From contig JALWRZ010000001.1 in NCBI GenBank assembly GCA_026993785.1, positions 41,559 to 101,185 on the forward strand: a stretch of DNA of 59,627 nucleotides, read 5' to 3'. Positions 1-59,627 of the stretch are shown here, piece after piece. Source of the DNA: DHVE2 group archaeon (GTDB lineage Archaea; Thermoplasmatota; Thermoplasmata; Thermoplasmatales; Aciduliprofundaceae). The translations under genes were made by a program, and so were the position numbers. Position 1 is the first letter of the stretch. Every line of letters begins with the position of its first letter. Under the pieces are notes generated by a model that saw nothing but the letters and a program-made list of their open reading frames with translations, was not told where the DNA came from and did not search any database.

Positions 1-414
1 AAGGTACCTTTTCTTCTCGCTCTCTTCCCTTATCCTCACCCTCTCTCTTATATCTTCTAAATTTCCATCTTCTCTTTTCCATATCCTCTCTGCTCTGATA
101 TCAAGAGAGGCGTCCACATAGACCTTATAAGCTGGGATGTTGTTGAGATGCATAAGCCAGCCACTGAGTCGAGAGTCTATAATTACGTCCTCCATGCTCT
201 TTGCCTGCTCTACTATTCTGCGATCTACCTCACGATCAATTTCCCAGTGCTTTTCTGCGTATTTACTGAACTCTATTATGTCCATTTTCTTTTCCTGTGC
301 CATGGCTCGAAAGATATCGCCTCCGCATATTACCGGATAGTTTAGCTTCTCTGCAAGAATCCTCGCTACCGTGGTTTTTCCACTACCTGGAGGACCACTG
401 ATGGTGATTCTCAT
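1..414 (-). CDS. cmk: Cytidylate (CMP/dCMP) kinase, 3' end missing
   Basis: Cytoplasmic kinase that transfers phosphate from ATP to CMP or dCMP in pyrimidine nucleotide synthesis. The first 138 residues are visible. The protein opens with MRITISGPPGSGKTT, a P-loop at about residues 7-15, and ends in an Arg/Glu-rich stretch that fits the LID region. The archaeal family is about 175-180 residues, so roughly 40 C-terminal residues lie beyond base 1. The start ATG overlaps the stop of the DUF106 gene by 4 bases (ATGA), so it is translationally coupled as the last visible gene of the ribosomal-protein/secY operon, its usual archaeal position. Confidence 0.9.
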   Translation of the reverse strand, partial: MRITISGPPGSGKTTVARILAEKLNYPVICGGDIFRAMAQEKKMDIIEFSKYAEKHWEIDREVDRRIVEQAKSMEDVIIDSRLSGWLMHLNNIPAYKVYVDASLDIRAERIWKREDGNLEDIRERVRIREESEKKRYL

Positions 415-1085
415 TCTATCGCCTCAAGCTCCTGGCTTTCCATGGCCATGAGCTTTTTGCGGAACTCAAAATATTTAAAGATGTATCTAACGACCCAGGC
501 AAGGGGCATGGTGAAGGCGGAATAGATAAGAAGCCAGTTGGGGAACCAATAAGACACACGGTTTAAATCAACTGCGTGGGACCACGGAATGGCCAGATAA
601 GTGTAAGGTATGCTGTATTGCATGAATAACCAGAGCCAGGTGAATATGGCAATCACAAATAGCCAGGTGATAAGAGTCGCCTTCATAGATTGAGATTGCA
701 TCTCCATACTCTCCGCCGAGAACCTGAGCTGAAGTTTTTTGAGCTTCTCCAGTTTGGCCATATCCTGCTTTCTCAGCGCTTCCCGATAGACCTGATTGAA
801 TGCTCTCATTCTAGCTTGGTTCTTTGCCATCTTAATCCAATCGGTATAGTGATGTGCCGCTGCAGAGTTTATTATCGTGACCAGAATTCCGGCTGCTAAG
901 AGTGTATAGAGTGGGTATTTATAATTGAAAGAGAAGAGGGGTGTGAGAATAATCCCCGCCGCATTACCCAGAGCAAATCTGAGCTGAGGTATAAATATCA
1001 CTACCATAAAGAGAATCATAAATAGGAAATACATCTGCATGGTAGACGATCTCATCTGCGGCTGTTGCTGAACCTCCTCACTCAT
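411..1085 (-). CDS. DUF106 membrane protein (archaeal YidC/Oxa1/EMC3-like insertase)
   Basis: A 224-residue protein of the DUF106 family, the archaeal relatives of YidC/Oxa1, Get1 and EMC3 that are thought to insert membrane proteins. Hydrophobic segments lie at about residues 15-38, 42-72, 135-160 and 180-205. A basic, Arg/Lys/Glu-rich cytoplasmic coiled coil at about 80-125 separates the second and third, as in the family. It sits between adk and cmk and just downstream of secY, and its start overlaps the adk stop by 4 bases, so production is coupled to the Sec channel. Family assignment is firm; the insertase role is family knowledge. Confidence 0.88.
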   Translation of the reverse strand: MSEEVQQQPQMRSSTMQMYFLFMILFMVVIFIPQLRFALGNAAGIILTPLFSFNYKYPLYTLLAAGILVTIINSAAAHHYTDWIKMAKNQARMRAFNQVYREALRKQDMAKLEKLKKLQLRFSAESMEMQSQSMKATLITWLFVIAIFTWLWLFMQYSIPYTYLAIPWSHAVDLNRVSYWFPNWLLIYSAFTMPLAWVVRYIFKYFEFRKKLMAMESQELEAIE

Positions 1086-1627
1086 TTTATAGCCTCCAGG
1101 AATTTTTCCACCGCCTCTTCCACCATGCCTTCATTGTTTTCCAGTATAAGAACGTTGGCACCACTGTACACTGAGCAGGCAAAGGCAGCGTATCTATTTG
1201 CCTGAAGATGCTCCTCGATATCTTTAACAGACTCAGAGTCCCGGAGCCTGGTTTCATCCTTGGCCCTTCTCCCCGCAATTTCCTGTGGTGTTGCTTCTAT
1301 CACCACAATAAGATCAGGTTTCAGTCTTTCTAGAACCCACACAGGCAATCCTGGGAGATAGCCCGCAGGAGTTTTGATTGTGAGGTGGGTATCTACTATC
1401 ACATTCTCCATACCACCTATTCTCTTTGCAGCCTCTTTCTGTATCCTGCGCTGAACATCAACAGGAAGTTTTCTCATCTCATCCCTATGCTCCACCAATC
1501 CTTCTTTTTGTGCAATATCAAGCATCACGGTGCCGTAGTTCACAATCTTATAGTTGCTTCTCTTTGCCACCTCTTCCATTATCGTAGTTTTTCCTACACC
1601 GGGAACCCCGGCTACTATTATTTTCAT
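1082..1627 (-). CDS. adkA: Adenylate kinase, archaeal AdkA type
   Basis: Catalyses ATP + AMP = 2 ADP in the cytoplasm. The 181-residue product has a P-loop GVPGVGKTT at residues 7-15 and the short archaeal AdkA architecture with no large zinc LID domain. An in-frame GTG three codons upstream belongs to the secY stop and ribosome-binding region; the ATG at 1627 is the better start because it follows that purine-rich site by 6 nt and gives the family N-terminus. It lies between secY and DUF106, the conserved archaeal arrangement. Confidence 0.92.
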   Translation of the reverse strand: MKIIVAGVPGVGKTTIMEEVAKRSNYKIVNYGTVMLDIAQKEGLVEHRDEMRKLPVDVQRRIQKEAAKRIGGMENVIVDTHLTIKTPAGYLPGLPVWVLERLKPDLIVVIEATPQEIAGRRAKDETRLRDSESVKDIEEHLQANRYAAFACSVYSGANVLILENNEGMVEEAVEKFLEAIK

Positions 1628-1632
1628 TTTTA

Positions 1633-3432
1633 TCACTCAAAGAATTGTCTAATTACAGGATGCATCTCCATAAGCTGCTCCCTGCCCATGGCCTCGTAGA
1701 ACTGAATGAGTATGCCCACGGTAAGTAAAACACCTGTACCTGAAGTGTTGCCCACAGTACCAATTAAATTGGCAAATGCAGCTAAAGCGCCTACCGCAGC
1801 TCCGCTAAATATTGTAACTGCAGGAATATATTTGTTGAGTATTTTTTCAAGAACTGCCGGACTTCTTCTGAAGCCGGGTATCTGCATCCCACTCTTCTGA
1901 ATCTGCTGCGCAATAGCCTTGGCGTTCATGTTTGCTGTCTCTATCCAGAAGATGGCAAAGAGCACGCTCATTCCTATCATGAAGGATACGTACACGATTA
2001 TGTGGAAGACCAGCTGCCAGTAGGTTTGATACGCAAATACATAGCTATATCTCTGGGGATTTATAAGCGGGAGCAGCCAGCTACCTAATCCATTTACTCT
2101 GTTGAGATAATAAGCTATACCACCTATAGGTGTGGTAGGTTTGATGCCCAGTTCCTGAATCATCTTGGCACTGGGATACTCACCCAGCCAGGGATTATGC
2201 CCAAGCAGGGGCACCTTGCTCAGTGTTGGATTACTCCAGAAGAGATAGGTCCACATGGCCACATTGGCAAGAAGAGCAGAGGTCAATATAACCGGTATGT
2301 TGGATGAGTACATCAGCTTAATTGGATACCTGCCTCTGGCACCTCTGGCCCTCTCATGGGCCAAGGGCAGCTCTATCTTGGTGCTCTCAGCATAGGCCAC
2401 CACAAAGAAGATAAGAATAGTGCCAATTAGTGCAATCACAGGATTCGGTTGCCCAAACAGGATTCTTTCAAGACCTCCTCCGTAAAGCTGTGCGGAGGAG
2501 CTATGGGTAAGAATATAAACGGTCTTTGGTATGCAGCCGCTAGGGGGATTCGCAAGGCTCACGGGCTGTGTGGGCGTGGTGGGCACCCAGTTTATAGTGC
2601 CTGTAAATATAGCTTGGGAGACACCCGCTGCTATGAAAAGTGATATTCCTGAGCCTATGCCCCATTTAGAAACAAGTTCATCCATGAGGAAGACAATATA
2701 CGAACCGAAGAAAAGCTGAAGCACTATTATGAGCTGGGCTAGGAACATACCATAACCTGGTGCGAAGGAGTTTAGACCCGCGACAAATTTATTGGAGGGC
2801 TGAAGGTATCCGAACACTTGAGGGATTGCCTCTACGAAAATCATTATTATGACCAGCAGTTTTTGAGTGCCCTGATATATGGCCTTGTCCATATCATCGG
2901 TGAGGTCCAGATTAACAATCTTGGCACCTACAAACAGCTGCATTATTATGCTTGCCGTAACTATTGGCCCGATACCCAGATGCATAAGCGAGCCCGACGC
3001 ACCAGCCATAATTGCCCGGAATGATTCGAACAGATCCACTACCTTGTGAGGGTCAACTCCATAGATGAACACGTTGGTGAGTGCGAAATAAAGAAGCAGC
3101 GTGAGCAGAGTCCATAGTATTTTCTGACGAAAATGCACATGCCCCTTGGGCTTCTTAACTGAAGGAAGATACATTATAACAGGCTTAAGACCATAAAGCT
3201 TGCTGCGCTCCCCGTTGTAAGACGCAACAAGATAAATAAGATAAAAGAGAGGTACACTCCAGAGAACATAGATGAGGAGGTCCACCCAGTGGGTAGTCAT
3301 CAACTTATAAAATTGATCAAATCCCAGAAGCTTCCAGCGGGTTATGGAGAAATAAATGTAGGTGAATATTACCCACGAAATCAGTACCCACAATCCCGTG
3401 CTCTTTTTTCTGGGGATTTCTTCCTCAGCCAT
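1633..3432 (-). CDS. secY: Preprotein translocase subunit SecY (Sec61 alpha), N-terminally extended
   Basis: Pore subunit of the SecYEG protein-conducting channel in the cytoplasmic membrane. At 599 residues it is much longer than the roughly 430-490 typical of archaeal SecY. The usual family start, the segment with KPVIMYLP before the first canonical helix, appears only near residue 83. Before it are two additional hydrophobic segments at about 13-32 and 50-72. The LAHERARGARGRYPIKL segment is the conserved cytosolic loop. The external loop around residues 280-330 is also long and Pro/Gly-rich. The start overlaps the rpl15 stop by 8 bases, so it is part of the ribosomal operon. Confidence 0.94.
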   Translation of the reverse strand: MAEEEIPRKKSTGLWVLISWVIFTYIYFSITRWKLLGFDQFYKLMTTHWVDLLIYVLWSVPLFYLIYLVASYNGERSKLYGLKPVIMYLPSVKKPKGHVHFRQKILWTLLTLLLYFALTNVFIYGVDPHKVVDLFESFRAIMAGASGSLMHLGIGPIVTASIIMQLFVGAKIVNLDLTDDMDKAIYQGTQKLLVIIMIFVEAIPQVFGYLQPSNKFVAGLNSFAPGYGMFLAQLIIVLQLFFGSYIVFLMDELVSKWGIGSGISLFIAAGVSQAIFTGTINWVPTTPTQPVSLANPPSGCIPKTVYILTHSSSAQLYGGGLERILFGQPNPVIALIGTILIFFVVAYAESTKIELPLAHERARGARGRYPIKLMYSSNIPVILTSALLANVAMWTYLFWSNPTLSKVPLLGHNPWLGEYPSAKMIQELGIKPTTPIGGIAYYLNRVNGLGSWLLPLINPQRYSYVFAYQTYWQLVFHIIVYVSFMIGMSVLFAIFWIETANMNAKAIAQQIQKSGMQIPGFRRSPAVLEKILNKYIPAVTIFSGAAVGALAAFANLIGTVGNTSGTGVLLTVGILIQFYEAMGREQLMEMHPVIRQFFE

Positions 3433-3850
3433 GGATTACTTCACCACCTGCCTCTTCTATCTTTGCCTGGGCATTAGAAGATACATATTTAACTTTAACT
3501 CTCAGCCTCTTAGTCACTTTACCTTTGCCCAGAAGCTTCTTTATTCCTAAGGCCCCTAGATTCACTTCATAGATATCGCCATCCAGCTTTGCAACACCTC
3601 GAGCCACAAGCTCTTCTATGTTCTCGTTGAGCAATCCAACATTGATAGTCGTTATATCTTCCTTGGGTGTGTGGGATGTGAATCCTCTATTTCCCCATAG
3701 AAACTCTGGATGCTTTATCGCAAAGGATTTGTGATGCTTTCCTAATCCCGCGAAGCCTCTTCCACCTTTGCGGCCCGCACCTCTTCTTCCTTTCCTGCCA
3801 TGGCCGTAGGTGTTGGAGCCTCTCATCTTTCTGGATTTCTTCTTAGCCAT
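3425..3850 (-). CDS. rpl15: Large-subunit ribosomal protein uL15 (L15)
   Basis: Binds 23S rRNA and enters late in large-subunit assembly. The 141-residue product has the Gly/Arg/Lys-rich N-terminal tail typical of L15 (GHGRKGRRGAGRKGGRG at about residues 17-33) that threads into rRNA, then the globular domain. A GGGGGTG element just upstream is the likely ribosome-binding site. It sits one base after rpl30 and overlaps secY, which it precedes in most archaeal spc-type operons. Confidence 0.95.
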   Translation of the reverse strand: MAKKKSRKMRGSNTYGHGRKGRRGAGRKGGRGFAGLGKHHKSFAIKHPEFLWGNRGFTSHTPKEDITTINVGLLNENIEELVARGVAKLDGDIYEVNLGALGIKKLLGKGKVTKRLRVKVKYVSSNAQAKIEEAGGEVIHG

Positions 3851-3851
3851 T

Positions 3852-4328
3852 TCACTTCACCCCCGGTCCGAACATGCGGTTTATGAGCTCGTTGATTTTC
3901 TCTCCCCTATATCCTAAGGCGCCTCCTTCTGTGAAATGTCTCTTGGTTTTCTCCCATCCCTTAAGGGGAGGATGTAACCTGAAAACAGGCTTCACATTTG
4001 GGATGTCCTTGTAAAGAAGTTTATTCTCAAGCAGGGCCTTGGCAAGCTCCTCTATACTTTCATATCCAAGAGTCTCGCGAATATATTCATCGGTTATGGG
4101 CTTATCTCCATAGAGACGGCCTTTGTACCTTATGAGCTTCACAAGAGTTTCCTGATCTATCTCGCCCCAGGTCACGTAATCTTTCACCTTCTTTAGCATT
4201 CCCATGTATGCCGGAGTATTTGGGACTAAAACGCAATGATTTACTCTTGTAAGACGAAGCATGTTGAGGGTATCCCTTATGTCCCTTCTAACTCCTGTTC
4301 TACCCCTAACTCTGATCACTGCGAACAA
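3852..4328 (-). CDS. rpl30: Large-subunit ribosomal protein uL30 (L30), TTG start
   Basis: Archaeal/eukaryotic-length L30 of 158 residues beginning [11 protein letters not shown] after the initiator. Upstream in-frame GTG and TTG codons exist, but GAGGTG at 4335-4340 lies exactly 6 nt before a TTG at 4328. That spacing is the one used by its neighbours, and this start gives the family N-terminus. The first 23 bases overlap the 3' end of rps5. The C-terminal extension with [12 protein letters not shown] is usual for archaeal L30. Confidence 0.9.
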
Positions 4329-4959
4329 CTTCAACACCTCCCTTGTATATTGGCATCATAAGGCGGGGATTTATCCTCATTATGGCCGTCTGTCTCAATG
4401 CGTCGAAGGTGGCCATAGCGTAGTTCACCGTAGTTTTGGTATGTCCTTGAGTAAATCCCCACGCATCCTTCACTCCTGCAAGCCTGAGAATTATCTTGGC
4501 AACATCACCAACGGCGAGACCTACACCCTTGGGCGCAGGTTTCAATGTGACTCGAACTGAGCCACATTTACCCACAACTTTGAAAGGAAGAGAGTGGGGC
4601 ATACCGCAGCCGCATTCCCAGGAGCCACAACCTCTCTTAATCTCAATTATATTGAGCTTGGCAACCTCTATTGCCTTTCTTATGGCCGCTCCCACTTCCT
4701 TGGCCTTGGCCTTTCCTATACCCACAAAGCCATCTTCGTTGCCAACAGCCACCATCACCGAGAACTTGGTTCTCCTTCCGCTATCTGTCATGCGCTGCAC
4801 CATGCGAACATCTATGACCTCTTCCTTGAGCTCAGGAAGAAGTATATCAACTATCTGCGGCTCCCTAAGGGGCAAATTGCTCCTGAGAGCATCGGACATA
4901 GAGGTTATTTTTCCCTCATAAACGAGTCTTCCCAGCTTTGTCTTGGGTTCCCAGTCCAT
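4306..4959 (-). CDS. rps5: Small-subunit ribosomal protein uS5 (S5)
   Basis: S5 lies at the mRNA entry tunnel and affects decoding accuracy. The 217-residue product has the double-stranded-RNA-binding-like N-domain with [20 protein letters not shown] at about residues 66-85, the archaeal Cys/Gly-rich insertion near 110-118, and a C-terminal S5 domain. AGGAGGT precedes the ATG by 6 nt. Its 3' end overlaps the rpl30 start, so the two are probably coupled. Confidence 0.95.
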
Positions 4960-4961
4960 TT

Positions 4962-5462
4962 TTATACCTCCTCCATTTTAGCCTTAACATCATCAAATAG
5001 CTTTCCCAAATCTTCTGAGATATGCAATCCCTTTATCCTTTCTTCTGAGGGGAATATACCATCACCATGAGGTATCTCCAGGCCAGCATCAAGCATTCCC
5101 TTTAGCGCTGCAAATACCCTGGAGCCTTTCACAGGTCTTTGAAGCCCTATATCCAGGATTGCTTCTTTTATGCCCTTCTTAAGTGCAAGCTTACCAGCCA
5201 GATATCCTGTAAGATACGCTGCCGGCGTATTTTTGAACGATCCGCTCCAGCCATAATCCTTAAGCTTTCTGGATGTCACACCCAACAGGATTTTATCTCC
5301 ATCCTCATGATATTCAGCCAGCTGCACAATGATGTATCTCAGGGTTTTTCTAACAACCGCTCTGGGCTTACCGGATTTGAGAAGCGCAAGCCTCTTTCTG
5401 TAATTAGTTTTTCCTTCTCTTCTGCGCCTCATCTTTACCCTATACACAGCGTTCCTTGCCAT
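4962..5462 (-). CDS. rpl18: Large-subunit ribosomal protein uL18 (L18), 5S rRNA binding
   Basis: Binds 5S rRNA together with L5 and forms part of the central protuberance. The 166-residue product begins [19 protein letters not shown], the family N-terminus. An ATG two codons upstream overlaps the rpl19e stop and is only one base from GGAGG; the ATG at 5462 is spaced 7 nt and is preferred. The archaeal-size C-terminal extension is present. It lies two bases after rpl19e and two bases before rps5. Confidence 0.94.
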
Positions 5463-5464
5463 AT

Positions 5465-5917
5465 TCATTCCTCCTTAATGTAACCTTCCGCCTTGAGATG
5501 CATAAGCAGATGGTTCTTGCTTTTGAATGTGCCTCCCTTAGCAAGCCTGTAAAATCTACGGTACGTGCTGCGATCAATCTTTCCACCATCCCGGAGATCT
5601 CTGAGGGTTCTTCGTATCGCCCTTATGTTCTTCATCCATCTCAGCTTGCGAGGATACCTGGCATATTTCTTTCCCTTGCGGGATCCAGGGCCCTTTCTCC
5701 TCCCCTTTTCCTTCTGCATCTTCAGATAGTTGGCCCTGACCCGCGATGTGCCCTTCTTGGGAAGCTTTTTAATAAGTCCTCTCTTTATGAGAAACCTCAC
5801 ATCCTCGCGGGTTACTGCTTCCTTTATCTCATCCAGCGCATTTGGATCCATCCACACGCGATCCTCACCGCATTTGAATATCTCCGCGGCAAGTCTTCTC
5901 TGGAACTTTACGTCCAT
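5465..5917 (-). CDS. rpl19e: Large-subunit ribosomal protein eL19 (L19e)
   Basis: Archaeal/eukaryotic-only large-subunit protein, 150 residues. It has a globular N-domain (FQRRLAAEIFKCG at residues 4-16) and a very basic central helix rich in Lys and Arg that enters rRNA. GAGGTG inside the last codons of rpl32e lies 6 nt before the ATG at 5917. The in-frame GTG of that site would add three spurious residues and was rejected. Confidence 0.94.
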   Translation of the reverse strand: MDVKFQRRLAAEIFKCGEDRVWMDPNALDEIKEAVTREDVRFLIKRGLIKKLPKKGTSRVRANYLKMQKEKGRRKGPGSRKGKKYARYPRKLRWMKNIRAIRRTLRDLRDGGKIDRSTYRRFYRLAKGGTFKSKNHLLMHLKAEGYIKEE

Positions 5918-5918
5918 T

Positions 5919-6329
5919 TTAATCACCTCTGTGAAGCGGATTGAGCACCCGAATATTCATTTCCTTGGCTTTCTTCTCTATCTCGAGCCTCTTCTTGACG
6001 CCTACCCTGCTCGCTATCCTTATGGCTTCGTGCTCGGGATTGACCTTATCCAGCTCCTTGGGGTTATGTACCAGAACCTCCCGGAATCCGGAGGGATGCA
6101 AACCTCGCACCTTCTTTGGGCCTCTGTAGCCCGAATCCACCACTGGAGGACGGTAACCCTTATGCTCCCGCATCTTGGAATGCTTTCCCTTGGGCCTGCG
6201 CCATGCCGTACCTAGTCTTTTGTAACGGAACCATTCCTGCCTCCGGAACCAGGGTCTTACGCGATTGAGATGGTTTCTTATTTTCAGGAGCCTTTTTTCC
6301 TCATCACTTAATTTTGGCTTTATTTTCAT
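5919..6329 (-). CDS. rpl32e: Large-subunit ribosomal protein eL32 (L32e)
   Basis: Archaeal/eukaryotic large-subunit protein of 136 residues. The highly basic central segment (WRRPKGKHSKMREHKGY at about residues 42-58) and the GLHPSGF motif near 76 are characteristic. Its last codons carry the ribosome-binding site for rpl19e, and the stop is one base from the next start, so translation is tightly coupled. It follows rpl6 after 5 bases. Confidence 0.94.
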   Translation of the reverse strand: MKIKPKLSDEEKRLLKIRNHLNRVRPWFRRQEWFRYKRLGTAWRRPKGKHSKMREHKGYRPPVVDSGYRGPKKVRGLHPSGFREVLVHNPKELDKVNPEHEAIRIASRVGVKKRLEIEKKAKEMNIRVLNPLHRGD

Positions 6330-6334
6330 TTAAT

Positions 6335-6871
6335 TCACCCCTTCTTTACTATGTAGATTCCATCCTGGAAAACACGGGGATCCCTGTCCTTTATCCTCGT
6401 TGCTTTTTCAATATTCGCCGCGGTCTGCCCTGCATGCTCTTTATTGATGCTTCTAACTATCACTGTATCTCCCTTCACTTCCACTTGAGCATCACCAAAT
6501 ATCTCTGCATATCTGGGCGCCTTCTCCCCCATGAAATTTTCAATCACCACCTTCCTTCCTTTAACCGTTACCTTCATGGGGAAGTGTGCGTAAACTATCT
6601 TGAGATGGTATTCAAATCCCTCCGTAACGCCCTTTATCATGTTCATCACATGAGCCTTCCACGTACCCGCAAGGGCATACTCCTTCTTTTTGGGAAGAGG
6701 ACAGTAAATCACGATTTTTCCATCCTCAATGCTCATCTTTACCCGCGTATGCTTGAACTCTCTCACTAGCTCACCCTTGGGACCCTTGATATGCAAATCG
6801 AAATTCTCCAACTTAGCTTCAATTCCTTCCGGAATTTCGATTTCGTGCCTAACTACATCTGCTACTGGCAT
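6335..6871 (-). CDS. rpl6: Large-subunit ribosomal protein uL6 (L6)
   Basis: L6 lies near the factor-binding site of the large subunit. The 178-residue product shows two repeated L6 beta domains; GPKGELVREF sits at about residues 30-39 and GVTEGFEYHLKIVYAHFP at about 79-96. GAGGTG precedes the ATG by 7 nt. It lies between rps8 and rpl32e, the normal archaeal order. Confidence 0.95.
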   Translation of the reverse strand: MPVADVVRHEIEIPEGIEAKLENFDLHIKGPKGELVREFKHTRVKMSIEDGKIVIYCPLPKKKEYALAGTWKAHVMNMIKGVTEGFEYHLKIVYAHFPMKVTVKGRKVVIENFMGEKAPRYAEIFGDAQVEVKGDTVIVRSINKEHAGQTAANIEKATRIKDRDPRVFQDGIYIVKKG

Positions 6872-6882
6872 TCCCTATCACC

Positions 6883-7272
6883 TCAGTAAACATAGGCTAA
6901 GAGCTTTCCTCCAACACCCAGCTTCTTCGCATCGCTGTGGGTCATCACACCCCTGTTGGTCGTTATTATCAGGATCCCGAAATCCTGCGCTGGCAGGTAT
7001 CTTGCTTCAAATTTCTCCATTTCATCCTTCTTTACCGAAAACCGGGGCTTTATGGCACCGCACTTGTTTATGCTGGGGCTCAAACGAACATGGTACTCTC
7101 CACCGCGCCCATTCTCTACGTATTCGAATTCTTCAATGTAAGCGTGATCCTGCATTATCTTCAGAACCCTGCCTATAAGCTTGGAGGCAGGTCTAACTAT
7201 AACCTCTCTTCTTCCTGCACGGGCGGCATTGTTTATCCGGGAAAGAGCATCACTTAGTGGATCATTCTGCAT
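6883..7272 (-). CDS. rps8: Small-subunit ribosomal protein uS8 (S8)
   Basis: Binds helix 21 of 16S rRNA early in small-subunit assembly. The 129-residue product is of usual length, and its C-terminal portion with [20 protein letters not shown] carries the conserved RNA-binding residues. GAGGTG precedes the ATG by 7 nt and overlaps the stop region of rps14. The C-terminus GGKLLAYVY is typical. Confidence 0.95.
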
Positions 7273-7283
7273 TTTTCATCACC

Positions 7284-7445
7284 TCAGGAATATTTTCTAA
7301 ATCCAAGCTCGTAGGCTACCTCGCGGAAACACTGCCTACAGAGCCTGAGCCCGTATCTCCTTATTATTCCTCTCTTTCTACCACATCTAACACATCCCTC
7401 GCTTCTTCCGAACTTCTTCTTGGGTCTGAGCTTGACGCGAACCAT
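7284..7445 (-). CDS. rps14: Small-subunit ribosomal protein uS14 (S14), zinc type, 53 residues
   Basis: A short gene between rpl5 and rps8. It begins [17 protein letters not shown] and carries two CxxC pairs (CVRC at about 18-21 and CRQC at about 36-39) that bind one zinc ion, the short zinc-containing form of S14. Its ATG shares one base with the rpl5 stop (TAATG). S14 helps shape the small-subunit head. The order L5-S14-S8 is universal, so the assignment is firm despite the small size. Confidence 0.95.
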
Positions 7446-7981
7446 TATTCCACCTCCAGGATGTTAAGGTTGAATTTCTCGCGCATATACTGCATGGTCT
7501 CTTCTCTAGTCACACGGTGCCTCGCCGGGATCCTGGCCCTTTTTATCCTTCTTCTCAGCACCCTGTAGCCACCTCTTCTCTTAAACACCACGCTCACATC
7601 CATACCGAAAATTCCTATATCGGGATCGTATTTCATGCCCTCAAAATCCGTGTAATCGCTTATCCCGAAATTCAGGTTGCCTTGGGAATCGAAGGAGTAG
7701 TTTGCCACCTTGAAATCCTTAACCCACAGAGCACGGCGGAGGAAATCTTCCGCCTCCTTGCCCCTCAGAGTTACCTTTAGCCCTATGGGTAGCTTTTTCC
7801 TTATATTGAAATCCCTTATAGTTTTCTTGGCAAGGGTTTGCACGGGTTTTCTTCCTGTCAGGAGCTCTATCACCTTCATGGCCCGCCTGAGCTTTTCACC
7901 TGCCTCTCCCACACCTATGTTTATCACCACTTTATCTATAACGATGTCTCGCATGGGATTCTTGAGCTTCTCTTCTTTCAT
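7445..7981 (-). CDS. rpl5: Large-subunit ribosomal protein uL5 (L5)
   Basis: Binds 5S rRNA and contacts the P-site tRNA. The 178-residue product has the conserved [17 protein letters not shown] at about residues 15-31 and the [11 protein letters not shown] segment near 65. The start overlaps the rps4e stop by 4 bases. An internal Met at residue 10 is possible, but the overlapping ATG gives the expected archaeal length. Confidence 0.94.
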
Positions 7982-8688
7982 AGGGCGCTCACCTCGGGTA
8001 TGACTACTTCAGGCTTGCCAATGCCCAGAACGAATACATTACTCCTTGTTGTTTCCACACCTTCTTCGAATCTCACTATGTTCTCCTGGGGACCTCTTAC
8101 CACAACATATTCCTTCACATGCAGCACCTTACCCCTGTGTTTGCCCCCTATAATCATGGCAACGCTGCCCTTGGCCAATGGATAATGTGCCAGGATTTCC
8201 TGGGAGGGAACCTTTATTTTGAGAACATCGTTGGTCTTGTACTTATTCTCGTCCAGCACAATGTTTCTACCATCATGAAGGTTTAACTGTATCTTTCCTC
8301 CTCTCACAGCAGTTTTGTTATCTATCCTCACCAGCTTCCACCCAGCATGATCCTCTGGGATCTCAACAATGCGCAGCTTTCCACTCACGTCATACAGCGC
8401 CCTATAATTCTGTCCTGTGGTCTCTATGGTTATTACATCCATAAACCCTATGGGGAATTTAATATCCGTAATCACACGACCGTCTACCTTAACAACGCGA
8501 TTGGCAAGGATTTTCTTAACTTCTCTTCTGTTGTGACCAAGATGTAGCATGTCCCTCAGCACTATGAGAAGCGGTAAAGATCTATCGGCAGGATGTGGTC
8601 CAGGCGAGGGTTTGGGTGCGAAGGGATACTCCTTTCGGGGTATAACCCACATGCGCGGGGCCGCTAGCCTTTTAAGGTGCTTACTCAT
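7978..8688 (-). CDS. rps4e: Small-subunit ribosomal protein eS4 (S4e)
   Basis: Archaeal/eukaryotic S4e, 236 residues, with an N-terminal S4-like RNA-binding domain (VVKVDGRVITDIKFPIGFMD at about 67-86), a central domain, and a C-terminal KOW-like module (GKHRGKVLHVKEY near 185). It overlaps the rpl24 stop by 8 bases and the rpl5 start by 4 bases, so it is translationally linked on both sides. Confidence 0.94.
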   Translation of the reverse strand: MSKHLKRLAAPRMWVIPRKEYPFAPKPSPGPHPADRSLPLLIVLRDMLHLGHNRREVKKILANRVVKVDGRVITDIKFPIGFMDVITIETTGQNYRALYDVSGKLRIVEIPEDHAGWKLVRIDNKTAVRGGKIQLNLHDGRNIVLDENKYKTNDVLKIKVPSQEILAHYPLAKGSVAMIIGGKHRGKVLHVKEYVVVRGPQENIVRFEEGVETTRSNVFVLGIGKPEVVIPEVSAL

Positions 8689-9187
8689 TCTCGCTCACCT
8701 CTTCTTCATTGTTACCTTCTTCCTCACTACTTTCTTTCTCATTTTCCTCTTCTTCCTTGTTCTCCTCTTCTTCTTTCACTTCCTCCTCTTCTATCTCTTC
8801 CTCCTCAACAATTGGCACGCCTTTCTTCTCCTCGGCGAGCCTGTAAAGCTTCTCTTTTCTCTTGGGATCCGTGAGGTTGAGCTTGATGATCATAAGATTG
8901 GAAGGATCAAGCCATCTCTGCACGCTCTTGTTATCCGTCCTCCTTATGGTCACGCCTTCGACGGCGACCTTCATCTTCTTAAGATTTACCTCAACAACTT
9001 TTCCTTCATGACCCTTGAAATTGCCCCTCATGATGCGCACTATATCTCCCTTTCTCACCACGAAATTGCGCACACCGTATTTGGCATAAAGCTCATCGCT
9101 GAGATGCGACTTCATCATCTTCTGCCTCCTATGTTTCGGGGCCTCATATATAACTTTTCTTTGCTTTCTTGGATGAAAGGATACCAT
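8681..9187 (-). CDS. rpl24: Large-subunit ribosomal protein uL24 (L24) with long acidic tail
   Basis: An assembly-initiating large-subunit protein with a KOW motif (KGDIVRIMRGNFKGHEGKVV at about residues 42-61). It has 168 residues where archaeal L24 is commonly about 115-120; the surplus is a C-terminal run of about 45 residues made almost entirely of Glu, Asn, Ser and Lys. The ATG at 9187 follows GAGGTG by 6 nt; an in-frame upstream Met would start inside rpl14 and was rejected. The tail is encoded by a long run of GAA/GAG codons and ends overlapping rps4e. Confidence 0.93.
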   Translation of the reverse strand: MVSFHPRKQRKVIYEAPKHRRQKMMKSHLSDELYAKYGVRNFVVRKGDIVRIMRGNFKGHEGKVVEVNLKKMKVAVEGVTIRRTDNKSVQRWLDPSNLMIIKLNLTDPKRKEKLYRLAEEKKGVPIVEEEEIEEEEVKEEEENKEEEENEKESSEEEGNNEEEVSENE

Positions 9188-9197
9188 ATTAAACACC

Positions 9198-9596
9198 TCA
9201 CACAATTATACTGGCTATTGCCGCTATCCTCGGCCATCTCTCTGCAGCTTCTCTTGCCACAGGACCTTTTATCTCGCTCCCCTTGGTCTCTCCCGTGGGC
9301 GTGACTATAACAGCGGCGTTATCATCAAACTGCACCCAGGTACCATCCGCACGCCTGAACGGGCGGCGCTGCCTGACTATAACCGCAGGGAATACCTTCT
9401 TTCGCATATCCGGCGAACCCTTCTTAACGCTAACTACGACCATATCTCCCACACCTGCCGAGGGATATTTTCTAGCTACACCATGATACTTGAGGACTTG
9501 GATTATCTCAACTTCCTTGGCTCCCGTATTATCTGCGCAAATCAATCTTGCCCCTGTGGGCAAGCCACGGGTTTGTCTACCTGCAATCCCCTTCAC
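9198..9596 (-). CDS. rpl14: Large-subunit ribosomal protein uL14 (L14), GTG start
   Basis: L14 lies at the subunit interface beside L19e. The 132-residue product contains the signatures [17 protein letters not shown] at about 17-33 and [20 protein letters not shown] near 47-66. Translation starts at GTG, placed 6 nt after GAGGTG. Its stop codon forms the first bases of the rpl24 ribosome-binding site. Confidence 0.95.
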
Positions 9597-9601
9597 TTAA
9601 A

Positions 9602-9931
9602 TCACCTCTCAATCTTCTCCACTATGACAAAGCTCACGCTCTTGGCCAGGGGTCTGCATTCCATAAATCTTACGTGATCTCCGACCTTGGCATCGATGCA
9701 TGGTGGATTGTGAACGTGATACCTGCTTCTCCTCTTCTCGTATCTCTCGTATTTCTTCACGTATCGGAGATATTCTCTCTCAACCACTACGGTTTTTTCC
9801 ATCTTGTCTGAGATTACTACACCTTCCAGTATCTGCCCCCTCACCTTAAGATGCCCATGAAAGGGGCAGTTGGGATCATCGCATTCCCTCTCAGGCGGCT
9901 TAACATCTATACCTATATCCCTCGCTTTCAT
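9602..9931 (-). CDS. rps17: Small-subunit ribosomal protein uS17 (S17)
   Basis: Primary 16S rRNA binding protein with an OB fold. The 109-residue archaeal form begins with [10 protein letters not shown] and a [10 protein letters not shown] segment at about residues 17-26 and carries the S17 core ([19 protein letters not shown] near 35-53). The start overlaps the rnp1 stop by 4 bases. Order and length are standard for archaea. Confidence 0.94.
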
Positions 9932-10209
9932 TTTCCTTTCCTCCTGAGTAGCTTTTTAATTCTTTCATGGGGCCTGTAATTTATTGCATCCCCGCTCAGC
10001 TCGACCTCCTTGTCATTGAGCTTGAATTTGAATCTTGCACCCTTCTTCATTATCATCTTCTCCCCTCTTTGTGTTTCAAATATCAGCATGTGATATGTTT
10101 CATCTACTATCCTGCCCTCTATACCAATCTGATTTGGATTTGTGGAATCCACCACCTTCGCATAAAGCCCGATAAGCTCATGCATCTTCAAATTCTTCTC
10201 TGTTCTCAT
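9928..10209 (-). CDS. rnp1: RNase P protein component 1 (Rpp29/p29)
   Basis: Protein subunit of archaeal RNase P that helps the catalytic RNA mature tRNA 5' ends. The 93-residue product has an Sm-like barrel; [19 protein letters not shown] at about residues 28-46 is the recognisable core. Position between rpl29 and rps17 is the conserved archaeal location. It overlaps the rpl29 stop by 4 bases and rps17 by 4 bases. Confidence 0.93.
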
Positions 10210-10400
10210 TCTCTCATCACCGTGAGTATTCTTGCTATCTGCCTTCTCAAGCTTCTTATCTTCCCCGGGCTGGGAGGTGCTCCACCCATGGCGCTCACAC
10301 CCAGCTCGTGCATCAGCTCGCGACGCAGCTCAGCTAGCTTCTTTCTCCTCTCTTCCTCGCTCATCTGCCTTATTTCCTTCGCCTTCAGTTCCCTTGGCAT
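10206..10400 (-). CDS. rpl29: Large-subunit ribosomal protein uL29 (L29), embedded in the 3' end of rps3
   Basis: L29 lies near the exit tunnel and helps dock the signal recognition particle. The 64-residue helical product begins MPRELKAKEIRQMSEEE, the family N-terminus. The ATG at 10400 follows GAGGTG by 7 nt, and that site lies inside rps3 codons. The first 71 bases overlap rps3 in another frame, so both reading frames are used. An ATG two codons upstream is less well spaced. Confidence 0.92.
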   Translation of the reverse strand: MPRELKAKEIRQMSEEERRKKLAELRRELMHELGVSAMGGAPPSPGKIRSLRRQIARILTVMRE

Positions 10401-11064
10401 TCTCATTCACCTCTTCTTCCTTCTTCTCCTCTTCTTTTACTTCTTCCTTCACCTCTTCCCCCTCACCTTCTGCAGGGGGTGGAAGGATATTTATCTCATC
10501 GGGTAATTTCACATCAGGAGGCATTATCTTAACTGTGACTCCTATAACACCAGGCTTGGTTTTAGCAATGGCATAACCCACATCTACAAGCTCTGCAGGC
10601 TTACCATTGTATTTTATCGTTCCAGCTATAAACTTCTCCGTTCTTGCCCTATCTCCGGTGAGCTTGCCAGCAATTATTATCTGAGCACCTTTGGCTCCTG
10701 CCTCCATAATTCTGCGGAGCGTGGAATGTCCCGCACGCCTGAAGTGCCACCCCCTTTCCAGCGCGGAGGCAAGCTTCTCGGCCATAATCTGAGCGTTAAG
10801 ATAGGGATTGGGAGATTCCTTAACCTCTATTGTTGGATTCTCGACTCCAAACTCTCTTTGCAGCTTTTCTGTGAGCTCTTTTATCTTGGCACCCTTTCTT
10901 CCTATTATCAGGCCAGGTCTTTCTACTTCCAGCACTATTCTCGTGCCCAATGGGGTTCTCTGTATCTCGAGACCTCCAAAACCAGCTACACTTGCCTCTT
11001 TCATAAGATATTCCTTGATGAGCAGCCTGCGAACGTTTTCCCTAACAAATATTCTCTCATCCAT
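10330..11064 (-). CDS. rps3: Small-subunit ribosomal protein uS3 (S3) with acidic tail
   Basis: S3 forms part of the mRNA entry site. The 244-residue product has a KH domain with GLIIGRKGAKIKEL at about residues 51-64 and the C-terminal S3 domain with GDRARTEKFIAGTIKYNGKP near 137-156. The last 45 or so residues are a Glu/Lys/Gly-rich tail. The final 71 coding bases double as the start of rpl29. It begins just after rpl22. Confidence 0.94.
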   Translation of the reverse strand: MDERIFVRENVRRLLIKEYLMKEASVAGFGGLEIQRTPLGTRIVLEVERPGLIIGRKGAKIKELTEKLQREFGVENPTIEVKESPNPYLNAQIMAEKLASALERGWHFRRAGHSTLRRIMEAGAKGAQIIIAGKLTGDRARTEKFIAGTIKYNGKPAELVDVGYAIAKTKPGVIGVTVKIMPPDVKLPDEINILPPPAEGEGEEVKEEVKEEEKKEEEVNENAKGTEGEGNKADERGREEKEAS

Positions 11065-11066
11065 AA

Positions 11067-11525
11067 TTATTCCTCCTCAGAGGGAACCCTTTCTTCCAAT
11101 ATGACCTCGATGTTTACCCTATCCCTCCTTATCTCGGTGGAGCGACCGTAAGCTCTCGGTGTATAGCTCTTGAAAATCCTGCCCTTATGAGCGGCGATGT
11201 GCATGATGTATAAATAGTCTGTGTCCAGATCCTTGTTTTCCGCATTGGCTTCGGCGTTCTCAAGAATCTTGAGTATGTACTTAGCCTCCTTTACAGGGTA
11301 TCTCCCAGGACCAACACCCTTGCGATGGGATATTGAATCAAGATACCTGAAATAGGGCACTGCCCTTTTCTTCTTTATTACATCCTCTAAGAATTCCTTG
11401 GCATCCTCCAGCCTCATGCCCTTTAAGGCCCTGCAGAGATTCACAGAGTCTTTGAGGGAAATGGGCAGATCCCTTCCAAAGGATTTAGCGTATTTTTCAC
11501 CTTCCACCTTGATACTGTAGGGCAT
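11067..11525 (-). CDS. rpl22: Large-subunit ribosomal protein uL22 (L22)
   Basis: L22 lines the nascent-chain exit tunnel. The 152-residue archaeal form carries the tunnel hairpin and conserved MRLEDAKEFLEDVI at about residues 37-50. GAGGTG lies 6 nt before the ATG at 11525; the GTG within that site is in frame three codons upstream but is the ribosome-binding site, not the start. It lies between rps19 and rps3. Confidence 0.94.
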   Translation of the reverse strand: MPYSIKVEGEKYAKSFGRDLPISLKDSVNLCRALKGMRLEDAKEFLEDVIKKKRAVPYFRYLDSISHRKGVGPGRYPVKEAKYILKILENAEANAENKDLDTDYLYIMHIAAHKGRIFKSYTPRAYGRSTEIRRDRVNIEVILEERVPSEEE

Positions 11526-11535
11526 GGCTTTCACC

Positions 11536-11994
11536 TCACTTCAGCGGCACGAACTTGGAGCTGCGGGTAGCACCCACACCTGGGCCGCTATGCTTAACCT
11601 CTTTGCGTGTTAGTGCGAACTCACCAAGATAATGACCTATCATTTCAGGCTTGATCTCTATCTCCACAAATTCCTTGCCATTGTGAACTGCGACTCTCTT
11701 ACCCACAAATTGAGGAAGAACTATGAGGTCTCGGCGATGGGTTCTAACAACTTTGCCATTGGAGTTTATTATCTTTCTAACAGCTTTCATTCTTTCTTCA
11801 TCCCAGCCCCTCTTAAGGGTTCTCCTTGCCCTTGCAGGAAGAAGCTCCGCAAACTCATCCCAGCTCATCTTCTGCAATTCCTCCAAGGAGTATCCCCTGT
11901 AGGAGAACTCCTTCATACGACCCATTATAATTTTACGGGTCTTCCTTTTCCTCCTTCTCGCCGCCTTGGCGCTAATCTTTCTCATCTTTGCCAT
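11536..11994 (-). CDS. rps19: Small-subunit ribosomal protein uS19 (S19)
   Basis: S19 sits in the small-subunit head near the A-site finger. The 152-residue archaeal form has a basic N-terminal extension, and the core contains [20 protein letters not shown] at about residues 78-97 and the glycine-rich C-terminus [26 protein letters not shown] precedes the ATG by 5 nt. It lies between rpl2 and rpl22. Confidence 0.94.
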
Positions 11995-11998
11995 CTAC

Positions 11999-12703
11999 TC
12001 ACCTCTTCTTCTTTTTCTTCTTAGGGGATAATCTTCCAACCTTTCTGCCAGGAGGCGCATGTCGTGACACGGTACTCGGGCGCCCTACATGCTGGTGATT
12101 ACCTCCACCATGCGGGTGATTCACCGCATTCATAGCTACGCCTCTTACACGCACATGCTTCCTGGCCTTGCTTCTCCACGCATGATATATCTTACCTGCC
12201 TTGAGCATGGGTTTCTCCTTTCTACCGCCACCGGCAAGTATGCCTATGGTGGCTCTACATCGAGGATCAAAGAGCTTGAACTCTCCCGAGGGTAGCTGCA
12301 CCGTAGTCTTTGCTCCATGAGTTACAATTTGAGCATAGCTGCCGCCGCTCCTTATGAATTTACCACCATCCCCTGGCTGTGCCTCTATATTGTATATGGG
12401 CACACCTTCAGGTATGCTTCCCAAGGGAAGAACGTTGCCCGGTCTTATATCCGCGCCTTCCCCTATCTGTATCTCCTGACCCTCATACATTCCAAGATGT
12501 GCAAGCATAAGATACTCTTCACCATTATCTAACTTCACTCTAGCAAGGGGAGCCGTGTGTCCAGGATCATGGAAAATCTCCACCACATAGCCGCGGGCCT
12601 GTGGAACTTTTGGATTGATAGGCTTACCCGCATACCTGTGGCTAGGAGCCCTATACACAGAGGAGCCACGACCTCTTCTTTGAGGTATTATTCTCTTACC
12701 CAT
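11999..12703 (-). CDS. rpl2: Large-subunit ribosomal protein uL2 (L2)
   Basis: L2 is needed for subunit joining and peptidyl-transferase activity. The 234-residue product shows the conserved C-terminal GVAMNAVNHPHGGGNHQHVG at about residues 188-207, which includes the histidine-rich loop reaching towards the peptidyl-transferase centre. It ends in a run of lysines. A GGTGGTG element precedes the ATG. It lies between rpl23 and rps19 as usual. Confidence 0.96.
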   Translation of the reverse strand: MGKRIIPQRRGRGSSVYRAPSHRYAGKPINPKVPQARGYVVEIFHDPGHTAPLARVKLDNGEEYLMLAHLGMYEGQEIQIGEGADIRPGNVLPLGSIPEGVPIYNIEAQPGDGGKFIRSGGSYAQIVTHGAKTTVQLPSGEFKLFDPRCRATIGILAGGGRKEKPMLKAGKIYHAWRSKARKHVRVRGVAMNAVNHPHGGGNHQHVGRPSTVSRHAPPGRKVGRLSPKKKKKKR

Positions 12704-12713
12704 TTACACCACC

Positions 12714-12977
12714 TTAGAATATACCCATTCTCATACCTACCTCTTCCGCACTGTATTCCTTAGCAAGCTTAACTATGGCCTTCTTCCCATAGCGCGTTAT
12801 GTAGGTATTAACCTTCTCAACCTTCACATCAAACAGCTTTTCCACAGCATGCTTTATCTGTGTCTTTGTTGCACTTCTCCTCACAATGAATGTAAGCTTG
12901 TTCTCCTTCTCAATCATAAGCAGAGATTTTTCTGTAACATAGGGCTTGATTATCACTTCGTTGGGGTCAAAGGTCAC
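12714..12977 (-). CDS. rpl23: Large-subunit ribosomal protein uL23 (L23), GTG start
   Basis: L23 is the docking site for SRP and chaperones at the exit tunnel. The 87-residue product contains [20 protein letters not shown] at about residues 9-28. GAGGTG lies 6 nt before a GTG at 12977 that overlaps the rpl4 stop by 4 bases (GTGA). An earlier in-frame GTG belongs to the ribosome-binding site and would add three residues. Confidence 0.93.
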
Positions 12978-13738
12978 GCTTCCCACCTCCTTAACTCTTC
13001 TAAAGCACCTTCCGTGAACACAGTTAATCGACCTGCATGGGTGCCGGGGGCAAGAAGCTCTGCGTTCAATTCCCGTGGGGTGACTATATCCACCCCGGGC
13101 AGGTTTCTGACACCCTTCTCCACCTTCTCCTTGTTTTTCACCACGAAAAGTATGCTCTTCTTCCTTTTGTACCTGCGGCCGCGCATCTTGCCTTTACCAC
13201 CGCGGATCTTCTTCTCGCTTGCTCTCTCTATGTCTTCATAGAGACCTATCTTTTTAAGGGCTTCTATCACGTCTTTTACCTTGCTTAGTTCTTCAAACTT
13301 GTCCTCTATTACCACAGGCAAAGTTAACTCAAGATTGAATTTGTGACCCCTCTTTCTCACCATGACTTTATTCGCAGTCATGGACAATGCGCTGTACTTG
13401 GCCAACATACGAACCTTTTTGTTTAGTTTTCTCTCCCATACCTTTTCAACGAGAGGGGGGTGCCCCGCTCTGCCACCCCGGGTATTCGGGATGATCGCGC
13501 CCCTTGTGGTGTTCCCTATGCGGGGCACCATTTTGGAAATCCCGTGACCGGGACCAAGGGATTCAGCCACCCTCCGCATCCCGGCCATGGGATCCACACC
13601 ATGGGGTTGAACCCTGTTGAGCTGGAATACCCTAACCGCCTCCTTTATCAAATCTGGGCGATAGGGATAAGAGAAAACCTTGGGAAGCTCCACCTGACCC
13701 TTGATTCCGCCGTCCAATGTATAGATGTTCACGCGCAT
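12974..13738 (-). CDS. rpl4: Large-subunit ribosomal protein uL4 (L4)
   Basis: Archaeal/eukaryotic L4 of 254 residues. It has the extended exit-tunnel loop ([20 protein letters not shown] at about residues 70-89, then GGRAGHPP). L4 homologues often control their own operons by binding the leader RNA, which matters here because a folded leader precedes the preceding gene. Start ATG follows GGGGTG by 6 nt; the 3' end overlaps rpl23. Confidence 0.95.
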
Positions 13739-13741
13739 TTA

Positions 13742-14764
13742 TCACACCCCCATCTTGGATTGCAGAGATACATAGGTAATTTCGATGCTCTCCACATCTT
13801 CAAGCACCTGCCTAACGGGATCGCGGAACCTTACAAGGCGCTTTGCAGGTCCAGGAACGGAGCCATGAATGAGAACATAGGGATTCTTCACTACTCCATA
13901 ATGCGGGAATCCCCCTTCTGGAGTGATTTCCATGGCAAGCTTCTTCACTCCGTTTTCCTCCACAAAATCAACATATTTGATGACCCTCTTATTGTACTCC
14001 GTTCTCTGGTGATAACCCGTCTGTCCAGCCTGCGGAACGGTATAACGGACCCAGTCTGGGTGCCAGGGACCCAAGGTGCCTATCATGCGGCGATGCTTCC
14101 TGTTCTTGTGGCTCAGCAACTTCACTCCAAATCTCTTCACGTGTCCCTGAAATCCTTTGCCCTTGGTGACGGCGATGACGTCCACAAACTTGCCCTCAGT
14201 CTTGAAATCACTGAATTTTATTTCCTTGCCCAGAAGATTCAGAGCGTATTCTTTTCTCTCTTCTACAGTGCCTCCCCCAACTCTAATCTCCATAATATCC
14301 GGAGCTTTCTTGGGGATACCGCTCACAAGCTTGGGTTGCGTGTGCACTATGAGCCTGACTTCTTCAATATCCCCTTTTATTCTTCCCAGGGCCTCCTCCT
14401 TCTTGTATTCTTTAGGTAATGGAAACCTTCGAGCCAATTCCTTATCAAGATTCTCATCCCATACCTCACCGATGCTCTTTAATCCGTACATATTCCTCTC
14501 ATAGAACCTCACACCGGCCACCTTCATGGGAGGGACTTCTATCACAGTAACAGGGGTCCAAATCTCCTGTCCCGCCGTGGTCGTATGCTTTCTCCAATCT
14601 ATGGTAAACACGTGAGTCATTCCTGCCTTGTAGCCGGCGAAGCCCTGGATGCGGGGTCCCTCATCTATCTCAGGCCAAGTCCTAATTCGCGGTACTATAC
14701 TCTTCGCTCTTTTTCTCGGATAATAGGCCATAGAGCCTCTTCTAGGATGATGCGCACTTCCCAT
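13742..14764 (-). CDS. rpl3: Large-subunit ribosomal protein uL3 (L3), first gene of the operon
   Basis: L3 helps initiate large-subunit assembly and reaches to the peptidyl-transferase centre. The 340-residue archaeal form begins MGSAHHPRRGSMAYYPRKRA and carries VTKGKGFQGHVKRFGVK at about residues 186-202. The ATG at 14764 follows GAGGTG (14771-14776) by 6 nt; the GTG of that site is in frame but rejected. It is the first gene of a run of at least 27 genes down to base 1 and is preceded by a structured leader and a TATA box. Confidence 0.95.
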   Translation of the reverse strand: MGSAHHPRRGSMAYYPRKRAKSIVPRIRTWPEIDEGPRIQGFAGYKAGMTHVFTIDWRKHTTTAGQEIWTPVTVIEVPPMKVAGVRFYERNMYGLKSIGEVWDENLDKELARRFPLPKEYKKEEALGRIKGDIEEVRLIVHTQPKLVSGIPKKAPDIMEIRVGGGTVEERKEYALNLLGKEIKFSDFKTEGKFVDVIAVTKGKGFQGHVKRFGVKLLSHKNRKHRRMIGTLGPWHPDWVRYTVPQAGQTGYHQRTEYNKRVIKYVDFVEENGVKKLAMEITPEGGFPHYGVVKNPYVLIHGSVPGPAKRLVRFRDPVRQVLEDVESIEITYVSLQSKMGV

Positions 14765-14778
14765 ATCTTTCACCTCGA

Positions 14779-14873
14779 ATCAGCCGTGACGCCTTTTATG
14801 CACCCCAAAACCTACTTGGGATGCATCATGGGCTGCCCCAATTTTTGGGCTAAGCCCTTGGCGTCTGGCTAAT
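14779..14873 (-). promoter_or_regulatory. Predicted three-way-junction RNA leader of the rpl3 operon
   Basis: Read on the minus strand, this 95-nt segment lies between the predicted transcription start (about 14880) and the rpl3 ribosome-binding site (14771-14776). P1 pairs 14867-14873 with 14779-14785 (7 bp) and 14860-14865 with 14788-14793 (6 bp), separated by a 1x2 internal loop. P2 pairs 14854-14857 with 14830-14833 and 14847-14850 with 14835-14838. P3 pairs 14816-14826 with 14798-14808 (11 bp including one G-U) with a 7-nt loop. Junction linkers are AA, AUG and AAAA. A ribosomal-protein autoregulatory leader is the simplest reading, but the ligand is not known. Confidence 0.7.
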
Positions 14874-14900
14874 CTCTCTTGGCTCCCCATAACGATATTT

Positions 14901-14910
14901 AATATTTAAA
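14901..14910 (-). promoter_or_regulatory. TATA box of the rpl3 ribosomal operon
   Basis: The minus strand reads TTTAAATATT, a good archaeal TATA element. With the usual spacing of about 26 nt, transcription would begin near 14880, just upstream of the folded leader. Confidence 0.65.
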
Positions 14911-14920
14911 GAATTCGCCT

Positions 14921-15014
14921 AGGAAGGGGCGTAGCCCCCTTTCTAAACCCTCGAAGGGAGTTCCACCCCCTCTCTACACCCCCTAAGAGGTTACCTTCGG
15001 CTTCCCTCTACACC
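14921..15014. repeat. Degenerate GC-rich hairpin repeats ending in TCTAMACCC
   Basis: Three tandem, decayed units of about 30 nt, each ending in TCTAAACCC or TCTACACC. The first contains an imperfect hairpin (AAGGGGC, loop GTA, GCCCC at 14924-14938). A better-preserved copy lies at 17591-17622. They lie between genes and may be remnants of a small dispersed repeat or act as terminators; no coding content is seen. Confidence 0.5.
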
Positions 15015-15374
15015 TCAGCAAAAAATGTGAAGAAACATACTTTCTTTCTCCCATTATCTTTATAAAACTACAAATTATTGCCGCCGATACAATCAATATT
15101 CCTATGCTGCAGTATATCTATAGAGGGGTAAGTTTTTCTTTGCTTTTGTTCCTATAACCACCTCTCGCATATACTACACCTTTTGTAGTATTCACATAGA
15201 TTGTACCGTTCTTACTTTTGGCTATAGGAAAGATTCCCTCCACTAAACTTAACTATGCCTTTAATCTATTTTCACTCCATATAATTTCCCTTCTCCTGCT
15301 TAACTTCGCTTCTCTTTTCTCATCTCTCCGCTCACCATTACAAGTTGTGCAACAAAGCATCAAGGGCAGAAAAA
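15015..15374. other. Non-coding gap with a possible structured RNA
   Basis: No convincing gene is seen in this AT-rich stretch. A TATA-like TTTATAAAA on the plus strand lies near 15059-15067. Arms at 15151-15159 and 15220-15228 are inverted, and as minus-strand RNA they pair over 9 positions with one G-U. They enclose a perfect 8-bp hairpin (15171-15178 with 15184-15191, loop of 5). The pairing favours a minus-strand transcript, with a TATA-like GATTAAAG upstream near 15262. A plus-strand start or simple repeat remnant remains possible. Confidence 0.3.
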
Positions 15375-15384
15375 GATTAAATAA
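15375..15384 (+). promoter_or_regulatory. TATA box for the UPF0200 gene
   Basis: GATTAAATAA is centred 26 nt before the ATG at 15406, the spacing of a leaderless archaeal transcript. No ribosome-binding site precedes that ATG. Confidence 0.6.
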
Positions 15385-15405
15385 TGCATAGAATATGGAC
15401 ATAGC

Positions 15406-15966
15406 ATGCTTCTTATCCTCTTGGTAGGGCTTCCAGGCGCAGGAAAGGAGGAATTTGTTAAGGTTGCCCAGGAAAGGGGCTACAAAATCATCAGAATGGG
15501 CGATGTGGTACGCGAATTCGTTGTCTCTCAGGGTCTTGAGCTGAGGGACGATATAGTAGGAGGGATCGCAAGCGAGGAAAGAAAAAAGCACGGCAAGGAC
15601 ATATGGGCCCGGAGAACTCTGGAGAAGATAAAAAAAGGAGTGGCAAAAAGGATAGTTATTGATGGAATAAGGTCCATGGATGAGGTTGAGGTATTCAAAA
15701 AAGAGCTCGGTAAAAATGCAATTCTCGTAGGAATATTTGCCCCCCGCAAATTGAGGTTTGAAAGAATAAAGAAAAGAGGGCGGGAGGATGATATCTCATC
15801 TTGGGAGGAATTTGTAAGAAGGGAGAAGAGAGAGCTTTCCTGGGGGCTTGGAGAGGTGTTTGCACTCAGCGATGAAATGCTTCTCAACACATCATCTCTT
15901 GAAGAGTTCCGGGAAAATGTCTTTCGGTTTCTTCGTGCTCTTGAAGAAAAGAATGATGATCCTTGA
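15406..15966 (+). CDS. UPF0200-family P-loop kinase-like protein (dephospho-CoA kinase-like)
   Basis: A 186-residue P-loop protein with GLPGAGKEE at residues 8-16, then GDVVREFV near 32-39 and RIVIDGIRSMDEVEVF near 83-98. It resembles nucleotide and dephospho-CoA kinases but belongs to the archaeal UPF0200 group of unproven substrate. The residue after the P-loop Lys is Glu rather than the usual Thr/Ser, which is unusual for an active kinase. It is leaderless. Its last 75 bases overlap the convergent zinc-ribbon gene. Confidence 0.8.
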   Translation: MLLILLVGLPGAGKEEFVKVAQERGYKIIRMGDVVREFVVSQGLELRDDIVGGIASEERKKHGKDIWARRTLEKIKKGVAKRIVIDGIRSMDEVEVFKKELGKNAILVGIFAPRKLRFERIKKRGREDDISSWEEFVRREKRELSWGLGEVFALSDEMLLNTSSLEEFRENVFRFLRALEEKNDDP

Positions 15967-16374
15967 GGTTACTTTATAAAGCTCATCATCGCAAATAGCC
16001 GTTTTTATCACACTTTGAGGTGGAGCAACGAAGGGAAACTCGCCCCAGAGATACTCCACCTTTCCCTCTTCCACTATGCTCTCGCAAGATTCTCTAACCC
16101 TGGATTTCATTTCATAAAGCTCATTTTCCTTTAAAAGATACCATCTACCTTCAAAATATCGGTAATGCTCTTCAAAATCGCCAAATTTTATATACCCCGG
16201 AGAATCTTTTTTGGAGAAATAATACCAACCCCTGTCTTTAGGTACCCTGTAAAATTTCTTATCTTTGCTATTCACAATGAGCAGTGAACCGCAGTAGGGA
16301 CAGGTTAGCATTGCCGCGTAGCTTTTGTCTCCCAATTCAGCATAGCAGGTAGGACACTGCCAGGGAAGTCTCAT
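15892..16374 (-). CDS. Zinc-ribbon protein of unknown function
   Basis: A 160-residue protein with two CxxC pairs (CPTC at 7-10, CPYC at 25-28) forming an N-terminal zinc ribbon, followed by an aromatic-rich beta region containing repeated Tyr/Phe/Trp (for example GWYYF and GRWYLLKE). It may be a small RNA- or protein-binding adaptor, but no family is recognised. The ATG overlaps the folP stop by 4 bases, so it is co-translated with folP. Its 3' end runs 75 bases into the convergent UPF0200 gene. Confidence 0.7.
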   Translation of the reverse strand: MRLPWQCPTCYAELGDKSYAAMLTCPYCGSLLIVNSKDKKFYRVPKDRGWYYFSKKDSPGYIKFGDFEEHYRYFEGRWYLLKENELYEMKSRVRESCESIVEEGKVEYLWGEFPFVAPPQSVIKTAICDDELYKVTSRIIILFFKSTKKPKDIFPELFKR

Positions 16375-17552
16375 ATTCTGGCCCCCATAATTGCTTCTGT
16401 AAGCTTAAGGGCACGCACATGCTCCCTGATATCATGAACCCTGAGAATGGAGGCTCCTTTCATTGCAGCTATTACATTGCTGGCTACGGTTCCTTCCAGT
16501 CTTTCTGAAACGTCAAGATTCAGAACCTTACCAATAAAGCTCTTCCTGGATGTTCCTATGAGGATCGGAAAACCTAAGGATTTGAAAGCGTTAAGATCCC
16601 TGAGAATGACTAGATTGTCTTCTACCCTTTTTCCAAATCCTATGCCTGGGTCCACGATTATTTTTTCTTTGTCTATCCCTTTCTCCATGGCAAACTGTGC
16701 CTGTTTTCTCAGAAATCCTATTATCTCAGCCACGGTATCCTCGTAATGAGGATTGAGCTGCATATTTTTTGGCTCTCCCTTCATATGCATTATTACTACA
16801 GCAGCATCGTAATCCCTTATAACCTCCGCCATGCCCTCCTTTCTCAATCCAAATATATCGTTAATAATACTGGCTCCGCGCTTAAGAGCCTCTTCTGCAA
16901 CTCTCGGTTTATAAGTATCTACAGAAATTGGAATTTTTAAATCTTCCAGAGCCTCCAGCACAGGGATTACTCTTCTAAGCTCCTCTTCCTCGCTTACCGG
17001 GGAGGAAAAGGGTCGTGAGGATTCTCCACCTATGTCTATTATATCCGCGCCTTCCCTTATCATCTGATTTGCGCGCTCTACAGCTCGATCCACATTCAGA
17101 TAGCGACCTCCATCTGAAAAAGAGTCGGGAGTAACATTGAGAATTCCCATGAGCCTGATAGGTGGGATCTCTATTTTGAAATCCCGTGCTGGGATAACAA
17201 ATTCCTTTTTCTCATAGTTTTTCAGGGCTTCTTCCACCTCAGCAGCCATCTCTGGTCCCTTGAAGGGCTGCTTTTTCATTTTTTTCACTAAAATTTCGAA
17301 TTGTCTCCTTGTTCCAAATAAAATGGCAGGGGTTGTTTCACATTTTAAAGCTGCGGTACACCAGGGCAATGCGCAATCCATCCCCGCTGCCAATGCTTCC
17401 TGCTTTAGTAGGAGTGCACCCTTTAAAGGCAAATTCTCTAACTTCACTTTGTAGAACTTGCCTTTTTTACCCATAATCTCAATGCCGTCTTCAGATACAC
17501 CTATTCTATCCATAGCCTCTTCGAGCTCATTGATGATATGCGCATTGAACAT
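16371..17552 (-). CDS. folP: Dihydropteroate synthase with N-terminal extension
   Basis: Condenses a pterin pyrophosphate with an aminobenzoate-type acceptor in pterin cofactor synthesis. The C-terminal TIM barrel shows NVTPDSFSDGG at about residues 135-145, DIGGESSRP near 165, SVDTYKP, DPGIGFGK and GTSRKSFIG. About 120 extra N-terminal residues form a separate domain, as in other archaeal DHPS-like proteins, whose role is not established. The ATG at 17552 lies 25 nt after a TATA-like TTTTTAAT (17573-17580), so it is probably leaderless; an upstream TTG would precede the expected transcription start. Coupled to the zinc-ribbon gene. Confidence 0.88.
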   Translation of the reverse strand: MFNAHIINELEEAMDRIGVSEDGIEIMGKKGKFYKVKLENLPLKGALLLKQEALAAGMDCALPWCTAALKCETTPAILFGTRRQFEILVKKMKKQPFKGPEMAAEVEEALKNYEKKEFVIPARDFKIEIPPIRLMGILNVTPDSFSDGGRYLNVDRAVERANQMIREGADIIDIGGESSRPFSSPVSEEEELRRVIPVLEALEDLKIPISVDTYKPRVAEEALKRGASIINDIFGLRKEGMAEVIRDYDAAVVIMHMKGEPKNMQLNPHYEDTVAEIIGFLRKQAQFAMEKGIDKEKIIVDPGIGFGKRVEDNLVILRDLNAFKSLGFPILIGTSRKSFIGKVLNLDVSERLEGTVASNVIAAMKGASILRVHDIREHVRALKLTEAIMGARI

Positions 17553-17590
17553 AAAAGGAGATATACCCAAGGATTAAAAATCCTTCCCCA

Positions 17591-17622
17591 CGAAGGGGGC
17601 TGACGCCCCCTTCTAAACCCCC
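17591..17622 (+). repeat. GC-rich perfect hairpin followed by TTCTAAACCC
   Basis: AAGGGGGC at 17593-17600 pairs perfectly with GCCCCCTT at 17605-17612 around a TGAC loop, followed by TTCTAAACCC. A related but decayed set is at 14921-15014. It lies upstream of folP and the tRNA, so it could be a bidirectional terminator or a small dispersed palindromic element. Confidence 0.55.
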
Positions 17623-17721
17623 ACGAGTTTTGTTGGTTGCAGGAGGGAATGGGGACCCGCTGGTGGTTCCCATTTTGAGGAAAATTTTTTTACCGTTTAG
17701 GGCATGGGGCGTGAGAAAAAA

Positions 17722-17830
17722 GGGCCCGTGGGGTAGTCTGGATATCCTGGAGGCCTCCGGAAGGAAACTTATCGCAGATGTAGTACTTTGGAGAGAGCCT
17801 TTGACCCGGGTTCGAATCCCGGCGGGCCCG
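17722..17830 (+). tRNA. tRNA-Arg (anticodon CCG) with intron
   Basis: Acceptor GGGCCCG (17722-17728) pairs with CGGGCCC (17823-17829), discriminator G at 17830. The D arm, the T arm with GGTTCGAATCC, and the anticodon loop C-T-CCG-G-A are complete. The intron is 17761-17795 (35 nt) after position 37; exon helix GAGGC/GCCTT and central helix CTCC/GGAG form a BHB, but the intron-side helix is weak, so the motif is relaxed. No CCA is encoded. A TATA-like AT-run lies at 17681-17691, and a T-run (CTTTTT) follows as terminator. Confidence 0.93.
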
Positions 17831-17836
17831 CTTTTT
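17831..17836 (+). terminator. T-run terminator after tRNA-Arg(CCG)
   Basis: CTTTTT directly follows the discriminator base, matching oligo-T termination of archaeal RNA polymerase. It would separate the tRNA from the CRISPR trailer end 17 nt further on. Confidence 0.5.
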
Positions 17837-17852
17837 GTGTGAAGCATAATCC

Positions 17853-20800
17853 CATTCAATCCCACCATGGTCCGATTCTAACATTGTCCCATTTGTCTCC
17901 ACTGTAATATGATAATCACCATTTCAATCCCACCATAGTCCGATTCTAACATAAGTTTACCATTACTATTTATGAAGTAATAAACAGATTTCAATCCCAC
18001 CATGGTCCGATTCTAACTTTATTACATCACTAACTTTCACCTTACCACCCTCCTGTTTTCAATCCCACCATGGTCCGATTCTAACTCTTCTCCGCCCATC
18101 TTTGGATGGCGAAAATCTGATTCTTTTCAATCCCACCATGGTCCGATTCTAACAATCCAGATAAAAAATACAATAAGCATGGTAACTACATTTTCAATCC
18201 CACCATGGTCCGATTCTAACACCCTGCGCATCGCCCTCACCTCACTTCACGAGGTACTTTTCAATCCCACCATGGTCCGATTCTAACTGCTGCGCACTTC
18301 GTAGGTTTTGTTGCCTATCTTTACTTTCAATCCCACCATGGTCCGATTCTAACTTCCATGCAGTTATGAACTCACCTTTATTGAACTCGACCAACCTTTC
18401 AATCCCACCATGGTCCGATTCTAACTAAGGGGTGATGAAAATGAAAAAGTTAATAGCAATAAGTCTTTCAATCCCACCATGGTCCGATTCTAACTATCTG
18501 TCAATGCCTGGATCTCATAAATGTTCAATTCTGCTTTCAATCCCACCATGGTCCGATTCTAACTGCATTAGCTAAAAACGACGCAGGCAGTGCATACGAC
18601 TTCTTTCAATCCCACCATGGTCCGATTCTAACTTGAAAAGTGCCGAGATGACATCGCCGAATTTGGGACTTTCAATCCCACCATGGTCCGATTCTAACAA
18701 GGGAGCCAGCAACTCCTGACGAGGCGAGAAAGATTCTCTTTCAATCCCACCATGGTCCGATTCTAACCATAGAGCTTCGTTTTCTTTATATCGCCGTAAT
18801 CCTCTTTCAATCCCACCATGGTCCGATTCTAACCCTGTATGCGCTTCCAGGTTCACCAGATCCGGCTTTACTTTCAATCCCACCATGGTCCGATTCTAAC
18901 AAGCTCTATCTCGCCGATCTCTCTAAGCAACTTTGTCACTTTCAATCCCACCATGGTCCGATTCTAACCACATCTTTGGCGTTTCTGAGAACATAGTAGA
19001 GTTCCCTTTCAATCCCACCATGGTCCGATTCTAACCCTTGCTAAGCTTGAGATTGTAATCCTTTATTGTCTTCTTTCAATCCCACCATGGTCCGATTCTA
19101 ACGGCGTGGACAGGACTCGATACAGGAGATTATTTCAATTTCTTTCAATCCCACCATGGTCCGATTCTAACGGGAATGTTTTGAATATTTATCGTTGCGC
19201 TTGTGCCGTCTTTCAATCCCACCATGGTCCGATTCTAACGGGCCCGCTTGACCTCATCCAGGGAGTAATAATCCACCTTTCAATCCCACCATGGTCCGAT
19301 TCTAACTAGACAAAACGAGATTTGCCACCTTTGCCCTCTTCTACTTTCAATCCCACCATGGTCCGATTCTAACTTACCTTACCTTTGAATTCGACATATA
19401 TGACCATTATACCTTTCAATCCCACCATGGTCCGATTCTAACACTTTCCGTTTTAGGTGCTTGTTCTTGAACACCTGACTTTCAATCCCACCATGGTCCG
19501 ATTCTAACCTGAGATGCTTTTTTATTATCATAGTTACCTCCTCTTGCTTTCAATCCCACCATGGTCCGATTCTAACACTATCTCAAAGCCCGAAAATGTG
19601 ATATTAGAGAAAATCTTTCAATCCCACCATGGTCCGATTCTAACATATAGTGGCTTATTCAAGACAATAGTTATAATTTATAGCTTTCAATCCCACCATG
19701 GTCCGATTCTAACACTCTCCAACACGCCAACCATAAGCGGTAGTTTCAGCCTTTCAATCCCACCATGGTCCGATTCTAACATAAGATAGAGAATAACACA
19801 ATTACAGAGGTGCTTATGTTCTTTCAATCCCACCATGGTCCGATTCTAACATTGTGGAGCTAGAGATTTTGCGGGTGAAGCATCCAGACTTTCAATCCCA
19901 CCATGGTCCGATTCTAACGATACACAAATCGGATAAGAGAGAAGAAGCAATCAATCCTTTCAATCCCACCATGGTCCGATTCTAACCATTAGAACAATTC
20001 TCTTCTTTGATGTTACACGTTTCCTTTCAATCCCACCATGGTCCGATTCTAACAAAAAACTCTAACGGCGAAAAAACGAGTTTGCGGTTATCTTTCAATC
20101 CCACCATGGTCCGATTCTAACTTTCATAGAGAGTGATTATCATCTTCCTTACTTCATCCTTTCAATCCCACCATGGTCCGATTCTAACTCGGTACAATCG
20201 AAGATTTTGGAATAAAAATAGACTTTCAATCCCACCATGGTCCGATTCTAACGGCCCAGGTGTGAAATGTTATGCCCCTGGCCCTTATCTTTCAATCCCA
20301 CCATGGTCCGATTCTAACTGAGGAAGGCTTTGATGTCCTTGGCTTTTGTTCATTCTCTTTCAATCCCACCATGGTCCGATTCTAACCGTTGATAATCATC
20401 ATGGCCTATCTCGGGATATTCCCTTTCAATCCCACCATGGTCCGATTCTAACTTCAAATAACCATACACCCTCAAGAACATATCAACTATACTTTCAATC
20501 CCACCATGGTCCGATTCTAACTATCCCACTAAAAGTGTCACAATCTACATAAACCGTTTCTTTCAATCCCACCATGGTCCGATTCTAACAAGAAAGGAAA
20601 AAGGTTTTACTTTTCTCTTATATCCTAAGCTTTCAATCCCACCATGGTCCGATTCTAACAAGCTTATGCCAAAAAGCATGGCCTAACTCACCGCATTCTT
20701 TCAATCCCACCATGGTCCGATTCTAACCCCAACGGTTGCCCTTATCATGTTACTATCCAATTTCTTTCAATCCCACCATGGTCCGATTCTAACTATCTCC

Positions 20801-21480
20801 TTTATAGAATCTCCAACATTATGTCCAGAAACTTTCAATCCCACCATGGTCCGATTCTAACAACTATCTCAAAGCCCGAAAATGTAGAGCTGGAGAAAAT
20901 CTTTCAATCCCACCATGGTCCGATTCTAACCACGACGGAGATCGTAGCGATGGCATACAAACCGCCCTACCTTTCAATCCCACCATGGTCCGATTCTAAC
21001 TTCTGCAGATTGCGAAGATTCCACCGTCACAGTGGTACGCTTTCAATCCCACCATGGTCCGATTCTAACGGGGCATTATTCTGATTAGATGCAAGTAGTG
21101 TTCCATACTTTCAATCCCACCATGGTCCGATTCTAACTTTATAATGCCAGAAAAGTAAGCAACATAACCCAAAATATCTTTCAATCCCACCATGGTCCGA
21201 TTCTAACAAGATTTTCCCGATATGGACTTGGGCGAGCTTGAGAATCCTTTCAATCCCACCATGGTCCGATTCTAACACACCTTCCATCCTTCTCTCATTG
21301 CTTTTTTTAACTGCCTTTCAATCCCACCATGGTCCGATTCTAACGGTGACCCAAATATAAATTATCCTGTAGTAGCCATCGTCTTTCAATCCCACCATGG
21401 TCCGATTCTAACTATGCTACAGCATATGCAAAGCTATTTATAAGTATAATCTTTCAATCCCACCATGGTCCGATTCTAAC
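17853..21480 (-). CRISPR. Type I-B CRISPR array, 54 repeats and 53 spacers
   Basis: The 30-nt repeat reads on the plus strand CTTTCAATCCCACC, then ATGG, then TCCGATTCTAAC. On the minus strand it begins GTTAGAATC and ends ATTGAAAG, the usual orientation that yields an 8-nt crRNA tag. Repeats lie from 17853-17882 to 21451-21480; spacers are 34-42 nt. Decay is confined to the low-coordinate end: the first repeat has a changed second base, the second has CATAG for CATGG, and repeats 2-7 differ in the first plus-strand base. The trailer is therefore at 17853 and the leader at 21481. Two spacers (19577-19614 and 20862-20900) are near-duplicates. Short ORFs inside the array are repeat artefacts. Confidence 0.98.
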
Positions 21481-21654
21481 CAAGGGAATATAATAGAAAG
21501 AGATAGATAAAAATTTCGTCGAATAAAGACTCTGTGGGCATCGATTTTATTCCATTCACATTATTTTTGCAACAGATCCCCGGTAACGCCTTCCATTTAT
21601 AAAGATCCGTTGCAGGATTCAGAAAAGGGCAAGAAATAAAGAAAAAGAAAAAGA
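21481..21654 (-). promoter_or_regulatory. CRISPR leader with two TATA-like boxes and an inverted repeat
   Basis: AT-rich region between cas2 and the youngest repeat. On the minus strand, TATA-like elements lie at 21595-21603 (TTTATAAAT) and 21506-21515; the second would start transcription about 6 nt before the first repeat. Arms TGCAACAGATC (21568-21578) and GATCCGTTGCA (21604-21614) form an inverted repeat with one mismatch around the upstream TATA box, a candidate site for adaptation or regulatory proteins. Confidence 0.7.
21631..21654 (-). terminator. T-rich terminator after cas2
   Basis: On the minus strand the bases just after the cas2 stop form several T-runs separated by single bases. 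This suits archaeal oligo-T termination of cas4-cas1-cas2 before the separate leader promoter. Confidence 0.45.
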
Positions 21655-21918
21655 TTAAATCACATTCCCGAGTTCAACCTTGGGCTCTCCCAGCTCAACT
21701 CGCTTCAGGTATTTTTCATCTCGCAGAATATAGAAAATCACATAATCCTCGTCCTCATTGATAAGTTCTTTCACGCCCATTTTCACACGTTCAAACTCTG
21801 CCTTGGTCAATTCGCCCTCAAAAACCGAATTTTGCTTCCAGAGCATGAATTGCTTCAGAAATTTTCTGACTGCATCGATCCTCTCCACAGCGATGTCATA
21901 AACAGCTATTACATACAT
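21655..21918 (-). CDS. cas2: CRISPR adaptation protein Cas2
   Basis: Cas2 forms the dimeric scaffold of the Cas1-Cas2 integrase that inserts new spacers next to the leader. The 87-residue product begins MYVIAVYDIAVERIDAVRKF, the family ferredoxin-like N-terminus with the conserved Asp at residue 8. The ATG at 21918 follows the cas1 stop by one base and a GGTGG site. An upstream in-frame Met would lie within cas1 and was rejected. Confidence 0.93.
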   Translation of the reverse strand: MYVIAVYDIAVERIDAVRKFLKQFMLWKQNSVFEGELTKAEFERVKMGVKELINEDEDYVIFYILRDEKYLKRVELGEPKVELGNVI

Positions 21919-21919
21919 C

Positions 21920-22891
21920 CTACCACCACGCAATGAGGGGACGGTATTCTTCCGCGCCCAGAACATGCTTTATCAGTTTGTAGCACTCAATCCTTATCAA
22001 CCTGCGCATGGATACTTTCTTCCCCAATTTCCTATGCATAATGGTGCTGCGAAGCTTTTCATCATATTCCTGGAGAAATTTCCTCTTCCCTGAATCGCTG
22101 AGCAGCACGCTGCTGAGCTCTTTTCTGAAATCTGAGTCACGAAGCATGTTCTTGCGCACAAGTTTCATAATAATTCTGTCCACAATTATAGGCTTGAATA
22201 TCTCAGCAATATCAAGGGAGAGGGAAAATCTCCGCTCGGAAGGTTCATGGAGATACGAAATCGTGGGATTGAGTTGTGTGTTATAAATCTCGGAGAGAAC
22301 AGTGGAATACACAAGCATATTTCCAAAACTTAGCAACGCATTCATCTTATTCGTAGGTGGCTGCCTCTCCCTTCTGAGCATCTTAAATTCCTCGGGTACA
22401 AGAGAGTCCATTGCTTGATAGTACTTCTCCCTTATTTTTCCTTCAATCTCCATCACTTGGGGTATGCTCTGCTGTGCCCATATTCTATCGCGCAGAGATT
22501 CGATCTCCGAGGACTCGCATTTCCATCGCTTGAGATTTCTAACAATGTTTCCTGCAGCTCCATCCACGAATTTCTTGGCAAGCAGTAATCTCTTCTCCTT
22601 ATCCAGATAATGGGCCACCTGATTAACGAGCACGGTGCCCGATACCAGTTTCTCCCGGGGATATAGAGATGCCTGGTAGAATCCATATTTGTTGAAGAAA
22701 TGCACCACAATGCCTTTCTCCGCGAAGTAGGAAATTACCTGCGAGGTGAGCGTGACCTTCCCGTACGCATATATATCCTCAATTTTGTTCACGGGTAACA
22801 ATCTCTTCTCTCCACCGGCCTCTATGAAGTACACGGTATTCTCATCCCTTACTAACTTGCCATGCTTCGTTATATACACACTATTCTTCAT
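21920..22891 (-). CDS. cas1: CRISPR integrase Cas1
   Basis: Metal-dependent integrase of spacer acquisition. The 323-residue product starts MKNSVYITKHGKLVRDENTV. It has the N-terminal beta domain and helical catalytic domain, with NALLSFGNMLVYS at about residues 190-202 and LHEPSERRFSLSLDIAEIFKP at 223-243 carrying the conserved His and Asp; the sequence fits the type I-B group. The ATG at 22891 is spaced 5 nt from GGTGG and overlaps cas4 by 11 bases; an upstream Met would extend too far into cas4. Confidence 0.94.
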   Translation of the reverse strand: MKNSVYITKHGKLVRDENTVYFIEAGGEKRLLPVNKIEDIYAYGKVTLTSQVISYFAEKGIVVHFFNKYGFYQASLYPREKLVSGTVLVNQVAHYLDKEKRLLLAKKFVDGAAGNIVRNLKRWKCESSEIESLRDRIWAQQSIPQVMEIEGKIREKYYQAMDSLVPEEFKMLRRERQPPTNKMNALLSFGNMLVYSTVLSEIYNTQLNPTISYLHEPSERRFSLSLDIAEIFKPIIVDRIIMKLVRKNMLRDSDFRKELSSVLLSDSGKRKFLQEYDEKLRSTIMHRKLGKKVSMRRLIRIECYKLIKHVLGAEEYRPLIAWW

Positions 22892-23387
22892 CCTCACCAC
22901 CAAAGCAGAACTCATAATATGCACATTTTTTGCATATACCCTTTCTTTTAGGCAGCGGCATGGGACCCTTAACTATCCTTTCAATGTCACTTAGCGCTGC
23001 CTCAATTTCACTCTCATCTTCCTGGGTGAGATGCACATATTCCCTTCTTCTTGCCTTGGGGTAGTCAATCACACCGATGGCATCTATCCCCCTCTTCTTC
23101 AGATAATAGAGGTAATAGAGAACCTGCATCCTGTGCGCCTTCTCCATCTTTCTGCTCTTCTTTATCTCGTGCACCTCTATTTTCTCACCTCGCCTAACAA
23201 AATCGATGGCTATATCCTCAATCTGCACCTCCCTGTGGCCTCGATAGGCAGTTTCGTGGAGCAGCTTGCCAAGAGATACAAGCTCGCTCTCCTTCTCCAT
23301 GGTTATATCGTGGGAAAAGAGCCAGAGTTTTGTGGGACAGATATAATAATAGGCGACCTTCACCCCGGTGATGTGCATCTCCTCCAT
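22881..23387 (-). CDS. cas4: CRISPR adaptation nuclease Cas4
   Basis: Iron-sulfur exonuclease of the RecB fold that trims and orients prespacers beside Cas1-Cas2. The 168-residue product has CPTKLW at about residues 17-22, a PD-(D/E)xK-type core with HEIKKSRKM near 73-81, and the C-terminal CKKCAYYEFC at about 152-161; with the N-terminal Cys these form the four-cysteine cluster. It is first of a cas4-cas1-cas2 unit; TATA-like elements lie at 23411-23430 on the minus strand. Confidence 0.93.
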   Translation of the reverse strand: MEEMHITGVKVAYYYICPTKLWLFSHDITMEKESELVSLGKLLHETAYRGHREVQIEDIAIDFVRRGEKIEVHEIKKSRKMEKAHRMQVLYYLYYLKKRGIDAIGVIDYPKARRREYVHLTQEDESEIEAALSDIERIVKGPMPLPKRKGICKKCAYYEFCFGGEDEE

Positions 23388-23590
23388 CTCAATCCCTTAG
23401 ATGTTCAATAGCCCTTAAATCATATAAACCTTTTTCAATTATAAGATGAGAGATGGCAGATCCTCCGGAGTTAAAATTTCCATATTATCAACACTTCTTA
23501 TCCTCCGTTTAGTGAATAATATTTTCCTGCAGCGGAACTCTTCGCTTTTCTTTTTACCACAATTCTTGAACCCGTATTAATGAATGGTGA
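23388..23590. other. Non-coding spacer between cas4 and a membrane ORF remnant
   Basis: AT-rich. It holds the minus-strand cas4 promoter region and no gene I can support. A short palindrome CTCCGGAG occurs near 23468-23475. A plus-strand ATG at 23580 opens only 13 codons. Confidence 0.4.
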
Positions 23591-23827
23591 TTCACAAATA
23601 TTATCAACGACAGCGAGTTAGCGGCCACACGCAATAGGCGTAGAGTTCTGCTTCTCGTCGCTCTCATCTCTCTACTCGCCGGTTTGCTGAGTGGGGTTAT
23701 ACAAGCCATCTCAAACTCCCAGAATTATGTCATCCCATTAATTTTTACACCCGCTGCCATTTTTCTGGGTGTTTATTTCCTCTTCGTGGCCCTCTTCTAT
23801 CAGCGAGATGCTACGCCCTCTCATTGA
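23591..23827 (+). pseudogene. Two-helix membrane protein remnant lacking a normal start
   Basis: An open frame of 78 codons reads through an Arg-rich stretch (TRNRRRV) into a hydrophobic segment LLLVALISLLAGLLSGVI, a polar turn, and a second one (VIPLIFTPAAIFLGVYF), ending in QRDATPSH and a stop. The two clean helices and basic first flank look like a real small membrane protein. No ATG, GTG or TTG precedes the first helix in frame. An ATG at 23580 is in another frame and stops after 13 codons, so a one-base shift may have broken the gene. No family is recognised. It ends 7 bases from the convergent bax1 stop. Confidence 0.4.
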
Positions 23828-23833
23828 ATTTTT

Positions 23834-25108
23834 TCACCTCTTCTTTATCTTGTAGGGTTCAAGACCTCTCCATATTACCCTGTAGCCAAGAGTGTGCAGG
23901 GTTTCCATGACAGGCAGGCCCTCTTCCTCTATTATTTGCTCTGCCTCGCGGTAATCCTCCACACCTTCCAATTTTATGCGTAACTCTTCAATTTTTCTGT
24001 TTCTTTCCTCGGGTTCATCTCCAATTTCTTTACCATGAAACTTAACTTCTTTCAGCGCCTTGCGAAGGTCCTCATCCCTTATTCTATTCCTGAAAAAGAA
24101 AACATTTTCCACGCTCTTTTTTCCCTCCTTCTTAATATCTCCTTCGCTCTGAAGGAAGAAAATTATCGGGACCCCGGCATTCTTTGCTTTTTCCACCCTT
24201 TCCTCTATGTAGCTCCAGGTCCAGAACTTGAAAATCTCCACATAAAATTCCCCGCCCCAACAGATTATCCTGTAATTAGGGATGAAATACTCCTCGCCTA
24301 CCTTCACGGGCCTGTGAAACTTTTCCACCTTGCAGCCACGTGCCTCTAGCTCTATCTCATCTTCTATCTCCTCAACTCTCCGGGGAAAATAGTAAGCGTG
24401 GCGTAGATGATCCATCTCGAAAATTACCTCCTCATCTTTAAGTTTCAGGGGCGCTCTAATTCTCCATGGAGCTCGTGCAACAATGTAGGGCAGGAGCTTC
24501 GCAAACCTCGTGCCGTATCTTGTGGTCTGGGAAAAAAGAGATGCGGGGCCATCCACCAACACATTTTGCTCCGTGGGCATGGTGTAAATCAGCCCGAAGT
24601 GCTTGAGCGAGGAATAAACCCTTGCATCGCTGAACTGCGCTTCCATCATCGTGGCCTTGAACAGCATGGTTTGGGCCAGGGATAAATTGTATTCCAAAAT
24701 CAGCTCATTGGCCCCAATATCCAGCACCTTCAAAATCGTGGGATTGAGATCCGAGAACATTTTTCGCAGCAACTCATCAACGCTTATACCTAATTCTCTT
24801 GCCCTGATCTCTGGGATTTCGGGATACCTCTTAAACACTTTCATTCTGAACTCTATGGCATCCTCTCCCTCCTCATATATGGTCCTGCGCTCCATTATTT
24901 TTATGAGCCCTTTCACAAATTTGTACGACGGCGTTATGGTCAGTTCCTCCAATTTCTCCTCCAGTTCTTTCCTGCTCTTTCCCACATGGGATTTGAACGC
25001 ATCTATTACGCGCTGCGCGAGTCCCCAGTTCTGGCCTGAGAGATCGCGAAACACAGGGAACACCCTGCCACGGCGAATTCTGTACGTGGCTAAGCTCCAT
25101 GGAAGCAT
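23834..25108 (-). CDS. bax1: Bax1 nuclease (DUF790), partner of archaeal XPB
   Basis: Bax1 is the structure-specific endonuclease that pairs with archaeal XPB to open and cut damaged or bubble DNA. The 424-residue product has the DUF790 architecture: an N-terminal helical region starting MLPWSLATYRIRRGRVFPVF, then a C-terminal nuclease-like domain with FIPNYRIICWGGEFYVEIFKFW around residues 270-292. It begins two bases after the xpb stop, so they form one unit. Its position between cas3 and cas4 is unusual. Confidence 0.88.
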   Translation of the reverse strand: MLPWSLATYRIRRGRVFPVFRDLSGQNWGLAQRVIDAFKSHVGKSRKELEEKLEELTITPSYKFVKGLIKIMERRTIYEEGEDAIEFRMKVFKRYPEIPEIRARELGISVDELLRKMFSDLNPTILKVLDIGANELILEYNLSLAQTMLFKATMMEAQFSDARVYSSLKHFGLIYTMPTEQNVLVDGPASLFSQTTRYGTRFAKLLPYIVARAPWRIRAPLKLKDEEVIFEMDHLRHAYYFPRRVEEIEDEIELEARGCKVEKFHRPVKVGEEYFIPNYRIICWGGEFYVEIFKFWTWSYIEERVEKAKNAGVPIIFFLQSEGDIKKEGKKSVENVFFFRNRIRDEDLRKALKEVKFHGKEIGDEPEERNRKIEELRIKLEGVEDYREAEQIIEEEGLPVMETLHTLGYRVIWRGLEPYKIKKR

Positions 25109-25110
25109 TT

Positions 25111-26430
25111 TTACAGCCCCCTCTTCCTTCTCCTCGCAGTACCGATCTCCACGGTGCGGGATATGATCTCGTAAAGAATCGCTCTCTTGTCCCCACTGCT
25201 CTTCCTCAGGATTCGACCAAGACGCTGCACATATTCACGGCGGCTTCCAGAGCCTCCTAAGATTATGCCCACCGAGGCATCGGGAACGTCCACGCCCTCG
25301 TTGAGAACCTTGGAGGTCGCAATCACCGTGTAATCTCCCCTGCGGAAACTGTTGAGCACGTGCTCCCGCTCCCTCTTCTTCGTTTCATGCGTTATAAAGG
25401 GAACCAGGAACCTTTTTGCAATCTCATAGACCTGCTCGTTCTGCTCCGTGAATATTATTATCTTCTCGCCCCTGTGCCTGAGTAGCAGTTCTTCTAAAAC
25501 CCTGTATTTGGCTCTAGAGCCGAACGCGATTCTCCTGGCGTACATCCTTGCAAGCAGCGCCTCCCTGGCAGCCTTGGAGCGGCCGCTCATCCTTATCAAC
25601 TTCTCTAATAAATCCTCGCCTTTGATCTTCTCCTTCTTCAGAAACTCTGTATAGATTTTCCAGTATTTATCATACTCTCTCTTCTCATCCTCATCAAGAT
25701 CCACGTAGATTCTCTTTATCTCAAAGGGCGCCAGGTGCTTGCCGCTCAGCTCTTTCACATCGCCTCTGTAAATCACATCACCTGCAATTTCCTTAGCATA
25801 CTCGTGCAACCCATCCTCGCGCTCAAATGTGGCTGTGAGCCCCAGCCTGTACGGCGCAAGCAGATACTCTCCAATTTGCGAGTAGGATGGCGAGGGCAAG
25901 TGATGCACCTCGTCAAACACTGCAAGCAGAAATTTGTTGCCCAGATACTCCGCGCTTAAATAAGCGGAAGCGTAGGTGGTCACGGTTATGCCCTTTATCT
26001 CTTTAATCTCTCCCGTGTATATTCCCGGCTCGTAGCCGAACCCCTCCTTTATATTCCTGCCCCACTGATCTACGAGCTCCAGCGTGGGCGTCACCACCAA
26101 GGTGGGAACATTGAGCATCTCAATGATTTTTAGAGCTACAAGCGTTTTGCCAGCACCTGTAGGCAGCACTACGGTGCCCCATTTCTCCTGCATCCACACC
26201 TCAATCGCCTCCCTCTGATAATCTCGCAGCGGTGGATGCTCCAGTTTCAATTCTCCCAGCGGCGGCAGCTCCAGGCACTCGTCCTTGTACTCTTTATCTA
26301 TCAGATATTCCTTGATCCTGCGGTAGAACATCCCCTTCGCCCTGTATAATCCGACGCGGGGGTCATAAACTGCATGGGGAATCTCCTGATTCGCCAGAAC
26401 CGTGCCTCCCTCGTATGTCAGCGTAATCAC
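25111..26430 (-). CDS. xpb: XPB/Rad25-type DNA helicase
   Basis: Superfamily 2 helicase working with Bax1 in nucleotide-excision-type repair. The 439-residue product has an N-terminal damage-recognition-like domain, Walker A PTGAGKT at about 90-96, the DEAH-family box DEVHHLP near 171-177, and a C-terminal helicase lobe ending VQRLGRILRKSSGDKR. Translation probably starts at GTG, 25 nt after a TATA-like AAACATAAAA (26451-26460), so it is leaderless and has its own promoter, separate from the cas3 operon upstream. Confidence 0.9.
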   Translation of the reverse strand: MITLTYEGGTVLANQEIPHAVYDPRVGLYRAKGMFYRRIKEYLIDKEYKDECLELPPLGELKLEHPPLRDYQREAIEVWMQEKWGTVVLPTGAGKTLVALKIIEMLNVPTLVVTPTLELVDQWGRNIKEGFGYEPGIYTGEIKEIKGITVTTYASAYLSAEYLGNKFLLAVFDEVHHLPSPSYSQIGEYLLAPYRLGLTATFEREDGLHEYAKEIAGDVIYRGDVKELSGKHLAPFEIKRIYVDLDEDEKREYDKYWKIYTEFLKKEKIKGEDLLEKLIRMSGRSKAAREALLARMYARRIAFGSRAKYRVLEELLLRHRGEKIIIFTEQNEQVYEIAKRFLVPFITHETKKREREHVLNSFRRGDYTVIATSKVLNEGVDVPDASVGIILGGSGSRREYVQRLGRILRKSSGDKRAILYEIISRTVEIGTARRRKRGL

Positions 26431-26510
26431 GCATCACTTATGTCTTTCTGTTTTATGTTTGTTGTGGTGGGCGGCGGGGGTTTTCGGATATGGCCTTATG
26501 GGAGAAGGTT

Positions 26511-29276
26511 TTACATAAATCTTGTTTTTTCATCTATCCATTCATCTAGGTCTTTTCCTCGGAGTATATCAATACCATACTTATTTATCTCCTCTATCTT
26601 TGCTTTTTCGGGTTTTATGTTAAGAACATAGAATCCCAAGAATTCATAAGGTCTTTTTTCCAAGTATCCATTAAGAGCATATTCTGGTATGGGAATGGAG
26701 TACTCATACATCCACCGCAGTATCTTTAATTTCTCGTAATTTAACTTTGTTTCTGTGATATCTTCCGTTCCCAATATGCCTTTGGTGATATCTTTCCAGC
26801 TATCGCGATATTCGCCCCTCTCTAACATTTCCACAAGTTTCTTTAATTTTTCAGAATCCTCTTTATTTATATCTTCTCTTGCCTGCATATCTTCTCGCAT
26901 AATCTGAGGAATCACTAACTGCACCCCAGCAATTCTTCTGAAAATTCTCTGCGCTTCTGATCTCTTAGATGCTTGGTAAATCTCAAGCCATTTCAAAGTA
27001 TCCTCAATTTCTTTCTCATACTTTTCTTTAATTTTTTCAGAGGAATAAATCTTTTCTACGAGTTCTCTTTCTTTTTCATAATTCAATACCTCTTCATGCT
27101 TCTCTATCTCTTTTAGAGCTTTTAAAGTTTCTTCCAAAACTTCTAATGGTCGGTAGATAGCTTTAGTTCCTCTGCTAATTTCATCAAATATGTAAATGTT
27201 GGGCGTTTCTTCATCATAATTATCTTCTCTATTTCTGTAAACTCTCCCCCATCTCTGAACCTGACTATCTATAGGAGATATCTCAGTTATAAGTATATCA
27301 AAATCAAAGTCCACAGAAGCCTCAACTATTTGCGTGGCCACCACAATGATTCTTTCATTTTTAGGTATCTCTCCCCTCTTTTTCTTATTTAAAAACTCTT
27401 TTATTTTTGCAATTCTCCTGCTCTTCTCAATCTCAACAAGACGAGAATGTAATAATTCAACAAAAGCAACATTCCTTTTATTCCTACACTCTTTCAAATT
27501 TTCAAATATTTTAACAGCATCCATAACAGTATTTGCGATTATAAGAACATTCTTGCCGCTGTTGTCATCTATAATTTCCATAATATTTCCATTAATCTTT
27601 ACATCACTCTGAGAGGATTTGCCATTCTCTTTAGGTTTTTCCGCTACCAACGGTCCCTCTACAATTTTCAGTTTGTGCCTCTTCAAATCATAATTTTTTA
27701 TCTCTATTGCCTTTTGAGACATCTTTTCTTTTTCTTTTTTCAAATCAGCAATTGGAATCTTTAATTCTGTCTTTCTACCGGTATGCAGAAACTCTTTAAA
27801 GTAGGGTGGAAATGTTGCGGTAATTATCAGTATATTTCCATATACTTTTTTGACCATTTCAAGTGTTTTTATTATTATTGCGGCCATTTCTGGGTCATAG
27901 GCCTGTATTTCATCAATAACTATGGTGGATAGAGGATATATGGATAAGAGTTTATCAAACCCATAAAATTTGAGAGATGATAAAAACACCTGATCCGGTG
28001 TGGTTAAAAGCATAGGTGATGCAAACATTCTCACCTCTTTTAATTTCTCAGGTACCGAAATGTCCTCGCCTTTTAAATATTCTATAAAGGCCGTGGAATG
28101 TAGCAGATCAACATATTCTTTATGGAAATAACCCTTCTCCCCTTTCACTCCATCGGATCCAGCAAATCTCTTATAGAGATCATTCAAAGCAACCCGTAGC
28201 GGCAATGTATACAGCAATTTTTTACCCTTTTCTCTCGCCCAAAGCAATGCAAACTCTGTTTTTCCGGAACCCGTAGGGGCTATTAAAATCAAATCTTCAT
28301 TGTTTCTATATCTCTCAATTATTTCTTCTTGCCACATTTTTTTGTGTGAGATATCCAATGCTTCTTTTATGTTCCCTGGTAAATCTTTCATAACTTCTTC
28401 AACTATAGACAAAGGTTTTTCAGCCTCCACCCCGGGACCTGCACTGGCAGCATAATCGCACCTTCTCAAAAGACCCAAAAATACAAAGAAATCATAAAGC
28501 TCCTCTCCCTTCTCCTCATATAGCTCATATAAAGGCAATATGTTTGAAACACCCCATCCGTAATATTCGTTATCTTTATCCAGTCTATCTCTTAAATTCT
28601 CCAACTTTTTAATATTTAATTCACTTTCTAGTTCATTAAGAGCATCAATTATGAACTTTGCATTTTCTTTATTTTCAAATTCATTCTTTAGGTGTCTTAT
28701 TAGCTCTCTATAAATTTGTTCTAGCAAATCTTTCTTTTCGATTAGAAAGTCAATATATTCTTTTATCTGCGGGTAATCGTCAATTATCCTAGTTATGTGC
28801 TGCTCCCTTTCGGTAAAGAATTTATTGTAATGATGGAGTAAAATCGCCGTTCTTATCTCCTTATCCTCTTCTCTATTGCCTAGAAATACCGCCGTGTGAA
28901 TCACAGAAAGTATCTCGTGGTCTCTTATCTTAAAATCTTTAGGATATCTTTTACCCGAAGGCGTGAAAAATTCTTGGATTTTTTTCCAATCATCCGATGG
29001 ATTGTTCTTATCTTTCTCATCGGAACTGAAAACTTCTCGCTGAAAACCATAATCTATCTTTCCTAAATCATGGAGAAATAAAGCCTTAGCTAAGTTTTTG
29101 AAGGTTTTTTCGGATTTTATTGGATTATAGTTAATATAATCATCGTTCTTAATTATGAATTCACGAATCTGAACAGCTCTCTCCAGCGTATCTTTTATGT
29201 GGTCCCTAAGTAGATAATGTTCATCTTTTCTGGATTTTGCCCTTATGACATCCAAAAGCTCTCTTCCATCCATCAT
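26511..29276 (-). CDS. cas3: Cas3 with HD nuclease and helicase domains
   Basis: Signature type I effector that unwinds and degrades target DNA after Cascade binding. The 921-residue product has an N-terminal HD domain (FLHDLGK at about 67-73, then DHEILSVIH and LLHHYNKF), Walker A APTGSGKTE near 333, the DEIQAY box near 450, ITATFPPYF, and motif VI-like VQRWGRVYRN. The HD and helicase are on one chain. The ATG at 29276 overlaps the cas5 stop. It is the last gene of the effector operon and is visibly AT-rich. Confidence 0.94.
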   Translation of the reverse strand: MMDGRELLDVIRAKSRKDEHYLLRDHIKDTLERAVQIREFIIKNDDYINYNPIKSEKTFKNLAKALFLHDLGKIDYGFQREVFSSDEKDKNNPSDDWKKIQEFFTPSGKRYPKDFKIRDHEILSVIHTAVFLGNREEDKEIRTAILLHHYNKFFTEREQHITRIIDDYPQIKEYIDFLIEKKDLLEQIYRELIRHLKNEFENKENAKFIIDALNELESELNIKKLENLRDRLDKDNEYYGWGVSNILPLYELYEEKGEELYDFFVFLGLLRRCDYAASAGPGVEAEKPLSIVEEVMKDLPGNIKEALDISHKKMWQEEIIERYRNNEDLILIAPTGSGKTEFALLWAREKGKKLLYTLPLRVALNDLYKRFAGSDGVKGEKGYFHKEYVDLLHSTAFIEYLKGEDISVPEKLKEVRMFASPMLLTTPDQVFLSSLKFYGFDKLLSIYPLSTIVIDEIQAYDPEMAAIIIKTLEMVKKVYGNILIITATFPPYFKEFLHTGRKTELKIPIADLKKEKEKMSQKAIEIKNYDLKRHKLKIVEGPLVAEKPKENGKSSQSDVKINGNIMEIIDDNSGKNVLIIANTVMDAVKIFENLKECRNKRNVAFVELLHSRLVEIEKSRRIAKIKEFLNKKKRGEIPKNERIIVVATQIVEASVDFDFDILITEISPIDSQVQRWGRVYRNREDNYDEETPNIYIFDEISRGTKAIYRPLEVLEETLKALKEIEKHEEVLNYEKERELVEKIYSSEKIKEKYEKEIEDTLKWLEIYQASKRSEAQRIFRRIAGVQLVIPQIMREDMQAREDINKEDSEKLKKLVEMLERGEYRDSWKDITKGILGTEDITETKLNYEKLKILRWMYEYSIPIPEYALNGYLEKRPYEFLGFYVLNIKPEKAKIEEINKYGIDILRGKDLDEWIDEKTRFM

Positions 29277-30151
29277 AACCACCCGTACTCGTCTATTATG
29301 AGGAATCTCCTTTTTTTATCTCCATTTTCTATGGCAAAATACTCCACTCGTTCTAAAGGTTCTTTTAATATTATGGAATAATCTGTGCCAGTGTATATCA
29401 CAGTCTCAAACTTAACGTCTCTCTCTGTTTCTTTGGTAATTTCCGCTTTATGTTTCACTGGCTTTCCATTATTCTTAAAGATAACTTTCACTGGAATTGA
29501 ATACACAGGGTATTTCTGGGTCTTAATAGGGAATTCTTTCCTATCACTATCTTTTTTGAGCTCTTTTCTAATGTATGTGGGATAATGGAGTCTTATATCC
29601 CCTGAAACTCTTTCATCTCCTTTTTCATTTTTCTCCAAAATCTTTTTAGGCTCCACGAAGTCAACTTTTCTGATAAAAACTACATCTTCACTCCTTCCAA
29701 GATATAGAATTTTTTGAGGATTTTCTAGTGCATTTCGTATCCCTTCAAGTAATTCCTTATCCCCTCTTATGAAAATGAAAAGGTGCCCATTGAAAAGCTC
29801 CTGTTGATATACTGGGGTTCGCTGAGACTTTGGTCCTTCGTTATACAGTGGCTTTTTCTGGTTCCATAAAGCAATTTTACTTCCTATTTTTACAAGTTCG
29901 GTATTTCCTTTTATCAGTTGCTGATAATTCCAAAACGCACTTTCAAAACCTCCATGAATGCTAACTTTTAAGTTCCACCACTTATCAATCCCAAATTTAT
30001 TTCCATACCAATCATTGATGGCGTTTTGAAGCATTCCTATTATTGTGGATTTAGGTGGTAGCGGGTAGCTCTGGGCATAATAGAAAGTAAATGGATTTCG
30101 GTATTGTGCATACGGCTGGAAGAGCTCTATGTATAGTGTACCCTCATTCAT
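29273..30151 (-). CDS. cas5: Cas5, type I-B Cascade subunit
   Basis: Binds the crRNA 5' tag and caps the Cas7 filament. The 292-residue product begins with the RAMP-like strand TLYIELFQPYAQYR and has the Cas5 signature SYPLPPKSTIIGMLQNAI at about residues 29-46. It lies between cas7 and cas3 and overlaps cas3, supporting equal production. The family resembles the Cas5 of the Tneap-type I-B systems. Confidence 0.9.
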   Translation of the reverse strand: MNEGTLYIELFQPYAQYRNPFTFYYAQSYPLPPKSTIIGMLQNAINDWYGNKFGIDKWWNLKVSIHGGFESAFWNYQQLIKGNTELVKIGSKIALWNQKKPLYNEGPKSQRTPVYQQELFNGHLFIFIRGDKELLEGIRNALENPQKILYLGRSEDVVFIRKVDFVEPKKILEKNEKGDERVSGDIRLHYPTYIRKELKKDSDRKEFPIKTQKYPVYSIPVKVIFKNNGKPVKHKAEITKETERDVKFETVIYTGTDYSIILKEPLERVEYFAIENGDKKRRFLIIDEYGWL

Positions 30152-30153
30152 GC

Positions 30154-31149
30154 CTACTCCTCTTTGCCTCCAAGAAACTCTTCGACCTTTTCCAAAACCC
30201 TTGATTTCATAGTCAGTGCCTCAAATTTATCCTTTGGCTCATAATCACAGAATCCCTTGCGATAGTAAAGTGGCAACTTCTTCGATATTTCTTGATCATT
30301 TATTCTGAACAATGGCATAAGTCCCTCTTCTATTTGATTCTCTATAATTTCAGTGTCTCCCTCTTTTCTGTGTGTTCGTATTACTTTGTAATGCGTCTTT
30401 CTATCCAGTGCTATTTTGTCTACGAATGTTTCATATTTTCCATCATTATATAATCCAACAATCACAAGCCAAGGGGAGAGATCCTCTCTTCGTCCTTTGA
30501 TGTCGCGCTTGAGATTTAGTATTGTCTCAACTAATTGCATTATTCGCTGATGGGCTATGCTTGAGTCAATTTTAATATCCTCAAGATCATCCCTTAAATG
30601 CTCACTGTAAAGATATTTCCCTATCCTATCCACATCTATGGTTACATTGTAAACATAGAAATCCGCTTTCTCTTCTATGGTTACAGGATTGCTTCCTTCT
30701 CCTCCTGCTCTTTTTACCACATCCAAATTAGCCATGGTGTGTGCATCCAGATTGGTAGGAGTGAGTGAGATCGCATGACTAATTTTAACTGGAGAAACCC
30801 GAGTCAACGCTGCTTCTTCACCGCCTTTCTTTGCAATCATAAATCCAAACAAATCAAATTCTGGAAATTCTAGGATTTTCTTGTTATCGACTAACTCCCT
30901 ACGGGGATGGGCAACACCCTCTTTTTCTTTTTCAAGCTCATCTTTTCCAGCTAATTTCCAATCATGAGGAAATAACTTGTTGGCCCAATGCAGTATACTG
31001 TATCTAAGTGCATATCTGCTCACTAGCACATACTGTCGACCATCCCACTTGGTTATCTTTTTCAGCTCTTGGTAGTTTGTTCCTCCACCCCAATCATAGT
31101 TCAATGAACTAGCGTAGAACACTATATCCAGCACAATATATTTTCCCAT
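30154..31149 (-). CDS. cas7: Cas7 of the Cst2/DevR family, Cascade backbone
   Basis: Six or so copies of Cas7 coat the crRNA spacer in Cascade. The 331-residue product has the DevR/Cst2-type N-terminus (VLDIVFYASSLNYD), the SRYALRYSILHWA segment near 42-54, and VSPVKISHAISLTP around 119-132. GAGGTG lies 6 nt before the ATG at 31149, so the in-frame GTG three codons upstream is discarded. It is one base after the small-gene stop. Confidence 0.9.
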   Translation of the reverse strand: MGKYIVLDIVFYASSLNYDWGGGTNYQELKKITKWDGRQYVLVSRYALRYSILHWANKLFPHDWKLAGKDELEKEKEGVAHPRRELVDNKKILEFPEFDLFGFMIAKKGGEEAALTRVSPVKISHAISLTPTNLDAHTMANLDVVKRAGGEGSNPVTIEEKADFYVYNVTIDVDRIGKYLYSEHLRDDLEDIKIDSSIAHQRIMQLVETILNLKRDIKGRREDLSPWLVIVGLYNDGKYETFVDKIALDRKTHYKVIRTHRKEGDTEIIENQIEEGLMPLFRINDQEISKKLPLYYRKGFCDYEPKDKFEALTMKSRVLEKVEEFLGGKEE

Positions 31150-31150
31150 T

Positions 31151-31483
31151 TCATTCACCTCCTGAGCTCATTATTCCCATTATTATTGTGTACCCTAACT
31201 TTTGGAAATTTTCCGGTGTATCATACTCTATATCCATCTTATTGAGAAGTGAACTCAATTTTCTGACGGATTCCTCTTTCATATATGGCGCTAGTAACTT
31301 AAGCACTTGATATAGGAACTGGTTTCTATTATTGGTTTTTAAGTAATTCAGCAAGTCATATACGATTCTCTGCTTTGCTTTTTCTCTACTTTCAAAAACT
31401 TTTCCGAATGCTGCCTCTGCATACTCTTTAATATCTCTCAACTCTTTTTCAGATATCATTTCTATTTCCACTTTTTCAATCAT
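31151..31483 (-). CDS. Small helical protein in the Cascade operon, possible small subunit (Cas11-like)
   Basis: A 110-residue, predicted all-helical protein between cas8 and cas7, preceded by AGGAGGT and overlapping cas8 by 8 bases. It has alternating charged and hydrophobic residues (FLYQVLKLLAPYMKEESVRK near 61-80) and no recognised motif. In type I-A a separate small subunit (Csa5) occupies a similar place, while in many I-B systems the small subunit is made from an internal start in cas8. By position and size it is a good Cas11 candidate, but sequence identity was not established. Confidence 0.65.
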   Translation of the reverse strand: MIEKVEIEMISEKELRDIKEYAEAAFGKVFESREKAKQRIVYDLLNYLKTNNRNQFLYQVLKLLAPYMKEESVRKLSSLLNKMDIEYDTPENFQKLGYTIIMGIMSSGGE

Positions 31484-33491
31484 TTTTCCTACCTCCTACT
31501 ACAAGACCTATAACTATGGATATGGCATAATTCTCCCACGTGACTTCATTCCGAAGGATATCCTCAAATAGATACCCCACTATTCTCTTCACATCTTCTT
31601 GTTTAGAAATTCCCGAGATATATTTCAATACTCCATTCACAAATCCATATTTGTCATTGGCCCGTATTTTCCCAAAGAGAATTAGGGCTATTTTCTTTCT
31701 ATTCTCGTTTTCCTTTACAAGCTCTTGTATAAGATAAGAAGCATAATGCATCCGAGATATTGAAGATTTTACATCATTTACAATTTCTCTATAATTTGAG
31801 AAAAATGATTCTCCAAATATTGGCTCACCATACACTTTATTTAGGCTCATTTCTTTTATTTTTGCGTCAACTGCTATGGCAGTTATCATCGTATTTCTGG
31901 ATATGTATTTCTCGCTTCCTTGCCAAGTATCGGAAATAAGGCCATGGATGTATAAAAGTATATGATCTAAAAGTGGTCTGTTCTTCACAAACTCTTCTAA
32001 AAGCCAGATCCAGACCCTACGTTTATTTTTGTCCTTTCTTGGCGTGGGTATATTTCTATTCAAAACATCTCTTAATGTGTCGTCCAATATTATACTGGCT
32101 TGAAGCTTGGGAATTCCTATATATTCTACTCCTATTAAATCTTGCTGGGAGAGTTTTTCATATCGAATTAAATACATATTTTCAAGACTCCAGATAGTCT
32201 GGGCCTCCAAAACCATATCTATTACCGCCTGCCAAGTTATTCTGAGTATTGATAGGCTGTTAACCTGGTTGTTTCTATTTAAATTATCCAAGTAAGTCCT
32301 AATCTTTTTATTGACTCCGTATGTGAAAAATAAATTGTTACCATAGAAAAAAATACTGCCAACACTTCCCACACGAACAAAGGCATTCAAGAAATTAATG
32401 AAGTAAACAAACAGATATGGTACGCGTTTTGCAATTGTTTTTGTTCTAAATCCGGTGTAGGAAATATTTGAGAACTCTTTATCCGATGGCAAAAATTTAC
32501 TGAGAGCTTTATCAATTTTAGACAAGTAATCCGAATAACTTGTGTTACCATCTATAAGGTTTCTTAAGTCTTTCAGTTGTTCAAAAATTCCTCTGGCATT
32601 ATTGAAGAACAAATAATTCTTAAAAAAACTGCTATCAACAGGAATCCTACAAAATACACCGTTTTTCTCAGAAATATTTTTCGATTTCACATCATCCCAA
32701 ATTCTGTTAAGGTAATTTTCGAGTTCTTTATGTATCGCCACAACTTTCTTAACATTTTTATAAAAATCATCATCTTCTGAAGGATTATTCAAAAACTTTT
32801 CAAAAAGTTTTATATCATCAACTGATAAATTATGTGTTCCATTTTTATTAGTAAGTTTTTTCCGCCTTCCAAGAAGCTCTAGGATTTTATTATCAAAATT
32901 TTTCACTAAATCATTTATAAAGTCTTCTCTTTTTTTAACGAGTTCTCTATACTTGATATCTGCATAGTGAGGTTTAGCCTTTCCTTTTTTATCATAACAT
33001 TCTGCTTCATGCATTACTTGCAGTTTTTTCCCTATCCATGATTCTCTGAAAAGTTCTGTAATATAAGTCCACCAAACTTTTTCTAAAATATCTTTGCCCA
33101 GGTTCTTATTTTTCTCAATAAAATTGATTAGTTCTACCTTTAACTCTTCATTTCTTTTTTGAGAAAGATCATAAAAATATGCAAATGGAAAATATCCATA
33201 ATAAACGACATCTGGCTCCTCTCTAATTCTCCTTTGCAACTCCTCCAGATCCCACCCATACACTTCCTCCATCAGATTCACAAACCCCAAAATCCCGGCA
33301 TCAATGAACCAGTTGCCGGTGAAGTGCAGCGGCGCGGAGTTTTCGGGATGCACGGAGTTTCTGGGATGCGTAGAGTTCATGGAATGCGGGGATTTCTCGA
33401 GATTTGCGGGATTTCCGGGATTTGCAGGGTGTGAGGTATCCAGCGTGGGTGTGTTCGAAGAAGACTCGGGAATATGAGAAAGCGAGTTCAC
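31476..33491 (-). CDS. cas8: Cas8 (Cst1-like large subunit) with repeat-rich N-terminal extension
   Basis: Large Cascade subunit that recognises the PAM and recruits Cas3. Similarity is strongest at FTGNWFIDAGILGFVNLMEE, now near residues 56-75; Cst1-type proteins usually begin close to that motif. The preceding 55 or so residues are Ser/Asn/Pro/His-rich and encoded by tandem repeats. The coding start is placed at GTG 33491, 26 nt after a TATA box at 33514-33521; an upstream GTG would put that TATA box inside the gene. An internal ATG near residue 38 is another possible start. First gene of the effector operon. Confidence 0.85.
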   Translation of the reverse strand: MNSLSHIPESSSNTPTLDTSHPANPGNPANLEKSPHSMNSTHPRNSVHPENSAPLHFTGNWFIDAGILGFVNLMEEVYGWDLEELQRRIREEPDVVYYGYFPFAYFYDLSQKRNEELKVELINFIEKNKNLGKDILEKVWWTYITELFRESWIGKKLQVMHEAECYDKKGKAKPHYADIKYRELVKKREDFINDLVKNFDNKILELLGRRKKLTNKNGTHNLSVDDIKLFEKFLNNPSEDDDFYKNVKKVVAIHKELENYLNRIWDDVKSKNISEKNGVFCRIPVDSSFFKNYLFFNNARGIFEQLKDLRNLIDGNTSYSDYLSKIDKALSKFLPSDKEFSNISYTGFRTKTIAKRVPYLFVYFINFLNAFVRVGSVGSIFFYGNNLFFTYGVNKKIRTYLDNLNRNNQVNSLSILRITWQAVIDMVLEAQTIWSLENMYLIRYEKLSQQDLIGVEYIGIPKLQASIILDDTLRDVLNRNIPTPRKDKNKRRVWIWLLEEFVKNRPLLDHILLYIHGLISDTWQGSEKYISRNTMITAIAVDAKIKEMSLNKVYGEPIFGESFFSNYREIVNDVKSSISRMHYASYLIQELVKENENRKKIALILFGKIRANDKYGFVNGVLKYISGISKQEDVKRIVGYLFEDILRNEVTWENYAISIVIGLVVGGRKND
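33333..33431 (-). repeat. Tandem 18-nt and 9-nt repeats inside cas8
   Basis: Three 18-nt units (33333-33350, 33351-33368, 33369-33386) on the minus strand follow the pattern CATCCC..AACTC. They adjoin about four 9-nt units with the core AATCCCG at 33387-33422. They encode a disordered HPxNS-type extension, are GC-rich against the AT-rich rest of cas8, and keep the frame because both units are multiples of three. Confidence 0.7.
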
Positions 33492-33513
33492 ATGGAAGAA
33501 ATGGCAGCAAGAG

Positions 33514-33521
33514 TATTTAAA
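33514..33521 (-). promoter_or_regulatory. TATA box of the cas8-cas3 effector operon
   Basis: TTTAAATA on the minus strand. Its centre is 26 nt from the GTG at 33491, pointing to a leaderless transcript. Confidence 0.6.
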
Positions 33522-33716
33522 CCTTTTCACGAACTATCTTGAAAATTATTTTTCTTATTATATCAAAAAATACCCTCATTATCGAAAGAATATAAATGGT
33601 AAAATGAGGAGAGATAAAGGGAGTGAAGAATACTATGATTTTATTGGCGATTCAACCGTTAATTATTTATATAAAGATTCCGTTGAAAGGCTTTAACTTC
33701 TTAAGGAGGCAGGGTG

Positions 33717-34058
33717 ATGCTTGAGATAAAACTACCACATGGGCTATATCGCATCCTTGCCAATTTGAGAGAAGATGAATTCAACAGGTTTTTGCATGAG
33801 AGACTGGAGGAGTATCGAAAGTATCTTGAATGGAATGACAGGGAAGCGCTCCTGAAAACTAAAGAGGAGATAGAAAAGAAAGTGGCAAGGATGAGGGAAG
33901 AGCTCAGGGAATTGCAAGATTTCTGTGATATGGCAGAAAGGGACCAGAAACTTCTTTTACAGTTCACGGAACAGGTAGATGAGGAGAATGAAGTTCTGAG
34001 TATGAGCATGGAGATGGGTGGTGAGAATGGAGATAGTGATAAAATCGGGAGCAGTTAA
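33717..34058 (+). CDS. Coiled-coil protein of unknown function, first of a pair beside cas genes
   Basis: A 113-residue, strongly charged protein. An N-terminal segment MLEIKLPHGLYRILANLRED may form a strand and helix, followed by a long heptad-like helix rich in Glu, Lys and Arg (residues about 30-85). GGAGG at 33705-33709 is 7 nt before the ATG; a TATA-like TTTATATAAA lies at 33666-33675. It overlaps the next gene by 32 bases. No family is recognised. Its position between cas8 and cas6, divergent from the effector operon, suggests a regulator or accessory protein, but this is inference. Confidence 0.65.
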   Translation: MLEIKLPHGLYRILANLREDEFNRFLHERLEEYRKYLEWNDREALLKTKEEIEKKVARMREELRELQDFCDMAERDQKLLLQFTEQVDEENEVLSMSMEMGGENGDSDKIGSS

Positions 34059-34425
34059 AAAAAGAAAATTCAGGCTTTATACCAATAATGCTAAAGAGAT
34101 TGAGTATCTAAGTCGCAGATACAGGATTTCACCAGAGAAATTGGTTCGTGAGGCGCTTATGGGCAATAAAATTAAGGAGGATCCAGGAAAGGAGCTGGAG
34201 GAGCTTAATGATGAGATTAATGCTCTTCTCCAACAGATGTTTCGCCTAGAGAGCGAGTGGGCAGGTTTGCGGTATAGGGCATATTTGTACATCAAAGAGA
34301 ACAGAAGCTACGCAATATCCCTAGCAGGTTCTTTAGCCAAAAACAGGCATCTCAGAAATCTGCTGAATATGGCTCCGAGTCACAGAGATATAAGCGAGCT
34401 TGTGGATAAGTATCTGTGGATGTGA
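34027..34425 (+). CDS. Helical, possibly DNA-binding protein of unknown function, second of the pair
   Basis: A 132-residue protein. The N-terminal part (KKRKFRLYTNNAKEIEYLSR at about 11-30, then RISPEKLVREAL) has a basic strand followed by two helices, reminiscent of a ribbon-helix-helix DNA-binding domain; the rest is helical with a coiled-coil region near 55-75. GGTG lies 6 nt before the ATG at 34027. Its 3' end is one base from the convergent cas6 stop. It may form a complex with the preceding coiled-coil protein. Confidence 0.6.
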   Translation: MEIVIKSGAVKKRKFRLYTNNAKEIEYLSRRYRISPEKLVREALMGNKIKEDPGKELEELNDEINALLQQMFRLESEWAGLRYRAYLYIKENRSYAISLAGSLAKNRHLRNLLNMAPSHRDISELVDKYLWM

Positions 34426-34426
34426 A

Positions 34427-35155
34427 CTACAGTATCTCCAGGCAGCCGAACCCGAAGGCTCCGTGCTCTCCTATTCCCGCTTCGTAGGCAAATTTAATGA
34501 GCTCCGGCTCACCGCGAAATCTGAAATGGCCGTGCACCGCCTTTATCGCTCCTTCTTGAATTTTCCCCCGCTGCTTTTTTCTGAAGAGATATTTCTTAGG
34601 TTTGAAACGAAGCACGGTGATCTCGATTCTACCCCGTGGCTCCTGGCCGTAGAAGACCTCGTACTTATGCTTTATATTCCTCTCCAGATTAATGTACCAC
34701 CGCTTGTCCGTGGGATAGAGGGGCGTATCCTTCTTTTTCCCATCGGAAGATGTGTAAACGGCAACAGGTGAAAGGGTTCGGAAGGTTACATCATGCCAGT
34801 CCACATCCGGTGATGGGAGCACCTCGATTCTATCTATGAGAAATTTGAGCTTGCCCACCTGCAGCTCGGGCTCGGAGAGCATGCCCTCCACTACAGCCTC
34901 CACAAATTCTTTAGAGGGGGAAGAATAGATGAAGTAGGAGTAATCGTCGAGTATTTCTATTCCTCCCTTCTGCATTTTTCTGCGGGGCACCTGTATCTCA
35001 GAGAAGGTGAACGTCTTTATCTCCCGGGAATAGTGGAGTCTAAGCGCAAGCTCTTCATTGGCAAGCTTCTTGTATCGGTAAAGCGCCGAGCCGAGATGAT
35101 AGTGGTAATCGTAGGGCAGAACCCCCGAGCCGCGGAGATGCACTTTAATGCGCAT
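34427..35155 (-). CDS. cas6: Cas6 crRNA-processing endoribonuclease
   Basis: Cuts the CRISPR transcript within each repeat, leaving the 8-nt ATTGAAAG tag. The 242-residue product has the RAMP fold (LHLRG-like start VHLRGSGVLPYDYHYHL), a conserved His-containing N-part, and the Cas6 glycine-rich C-terminus GIGEHGAFGFGCLEIL. The ATG at 35155 is 27 nt after GTATTTATC (35178-35186), so it is leaderless; an upstream GTG is rejected. It is a separate minus-strand unit split from cas8 by the coiled-coil pair. Confidence 0.92.
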   Translation of the reverse strand: MRIKVHLRGSGVLPYDYHYHLGSALYRYKKLANEELALRLHYSREIKTFTFSEIQVPRRKMQKGGIEILDDYSYFIYSSPSKEFVEAVVEGMLSEPELQVGKLKFLIDRIEVLPSPDVDWHDVTFRTLSPVAVYTSSDGKKKDTPLYPTDKRWYINLERNIKHKYEVFYGQEPRGRIEITVLRFKPKKYLFRKKQRGKIQEGAIKAVHGHFRFRGEPELIKFAYEAGIGEHGAFGFGCLEIL

Positions 35156-35177
35156 GGCTAAAAGATAATTAAGGTGA

Positions 35178-35186
35178 GATAAATAC
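35178..35186 (-). promoter_or_regulatory. TATA box of cas6
   Basis: GTATTTATC on the minus strand, about 27 nt before the cas6 ATG, within the short gap after the dapA stop. Confidence 0.55.
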
Positions 35187-35190
35187 TTTT

Positions 35191-36081
35191 TCACGGAATG
35201 AATTCTCGCAACTCAAGTTTCATTCTTTCCATCTCCTCGGATGTCGCGGGTATGAGGGGCAAACGGGGTTCTCCCACATCTAGGCCTCTGAGATTCAGCG
35301 CCGCTTTAACCCCGGCTATGTAGGGCATCCTGGAAATGATTTCCCTTATCCGTGTGATTTTAAGCTGCAGTTCCATAGCCCTTTTAAAGTTTCCTTCTGT
35401 GAAGCGATTATAGAGCTCCACCACCAGCTCTGGGAATGCATCGGAGACGGCCGATACTATACCCGTGGCACCCAGTGTGAGAAGTGTGTAAATCAGCGTG
35501 TCACTGCCGGCCAGAAATGAGAAATCCTCTCTCACGGAGCGCACGGAGTTTATAGCTTTATAGAACCAGTTTACATCTCCCGAGCTATCCTTGAGCCCTA
35601 TGATTCTCTCGCTTCTCACCATTTTTGTGAGCATGTCCACGGCTATCCAATTGCCTGTCCTTGATGGGATATGATAAACCACGATGGGCAATTCTACCGC
35701 GGCAACAATTTTCTCGTAATATTTCGCGATTCCATCCTGGGTTAGAGGATAATAGTAGGGTGTGACCACATGGATGGCAGGAAAGCCTATCCTTTCTGCG
35801 AATTTTGCCAGCTCCAAGGTCTCTATTATTCCGGGGGCGCCGCAACCTGCGATTACAGTGATTTTATTCCCCACAAACTCGGAGGTGAGCTCCATTATTC
35901 TCTTCTTCTCTTCCAGGGTGAGGAGAGGAGCCTCACCATTGGTTCCCAGGAGAAATATACCATGCACGCCGCTCTTCATAAGAAAATCCAGATATCGCAA
36001 AAATCCGTCCTCGTAGATTTCTTGGTTTTTGAAGGGGATCACAGCTGGGGGAAACACACCATGCAATATTCTCTCTTTCAT
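35191..36081 (-). CDS. DapA-family aldolase (dihydrodipicolinate synthase or keto-deoxy-sugar aldolase)
   Basis: TIM-barrel class I aldolase of 296 residues. It shows GTNGEAPLLT near 46-55, the catalytic Tyr in VVYHIPSRTG near 133-142, and the Schiff-base Lys in GLKDSSGD near 160. DapA condenses pyruvate with aspartate semialdehyde in lysine synthesis; archaeal relatives are often 2-keto-3-deoxygluconate aldolases. No neighbouring lysine gene settles the choice. The ATG is 25 nt after TTTAATATA at 36102-36110, so it is leaderless and divergent from dph6. Confidence 0.8.
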   Translation of the reverse strand: MKERILHGVFPPAVIPFKNQEIYEDGFLRYLDFLMKSGVHGIFLLGTNGEAPLLTLEEKKRIMELTSEFVGNKITVIAGCGAPGIIETLELAKFAERIGFPAIHVVTPYYYPLTQDGIAKYYEKIVAAVELPIVVYHIPSRTGNWIAVDMLTKMVRSERIIGLKDSSGDVNWFYKAINSVRSVREDFSFLAGSDTLIYTLLTLGATGIVSAVSDAFPELVVELYNRFTEGNFKRAMELQLKITRIREIISRMPYIAGVKAALNLRGLDVGEPRLPLIPATSEEMERMKLELREFIP

Positions 36082-36101
36082 AATTGCCCATGGAAATGGG
36101 G

Positions 36102-36130
36102 TTTAATATACTTCCCCAAGGGTTTAAGTA
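36102..36130. promoter_or_regulatory. Back-to-back promoters of the dapA-like gene and dph6
   Basis: Two TATA boxes: 36102-36110 serves the minus-strand aldolase gene and 36123-36130 (TTTAAGTA) serves plus-strand dph6. Each lies about 26 nt before its leaderless ATG. The divergent starts are only 71 nt apart, so the two initiation complexes would probably interfere. Confidence 0.5.
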
Positions 36131-36152
36131 TCATCGGGAGATAGGAGAAGAG

Positions 36153-36833
36153 ATGAAGGCCGTAGCTCTATTCTCCGGAGGCAAGGATTCCACCTACGCA
36201 TTATACATCGCGATGCAGCAGGGATTCGAGATTGAGAAGCTCATAACAATATTCCCGCGGGAGAAGGAATCCTATATGTATCATATTCCCGCGGTGGAAA
36301 GAACAAGATATCAGGCCCAGGCTATGGACATCCCCCAGGATATCTACACCATAGGAGATTCACCGGAAGAACTGAAGAATATTCTTGCCAATTATGATGT
36401 GGACGCCGTGATAAGCGGAGCCATAGCTTCCAATTACCAGAAAACGAGAATAGAGGAGGTATGCACCTCCCTGGGCCTATTATCTTACACGCCTCTCTGG
36501 GGCAAGGAGCAAAGGATTCTACTCGAGGACATGCTTCTTGCAGGTTTCAGGATAATGATAATAGCTGTTGCCGCCTATGGCCTGGATGAGCCTTTTCTGG
36601 GAAAGATATTGGACTATGCGCTTCTATCCCAGCTTGAAGAGGTGGAGAGAAGATACTCTATCAATATCTCCGGGGAAGGAGGTGAGTACGAGACCTATGT
36701 GCTCGATGCCCCATTTTTCAAGAAAAGGATAGAGATTGAGGATATGGAGCTGCAATGGCATGGCACCCGGGGCCAGGTTCTTCTTAAAAAAATGAAAGCT
36801 GTGGAAAAAAGAGACCGCGGGGAAAAAGTTTAA
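36153..36833 (+). CDS. dph6: Diphthine-ammonia ligase (diphthamide synthesis)
   Basis: ATP-dependent amidation of diphthine on elongation factor 2, the last step of diphthamide synthesis. The 226-residue product begins MKAVALFSGGKDSTYAL with a PP-loop SGGKDS at 8-13, and has the family signature GEGGEYETYVLDAPFF near 179-194. The ATG at 36153 is 26 nt after a TATA box, while an upstream in-frame ATG would lie in the promoter. Confidence 0.88.
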   Translation: MKAVALFSGGKDSTYALYIAMQQGFEIEKLITIFPREKESYMYHIPAVERTRYQAQAMDIPQDIYTIGDSPEELKNILANYDVDAVISGAIASNYQKTRIEEVCTSLGLLSYTPLWGKEQRILLEDMLLAGFRIMIIAVAAYGLDEPFLGKILDYALLSQLEEVERRYSINISGEGGEYETYVLDAPFFKKRIEIEDMELQWHGTRGQVLLKKMKAVEKRDRGEKV

Positions 36834-36875
36834 TTAAAATCATCGCATTATAGATTGGAATATGAGGGAGATAAA

Positions 36876-36884
36876 ATTTAAATA
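36876..36884 (+). promoter_or_regulatory. TATA box of tRNA-Lys and, probably, the RNA polymerase operon
   Basis: ATTTAAATA is about 34 nt before the mature tRNA-Lys. No second TATA element is apparent between the tRNA and rpoH. Confidence 0.55.
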
Positions 36885-36913
36885 GTGGTTGCCTATGTAG
36901 GCCACGCCCAGAT

Positions 36914-36987
36914 GGGCCTGTAGCTCAGCTTGGTAGAGCACCTGGCTTTTAACCAGGTGGTCCGGGGTTCGATTCCCCGCAGGCCCG
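36914..36987 (+). tRNA. tRNA-Lys (anticodon TTT)
   Basis: Complete cloverleaf without intron. Acceptor GGGCCTG/CAGGCCC, D arm GCTCAGCTTGGTAGAGC, anticodon stem CCTGG/CCAGG with loop CTTTTAA, T arm CGGGG-TTCGATT-CCCCG, discriminator G at 36987. CCA is not encoded. It lies 22 bases before rpoH with a shared promoter region, so RNase Z cleavage would create the 5' end of the rpoH mRNA. Confidence 0.97.
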
Positions 36988-37009
36988 TAAAGGATGAGGT
37001 GATGAAAAA

Positions 37010-37264
37010 ATGGGAAAGTTTAACGTGCTCGAGCACGAATTGGTTCCAGAACATTACTTGGTATCAGAGGATGAGGAGGAGGAGATTTTAAAGCAGTTGG
37101 GAGTGAAGAAAGAGCAGTTACCCAAGATAAAGAAAAGTGACGCGGTTTTAAGAGTTTTAGAGAGAAAATACGGGCATATACCCGTGGGTAGCCTGATAAA
37201 GATTGTGAGGAAAAGCCCCACTGCGGGGAGAATAGTGGTGTATAGGGTAGTGGTGAGAGATTAA
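37010..37264 (+). CDS. rpoH: RNA polymerase subunit Rpo5 (RpoH)
   Basis: Archaeal RNA polymerase subunit corresponding to the C-terminal domain of eukaryotic RPB5. The 84-residue product contains [15 protein letters not shown] at about residues 7-21 and the conserved end [18 protein letters not shown] precedes the ATG by 8 nt. First protein gene of the RNA polymerase operon, just after tRNA-Lys. Confidence 0.95.
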
Positions 37265-37275
37265 AAGGTGAGTGT

Positions 37276-40200
37276 ATGGAGACAATTGTTGATGTGTTAT
37301 TTAAGAAGAGCGTAGTGAATCACCATATTGCATCTTACAACGACCTAATTCCCACACCGGACAACCCCAATAGCATTATGCAGGAGATTGTGGATACAAC
37401 GAAGATAACCGATGAAGATCCCCCTGGAATTATGACCCTGGATCGCATAAAAACTGGAGGGAAGGTAATAAAAATCAAATTTGGCCGGATCTCCGAGGAT
37501 GGAGAGGTTCCAGAGCCAACCATAAGGATAGGAAAGCCTGAAGTTAAGGAGGCCACGGGAGCTACGGTGCAGATCACACCCATGGAGGCGCGATTGCGAG
37601 ACATGAGTTATCTAGCGCCCTTATATCTTACCCTAACTGTCATCGAATGCGAGAATGGGAGCTGCGTGGAAAAGGAGCCAGAGACCGTGAAAATAGGGGA
37701 TTTCCCCGTGATGGTAAAATCAAAGATATGCACGCTTCATGAGGACAATATAGATGATTATTTAGATAGCATATCCAAGAACAAGGAGATTCTAAGCTGG
37801 CCCTACCGCCAAAAGCTGGAGTATGTTGGTGAGGATCCCGATGACCCTGGCGGCTATTTCATAATAGGTGGAAGCGAGAGGGTTCTTGTCTCCCTGGAGG
37901 ATCTCGCACCCAATAGGGTGCTCGTGGAGAAAAATGAGAGATACAACGCTGTCATTGAGACCGCAAAGGTTTTCTCCCAGCGCCGAGGCTATCGCGCACT
38001 CACCATGATGGAGAAGAAGACCGATGGTATAATAGTGGTCTCTGTGCCTGCGGTGGCGGGAACCATACCCCTTGTTATTCTCATGAAAGCCCTGGGTCTG
38101 GAGAGGGATGAGGACATCTATCGCGCCATTGTGAGCCATGAGAAGATGAGCGTCATAACCTTGGCAAATATTGAGGAGGTGGAGAATCCTAAGCTGTACC
38201 CACCCAACGGAATAAGGACACAGAAGGATGCCATAGAGTACCTTGAGAAAAGGTTCGCCGCGGGGCAGGCCAAGGAGTACAGGGAGAAGAAAATCTCACA
38301 AATCCTGGATTCTTCACTTCTACCGCATCTGGGCACAGAGAAGAAGGACAGGATAAAGAAGGCCTACTATCTTGGCAGGATGGCGCGCCGCATACTGGAG
38401 CTACATCTCGGGCTTAGAAAGGAAGATGATAAGGATCATCTGGCCAATAAGAGGCTCAAGCTCTCTGGAGATCTTCTTGAAGAACTATTTAGGACTGCCT
38501 TTGAGGCCCTTATGAAAGATCTCAAATATCAATTAGAGAGGACGTACAACCGCAAGAGGGGTATAAGAATCAAGGCTGCCATAAGGCAGGATGTCCTCAC
38601 TCAGAAGATTATGCATGCCATGAGCACCGGTAACTGGGTGGGTGGAAGAACCGGCGTATCACAGCTGCTCGATAGAACTTCGCATATGAGCACCCTGAGC
38701 CATTTAAGGAGGATAATATCCCCGCTCACGCGCTCCCAGCCCCATTTTGAGGCAAGGGACCTGCATCCCACACAGTGGGGTCGTCTATGTCCCAATGAAA
38801 CTCCTGAGGGACAAAACTGCGGACTGGTTAAGAATGCCGCGCTAATAATAGATGTCTCGGAGGGCTATCCCGAGGAGGAGACACTGAAAATCCTGAGGAA
38901 GCTGGGAGTCAAGGAGATGGAATACGAAACAGGAGAATTGAGCCGCGTGTATCTTAATGGTAATCTTGTGGGTTATCATCCCAACGGGAAAGAGCTAACC
39001 GCAGAGATAAGGAGAATGAGAAGAAGCGGAGTTGTATCACATCAGATCAATGTGAGGTACGATGATATCACCAACGAAGTGATGGTCAACTGCGATAGGG
39101 GCCGCATAAGAAGGCCTCTTCTTGTGGTTGAGAACGGTAAGGTAAGATACACAGCCAGGCACAGGGAGCTGCTAAAGAGGGGCAAGATAGACATGAGCGA
39201 CCTGATCAAAGAGGGCGTGGTGGAATGGATCGATGCGGAAGAGGAGGAGAACGCGTATATCGCCGTTTACGCCTACGATGTTCCAGAGAGATGCCCCGGC
39301 TGCAACAGACCCCTGGGAAGGGGCGATGTCATCTGGGTCAATCCGGGAGAGGAGGGGAACGTAAAGCTCAAATGCAAGCACTGCGGCGCAGAGTTCGAAG
39401 TGCCCAGTAAATTGACCTCGGAGCATACGCATCTTGAGATCGATCCTCTATTAATCCTTGGCGCTGTGGCTGGATGCATACCCTATCCTCACCACAACTC
39501 CTCGCCCCGTATCACCATGGGTGCGGCTATGATGAAGCAATCCCTCGGGTTGCCTGCTGCCAACTACAGGAGGCGTCCAGATACTCGAGGCCACCTTTTG
39601 CACTATCCCCAGGCTCCCATAGTGAAGACTAAGACCATGGAATTCGTGAATTTCATGCGAAGACCTGCAGGTCAGAACGCCGTGGTGGCGATTCTCTCCT
39701 ATCACGGCTACAATATGCAGGATGCAATAGTTATGAACAAGGCATCGGTAGAACGGGGATTCGGAAGAAGCACGTTCTTCAGGACCTACAAAAGCGAGGA
39801 GCGCCGATATCCAGGTGGTCAGGAAGATAGGTTCGAGATACCCAGTCCCGATGTGCGGGGTGCAATGACTGAAGATCGATACAAGCTCCTTGATGAGGAT
39901 GGTCTGATATCCCCTGAGATGTATGTAAAGGGCGGCGATGTGCTCATAGGCAAGACCTCGCCTCCAAGGTTCCTGGAGGAAGAGACGGAGCTCCTAGGAC
40001 CCCAGAAGAGGAGAGAAAGCAGCGTGACCATGCGCCCGGAGGAGGAGGGCTGGGTTGACTCCGTGCTTCTCACTGTGAGCGAGAACAATTCTCGCCTTGT
40101 GAAGGTGAAGGTTCGTGATCAGCGCATCCCCGAGTTAGGAGATAAATTTGCATCACGCCATGGTCAGAAGGGTGTTGTGGGTGCGATAATACCCCAGGAG

Positions 40201-40877
40201 GATATGCCCTTCACCGAAGATGGGATAATTCCGGATCTCATAATCAATCCCCATGCGATACCTTCGAGAATGACCGTGGGACATATACTGGAGATGATAG
40301 GTGGCAAAGTCGGTTCTCTTGAAGGCAGATTTGTTGATGGCACCATCTTCAAGGGCGAGCCTGAGAAAGCGTTGCGAGAAGCACTGGTCAAAAATGGGTT
40401 CCGTTACAACGGTAAGGAAGTGATGTATGACGGCATAACGGGAAGAAGGATTGAAGCGGATATATTCATCGGCGTGATTTATTATCAGAAGCTCCACCAT
40501 ATGGTTGCGGGCAAGTTCCATGTGCGCTCCCGTGGCCCCGTGCAGATATTAACAAGGCAGCCCACAGAAGGACGCAGCAGGCTGGGTGGCCTGAGATTTG
40601 GAGAGATGGAGAGAGATACCCTTATAGGCCATGGGGCGGCAATGGTGATAAAAGATAGGCTCCTTGATAACTCAGATGGTACAATTCTCTATGTATGCGG
40701 CAATCCAGATTGCGGACATATAGCCATCTTCGATAGGAAACGCGGTATTCTGAGATGCCCTGTGTGTGGTAACACCACGAATATATATCCGATTGAGACC
40801 AGCTATGCCTTCAAGCTTATGCGTGATGAGCTTGCATCGCTTGGTGTGATTATGCGTTTGAGGGTAGGTGAGATGAA

Positions 40878-40881
<4 letters not shown>
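37276..40881 (+). CDS. rpoB: RNA polymerase subunit RpoB, unsplit
   Basis: Second-largest catalytic subunit of RNA polymerase. The 1201-residue chain is whole, whereas many methanogens split it into B' and B''. It has [15 protein letters not shown] near 954-968, a zinc-binding CPGC...CKHC cluster near 673-700, and a C-terminal CPVCG pair near 1162. GGTGAG precedes the ATG. It overlaps rpoA1 by 4 bases. Confidence 0.97.
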
Positions 40882-45121
<4,240 letters not shown>

Positions 45122-45127
45122 TAATGT

Positions 45128-45415
45128 ATGGAAAAAGATGTACTTGCCAAGGAACTTAAAAAGATTATTAGCTCGGGAAAGGTATATTTCGGGGTAAAGC
45201 AGGCCAAGAAAGCGGTGAAAAAGAATGAAGCAAAGTTGGTAATCTACGCGAACAACTGTCCTGAAAAGAGAGAGATCGAGAAATGGGATGTGCCAAAAAT
45301 AGAGTTTCCAGGAGACGGTATAGAGCTCGGTGCCTACTGCGGTAAACCCTTCGGTGTTTCTGTTGTCACCGTGATAGATGAGGGTGAGAGCAGTATACTT
45401 AAAATGGTGAAGTGA
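45128..45415 (+). CDS. rpl30e: Large-subunit ribosomal protein eL30 (L30e)
   Basis: RNA-binding protein of the L7Ae/L30e family, 95 residues. It has the family Gly-containing loop (SSGKVYFGVKQAKKAVKK near 14-31) and the C-terminal IELGAYCGKPFGVSVVTV. L30e recognises kink-turn RNA. Position between rpoA2 and nusA is conserved in archaea. Confidence 0.93.
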   Translation: MEKDVLAKELKKIISSGKVYFGVKQAKKAVKKNEAKLVIYANNCPEKREIEKWDVPKIEFPGDGIELGAYCGKPFGVSVVTVIDEGESSILKMVK

Positions 45416-45417
45416 GA

Positions 45418-45840
45418 ATGAATATCAAACTGGATGCACAGACACTTCGCTATATATCCATATTTGAGGCAGCTACCAACGCGGAAGTCAAGGATTGTCT
45501 GGAGAGAGGCAATCTTCTCGTGTTCATAGTTTACCCCCGCAATCTAAGGAAGGTCATTGCTAATGGCGGAGAGAAGATTCAGAAAGTGAGAAACATTCTG
45601 AAAAAGAATGTGATGGTAATAGAATACTCACCTGACATAGTGGTATTCACCAGAAATGTTTTTCATCGCTTCAGAGTTCGAGGGGTAAAGGTGGATCGTG
45701 TGGGCAGCGAGTTCAGCATAGTTGTTCAGGTAGATCCTCGGGATAAAGCCAGAGCCATAGGCAGGGATGGGGAGAATCTGAAACTGGCCAGAGAAATCAT
45801 AGGTAGGCACTTCCCTCTCAAGAGTCTCGTAATAAGCTAA
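45418..45840 (+). CDS. nusA: NusA-like KH-domain transcription factor
   Basis: Archaeal NusA of 140 residues with two KH domains and no S1 domain. The second KH motif is seen in DKARAIGRDGENLKLAREII near 111-130. It probably affects transcription elongation or RNA folding. GGTG precedes the ATG at 45418, and the GTG two codons earlier overlaps the rpl30e stop. Its last 23 bases overlap a convergent gene. Confidence 0.92.
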   Translation: MNIKLDAQTLRYISIFEAATNAEVKDCLERGNLLVFIVYPRNLRKVIANGGEKIQKVRNILKKNVMVIEYSPDIVVFTRNVFHRFRVRGVKVDRVGSEFSIVVQVDPRDKARAIGRDGENLKLAREIIGRHFPLKSLVIS

Positions 45841-46528
45841 TGGCATCCTTAATTATTTTTTCGTGATCAAAGGCAAGAGAAGGCAGCGAATTCAAGGGAA
45901 ATAGCTTTGCCTCGCTGGCATCATCACCTCCCATGAGCCTTCCACCAATTTTTTGAAGGAGAAATGCAACGCTTATAGTATGCCCCCTGGGGTCTCTTTT
46001 TGGATCTGAATAAACGCCCACGATTTTTAAAGGTTTCACATCTAAACCTGTCTCCTCTTTCATCTCCCGAATTATTGCCTCTTCCACCCTCTCGCCGTAT
46101 TCTACAAAACCGCCGGGAAGGGCATATTTACCCCTGAAAGGCTCTTTTTTCCTCTTTATAAGAAGTATCTTTCCTTCTTGAATGAGGATTCCATCCACCG
46201 TCAGGGCAGGTGTCTTATAGGGATGCTTTATTACATACTCAAAAAGCTCCAGGTATCTCTCGAATCTCTCAAGGAGTTCCTTTCCCACATCGGTGAGAAC
46301 GCTTTTCCCCCCTTCCTTGCCTCCCCTTGTAGATATGACTAGCTTCTCACCTAGATTTTCCTCAATCTCCTTTATTTTACCCCAGGCGTGACGGTACGAC
46401 ATCCCAAGATTTTTGGCAGCTTCATTTATACTTCCTGTTTTTTCCACCTCTTTGAGAATCTCGTAGGCACCCTCGCCAAAAATATAGCCACGTTCGCTTT
46501 CAAACCAGAACTTGCAGCGTACCTTCAT
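45818..46528 (-). CDS. ModE-type HTH fused to a Nudix hydrolase
   Basis: A 236-residue fusion. Residues about 1-95 form a ModE/LysR-like winged helix (ILKEVEKTGSINEAAKNLGM, then SYRHAWGKIKEIEENLGEKL). The C-terminal part has a full Nudix box GGFVEYGERVEEAIIREMKE followed by ETGL near 150. Such fusions may sense a nucleotide sugar or ADP-ribose-like metabolite and regulate transcription; the ligand is not known. The ATG at 46528 follows a weak TATA near 46548-46556. A longer reading would run through tRNA-Tyr and was rejected. Confidence 0.82.
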   Translation of the reverse strand: MKVRCKFWFESERGYIFGEGAYEILKEVEKTGSINEAAKNLGMSYRHAWGKIKEIEENLGEKLVISTRGGKEGGKSVLTDVGKELLERFERYLELFEYVIKHPYKTPALTVDGILIQEGKILLIKRKKEPFRGKYALPGGFVEYGERVEEAIIREMKEETGLDVKPLKIVGVYSDPKRDPRGHTISVAFLLQKIGGRLMGGDDASEAKLFPLNSLPSLAFDHEKIIKDAISLLRDS

Positions 46529-46569
46529 AGGGTAACTATAGTTTCGTGAAATATCAATTTTGTGGAATG

Positions 46570-46576
46570 AAAAAAG
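46570..46576 (-). terminator. T-run terminator after tRNA-Tyr
   Basis: CTTTTTT on the minus strand directly follows the tRNA discriminator base. Confidence 0.5.
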
Positions 46577-46694
46577 TCCCGGCTCCCGGATTCGAACCGG
46601 GGACCTGCGGATCTCTGCTGAGCGGCGCTTATGCCCACACCTGGGCATATCCCAACTACAGTCCGCCGCTCTAGCCAGACTGAGCTAAGCCGGG
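46577..46694 (-). tRNA. tRNA-Tyr (anticodon GTA) with intron
   Basis: Acceptor CCCGGCT/AGCCGGG with the archaeal Tyr-specific C1-G72 pair and discriminator A. D arm GCTC...GAGC, anticodon stem GCGGA/TCCGC, loop C-T-GTA-G-A, T arm CCCGG-TTCGAAT-CCGGG. The intron 46613-46655 (43 nt) follows position 37 and contains an internal 8-bp hairpin. BHB: central helix CTGT/GCAG, bulges AGT and AGA, intron helix TGGG/CTCA. TATA is TTATATACC on the minus strand at 46717-46727. Confidence 0.96.
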
Positions 46695-46818
46695 TCAGTA
46701 AGGAGAATTAATAATTGGTATATAAGCCTCACGGTTTACCCAAAATGGATATTTATATTGCTTCCCAAAAGGGCCTTCCCTCGTGAGACTTAAATATCAG
46801 CGTGTAATAGATGGAAAT

Positions 46819-48591
46819 ATGGAATATGCCGCCATAGCCGAAACGTATAGGAAGGTGGAATCCACGACCAAAAGACTGGAGATGACTGATTATCTGGTAG
46901 AGCTTTTCAAGAATACCCCTTCGGAGATTTTGGATAAGGTGATATATCTCACCCAGGGAAAATTATATCCTGATTATATGGGCATAGAGCTCGGGCTAGC
47001 GGAGAAGCTGGCAATAAAGGCGCTATCGAGGACAACGGGGATAAGAGAAAGTCAGATAAATGAGCTGCTTAAAAAGCACGGAGACCTTGGACTTGTGGCA
47101 GAAGATGTGATAAAAAAGAAGAAGCAGATGACCCTTTTCTCCTTCGAAGAGGAAAAAAGTCTAACCGTTGAGAAGGTTTATGAGAACTTTGATAAAATTG
47201 CGAGGGCAGAGGGGGAAGGTTCTCAGGAGAAGAAGATTCAGTATCTTGCAGAGCTTTTGAATCTTGCCACGCCGCTAGAGGCAAAATACATAATAAGGAC
47301 CGTTGAAGGAAAGCTAAGGCTTGGTATCGCAGATATGACCATACTGGATGCCCTCTCAATAGCATACGGCGGAAGTAAGGAGCTACGCAGCCTGGTGGAA
47401 AGAGCGTACAACATACATCCCGATTTGGGATACATAGCAAAGAAACTTGCGGAGGAGGGAATAGAAGGTGTTAAAGGTATAAAAATTCAGTTGGGCATTC
47501 CCATAAGAGCGATGCTTGCGGAAAGGCTGTCATCCCTTGAAGAAATTCTTGCAAAAATGGGTGGGAAGGCGGCTTTTGAATACAAATACGATGGAATGAG
47601 AATCCAGGCGCATGTGAGCGAAGATAACATCTGGCTCTACTCCCGGAGACTGGAGAATCTAACTTCTCAGTTTCCAGATGTGGTAAAAGCCATAAAGAGT
47701 GCCTTTAAAGGTCGAGAAGGTATATTCGATGGGGAGGCAGTTCCCGTTGATGTGAATACCGGCGAACTGTTACCATTTCAGGTTGTATCGCACAGAAGGG
47801 GTAGAAAATACGGCATAGAAAAGGCCATGGAGGAATATCCCGTAGTTCTCTTCCTATTCGATATCCTATACCTCGACGGCGAGGATTTGACCATGAAACC
47901 CTATCCTGAGAGAAGGAGGCTCTTGGAAGAGGTGATAGAGGAATCCGAGAAAGTGAAGTTTGCAACGAGGATAGTATCTGAGGATATAGAGGAGATAAGA
48001 AGATTCTTCAATAAAGCTATAGAAGATGGATGTGAGGGGCTCGTGGCCAAGAATATAGGCGATGAGAGCATTTATCGTGCTGGAGCCAGGGAATTCCTTT
48101 GGATAAAATACAAGAGGGAGTATAAGGTGGAGATTGGTGATACTGTGGATCTGGTGGTGGTAGGCGCCTTCGCAGGTAAGGGAAAAAGAAGGGGTACGTA
48201 TGGAGCGCTCCTCATGGCAGCCTACAATCCTGAGAAGGATAGATTCGAAACTGTATGCAAGCTTGGGAGCGGATTCACCGATGAGCAACTCGCTTATCTA
48301 CCAAAGAAATTTGAGTCCCTGTGTATACCCGAGAGGCATCCACGAGTGTGGAGTGAAATCGACGCGGATTACTGGTTTGTCCCGCAGGTTGTTCTCGAAG
48401 TCATAGGTGCTGAGATTACCCTCAGCCCCACCCACACCTGTGCCAGGGATGTGATAGAGAAGGGAAGCGGTCTCGCTATAAGGTTCCCTCGGTTTACCGG
48501 CAGATGGAGAGATGACAAGAGTCCTGAAGAAGCCACCACTACCAAGGAACTTGTGGAGATGTACAAAAACCAAATAAAAAAGATAGGATAA
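46819..48591 (+). CDS. lig: ATP-dependent DNA ligase
   Basis: Seals nicks during replication and repair. The 590-residue product has an N-terminal DNA-binding domain, the nucleotidyl-transfer Lys in KYDGMRIQAH at about 256-265, FDGEAVPVD, FLFDILYLDG, EGLVAKNIG and an OB domain. The ATG at 46819 lies 25 nt after CTTAAATATC and matches the family start. A second TATA at 46752-46759 would instead allow a leaderless GTG at 46783, adding 12 residues, so the start is not fully settled. Confidence 0.93.
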   Translation: MEYAAIAETYRKVESTTKRLEMTDYLVELFKNTPSEILDKVIYLTQGKLYPDYMGIELGLAEKLAIKALSRTTGIRESQINELLKKHGDLGLVAEDVIKKKKQMTLFSFEEEKSLTVEKVYENFDKIARAEGEGSQEKKIQYLAELLNLATPLEAKYIIRTVEGKLRLGIADMTILDALSIAYGGSKELRSLVERAYNIHPDLGYIAKKLAEEGIEGVKGIKIQLGIPIRAMLAERLSSLEEILAKMGGKAAFEYKYDGMRIQAHVSEDNIWLYSRRLENLTSQFPDVVKAIKSAFKGREGIFDGEAVPVDVNTGELLPFQVVSHRRGRKYGIEKAMEEYPVVLFLFDILYLDGEDLTMKPYPERRRLLEEVIEESEKVKFATRIVSEDIEEIRRFFNKAIEDGCEGLVAKNIGDESIYRAGAREFLWIKYKREYKVEIGDTVDLVVVGAFAGKGKRRGTYGALLMAAYNPEKDRFETVCKLGSGFTDEQLAYLPKKFESLCIPERHPRVWSEIDADYWFVPQVVLEVIGAEITLSPTHTCARDVIEKGSGLAIRFPRFTGRWRDDKSPEEATTTKELVEMYKNQIKKIG

Positions 48592-49398
48592 TCACTTGAG
48601 CTCTCGATAGGTGATGATCAGCGTAGCTATTATGGCCGTGGCTATGAAATATCCCACCATAATTCCTATGCCTAAGTTCAGGGGAGCATGGAATACGGTT
48701 ATTGTTATCCCGCCACCGCTCACTGTTTGGGCATGTGGTGGATAGGGATTCTGCAGCACATTGGTTATAACCTCTCCTGCGTAGGTTATGCTGAACCATG
48801 GCTCTACTCCGGTGAGCATAGAAATGGAGTCCACGATATTGAAGACGAAGAAATATAGAATGGCTGTAATTGTAATTGAAACTGCAGAATTCTTGAAGAA
48901 AGCGGAGAACATGTAGGTAAGGGATAGTAAGCTGATAAGATAGAGTATAGATAGTCCCATGGAATAGAGCCCGTGTATCGTGACTTCTCCTTTCACTATA
49001 TATGTATCTCCCAGAGCTATTCCCCAGTAGAGAAAGACCACAAGAAGTGAGGCCACGAGTGAGGCTAGAAATTTGCCCCAGAGGATACTCCATCGCTTGA
49101 TGGGGTTTGGGAAAAGGAAATAACCTGTTTTCTTCCCGTACTCGCTTGCTATGGCATCACCTCCAAAGAAGAGAGCGGCGAGAATCACGAGGTAGGCTAC
49201 GAAGCTTACCCAGCGGGAAAGATACCCATCAGCGCTCAGATATTTTGGCTCCACGAATTTCCAGATTATCACCAGGAAAATGAGAGAGATGGCAATGGTA
49301 ATTCCCAGAAGTATGAAAAGTCTCTTGGAGCGTATGTAATTGAGGAATTGATATTTTGCGATGGTAAGCATCTGGGCCATGCTGCTCTTCTCGCTCAT
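48592..49398 (-). CDS. ABC-2 type transporter permease
   Basis: A 268-residue membrane protein with about six hydrophobic segments and the ABC-2 permease layout. The N-terminal IAKYQFLNYIRSKRLFILLG segment and the GDAIASEYGKKTGYFLFPNP motif near 75-94 are typical. Start overlaps the ATPase stop by 4 bases. Substrate unknown; such two-gene exporters often move peptides, lipids or drugs. Confidence 0.86.
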   Translation of the reverse strand: MSEKSSMAQMLTIAKYQFLNYIRSKRLFILLGITIAISLIFLVIIWKFVEPKYLSADGYLSRWVSFVAYLVILAALFFGGDAIASEYGKKTGYFLFPNPIKRWSILWGKFLASLVASLLVVFLYWGIALGDTYIVKGEVTIHGLYSMGLSILYLISLLSLTYMFSAFFKNSAVSITITAILYFFVFNIVDSISMLTGVEPWFSITYAGEVITNVLQNPYPPHAQTVSGGGITITVFHAPLNLGIGIMVGYFIATAIIATLIITYRELK

Positions 49399-50321
49399 AC
49401 ATTCTCCCCTCCTATAAGCTTGATATATGCCTCCTCCAGTGCCAGAGATTCGCTTTGAAAGCTCACAATCTTGTATCCCTGCGTCATTAGCTCTTTAAGA
49501 ATCCTATACTGTTTCTCTGCTCCTCCAGGGAAGGATATTCTAAGCTTGTAAGGAGATAGAAGCTCTACCGCTCTTATCTCATCTATTTCCTCTATTTTTT
49601 CCACGCTTTCTAAGGGTTCCAGCAATTCCACCACCACATGGTTGCTGGAAAATTTCCTGGATACATTTTCTATGGAATCGTAGAGAATTAGCCTGCCACG
49701 GTGAATCATGGCTACTTCATCGCATACATATGTGACCTCAGGAAGAAGATGAGAGGACATAAAAATAAGGATTCCCTCCTTTTTGAGGTCCTTGATTATG
49801 TCCCTGATTTCCTTCATTCCCTGAGGATCCATGCCTGTTGTGGGTTCATCCAGAATCAATATCTCGGGATTGGATACAAGAGCCACTGCCAGAGCCAGAC
49901 GCTGCTTCATACCCTTTGAAAACTTGCCCGCCTTCTTATCTCTCCAAGAATAGAGCCTTACCTTCTCAAGGCTATCTTTTATTCCATCTTTGGGCGCACC
50001 CCGTATATCGCAGGCCATGGAAAGAATCTCCTTGGGAGTAAGATATGGATAGAACTCTGGAGATTCAATAAGAGTTCCTACATTTTGAAGCGCTTTTTTA
50101 GGCTCCCTTTTCACGGGATGGCCATTTATTATTGCCTCACCCGCTGTCGGTCGCAGTAGATTGGTGAAAAGCTTCAGAGTAGTTGTTTTCCCCGCTCCAT
50201 TGGGGCCCAGGTAGCCAATGCATCTATTTCCCTCTATCCTCAAATTTAGATTTCTGAGAGCATAGAAATCTCCGTATTTCTTTGTTAGGTTGACCGCTTC
50301 AAGATACACCACGATTTTCAC
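49395..50321 (-). CDS. ABC transporter ATP-binding protein
   Basis: Cytoplasmic ATPase of the exporter. Walker A GPNGAGKTTT near 38-47, the signature FSKGMKQRLAL near 137-147, Walker B ILILDEPTTGMDP near 158-170 and the H-loop SSHLLPE. At 308 residues it has the C-terminal domain usual for drug or lantibiotic-type exporters. Several in-frame GTG codons lie near the start; 50321 is given, but 50309 is also possible. Confidence 0.9.
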   Translation of the reverse strand: MKIVVYLEAVNLTKKYGDFYALRNLNLRIEGNRCIGYLGPNGAGKTTTLKLFTNLLRPTAGEAIINGHPVKREPKKALQNVGTLIESPEFYPYLTPKEILSMACDIRGAPKDGIKDSLEKVRLYSWRDKKAGKFSKGMKQRLALAVALVSNPEILILDEPTTGMDPQGMKEIRDIIKDLKKEGILIFMSSHLLPEVTYVCDEVAMIHRGRLILYDSIENVSRKFSSNHVVVELLEPLESVEKIEEIDEIRAVELLSPYKLRISFPGGAEKQYRILKELMTQGYKIVSFQSESLALEEAYIKLIGGENV

Positions 50322-50790
50322 TCTCCTCCTTTCTGCCCTTCAGCGCGAAGATTATACCCACAATGAGAACTATGATACCCACAAGACAAACTCCACCGCT
50401 GGCAAGAACCCCTGTGCCCATGGAAATCAAGCTCTCTGAGGATTTGAGAAGCATTGTTACTTTGATTTCGTGGTCCTCGAGGTTCTTTATTCTGAGAGTG
50501 TAATTTCCCTCAAGATGCCCGAGCTCCACAGAGCTCTGCTGGTCAACATTACCCTCCTTAACCACGGTGTTATTCTCAGCCACAAAGCTGTAGTGTATCT
50601 TTCCTTCCGTGACTAGAACGAGATAATAGTCTCCACTCTTTAACTGATAGCTCTTTTCCACCGTTTCATTTGCACCAAGATGGATGCTCTTTAGCTCCTT
50701 GGCCGCGTTCATAGAAAATGCGGTATACATCCCTATGGCGGCGATTACGAGAATCACGCCAACCAAAACCATAACCAATCCTTTTTTCAT
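50299..50790 (-). CDS. Membrane-anchored protein of unknown function in the PadR/ABC operon
   Basis: A 163-residue protein with an N-terminal hydrophobic segment (about 5-24), an outside domain of roughly 100 residues predicted to be beta-rich and polar, and a C-terminal hydrophobic segment (about 126-148) ending in a basic tail. No family is recognised. It overlaps the SdpI-like and ATPase genes by a few bases, so it is one of a co-expressed set, perhaps a substrate-binding or accessory subunit. Confidence 0.7.
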   Translation of the reverse strand: MKKGLVMVLVGVILVIAAIGMYTAFSMNAAKELKSIHLGANETVEKSYQLKSGDYYLVLVTEGKIHYSFVAENNTVVKEGNVDQQSSVELGHLEGNYTLRIKNLEDHEIKVTMLLKSSESLISMGTGVLASGGVCLVGIIVLIVGIIFALKGRKEESENRGVS

Positions 50791-51605
50791 ATTTTCCCAC
50801 CTCCTTTCTCTCTACCTTTGGTGTACAGCCATATGAGGGGAGAGAGGACAATAAACAGGGAGAGTACAATAATTGCATTTATATAATTCTCCCCTGTAAT
50901 GGCATAAACAAGAACGCCCACATAGGTGAGAAGGAGCATAAAATTGGTAGCTGTCATGGCCATAAGCAGTGTCTTGAGTATGGCATTCCTCTTAAATCTC
51001 ATTTGACCAGGATGCAGGTAAAGTGGATATCTCGAGGCGAGAAATGCGTAGATGTACGCTATGCCCATGGGTACTAAGGCTATCAGAGAATAGCTAAGGA
51101 GAAAACTGCTCCGGGAGCTCCAGCCATCGGGTTTTCCCTGAATATCGAAATGCACGGCCAGAATCTCGGGCAGATAGGGATACGTGGCAATCATTATGGA
51201 TAATAGAAGAACGTAGGAGATCAATGGTGCCCATAGCCAGAACCTCTCAACCCTGATGGGCTTAATTCTCTCTCCTCCACCAACACTCTTTCTGGCGCTT
51301 ACAACTTCCAAGATTCTAGATGCATACCATATTCCAACAGGAAGTATAAGTATGAGGGGTACTATGAACGCAATGAGATAAAGGATGATATACTTATCTC
51401 CCAGTATGGCAAGGGGAAAGAGAAGTAGTGCGTGTATGGTCATAAGCATACCCACAAATCTGTTGCTCTTCTCCCAGGACTCTCTACTCGCAAATGTATA
51501 TCCTATCCTGAATCCGAACACAGGATTAGGTCTCACTCTAGGAGCAACGAGGTATTGGAGAAGGGCAAGAACCATATAAATAGAGGATAGCAGTATAGTA
51601 ATCAT
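50787..51605 (-). CDS. SdpI-like/DUF1648 membrane protein
   Basis: A 272-residue protein with about seven hydrophobic segments. The N-terminal RVRPNPVFGFRIGYTFASRE segment near 24-43 is an SdpI-family signature (NxxFGxR-type), and the central LAVHFDIQGKPDGWSSR near 149-165 is DUF1648-like. In bacteria SdpI gives immunity to a secreted killing peptide and senses it for regulation. Overlaps the PadR gene by 4 bases. Confidence 0.78.
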   Translation of the reverse strand: MITILLSSIYMVLALLQYLVAPRVRPNPVFGFRIGYTFASRESWEKSNRFVGMLMTIHALLLFPLAILGDKYIILYLIAFIVPLILILPVGIWYASRILEVVSARKSVGGGERIKPIRVERFWLWAPLISYVLLLSIMIATYPYLPEILAVHFDIQGKPDGWSSRSSFLLSYSLIALVPMGIAYIYAFLASRYPLYLHPGQMRFKRNAILKTLLMAMTATNFMLLLTYVGVLVYAITGENYINAIIVLSLFIVLSPLIWLYTKGREKGGGKI

Positions 51606-51958
51606 TCTCCATCACCTTCCAGTATTTTTTCTGCAACATCCTTAAGGGTTCGAAAATCCTTCTTAAGCTCCTGGAGCAATCTCTCACCCAGGGGAGTGAG
51701 GCGATAGTATTTCCTGGGCATACCTTTATCAGGCTCTGTCCAGTATGATTCAAGTATTTTTTTCTTCGTGAGATATCGCAACACTGGATACACGGTAGCA
51801 TCCTTGAGCCTAACCTCTCCACCACTCTTTCTATCCAGATGCTTAACTATCTCATAGCCGTAGCTCTCTTTGAGCTCGTGGAGACTCTGTAGAATGAAGA
51901 GCGTATAAAGCCCGGAACGCATTTCCCTGTTTATTTTTTCCCGAAGCTTTTCCATCAT
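51602..51958 (-). CDS. PadR-family transcriptional regulator
   Basis: A 118-residue winged-helix repressor with the PadR pattern: SLHELKESYGYEIVKHLDRK near 25-44, then VRLKDATVYPVLRYLTKKKI with the recognition helix, and a C-terminal dimerisation helix. First gene of the padR-sdpI-like-membrane-ABC operon. A 10-bp inverted repeat covering its TATA box suggests autorepression, perhaps relieved by a drug-like ligand. Confidence 0.88.
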   Translation of the reverse strand: MMEKLREKINREMRSGLYTLFILQSLHELKESYGYEIVKHLDRKSGGEVRLKDATVYPVLRYLTKKKILESYWTEPDKGMPRKYYRLTPLGERLLQELKKDFRTLKDVAEKILEGDGE

Positions 51959-51964
51959 CTCACC

Positions 51965-52000
51965 TATATAACGGTGTTAGGTATGTAATTCCGCTATATA
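51965..52000. promoter_or_regulatory. Inverted-repeat operator over the PadR-operon TATA box
   Basis: TATATAACGG (51965-51974) and CCGCTATATA (51991-52000) are inverted copies with 9 of 10 matches and a 16-nt gap. The right arm contains the minus-strand TATA element, and the left arm covers the expected transcription start. This is a good PadR operator candidate. Confidence 0.55.
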
Positions 52001-52290
52001 AAACTTTGGTCAATTTGGTTATCTTATATTTTGAGATCTTGGTTCTATTTGCTAAAAATAGTTCTGCTGGTATATACCTCCAAGGAAAAGCAAATATGAA
52101 GTGAGTTGCGAGCCAGCCAGTTTTAGCAGGGCACTGCCTAGGTGTCCCAGAATTGATTTAAAAGGAAGGGAGAGGTGGTAGAGAGGGGAGCAGAGGAGAT
52201 GCAAGCTTAATCTTTGCAAGGATGACTAAGCTGTGTTTCCTCCTCCTAAGGAATCTCTGACGATTGATTGGAGGTACATCTCAGGGTAAC
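52001..52290. other. Non-coding gap between padR and PGI/PMI, possible RNA
   Basis: About 290 bases without a supportable ORF. It has a palindromic GGTATATACC near 52079-52088 that could be a plus-strand TATA, a hairpin GGGCAC/GTGTCC near 52129-52147, and an AGCTTA...TAAGCT pair around 52205-52232 flanked by purine-rich and pyrimidine-rich tracts. A small RNA is possible, but no known class was recognised. Confidence 0.3.
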
Positions 52291-52321
52291 ATATAATTAC
52301 TGTAGAGCCTTATACCATACC

Positions 52322-53407
52322 ATGCAGAGGAAATCATCGCTAGATCACTTGGAAGAAGTTGAGAGAATTGACAGAGAGAGAATGATAGATTCGCTCTACT
52401 CCTTCCCTCAAGATCTAAGAAATCTGTTGAACAAGCTGAAAAAGATCGATTTTCCGGTTCTAACAGAAGTAAGGAATATCATTTTTGTGGGTATGGGTGG
52501 CTCAGCAATCGCCGGGGATCTGGTGAAGTATTGGTTGATGGACAGGATTCCCGTGCCTGTAGAGGTGAATAGGGATTCCCAAATTCCAGCTTGGGTGGAT
52601 GAGAATAGCCTGGTTATTGTGATAAGCTATTCTGGGAACACCAGGGAAACGGTATCCTCCTATCATTTCGCCATGAAGAGGGAAGCGAATATAGTTGCTA
52701 TCTCTTCCGGCGGAACTCTGGAAGAGCTATGTAAAAAGAGCGGCGTGCCTCATATAAAAGTAAAGGAGGGACTGCAGCCAAGGGCGGCGGTGGTGCATCT
52801 GCTTCTATCATCCCTTATCCCCCTTCGTTCCGTAGGATTCCTTGGAGAAAAAGAACTGGAGGAGATTAATGAGGCTATAGAAATTACCGAAAAGCTTAGA
52901 GATGAGATTAATGTGGATGTAAGAGCAGAGCATAATTTAGCAAAGAAATTTGCACTTCGAATGGTTGACAAATTCCCGCAGATTTATGCATCATCCTATC
53001 TTATTCCTGTAGCCAAGAGATGGGTTACACAGATAAATGAAAACAGCAAAATGATGGCACAATATCAGGAGGTGCCTGAATGCAATCACAACCATGTGGT
53101 GGGCCTGGCAGGCTATCTCGCAAATATGAGAGCTATCACGGTACCAGTATTCTTAAGGGATGCGGACGAGAATGAGTTTACCCGGGCTAATATGGATTAT
53201 CTTAAGGAAATCTATCTCAGCGAAGGTATAGAACCTCTAGAGCTTTATTCCAGAGGTGAGAGCATATTTGCGAAGATGCTCTACGCCCTCTATTTCGGTG
53301 ATTATGTAAGTTATTACCTTGCCATTCTCAGAGGTGTGGACCCCACGCCAGTGGATGTGATAACAGAACTAAAGAGGCGATTGAAAAGACTTCAGGAGAA
53401 GAGTTAA
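52322..53407 (+). CDS. Bifunctional phosphoglucose/phosphomannose isomerase
   Basis: Interconverts glucose-6-phosphate or mannose-6-phosphate with fructose-6-phosphate. The 361-residue product has two SIS domains, with GMGGSAIAGDLVKYWL near 57-72, SYSGNTRETVSSYHFA near 101-116, SSGGTLEELCKK, and the catalytic ECNHNHVVGL near 257. The ATG at 52322 lies 26 nt after TATAATTA, so it is leaderless; an upstream ATG would be outside the transcript. Confidence 0.88.
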   Translation: MQRKSSLDHLEEVERIDRERMIDSLYSFPQDLRNLLNKLKKIDFPVLTEVRNIIFVGMGGSAIAGDLVKYWLMDRIPVPVEVNRDSQIPAWVDENSLVIVISYSGNTRETVSSYHFAMKREANIVAISSGGTLEELCKKSGVPHIKVKEGLQPRAAVVHLLLSSLIPLRSVGFLGEKELEEINEAIEITEKLRDEINVDVRAEHNLAKKFALRMVDKFPQIYASSYLIPVAKRWVTQINENSKMMAQYQEVPECNHNHVVGLAGYLANMRAITVPVFLRDADENEFTRANMDYLKEIYLSEGIEPLELYSRGESIFAKMLYALYFGDYVSYYLAILRGVDPTPVDVITELKRRLKRLQEKS

Positions 53408-53431
53408 ATATTTCTCCCCCTATAACTATTT

Positions 53432-53971
53432 ATGGATGATGAGGATAGGAAGAGACTTGTGGCATTTTTTGTCTCTGGAGCTTTAACTCTTACCGCCGCA
53501 TATCTTTTGAAGGATGAGCTTTTTTCAATATTGGAAGAGCTTAGGGAGAAAGAAGAGAAGGGCGAGGAAGTTAAGAAAAAAGAGGTTACCAGAATCTCGA
53601 AAGGGAAAATAGAAGAAAAGGTAACTGAAGAGGTTTCCAAGGTAAGCTCCTATGCCTCTCCGTGGAGCGGTATGACATGGGAGAAGCTGGAGCGTATATT
53701 GGGAAGGAGATATACCGGACGCAATTTTGTTGAAGCTTACTACGCACTCAGTGATGAGGAAAAAATGATGTGGAGAAAAGCACTGCGGGAAGATTCACTA
53801 ACCCTCCTGGATAAACAGTTTGTGTATCTTGATTCACAAATCATTCTTCGCCACTATCGTCTTCGCTATCTTTCCTACGCCCTATCCCGTTACACGACGG
53901 GAAGAATACCATTCGAGGAGCTCTTTAGGGCTTATAAAAAAGCTCTTGCGGATATTTATGCGATAGAATAA
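53432..53971 (+). CDS. Membrane-anchored protein of unknown function
   Basis: A 179-residue protein with one N-terminal hydrophobic helix (about 9-25, FFVSGALTLTAAYLL), then a charged Lys/Glu linker of about 40 residues, and a soluble helical domain rich in Arg and Tyr (FVYLDSQIILRHYRLRYLS near 131-149). No family is recognised. It is leaderless after TTAAATATTT at 53404-53413 and lies between PGI/PMI and thiI on the same strand. Confidence 0.7.
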   Translation: MDDEDRKRLVAFFVSGALTLTAAYLLKDELFSILEELREKEEKGEEVKKKEVTRISKGKIEEKVTEEVSKVSSYASPWSGMTWEKLERILGRRYTGRNFVEAYYALSDEEKMMWRKALREDSLTLLDKQFVYLDSQIILRHYRLRYLSYALSRYTTGRIPFEELFRAYKKALADIYAIE

Positions 53972-54002
53972 TTTTTATAGATGCTCCTTTCTTGAGCGGA
54001 TA

Positions 54003-55085
54003 ATGATAATAGTACGCTACGGTGAACTTGGGCTTAAGGGCAAAAATCGACGATTTTTTGAAGAGTTATTAGCAAAGAATATAGAGAAGAAGCTTAAACG
54101 ATACGGATATTCTTCACGAACCAGGATTGTTAGAGGCAGAATCTTAGTATATGCGTCGGATGAAGCTGTGGAGCTTGTATCCAAATGCCCTGGAGTGGTT
54201 TCAGCATCCGTAGCCAAAGAGAGGGAATACGAAGAGCTTAAAGAGCTTCTACCGCAGATGCTCAAAAATTACCGACCCAAGAGCTTCAAGATAGAGACAC
54301 ATCGCGTCGATAAAAGCTTTCCAAAGACCTCCGTGGAAATTAACGAGGAGATCGGAGAATTTATTGTGAAGCACTTTGGCTGGAAGGTTGATCTCTCTCA
54401 TCCGGAGCTTGTGATAGGGATTGAGATAATAAGGGGAAAAGCATACGTGTTTTTGGAAAAATATCCGGGCGTGGGTGGCCTGCCTGTGGGCTCCTCTGGC
54501 AAGCTCATAGCTCTCATCTCCGGGGGCATAGATTCTCCCGTAGCCGCGTATCTCATGCTGAGAAGGGGTGCTGAAATAATAGCCCTGCACTTCAAACACA
54601 GTGACATGGAGGAGAGAAAAGTCAGGGAAATAGTGAAAGTTTTAAGCGAGTACTCTCCACGGGAAATTCCACTGGAAATTATAGAACATGAAAAAATTCT
54701 GCGGGAATATAGCAACAAGCTGAAAAGCATAAAAAAAGAGAGATGGATCTGCGTGTTTTGCAAATATTCCATGCTTAAAATCGCGAATAATTTGGCGAAG
54801 AAGAAAGGTGCCCTGGGCATAGTAACCGGTGATTCTTTGGGACAGGTTGCATCCCAAACTTTGGAAAATATGTATCTGGAGAGCATGGCCACCAAATATC
54901 CCATCTATAGACCACTTATAGGAATGGATAAGATGGAGATTGAGAAAATAGCCAGGGAGATAGGAACCTATGATGTTTTTCTATCCTACGGAGAGGAGAA
55001 ATGTCCCTTCAGACCGAGATATGTGGTAACTCAAGGGAAGCCGGAGGAATTCAAAAAAATTTTGGAAAGAGTGAAGAATATCTAA
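54003..55085 (+). CDS. thiI: tRNA 4-thiouridine synthetase ThiI
   Basis: Makes 4-thiouridine in tRNA, and in some organisms supplies sulfur for thiazole. The 360-residue product has the ferredoxin-like and THUMP domains (MIIVRYGELGLKGKNRRFFE start), then a PP-loop SGGIDSP near 173. There is no C-terminal rhodanese domain, as in other archaea, and a CVFC pair near 249-252 may serve in sulfur transfer. Leaderless after a TATA at 53971-53979. Confidence 0.9.
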   Translation: MIIVRYGELGLKGKNRRFFEELLAKNIEKKLKRYGYSSRTRIVRGRILVYASDEAVELVSKCPGVVSASVAKEREYEELKELLPQMLKNYRPKSFKIETHRVDKSFPKTSVEINEEIGEFIVKHFGWKVDLSHPELVIGIEIIRGKAYVFLEKYPGVGGLPVGSSGKLIALISGGIDSPVAAYLMLRRGAEIIALHFKHSDMEERKVREIVKVLSEYSPREIPLEIIEHEKILREYSNKLKSIKKERWICVFCKYSMLKIANNLAKKKGALGIVTGDSLGQVASQTLENMYLESMATKYPIYRPLIGMDKMEIEKIAREIGTYDVFLSYGEEKCPFRPRYVVTQGKPEEFKKILERVKNI

Positions 55086-55522
55086 ACCCAGGTATCCTGC
55101 AGTCTGTATTTGGAGGGTATAAGACTCTTGAGCTTTCCGTCAAAGAATCCACAGCCCAGAATGTCTTCGTCGGATTTTACAATAACATATCCCATCTCTA
55201 GCTGTTTCACCAGAGTGGGTGGAAGTTCAATTTCCTCTCCCCGGAGAAATTTGAGAGCTTTAGATGCTTCGAGATTCACAAAATTCTTCGATGCATATTT
55301 TCCAATCACTCGAAGAAACGCCGTTGAGGGTTTTAACGCTTTACCCTTTGTAAGAGCCTTTATACCCAAGATTTCCATACGCTCTATCTCCAGAGTTATG
55401 CCTGAGAAGGCCCAAACTTTCCTTCCTCTCTCCCAGAATGTGTATCTCTCCATGATTTCGTAGGGTATCCCAAATCTTTGGACGAAATAGTTCCTGTACT
55501 CATTTTTTTGCAAGAACTGCAA
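55082..55522 (-). CDS. PUA-like RNA-binding protein of the NOL1/NOP2/Fmu C-terminal family, TTG start
   Basis: A 146-residue protein resembling the PUA-like domain found at the C-terminus of bacterial RsmF-type enzymes (COG3270-like). It has ALKPSTAFLRVIGKYASKNF near 87-106 and a PUA-like end GCGFFDGKLKSLIPSKYR. The start is a TTG at 55522, 7 nt after GGAGGG, overlapping the upstream methyltransferase by 23 bases. It probably delivers RNA to the methyltransferase. Its 3' end overlaps thiI by 4 bases. Confidence 0.72.
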   Translation of the reverse strand: MQFLQKNEYRNYFVQRFGIPYEIMERYTFWERGRKVWAFSGITLEIERMEILGIKALTKGKALKPSTAFLRVIGKYASKNFVNLEASKALKFLRGEEIELPPTLVKQLEMGYVIVKSDEDILGCGFFDGKLKSLIPSKYRLQDTWV

Positions 55523-56411
55523 TAAACATCCCTCCTGTGTCCACAAGATGGGGATATATCCTTATACATTCTCTGTGCATCTCATACTCCTCCTCACCCC
55601 ATCTCTTAACTCCTTCCGTGTGAGGTATGGGGATATCCACCTCTACGGGCTTCAATCCAAGCTCCTTCACTGCGTACTTAACCACGTCCTCATTCTCATA
55701 GGGATGATATGTGCATGTGCTGTAAACCAATATTCCTCCATCCTCAAGATGTCTAACCGCGTTCCTCATCATCATCTTTTGCTGCTCTGCCAGATACCTA
55801 TGGCCCCTTTCATCGGCACCTCTGAAACCCCAGGGATTCTTTCTAAAGGTTCCTTCTCCTGAGCATGGAGCATCCAGCAGTATCTTTTTAAATTTAACTC
55901 CGAAGCTTGAAGTTCTCGCATCCCTATTGACAATGATTACATTGGTAATTCCCAATCTCTCTATATTACCGGCCAGGCTCTTAAGTCTGCGAAAATTCGC
56001 GTCGTTGGCAACGATTACTCCCGTGTTGCGCATAAGCTCTGCAAGCATGGTGGTCTTGCTTCCAGGAGCAGCAGCCATGTCCAAGATGATATCGCCTTCT
56101 TCGGGCTGAAGAGCAAGCACTGGAGCCATGGAAGCGAGGTCCTGGATGTAATAGTAGCCCAGGGAGTATTCTATAGTAGCACCAGGATGCTTTACAGGCA
56201 TCTCCACGATTTTATAGGCATTTAGCTCTCCAAATTTTTCCAGCACAAATCCCTTTTTTTCCAATCGCCCAACAAGCTTTTCTTCCTCTATCTTGAGAGT
56301 GTTAACCCTCATCCAGTAGGGCTGCATAGTCTGTAGGCTCATCAAAAAATCTTCAAATCGCGGAATTATAGAGCGATAAACTTCAAAGTATTTTAGCGGC
56401 GGTTCTTCCAT
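55500..56411 (-). CDS. RNA m5C methyltransferase (NOL1/NOP2/Sun family)
   Basis: Uses S-adenosylmethionine to methylate cytosine C5 in tRNA or rRNA. The 303-residue product has the SAM site DMAAAPGSKTTMLAEL near 112-127, motif IV DAPCSGEGT near 178-186, and the catalytic STCTYHPYENE near 231-241; both family cysteines are present. It overlaps the lplB stop and is followed by the PUA-like gene. Target RNA not determined. Confidence 0.9.
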   Translation of the reverse strand: MEEPPLKYFEVYRSIIPRFEDFLMSLQTMQPYWMRVNTLKIEEEKLVGRLEKKGFVLEKFGELNAYKIVEMPVKHPGATIEYSLGYYYIQDLASMAPVLALQPEEGDIILDMAAAPGSKTTMLAELMRNTGVIVANDANFRRLKSLAGNIERLGITNVIIVNRDARTSSFGVKFKKILLDAPCSGEGTFRKNPWGFRGADERGHRYLAEQQKMMMRNAVRHLEDGGILVYSTCTYHPYENEDVVKYAVKELGLKPVEVDIPIPHTEGVKRWGEEEYEMHRECIRIYPHLVDTGGMFIAVLAKK

Positions 56412-56683
56412 GCCTCTCTCACCGCATCCGCAATTGTTTCAGCGCTTATTCCCACATACTCTGCATCCTTCAGCACTTCTTGTGCGATATTCTTCACCTG
56501 GGTGATCTCTCTTCCCTCCAAAGAATTCTCCAGTTCCTCTATCTTATCCTCTGGATGTAGGAAAAAATCCCCTGTTATTTTTATCTTCTCTATCTTACCA
56601 TCTCTAAAAATGGCGTCTACACGTATTAGCTTACCGCTCTTCACTATGGCTTTACCTCTTGAAATTCCATTCTCTGCTTCCAT
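56393..56683 (-). CDS. lplB: Lipoate-protein ligase accessory subunit LplB
   Basis: The small C-terminal domain of lipoate ligase as a separate 96-residue protein. It contains GISRGKAIVKSGKLIRVDAI near 6-25 and FLHPEDKIEELENSL near 42-56, matching the domain needed for lipoate adenylation in Thermoplasma. GGAGGTG lies before the ATG at 56683; it overlaps lplA by 32 bases. An earlier Met would lie deep in lplA. Confidence 0.85.
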   Translation of the reverse strand: MEAENGISRGKAIVKSGKLIRVDAIFRDGKIEKIKITGDFFLHPEDKIEELENSLEGREITQVKNIAQEVLKDAEYVGISAETIADAVREAWKNRR

Positions 56684-57389
56684 ATTTCTCCACCTCCAGC
56701 TCTTTGGCCTTGGAGAGAACCTCCTTGGGTAGCTCATCCTCGTAAAGCTCGGCATCAAGAGCCTTGCCAAACCCCTCAGCCATAATTTTCTGGAGCTCAT
56801 CAAACTCCACATCCACACCAAGATGATGCAGGGATGTTACCCTTTCCTTAACGCTCTTAACTATCTTATCCCTCATTTTTTCCTGTGGAACTTTGAGGAG
56901 TGAGAACATCTCATCCACGTCCACATCCATTAGTATAGTACCATGCTGCAGCATTCCGCCGTATTTCCTCGTCTGTGCATTACCCGAAATCTTTCTTCCT
57001 GAGACTACTATATCGTTTATCCCGCTCATCTCTGCTTCGATTCCCAGAGATTTCAGAGCTTCCACTATTCCCCTTTCAACAAATCTGTAGGAGGATAATA
57101 TCTTGCCTGGGGGAGGCGGTATAACTATGGAGTAGGTAAGCTCGTATTTGTGATACACCGCCCCTCCACCCGTTATGCGGCGGACAAGATCCACGCCCAT
57201 CTCGTGTGCCTTGTGAATGTCCACCTCTTCCTCCATGCTCTGAAAATATCCTATGCTCACTGCAGGAGGCTCCCACCCGTAGAATCTCAATGTGGGTCCT
57301 ATCTTGTCAAGATGCATGAGAAGAGATTCGTCTAATCCCATGTTCCATGCGGCCCTATGTTTTGTGTCAAATATTACCCGCAGTTTCAT
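56652..57389 (-). CDS. lplA: Lipoate-protein ligase catalytic subunit LplA
   Basis: Attaches lipoate to E2 or GcvH proteins. The 245-residue product has RRITGGGAVYHKYELTYSIV near 69-88, GINDIVVSGRKISGNAQTRK near 118-137 with the catalytic Lys, and MLQHGTILMDVD. It lacks the C-terminal domain, which is encoded by lplB immediately downstream, a two-protein arrangement known from Thermoplasma acidophilum. Confidence 0.9.
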   Translation of the reverse strand: MKLRVIFDTKHRAAWNMGLDESLLMHLDKIGPTLRFYGWEPPAVSIGYFQSMEEEVDIHKAHEMGVDLVRRITGGGAVYHKYELTYSIVIPPPPGKILSSYRFVERGIVEALKSLGIEAEMSGINDIVVSGRKISGNAQTRKYGGMLQHGTILMDVDVDEMFSLLKVPQEKMRDKIVKSVKERVTSLHHLGVDVEFDELQKIMAEGFGKALDAELYEDELPKEVLSKAKELEVEKYGSREWNFKR

Positions 57390-57413
57390 ACCCTCGGAAA
57401 GATAAATCCCATT

Positions 57414-57773
57414 TTAAATTTTTTCCACAAACTCCTGAATCTTTTTTATGCTCTCTTCGCTGAGGATATGCTCTACTACGCAAGCATCCCTATCTGCAGT
57501 TCCCTCACTCACCCCAAGATGCATAAGGAGCTTTTTTATGGCCTGGTGCCTTCTCTCCAGATTTAAAGCCAGTTCTAAACCCTTCTCTGTAAGGTCTACA
57601 ACCCTGTATTTTTCGTAATGAACATAACCTTCCTTGGCCAGTTTTTGGAGCATCTCGGTAACGCTGGAAGGCTTCACATTTAACAGCGAAGCAAGGTCTG
57701 TTGCCCGAACATAACCCTTCTTTTGCTTTAGTTCATAAATTCTTTCAATGTACTTTTCCCGGATTTCCTGCAT
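57414..57773 (-). CDS. DtxR/MntR-type metal-dependent repressor, short form
   Basis: A 119-residue regulator with an N-terminal winged helix (GYVRATDLASLLNVKPSSVT near 20-39, EMLQKLAKEGYVHYEKY) and a helical dimerisation/metal domain (RRHQAIKKLL and CVVEHILSEES near 74-83 and 98-108). The His, Cys and Glu positions fit a metal site. The C-terminal SH3-like domain is absent. Leaderless after ACTTAAATTTT. It may sense iron or manganese. Confidence 0.85.
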   Translation of the reverse strand: MQEIREKYIERIYELKQKKGYVRATDLASLLNVKPSSVTEMLQKLAKEGYVHYEKYRVVDLTEKGLELALNLERRHQAIKKLLMHLGVSEGTADRDACVVEHILSEESIKKIQEFVEKI

Positions 57774-57774
57774 A

Positions 57775-57802
57775 TTACCTAAACTTTTTTGACTTACTTA
57801 AA
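57775..57802 (-). promoter_or_regulatory. Direct repeats at the DtxR-type gene promoter
   Basis: On the plus strand, TTACCTAAA (57775-57783) and TTACTTAAA (57794-57802) differ by one base and are 19 bp apart. One overlaps the TATA box and the other lies at the transcription and translation start, which fits autorepression by the encoded regulator. Confidence 0.4.
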
Positions 57803-57822
57803 TTTTTTCCCCGACCCTATAA

Positions 57823-58464
57823 TTAAAAATCCTCTAAGCTCCTCTGCTTCTTTTTTCTTTCCAGCTTTTTTGCATTCTTCCATGAGTGTCGGGTATGCGG
57901 TGGAAGTTCTCCATACTCCAGGTAATACTCCTCCAGAAACTTCGCAGTGCGCGGATCCGCCGGATATCCCGAGCCAAAATCTCCAATCTCCTTTACTATT
58001 TTCTCTATTCTTCTATCGCGCTCAACCTTTGCAATTATAGAAGCTGCACTTACCTCGGGATACTTCTCATCGGCCTTATGCTCTGAAATTATGGTAACAT
58101 TCCTTTTGAGATGCCTTGAAATCTCCCGGGCAAATCTTTGGGCATCCACATCGGCGGCATCCACATAAACCTCACTGCAATCCAATCTATTGATAACCTT
58201 CGCAAATATAAGTACTTCAATTTCGTTGAGTGTCATCTCTTCCCTCATTCTATCGATCTCTTCGGGAGGTATTATTTCCACAACCACTTTGGCGGCGATT
58301 TTTCTTATTTCCTCATATAACTTTTCCCTTCTCTTTTTTGTTAGCTTTTTGGAATCACGAACCCCTAATTTTACCAGCTCTTCCCGAGGAGCGCATATAC
58401 CCGCGATTATCATCGGACCTATCACCGGGCCGCGTCCGGCTTCGTCTACTCCACAGCTCATCAT
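57823..58464 (-). CDS. rnhB: Ribonuclease HII
   Basis: Removes ribonucleotides from DNA. The 213-residue product has CGVDEAGRGPVIGPM near 4-18 with catalytic Asp and Glu, YVDAADVDAQRF near 97-108 with the third Asp, and HKADEKYPEVSAASIIAKVE near 128-147. It ends in a basic tail. TATA is TTTAATATA on the minus strand at 58483-58491; the first two codons are both ATG, so the start could shift by one. Confidence 0.94.
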   Translation of the reverse strand: MMSCGVDEAGRGPVIGPMIIAGICAPREELVKLGVRDSKKLTKKRREKLYEEIRKIAAKVVVEIIPPEEIDRMREEMTLNEIEVLIFAKVINRLDCSEVYVDAADVDAQRFAREISRHLKRNVTIISEHKADEKYPEVSAASIIAKVERDRRIEKIVKEIGDFGSGYPADPRTAKFLEEYYLEYGELPPHTRHSWKNAKKLERKKKQRSLEDF

Positions 58465-58536
58465 CGCGAAATGTGTTTAGCCTATATTAAAGGTAGGGCT
58501 AAAAATTAAAGTATTAGTGCGTATTTCCTTCACTGG

Positions 58537-58661
58537 GCCCGAGTGGGGTAGCATGGATATCCTGGGGGCCTGCGGTAAAGCCCCTTTGAAAAAGGTGCTT
58601 TACCCCCAAAGAGGGGCTTTGCAGGTAGCCCTTGACCCGGGTTCGAATCCCGGCTCGGGCA
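58537..58661 (+). tRNA. tRNA-Arg (anticodon GCG) with intron
   Basis: Acceptor GCCCGAG/CTCGGGC, discriminator A. D arm and T arm are almost the same as in tRNA-Arg(CCG) at 17722. Anticodon loop C-T-GCG-G-A. The intron 58576-58626 (51 nt) follows position 37. The BHB is near perfect: helix GGGGC/GCCCT, bulge GTA, central helix CTGC/GCAG, bulge GGT, then AAAGCCCC/GGGGCTTT. No CCA is encoded. A TATA-like AAAAATTAAAGT lies at 58501-58512. Confidence 0.96.
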
Positions 58662-58687
58662 TTTCAAAAAATAAAAAAGAGAGAGAT

Positions 58688-58840
58688 TTATCTCTGCATC
58701 ATTTGCAAGTAGTTGTAGAGTTGCTGCAGATAGCTTTTCATGCTCTCCACATTTTTCTCCAGCATCCGTACATCTAGTTCCAATCTGTTGACCTTCTCTT
58801 CAAGTCTCGCTATTCTTTCTCCAATATTATCTTCTGCCAT
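58688..58840 (-). CDS. Small coiled-coil protein, 50 residues
   Basis: A short charged helix with heptads (ERIARLEEKVNRLELDVRML near 8-27, then EKNVESMKSYL). GAGGTG lies 6 nt before the ATG at 58840; an upstream in-frame Met would start within the preceding membrane gene and is rejected. It follows that gene by 10 bases, so the two are probably co-translated. No family is recognised; it may oligomerise or bind the partner membrane protein. Confidence 0.6.
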   Translation of the reverse strand: MAEDNIGERIARLEEKVNRLELDVRMLEKNVESMKSYLQQLYNYLQMMQR

Positions 58841-58850
58841 TTTTAACACC

Positions 58851-59216
58851 TCACACAGGTGGCGGTGGAGGAAGTATCCTTGGTGGCGCGGGTCTCCAAG
58901 TAAGTCCAAGTATCCCTCCAATCAGAGCCAGGAGAAATCCGAGGAAAAATCCCCCCAGGGAAAAGAGGCTGATTAGGGAAAATGCAAGAACAAGTGCAGC
59001 TCCCGTGTACACCTTCTCACGATTTTTCATCATCGCAGCTCCTACAATTATCATTACCCCACAGAGTATTCCCAGAGGGAGCGTGACAATGGCAAATCCA
59101 AGGAGTAACGAGGCTGCGAAAGATAGAAAAGCGGCAATAAACATGGCTCCCACGAGAATTATGACACCTCCTATGAGAGACAGCACGAATGCAGCCGAAG
59201 GATACTCCTCCACCAT
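58851..59216 (-). CDS. Four-helix membrane protein with proline tail
   Basis: A 121-residue membrane protein with four hydrophobic segments (about 9-28, 30-48, 50-62 and 73-105 including the last pair) and a C-terminal cytoplasmic tail ending in a run of prolines. GGTGG lies 4 nt before the ATG, and a TATA-like element (minus TTTATAAATT) is at 59251-59260. Similar in layout to small DUF4064-like membrane proteins, but no firm family. Confidence 0.7.
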   Translation of the reverse strand: MVEEYPSAAFVLSLIGGVIILVGAMFIAAFLSFAASLLLGFAIVTLPLGILCGVMIIVGAAMMKNREKVYTGAALVLAFSLISLFSLGGFFLGFLLALIGGILGLTWRPAPPRILPPPPPV

Positions 59217-59301
59217 TTCACCACCTTATCCTTAGCTGCCATAGAGTTACAATTTATAAATAATTTTCTCAGGAAGTGAATTAAAAAATAAATAAAGGAT
59301 A

Positions 59302-59627
59302 TTACTTCCGGCGGTGGAGCAAAAACGCCATGGCAAGAAGTAGGATGGGTATCATCATCCATAGAGAAATCTCCGGTATGGGTATATCCGATTCTGCAAG
59401 AGGGAAGTAATCTTTATGTCCGCTGCTACCATCTAGTTGGTAGGGATCGTCTACGATTCCATCCCCGTCCCTATCCGGCTCTGTCCAATCTGCCCAATAG
59501 TTTCCAAGACCATCCTTGTACCACTTTATATAATAATCCCCAGAGTATTCAGTGTCATCTCTGGCCTGAATATGCTCAGGGTCATATGTTCCATTGTTTC
59601 CCTTGTTGAAGTAGAAAGAATTTTCCC
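59302..59627 (-). CDS. C-terminus of a surface protein (NosD-like beta-helix type), 5' end missing
   Basis: The last 108 codons of a gene that starts beyond base 59627. It has YWADWTEPDRDGDGIVDDPY, the calcium-binding-like DxDGDG turn common at the end of NosD-type beta-helix domains in archaeal surface proteins, then HKDYFPL. It ends with PIPEISLW, a hydrophobic helix and HRRK. That pattern resembles an archaeosortase or other C-terminal membrane-anchoring signal. Mature protein likely lies outside the cell. Confidence 0.75.
   Translation of the reverse strand, partial: ENSFYFNKGNNGTYDPEHIQARDDTEYSGDYYIKWYKDGLGNYWADWTEPDRDGDGIVDDPYQLDGSSGHKDYFPLAESDIPIPEISLWMMIPILLLAMAFLLHRRK

Follow-up and report, generated by a model that had tools for sequence, protein, structure and literature searches.

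The means by which archaea keep the products of their largest ribosomal operon in balance are an open question, and to our knowledge only a few cis-regulatory RNAs are known in these organisms. The question is raised directly by a locus in a 59,627-nt stretch of DNA from a DHVE2 group archaeon (here called the window, at its full length), where a sequence-only reading had proposed that the 95 nt in front of the ribosomal operon starting with rpl3 form a three-way-junction RNA leader. The analysis below asks whether this RNA is real, how widely it occurs and what it may do.

The leader RNA and its operon

The proposed boundaries, positions 14779 to 14873, were borne out, but the strand had been left unstated; as the ribosomal operon lies on the minus strand, the RNA is the minus strand read from 14873 to 14779. 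This strand folds into a three-way junction with a minimum free energy of −51.9 kcal/mol, compared with −28.4 ± 3.2 kcal/mol for its dinucleotide shuffles (n = 200; z −7.4), none of which folded as well. The plus strand of the region folds too, less stably (−44.0 kcal/mol, z −5.2). A stem P1 of 7+6 bp was recovered as proposed, together with the AA, AUG and AAAA linkers between the stems, whereas P2 has 5+4 rather than 4+4 bp and P3 12 rather than 11 bp in the fold.

All features of the leader lie on the minus strand. The outer helix of P1 pairs AUUAGCC (14867–14873) with GGCUGAU (14779–14785), and its inner helix pairs GACGCC (14860–14865) with GGCGUC (14788–14793); the two are interrupted by a single A (14866) opposite AC (14786–14787). 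P2 (14830–14857) is a hairpin with a GGG/CCC base and a 2-nt bulge on its 5' side, and P3 (14798–14826) is a 12-bp hairpin with a U-rich 3' side of the loop. Each helix is backed by the fold and by covariation in related genomes: the inner P1 helix exchanges GC, UA and AU at its first pair and GC and AU at its fourth, and all eight modelled pairs of P3 covary.

P1 ends 2 nt from the Shine-Dalgarno sequence GAGGUGA (14770–14776, minus strand), as had been stated; this motif is complementary to UCACCUC at the 16S 3' end (...GGAUCACCUCC) of four relatives. The first gene, rpl3 (uL3; 13742–14764, minus strand; PF00297, E 3e-90), starts with the ATG at 14764 and is followed by rpl4 (uL4; 12974–13738, minus strand; PF00573), which encodes a candidate ligand. 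By Pfam assignment the first nine genes encode L3, L4, L23, L2, S19, L22, S3, L29 and RNase P p29. The nearest relatives by L3 sequence are DHVE2/Aciduliprofundum metagenome-assembled genomes (MAGs). The observation of a folded leader before rpl3 was confirmed.

Covariation, distribution and invariant core

The regions preceding rpl3 were collected from about 58 genomes belonging to the order. One covariance model, R1, was made from 28 of these regions aligned with MAFFT and given a structure by hand, and a second, R2, was built from 100 leaders. Both find the leader of the window (14776–14875, minus strand; R1 73.3 bits, E 1e-17; R2 69.9 bits) as the sole match in its genome, and no other covariance-model match in the window was significant. 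Three leader alignments, with 28, 43 and 74 members, and a combined set of 100 were used to assess covariation. In the combined set, both partners change in 20 of the 25 pairs, standard pairing holds in 90.1% of cells (30–44% when the partners are slid by 1–3 columns) and 602 cells are changed on both sides versus 193 in shuffles, with none of 500 shuffles reaching any of these measures. This alignment leans towards the structure because it was fitted to the model; an unfitted MAFFT alignment leads to the same conclusion, with 19 of 25 pairs supported and no shuffle among 500 doing as well. A lack of compensatory changes in the stems of relatives, which would have refuted the original proposal, was therefore not encountered. 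On the sense strand, G-U cells (170) outnumber A-C cells (74), which indicates that the mRNA strand is the one that folds. The element shares with ribosomal-protein leaders a conserved and covarying secondary structure, and its place upstream of ribosomal-protein genes on the same strand, also a property of such leaders, is observed directly.

The candidate is thus strongly supported by covariation, and it is widespread, being present in most of the Thermoplasmatota sampled. In the class, 200 genomes were scanned with R1 and 138 had a match (E ≤ 0.001), once per genome in all but one, which had two matches; over the phylum, R1 matched 168 and R2 184 of 243 genomes, R2 with a single match in each. 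The position of rpl3 was listed for 130 matches; in 129 of these the gene follows on the same strand after 5–145 nt, the sole exception being a match 7 nt from a contig end. By tblastn, L3 was found within 300 nt directly downstream in 65 of the 66 divergent loci fetched with flanks. Several genomes of the class without an R1 match carry the leader on direct reading (among L180–L188), so the genome counts are lower bounds, and incomplete MAGs depress them further. The leader occurs in closed genomes as well. No relative was found in viral contigs. Leader scans were confined to Thermoplasmatota among archaeal phyla, apart from one haloarchaeal operon; there, in the only outgroup examined, R2 gave no match, and only 4 nt separate rpl3 from the RNA methyltransferase gene that precedes it, leaving no room for a leader directly before rpl3. 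The only second copy seen (G221:C20:7-97) is a good match, 7 nt from its contig end, in a genome that also has a normal copy upstream of rpl3.

Across 117 aligned leaders, one strand of P1 reads CC-A-nAC and the facing strand GUn-AC-GG. One flanking C-G pair and the loop bases AC are invariant (AC in 100%), and the opposing A is kept in 95–100%. P2 starts with GGG/CCC in 88–100% of these leaders and has the bulge A in 86–91%, whereas P3 varies freely in sequence, yet pairs wherever it is present. Family f12 lacks P3, giving a leader of 63–67 nt (L120, L121, L122, L148, L188) that keeps P1 and P2 with their invariant bases, and this loss points to P1 and P2 as the functional core. In family f3, A-C and C-A replace two inner P1 pairs, and the leader scores weakly with R1 and better with R2. 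The invariant unpaired bases are as expected of a binding site, which is suggested by the alignments alone, as there are no binding data. Neither a leader nor a model match was found in family f15 (L175–L179), where a TATA box lies roughly 45 nt before the rpl3 start codon; this family offers a natural experiment for leader loss. No leader was seen in genome G018 (family f2) either.

Two further pairings were considered and set aside. The P3 loop UUCUGG might pair with CCAGAC, but this was rejected, since in family f6 the P1 base becomes U and P3 shows no corresponding change. The Shine-Dalgarno GUGA could pair with UCAC of P1 in the window but not in f6, which has UAAC.

Position at the predicted transcript 5' end

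A TATA box, TTTAAATA, lies at 14903–14910 (minus strand) and is preceded by a BRE-like CGAATTC (14911–14917, minus strand). It implies a transcription start near 14880, roughly 7 nt upstream of the 5' end given by the sequence-only reading; this remains an inference, as no start has been mapped. In most of 37 loci of the order, the leader is preceded by a TATA-like box that starts 27–40 nt before it. Other families were represented by 20 loci, of which 15 have such a box, starting 31–49 nt before the leader, and four of the remaining five have an uncounted sequence of the CATATA or CATAAA type in a comparable place. This spacing would put no more than about 20 nt between the predicted transcript start and the leader.

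The distance from leader to start codon, by comparison, is not conserved and ranges from 5 to more than 200 nt, being 5–12 nt in the family of the window and in f6, 60–100 nt in most others and 204 nt in one. The closeness of P1 to the ribosome-binding site, to which a coupling of folding and rpl3 translation had been attached, is therefore a property of some families only, the general feature being the predicted transcript 5' end. Such variable spacing rules out one shared geometry for blocking the Shine-Dalgarno sequence, and direct masking fits the short-gap families only. The fixed 5'-end position set against the variable gap provides a means of testing whether archaeal leaders act on ribosome entry, elongation or decay.

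Many of the long gaps between leader and rpl3 hold further hairpins. Such extra hairpins were seen in the 60–100 nt gaps of families f11 (L113–L119), f12 (L120–L122) and f47 (L159–L163), and f11 has a recurring GCGAGGTTAGCGAAGA..CCTCGC element in this gap that may be a second regulatory element.

Proposed function, candidate ligands and known leaders

The reading of the element as an RNA leader is strongly supported, while its regulatory mechanism and ligand are inferred. Compensatory change throughout the phylum, invariant unpaired bases and a location essentially restricted to the rpl3 operon together resemble ribosomal-protein leaders (r-leaders), and we consider it likely that the RNA is a cis-acting r-leader of Thermoplasmatota through which an operon protein, most likely uL4 or uL3, exerts feedback, although no binding, transcript or expression data are available. 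According to this proposal, the leader would fold on transcription, at the start of the mRNA of this S10/spc-type operon, and when ribosomal proteins are in excess over rRNA, one operon protein, most likely uL4 or uL3, would bind it, presumably contacting both the P1 internal loop (A opposite AC) and, in P2, the bulge and the GGG/CCC base. With its 5' end occupied, the mRNA may then show lower expression of rpl3 and, by an inferred coupling, of the whole operon. In the short-gap families (that of the window and the Thermoplasmataceae-like f6), the complex would abut the Shine-Dalgarno sequence and keep the 30S subunit out; with gaps of 60–200 nt another route would be needed, possibly via spacer hairpins, early termination or mRNA decay. 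Against feedback stands family f15, which manages without the leader.

The identity of the ligand is a matter of judgement. L4 is the leading candidate, though short of an even chance, and is favoured by precedent, being the bacterial ligand and the proposed one in Archaeoglobi; L3, favoured by its proximity, and the other proteins taken together are each somewhat less probable than L4. Gene order was tried as a clue and fails to separate L3 from L4, since a comparison by eye places rpl4 directly 3' of rpl3 in the relatives whose positions were listed. The nearest gene is a poor guide to the ligand of an r-leader, according to published work, and every known r-leader binds a product of the genes it regulates (PMC7247131). 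A more far-reaching version, held only tentatively, is that the leader is phylum-wide and predates the split of the Thermoplasmatota classes, that no bacterial leader is known to use its ligand, which would be uL3 or a site that bridges two proteins, and that the leader, instead of masking the ribosome-binding site, works from the 5' end on transcription elongation or mRNA decay.

Other explanations were weighed against feedback by an operon protein. The one that survives best, although improbable, is a structural 5' cap, a stable and perhaps constitutively protein-bound end that would shield the heavily used transcript from 5'-3' decay or aid ribosome loading without ribosomal-protein feedback. 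It would account for the constancy of the predicted transcript 5' end rather than of the start-codon distance, and for the high stability of the RNA alone, but a protective hairpin needs neither an invariant unpaired A and AC nor conserved bulge bases in P2, and would not need to be limited to a single place per genome. Somewhat less plausible still is a riboswitch-like leader that senses a ligand from outside the operon, such as another ribosomal protein, a metabolite or an ion. Eckert and Weinberg noted that some RNAs regulating ribosomal proteins may bind no ribosomal protein (PMC7247131), and a three-way junction with invariant loop bases would suit such a sensor; however, the RNA serves one operon only and is never found at a metabolic gene, and most of its invariant bases belong to a short break within a helix and not to a buried junction core.

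The RNA could also be a Thermoplasmatota branch of the published L4-Archaeoglobi r-leader, a candidate archaeal leader upstream of rpl3-rpl4-rpl23-rpl2 (PMC7247131), with which it shares the start of the operon (rplC, rplD, rplW, rplB) and the domain of life. We regard this as quite unlikely: that motif does not extend beyond Archaeoglobi and its authors rate it borderline, the main text of the paper does not mention Thermoplasmata (PMC7247131), and searches of Rfam 15 that admitted E values as high as 10 for the window region and 5 for 20 loci matched none of its r-leader families, with the reservation that membership of L4-Archaeoglobi in that library is unconfirmed. Least of all can DNA operators or an incidental inverted repeat without an RNA role be entertained, for although inverted repeats covary as DNA too, the sense-strand excess of G-U over A-C cells, the placement downstream of the TATA box within the predicted transcript and the retention over the phylum of three nested helices in junction order, which operators would not be expected to show, all speak against them.

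Contrary to the view that archaeal ribosomal-protein leaders are little known apart from the L1 type, two S15 leaders, an eL15 leader and the borderline L4-Archaeoglobi candidate were predicted in 2020 (PMC7247131), and autoregulation of L7Ae via a k-turn leader is established (PMC5539422, PMC6298567). The S15 and eL15 leaders are likewise conserved, covarying structures upstream of archaeal ribosomal-protein genes (PMC7247131), but they regulate few genes, rRNA mimicry has been proposed for them and no Rfam match links them to the Thermoplasmatota RNA. In a parallel to the role proposed for that RNA, the L7Ae leader controls a ribosomal protein via its own mRNA and adjoins the ribosome-binding site; its k-turn, however, is unstructured without protein (PMC5539422, PMC6298567). 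Since P1 is very stable without a ligand, a simple folding switch of the L7Ae kind is not evident. The leader also has no k-turn signature (a 3-nt bulge flanked by tandem sheared G-A pairs), the P1 loop being A opposite AC and the P2 bulge being followed by Watson-Crick pairs, mostly U-A, G-C and C-G. The bacterial S10-operon leader, for which L4 is the proven ligand, precedes the equivalent operon, but in the archaeal operon L3 comes first, and here too no Rfam r-leader model matches.

Mimicry of rRNA, frequent in r-leaders and not required of them, was also considered. The 23S rRNA of the source genome was not found, so rRNAs of four relatives were used, and no convincing match to their 16S or 23S emerged: R1 with filters off gave chance-level matches only (best E 1.3), and a scan for the C-A-/-AC-G loop found nothing conserved between species. 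By eye, the H18–H20 region of 23S, the L4 site, has GGG..CCC without the bulge pattern of P2, and no likeness is claimed.

This RNA is absent from Rfam 15, and the literature found contains no description of it, although an earlier mention is possible, as subscription literature and a 2017 motif survey were not covered. A new class of archaeal ribosomal-protein leader is the best reading, and because its small invariant core can be mutated, autoregulation of ribosomal proteins in archaea becomes directly testable.

Elsewhere in the window, regular repeats (read as ...LESDHGGIE / SIPPWSDSN... in the list of open reading frames) and then open reading frames occupy 18572–22924; those after the repeats resemble Cas2 (21655–21966) and Cas1 (21920–22924), consistent with a CRISPR array with adaptation genes. 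Two tRNA matches, at 17722–17830 (plus strand, 109 nt) and 46577–46694 (minus strand, 118 nt), exceed the length of a plain tRNA and thus probably contain introns.
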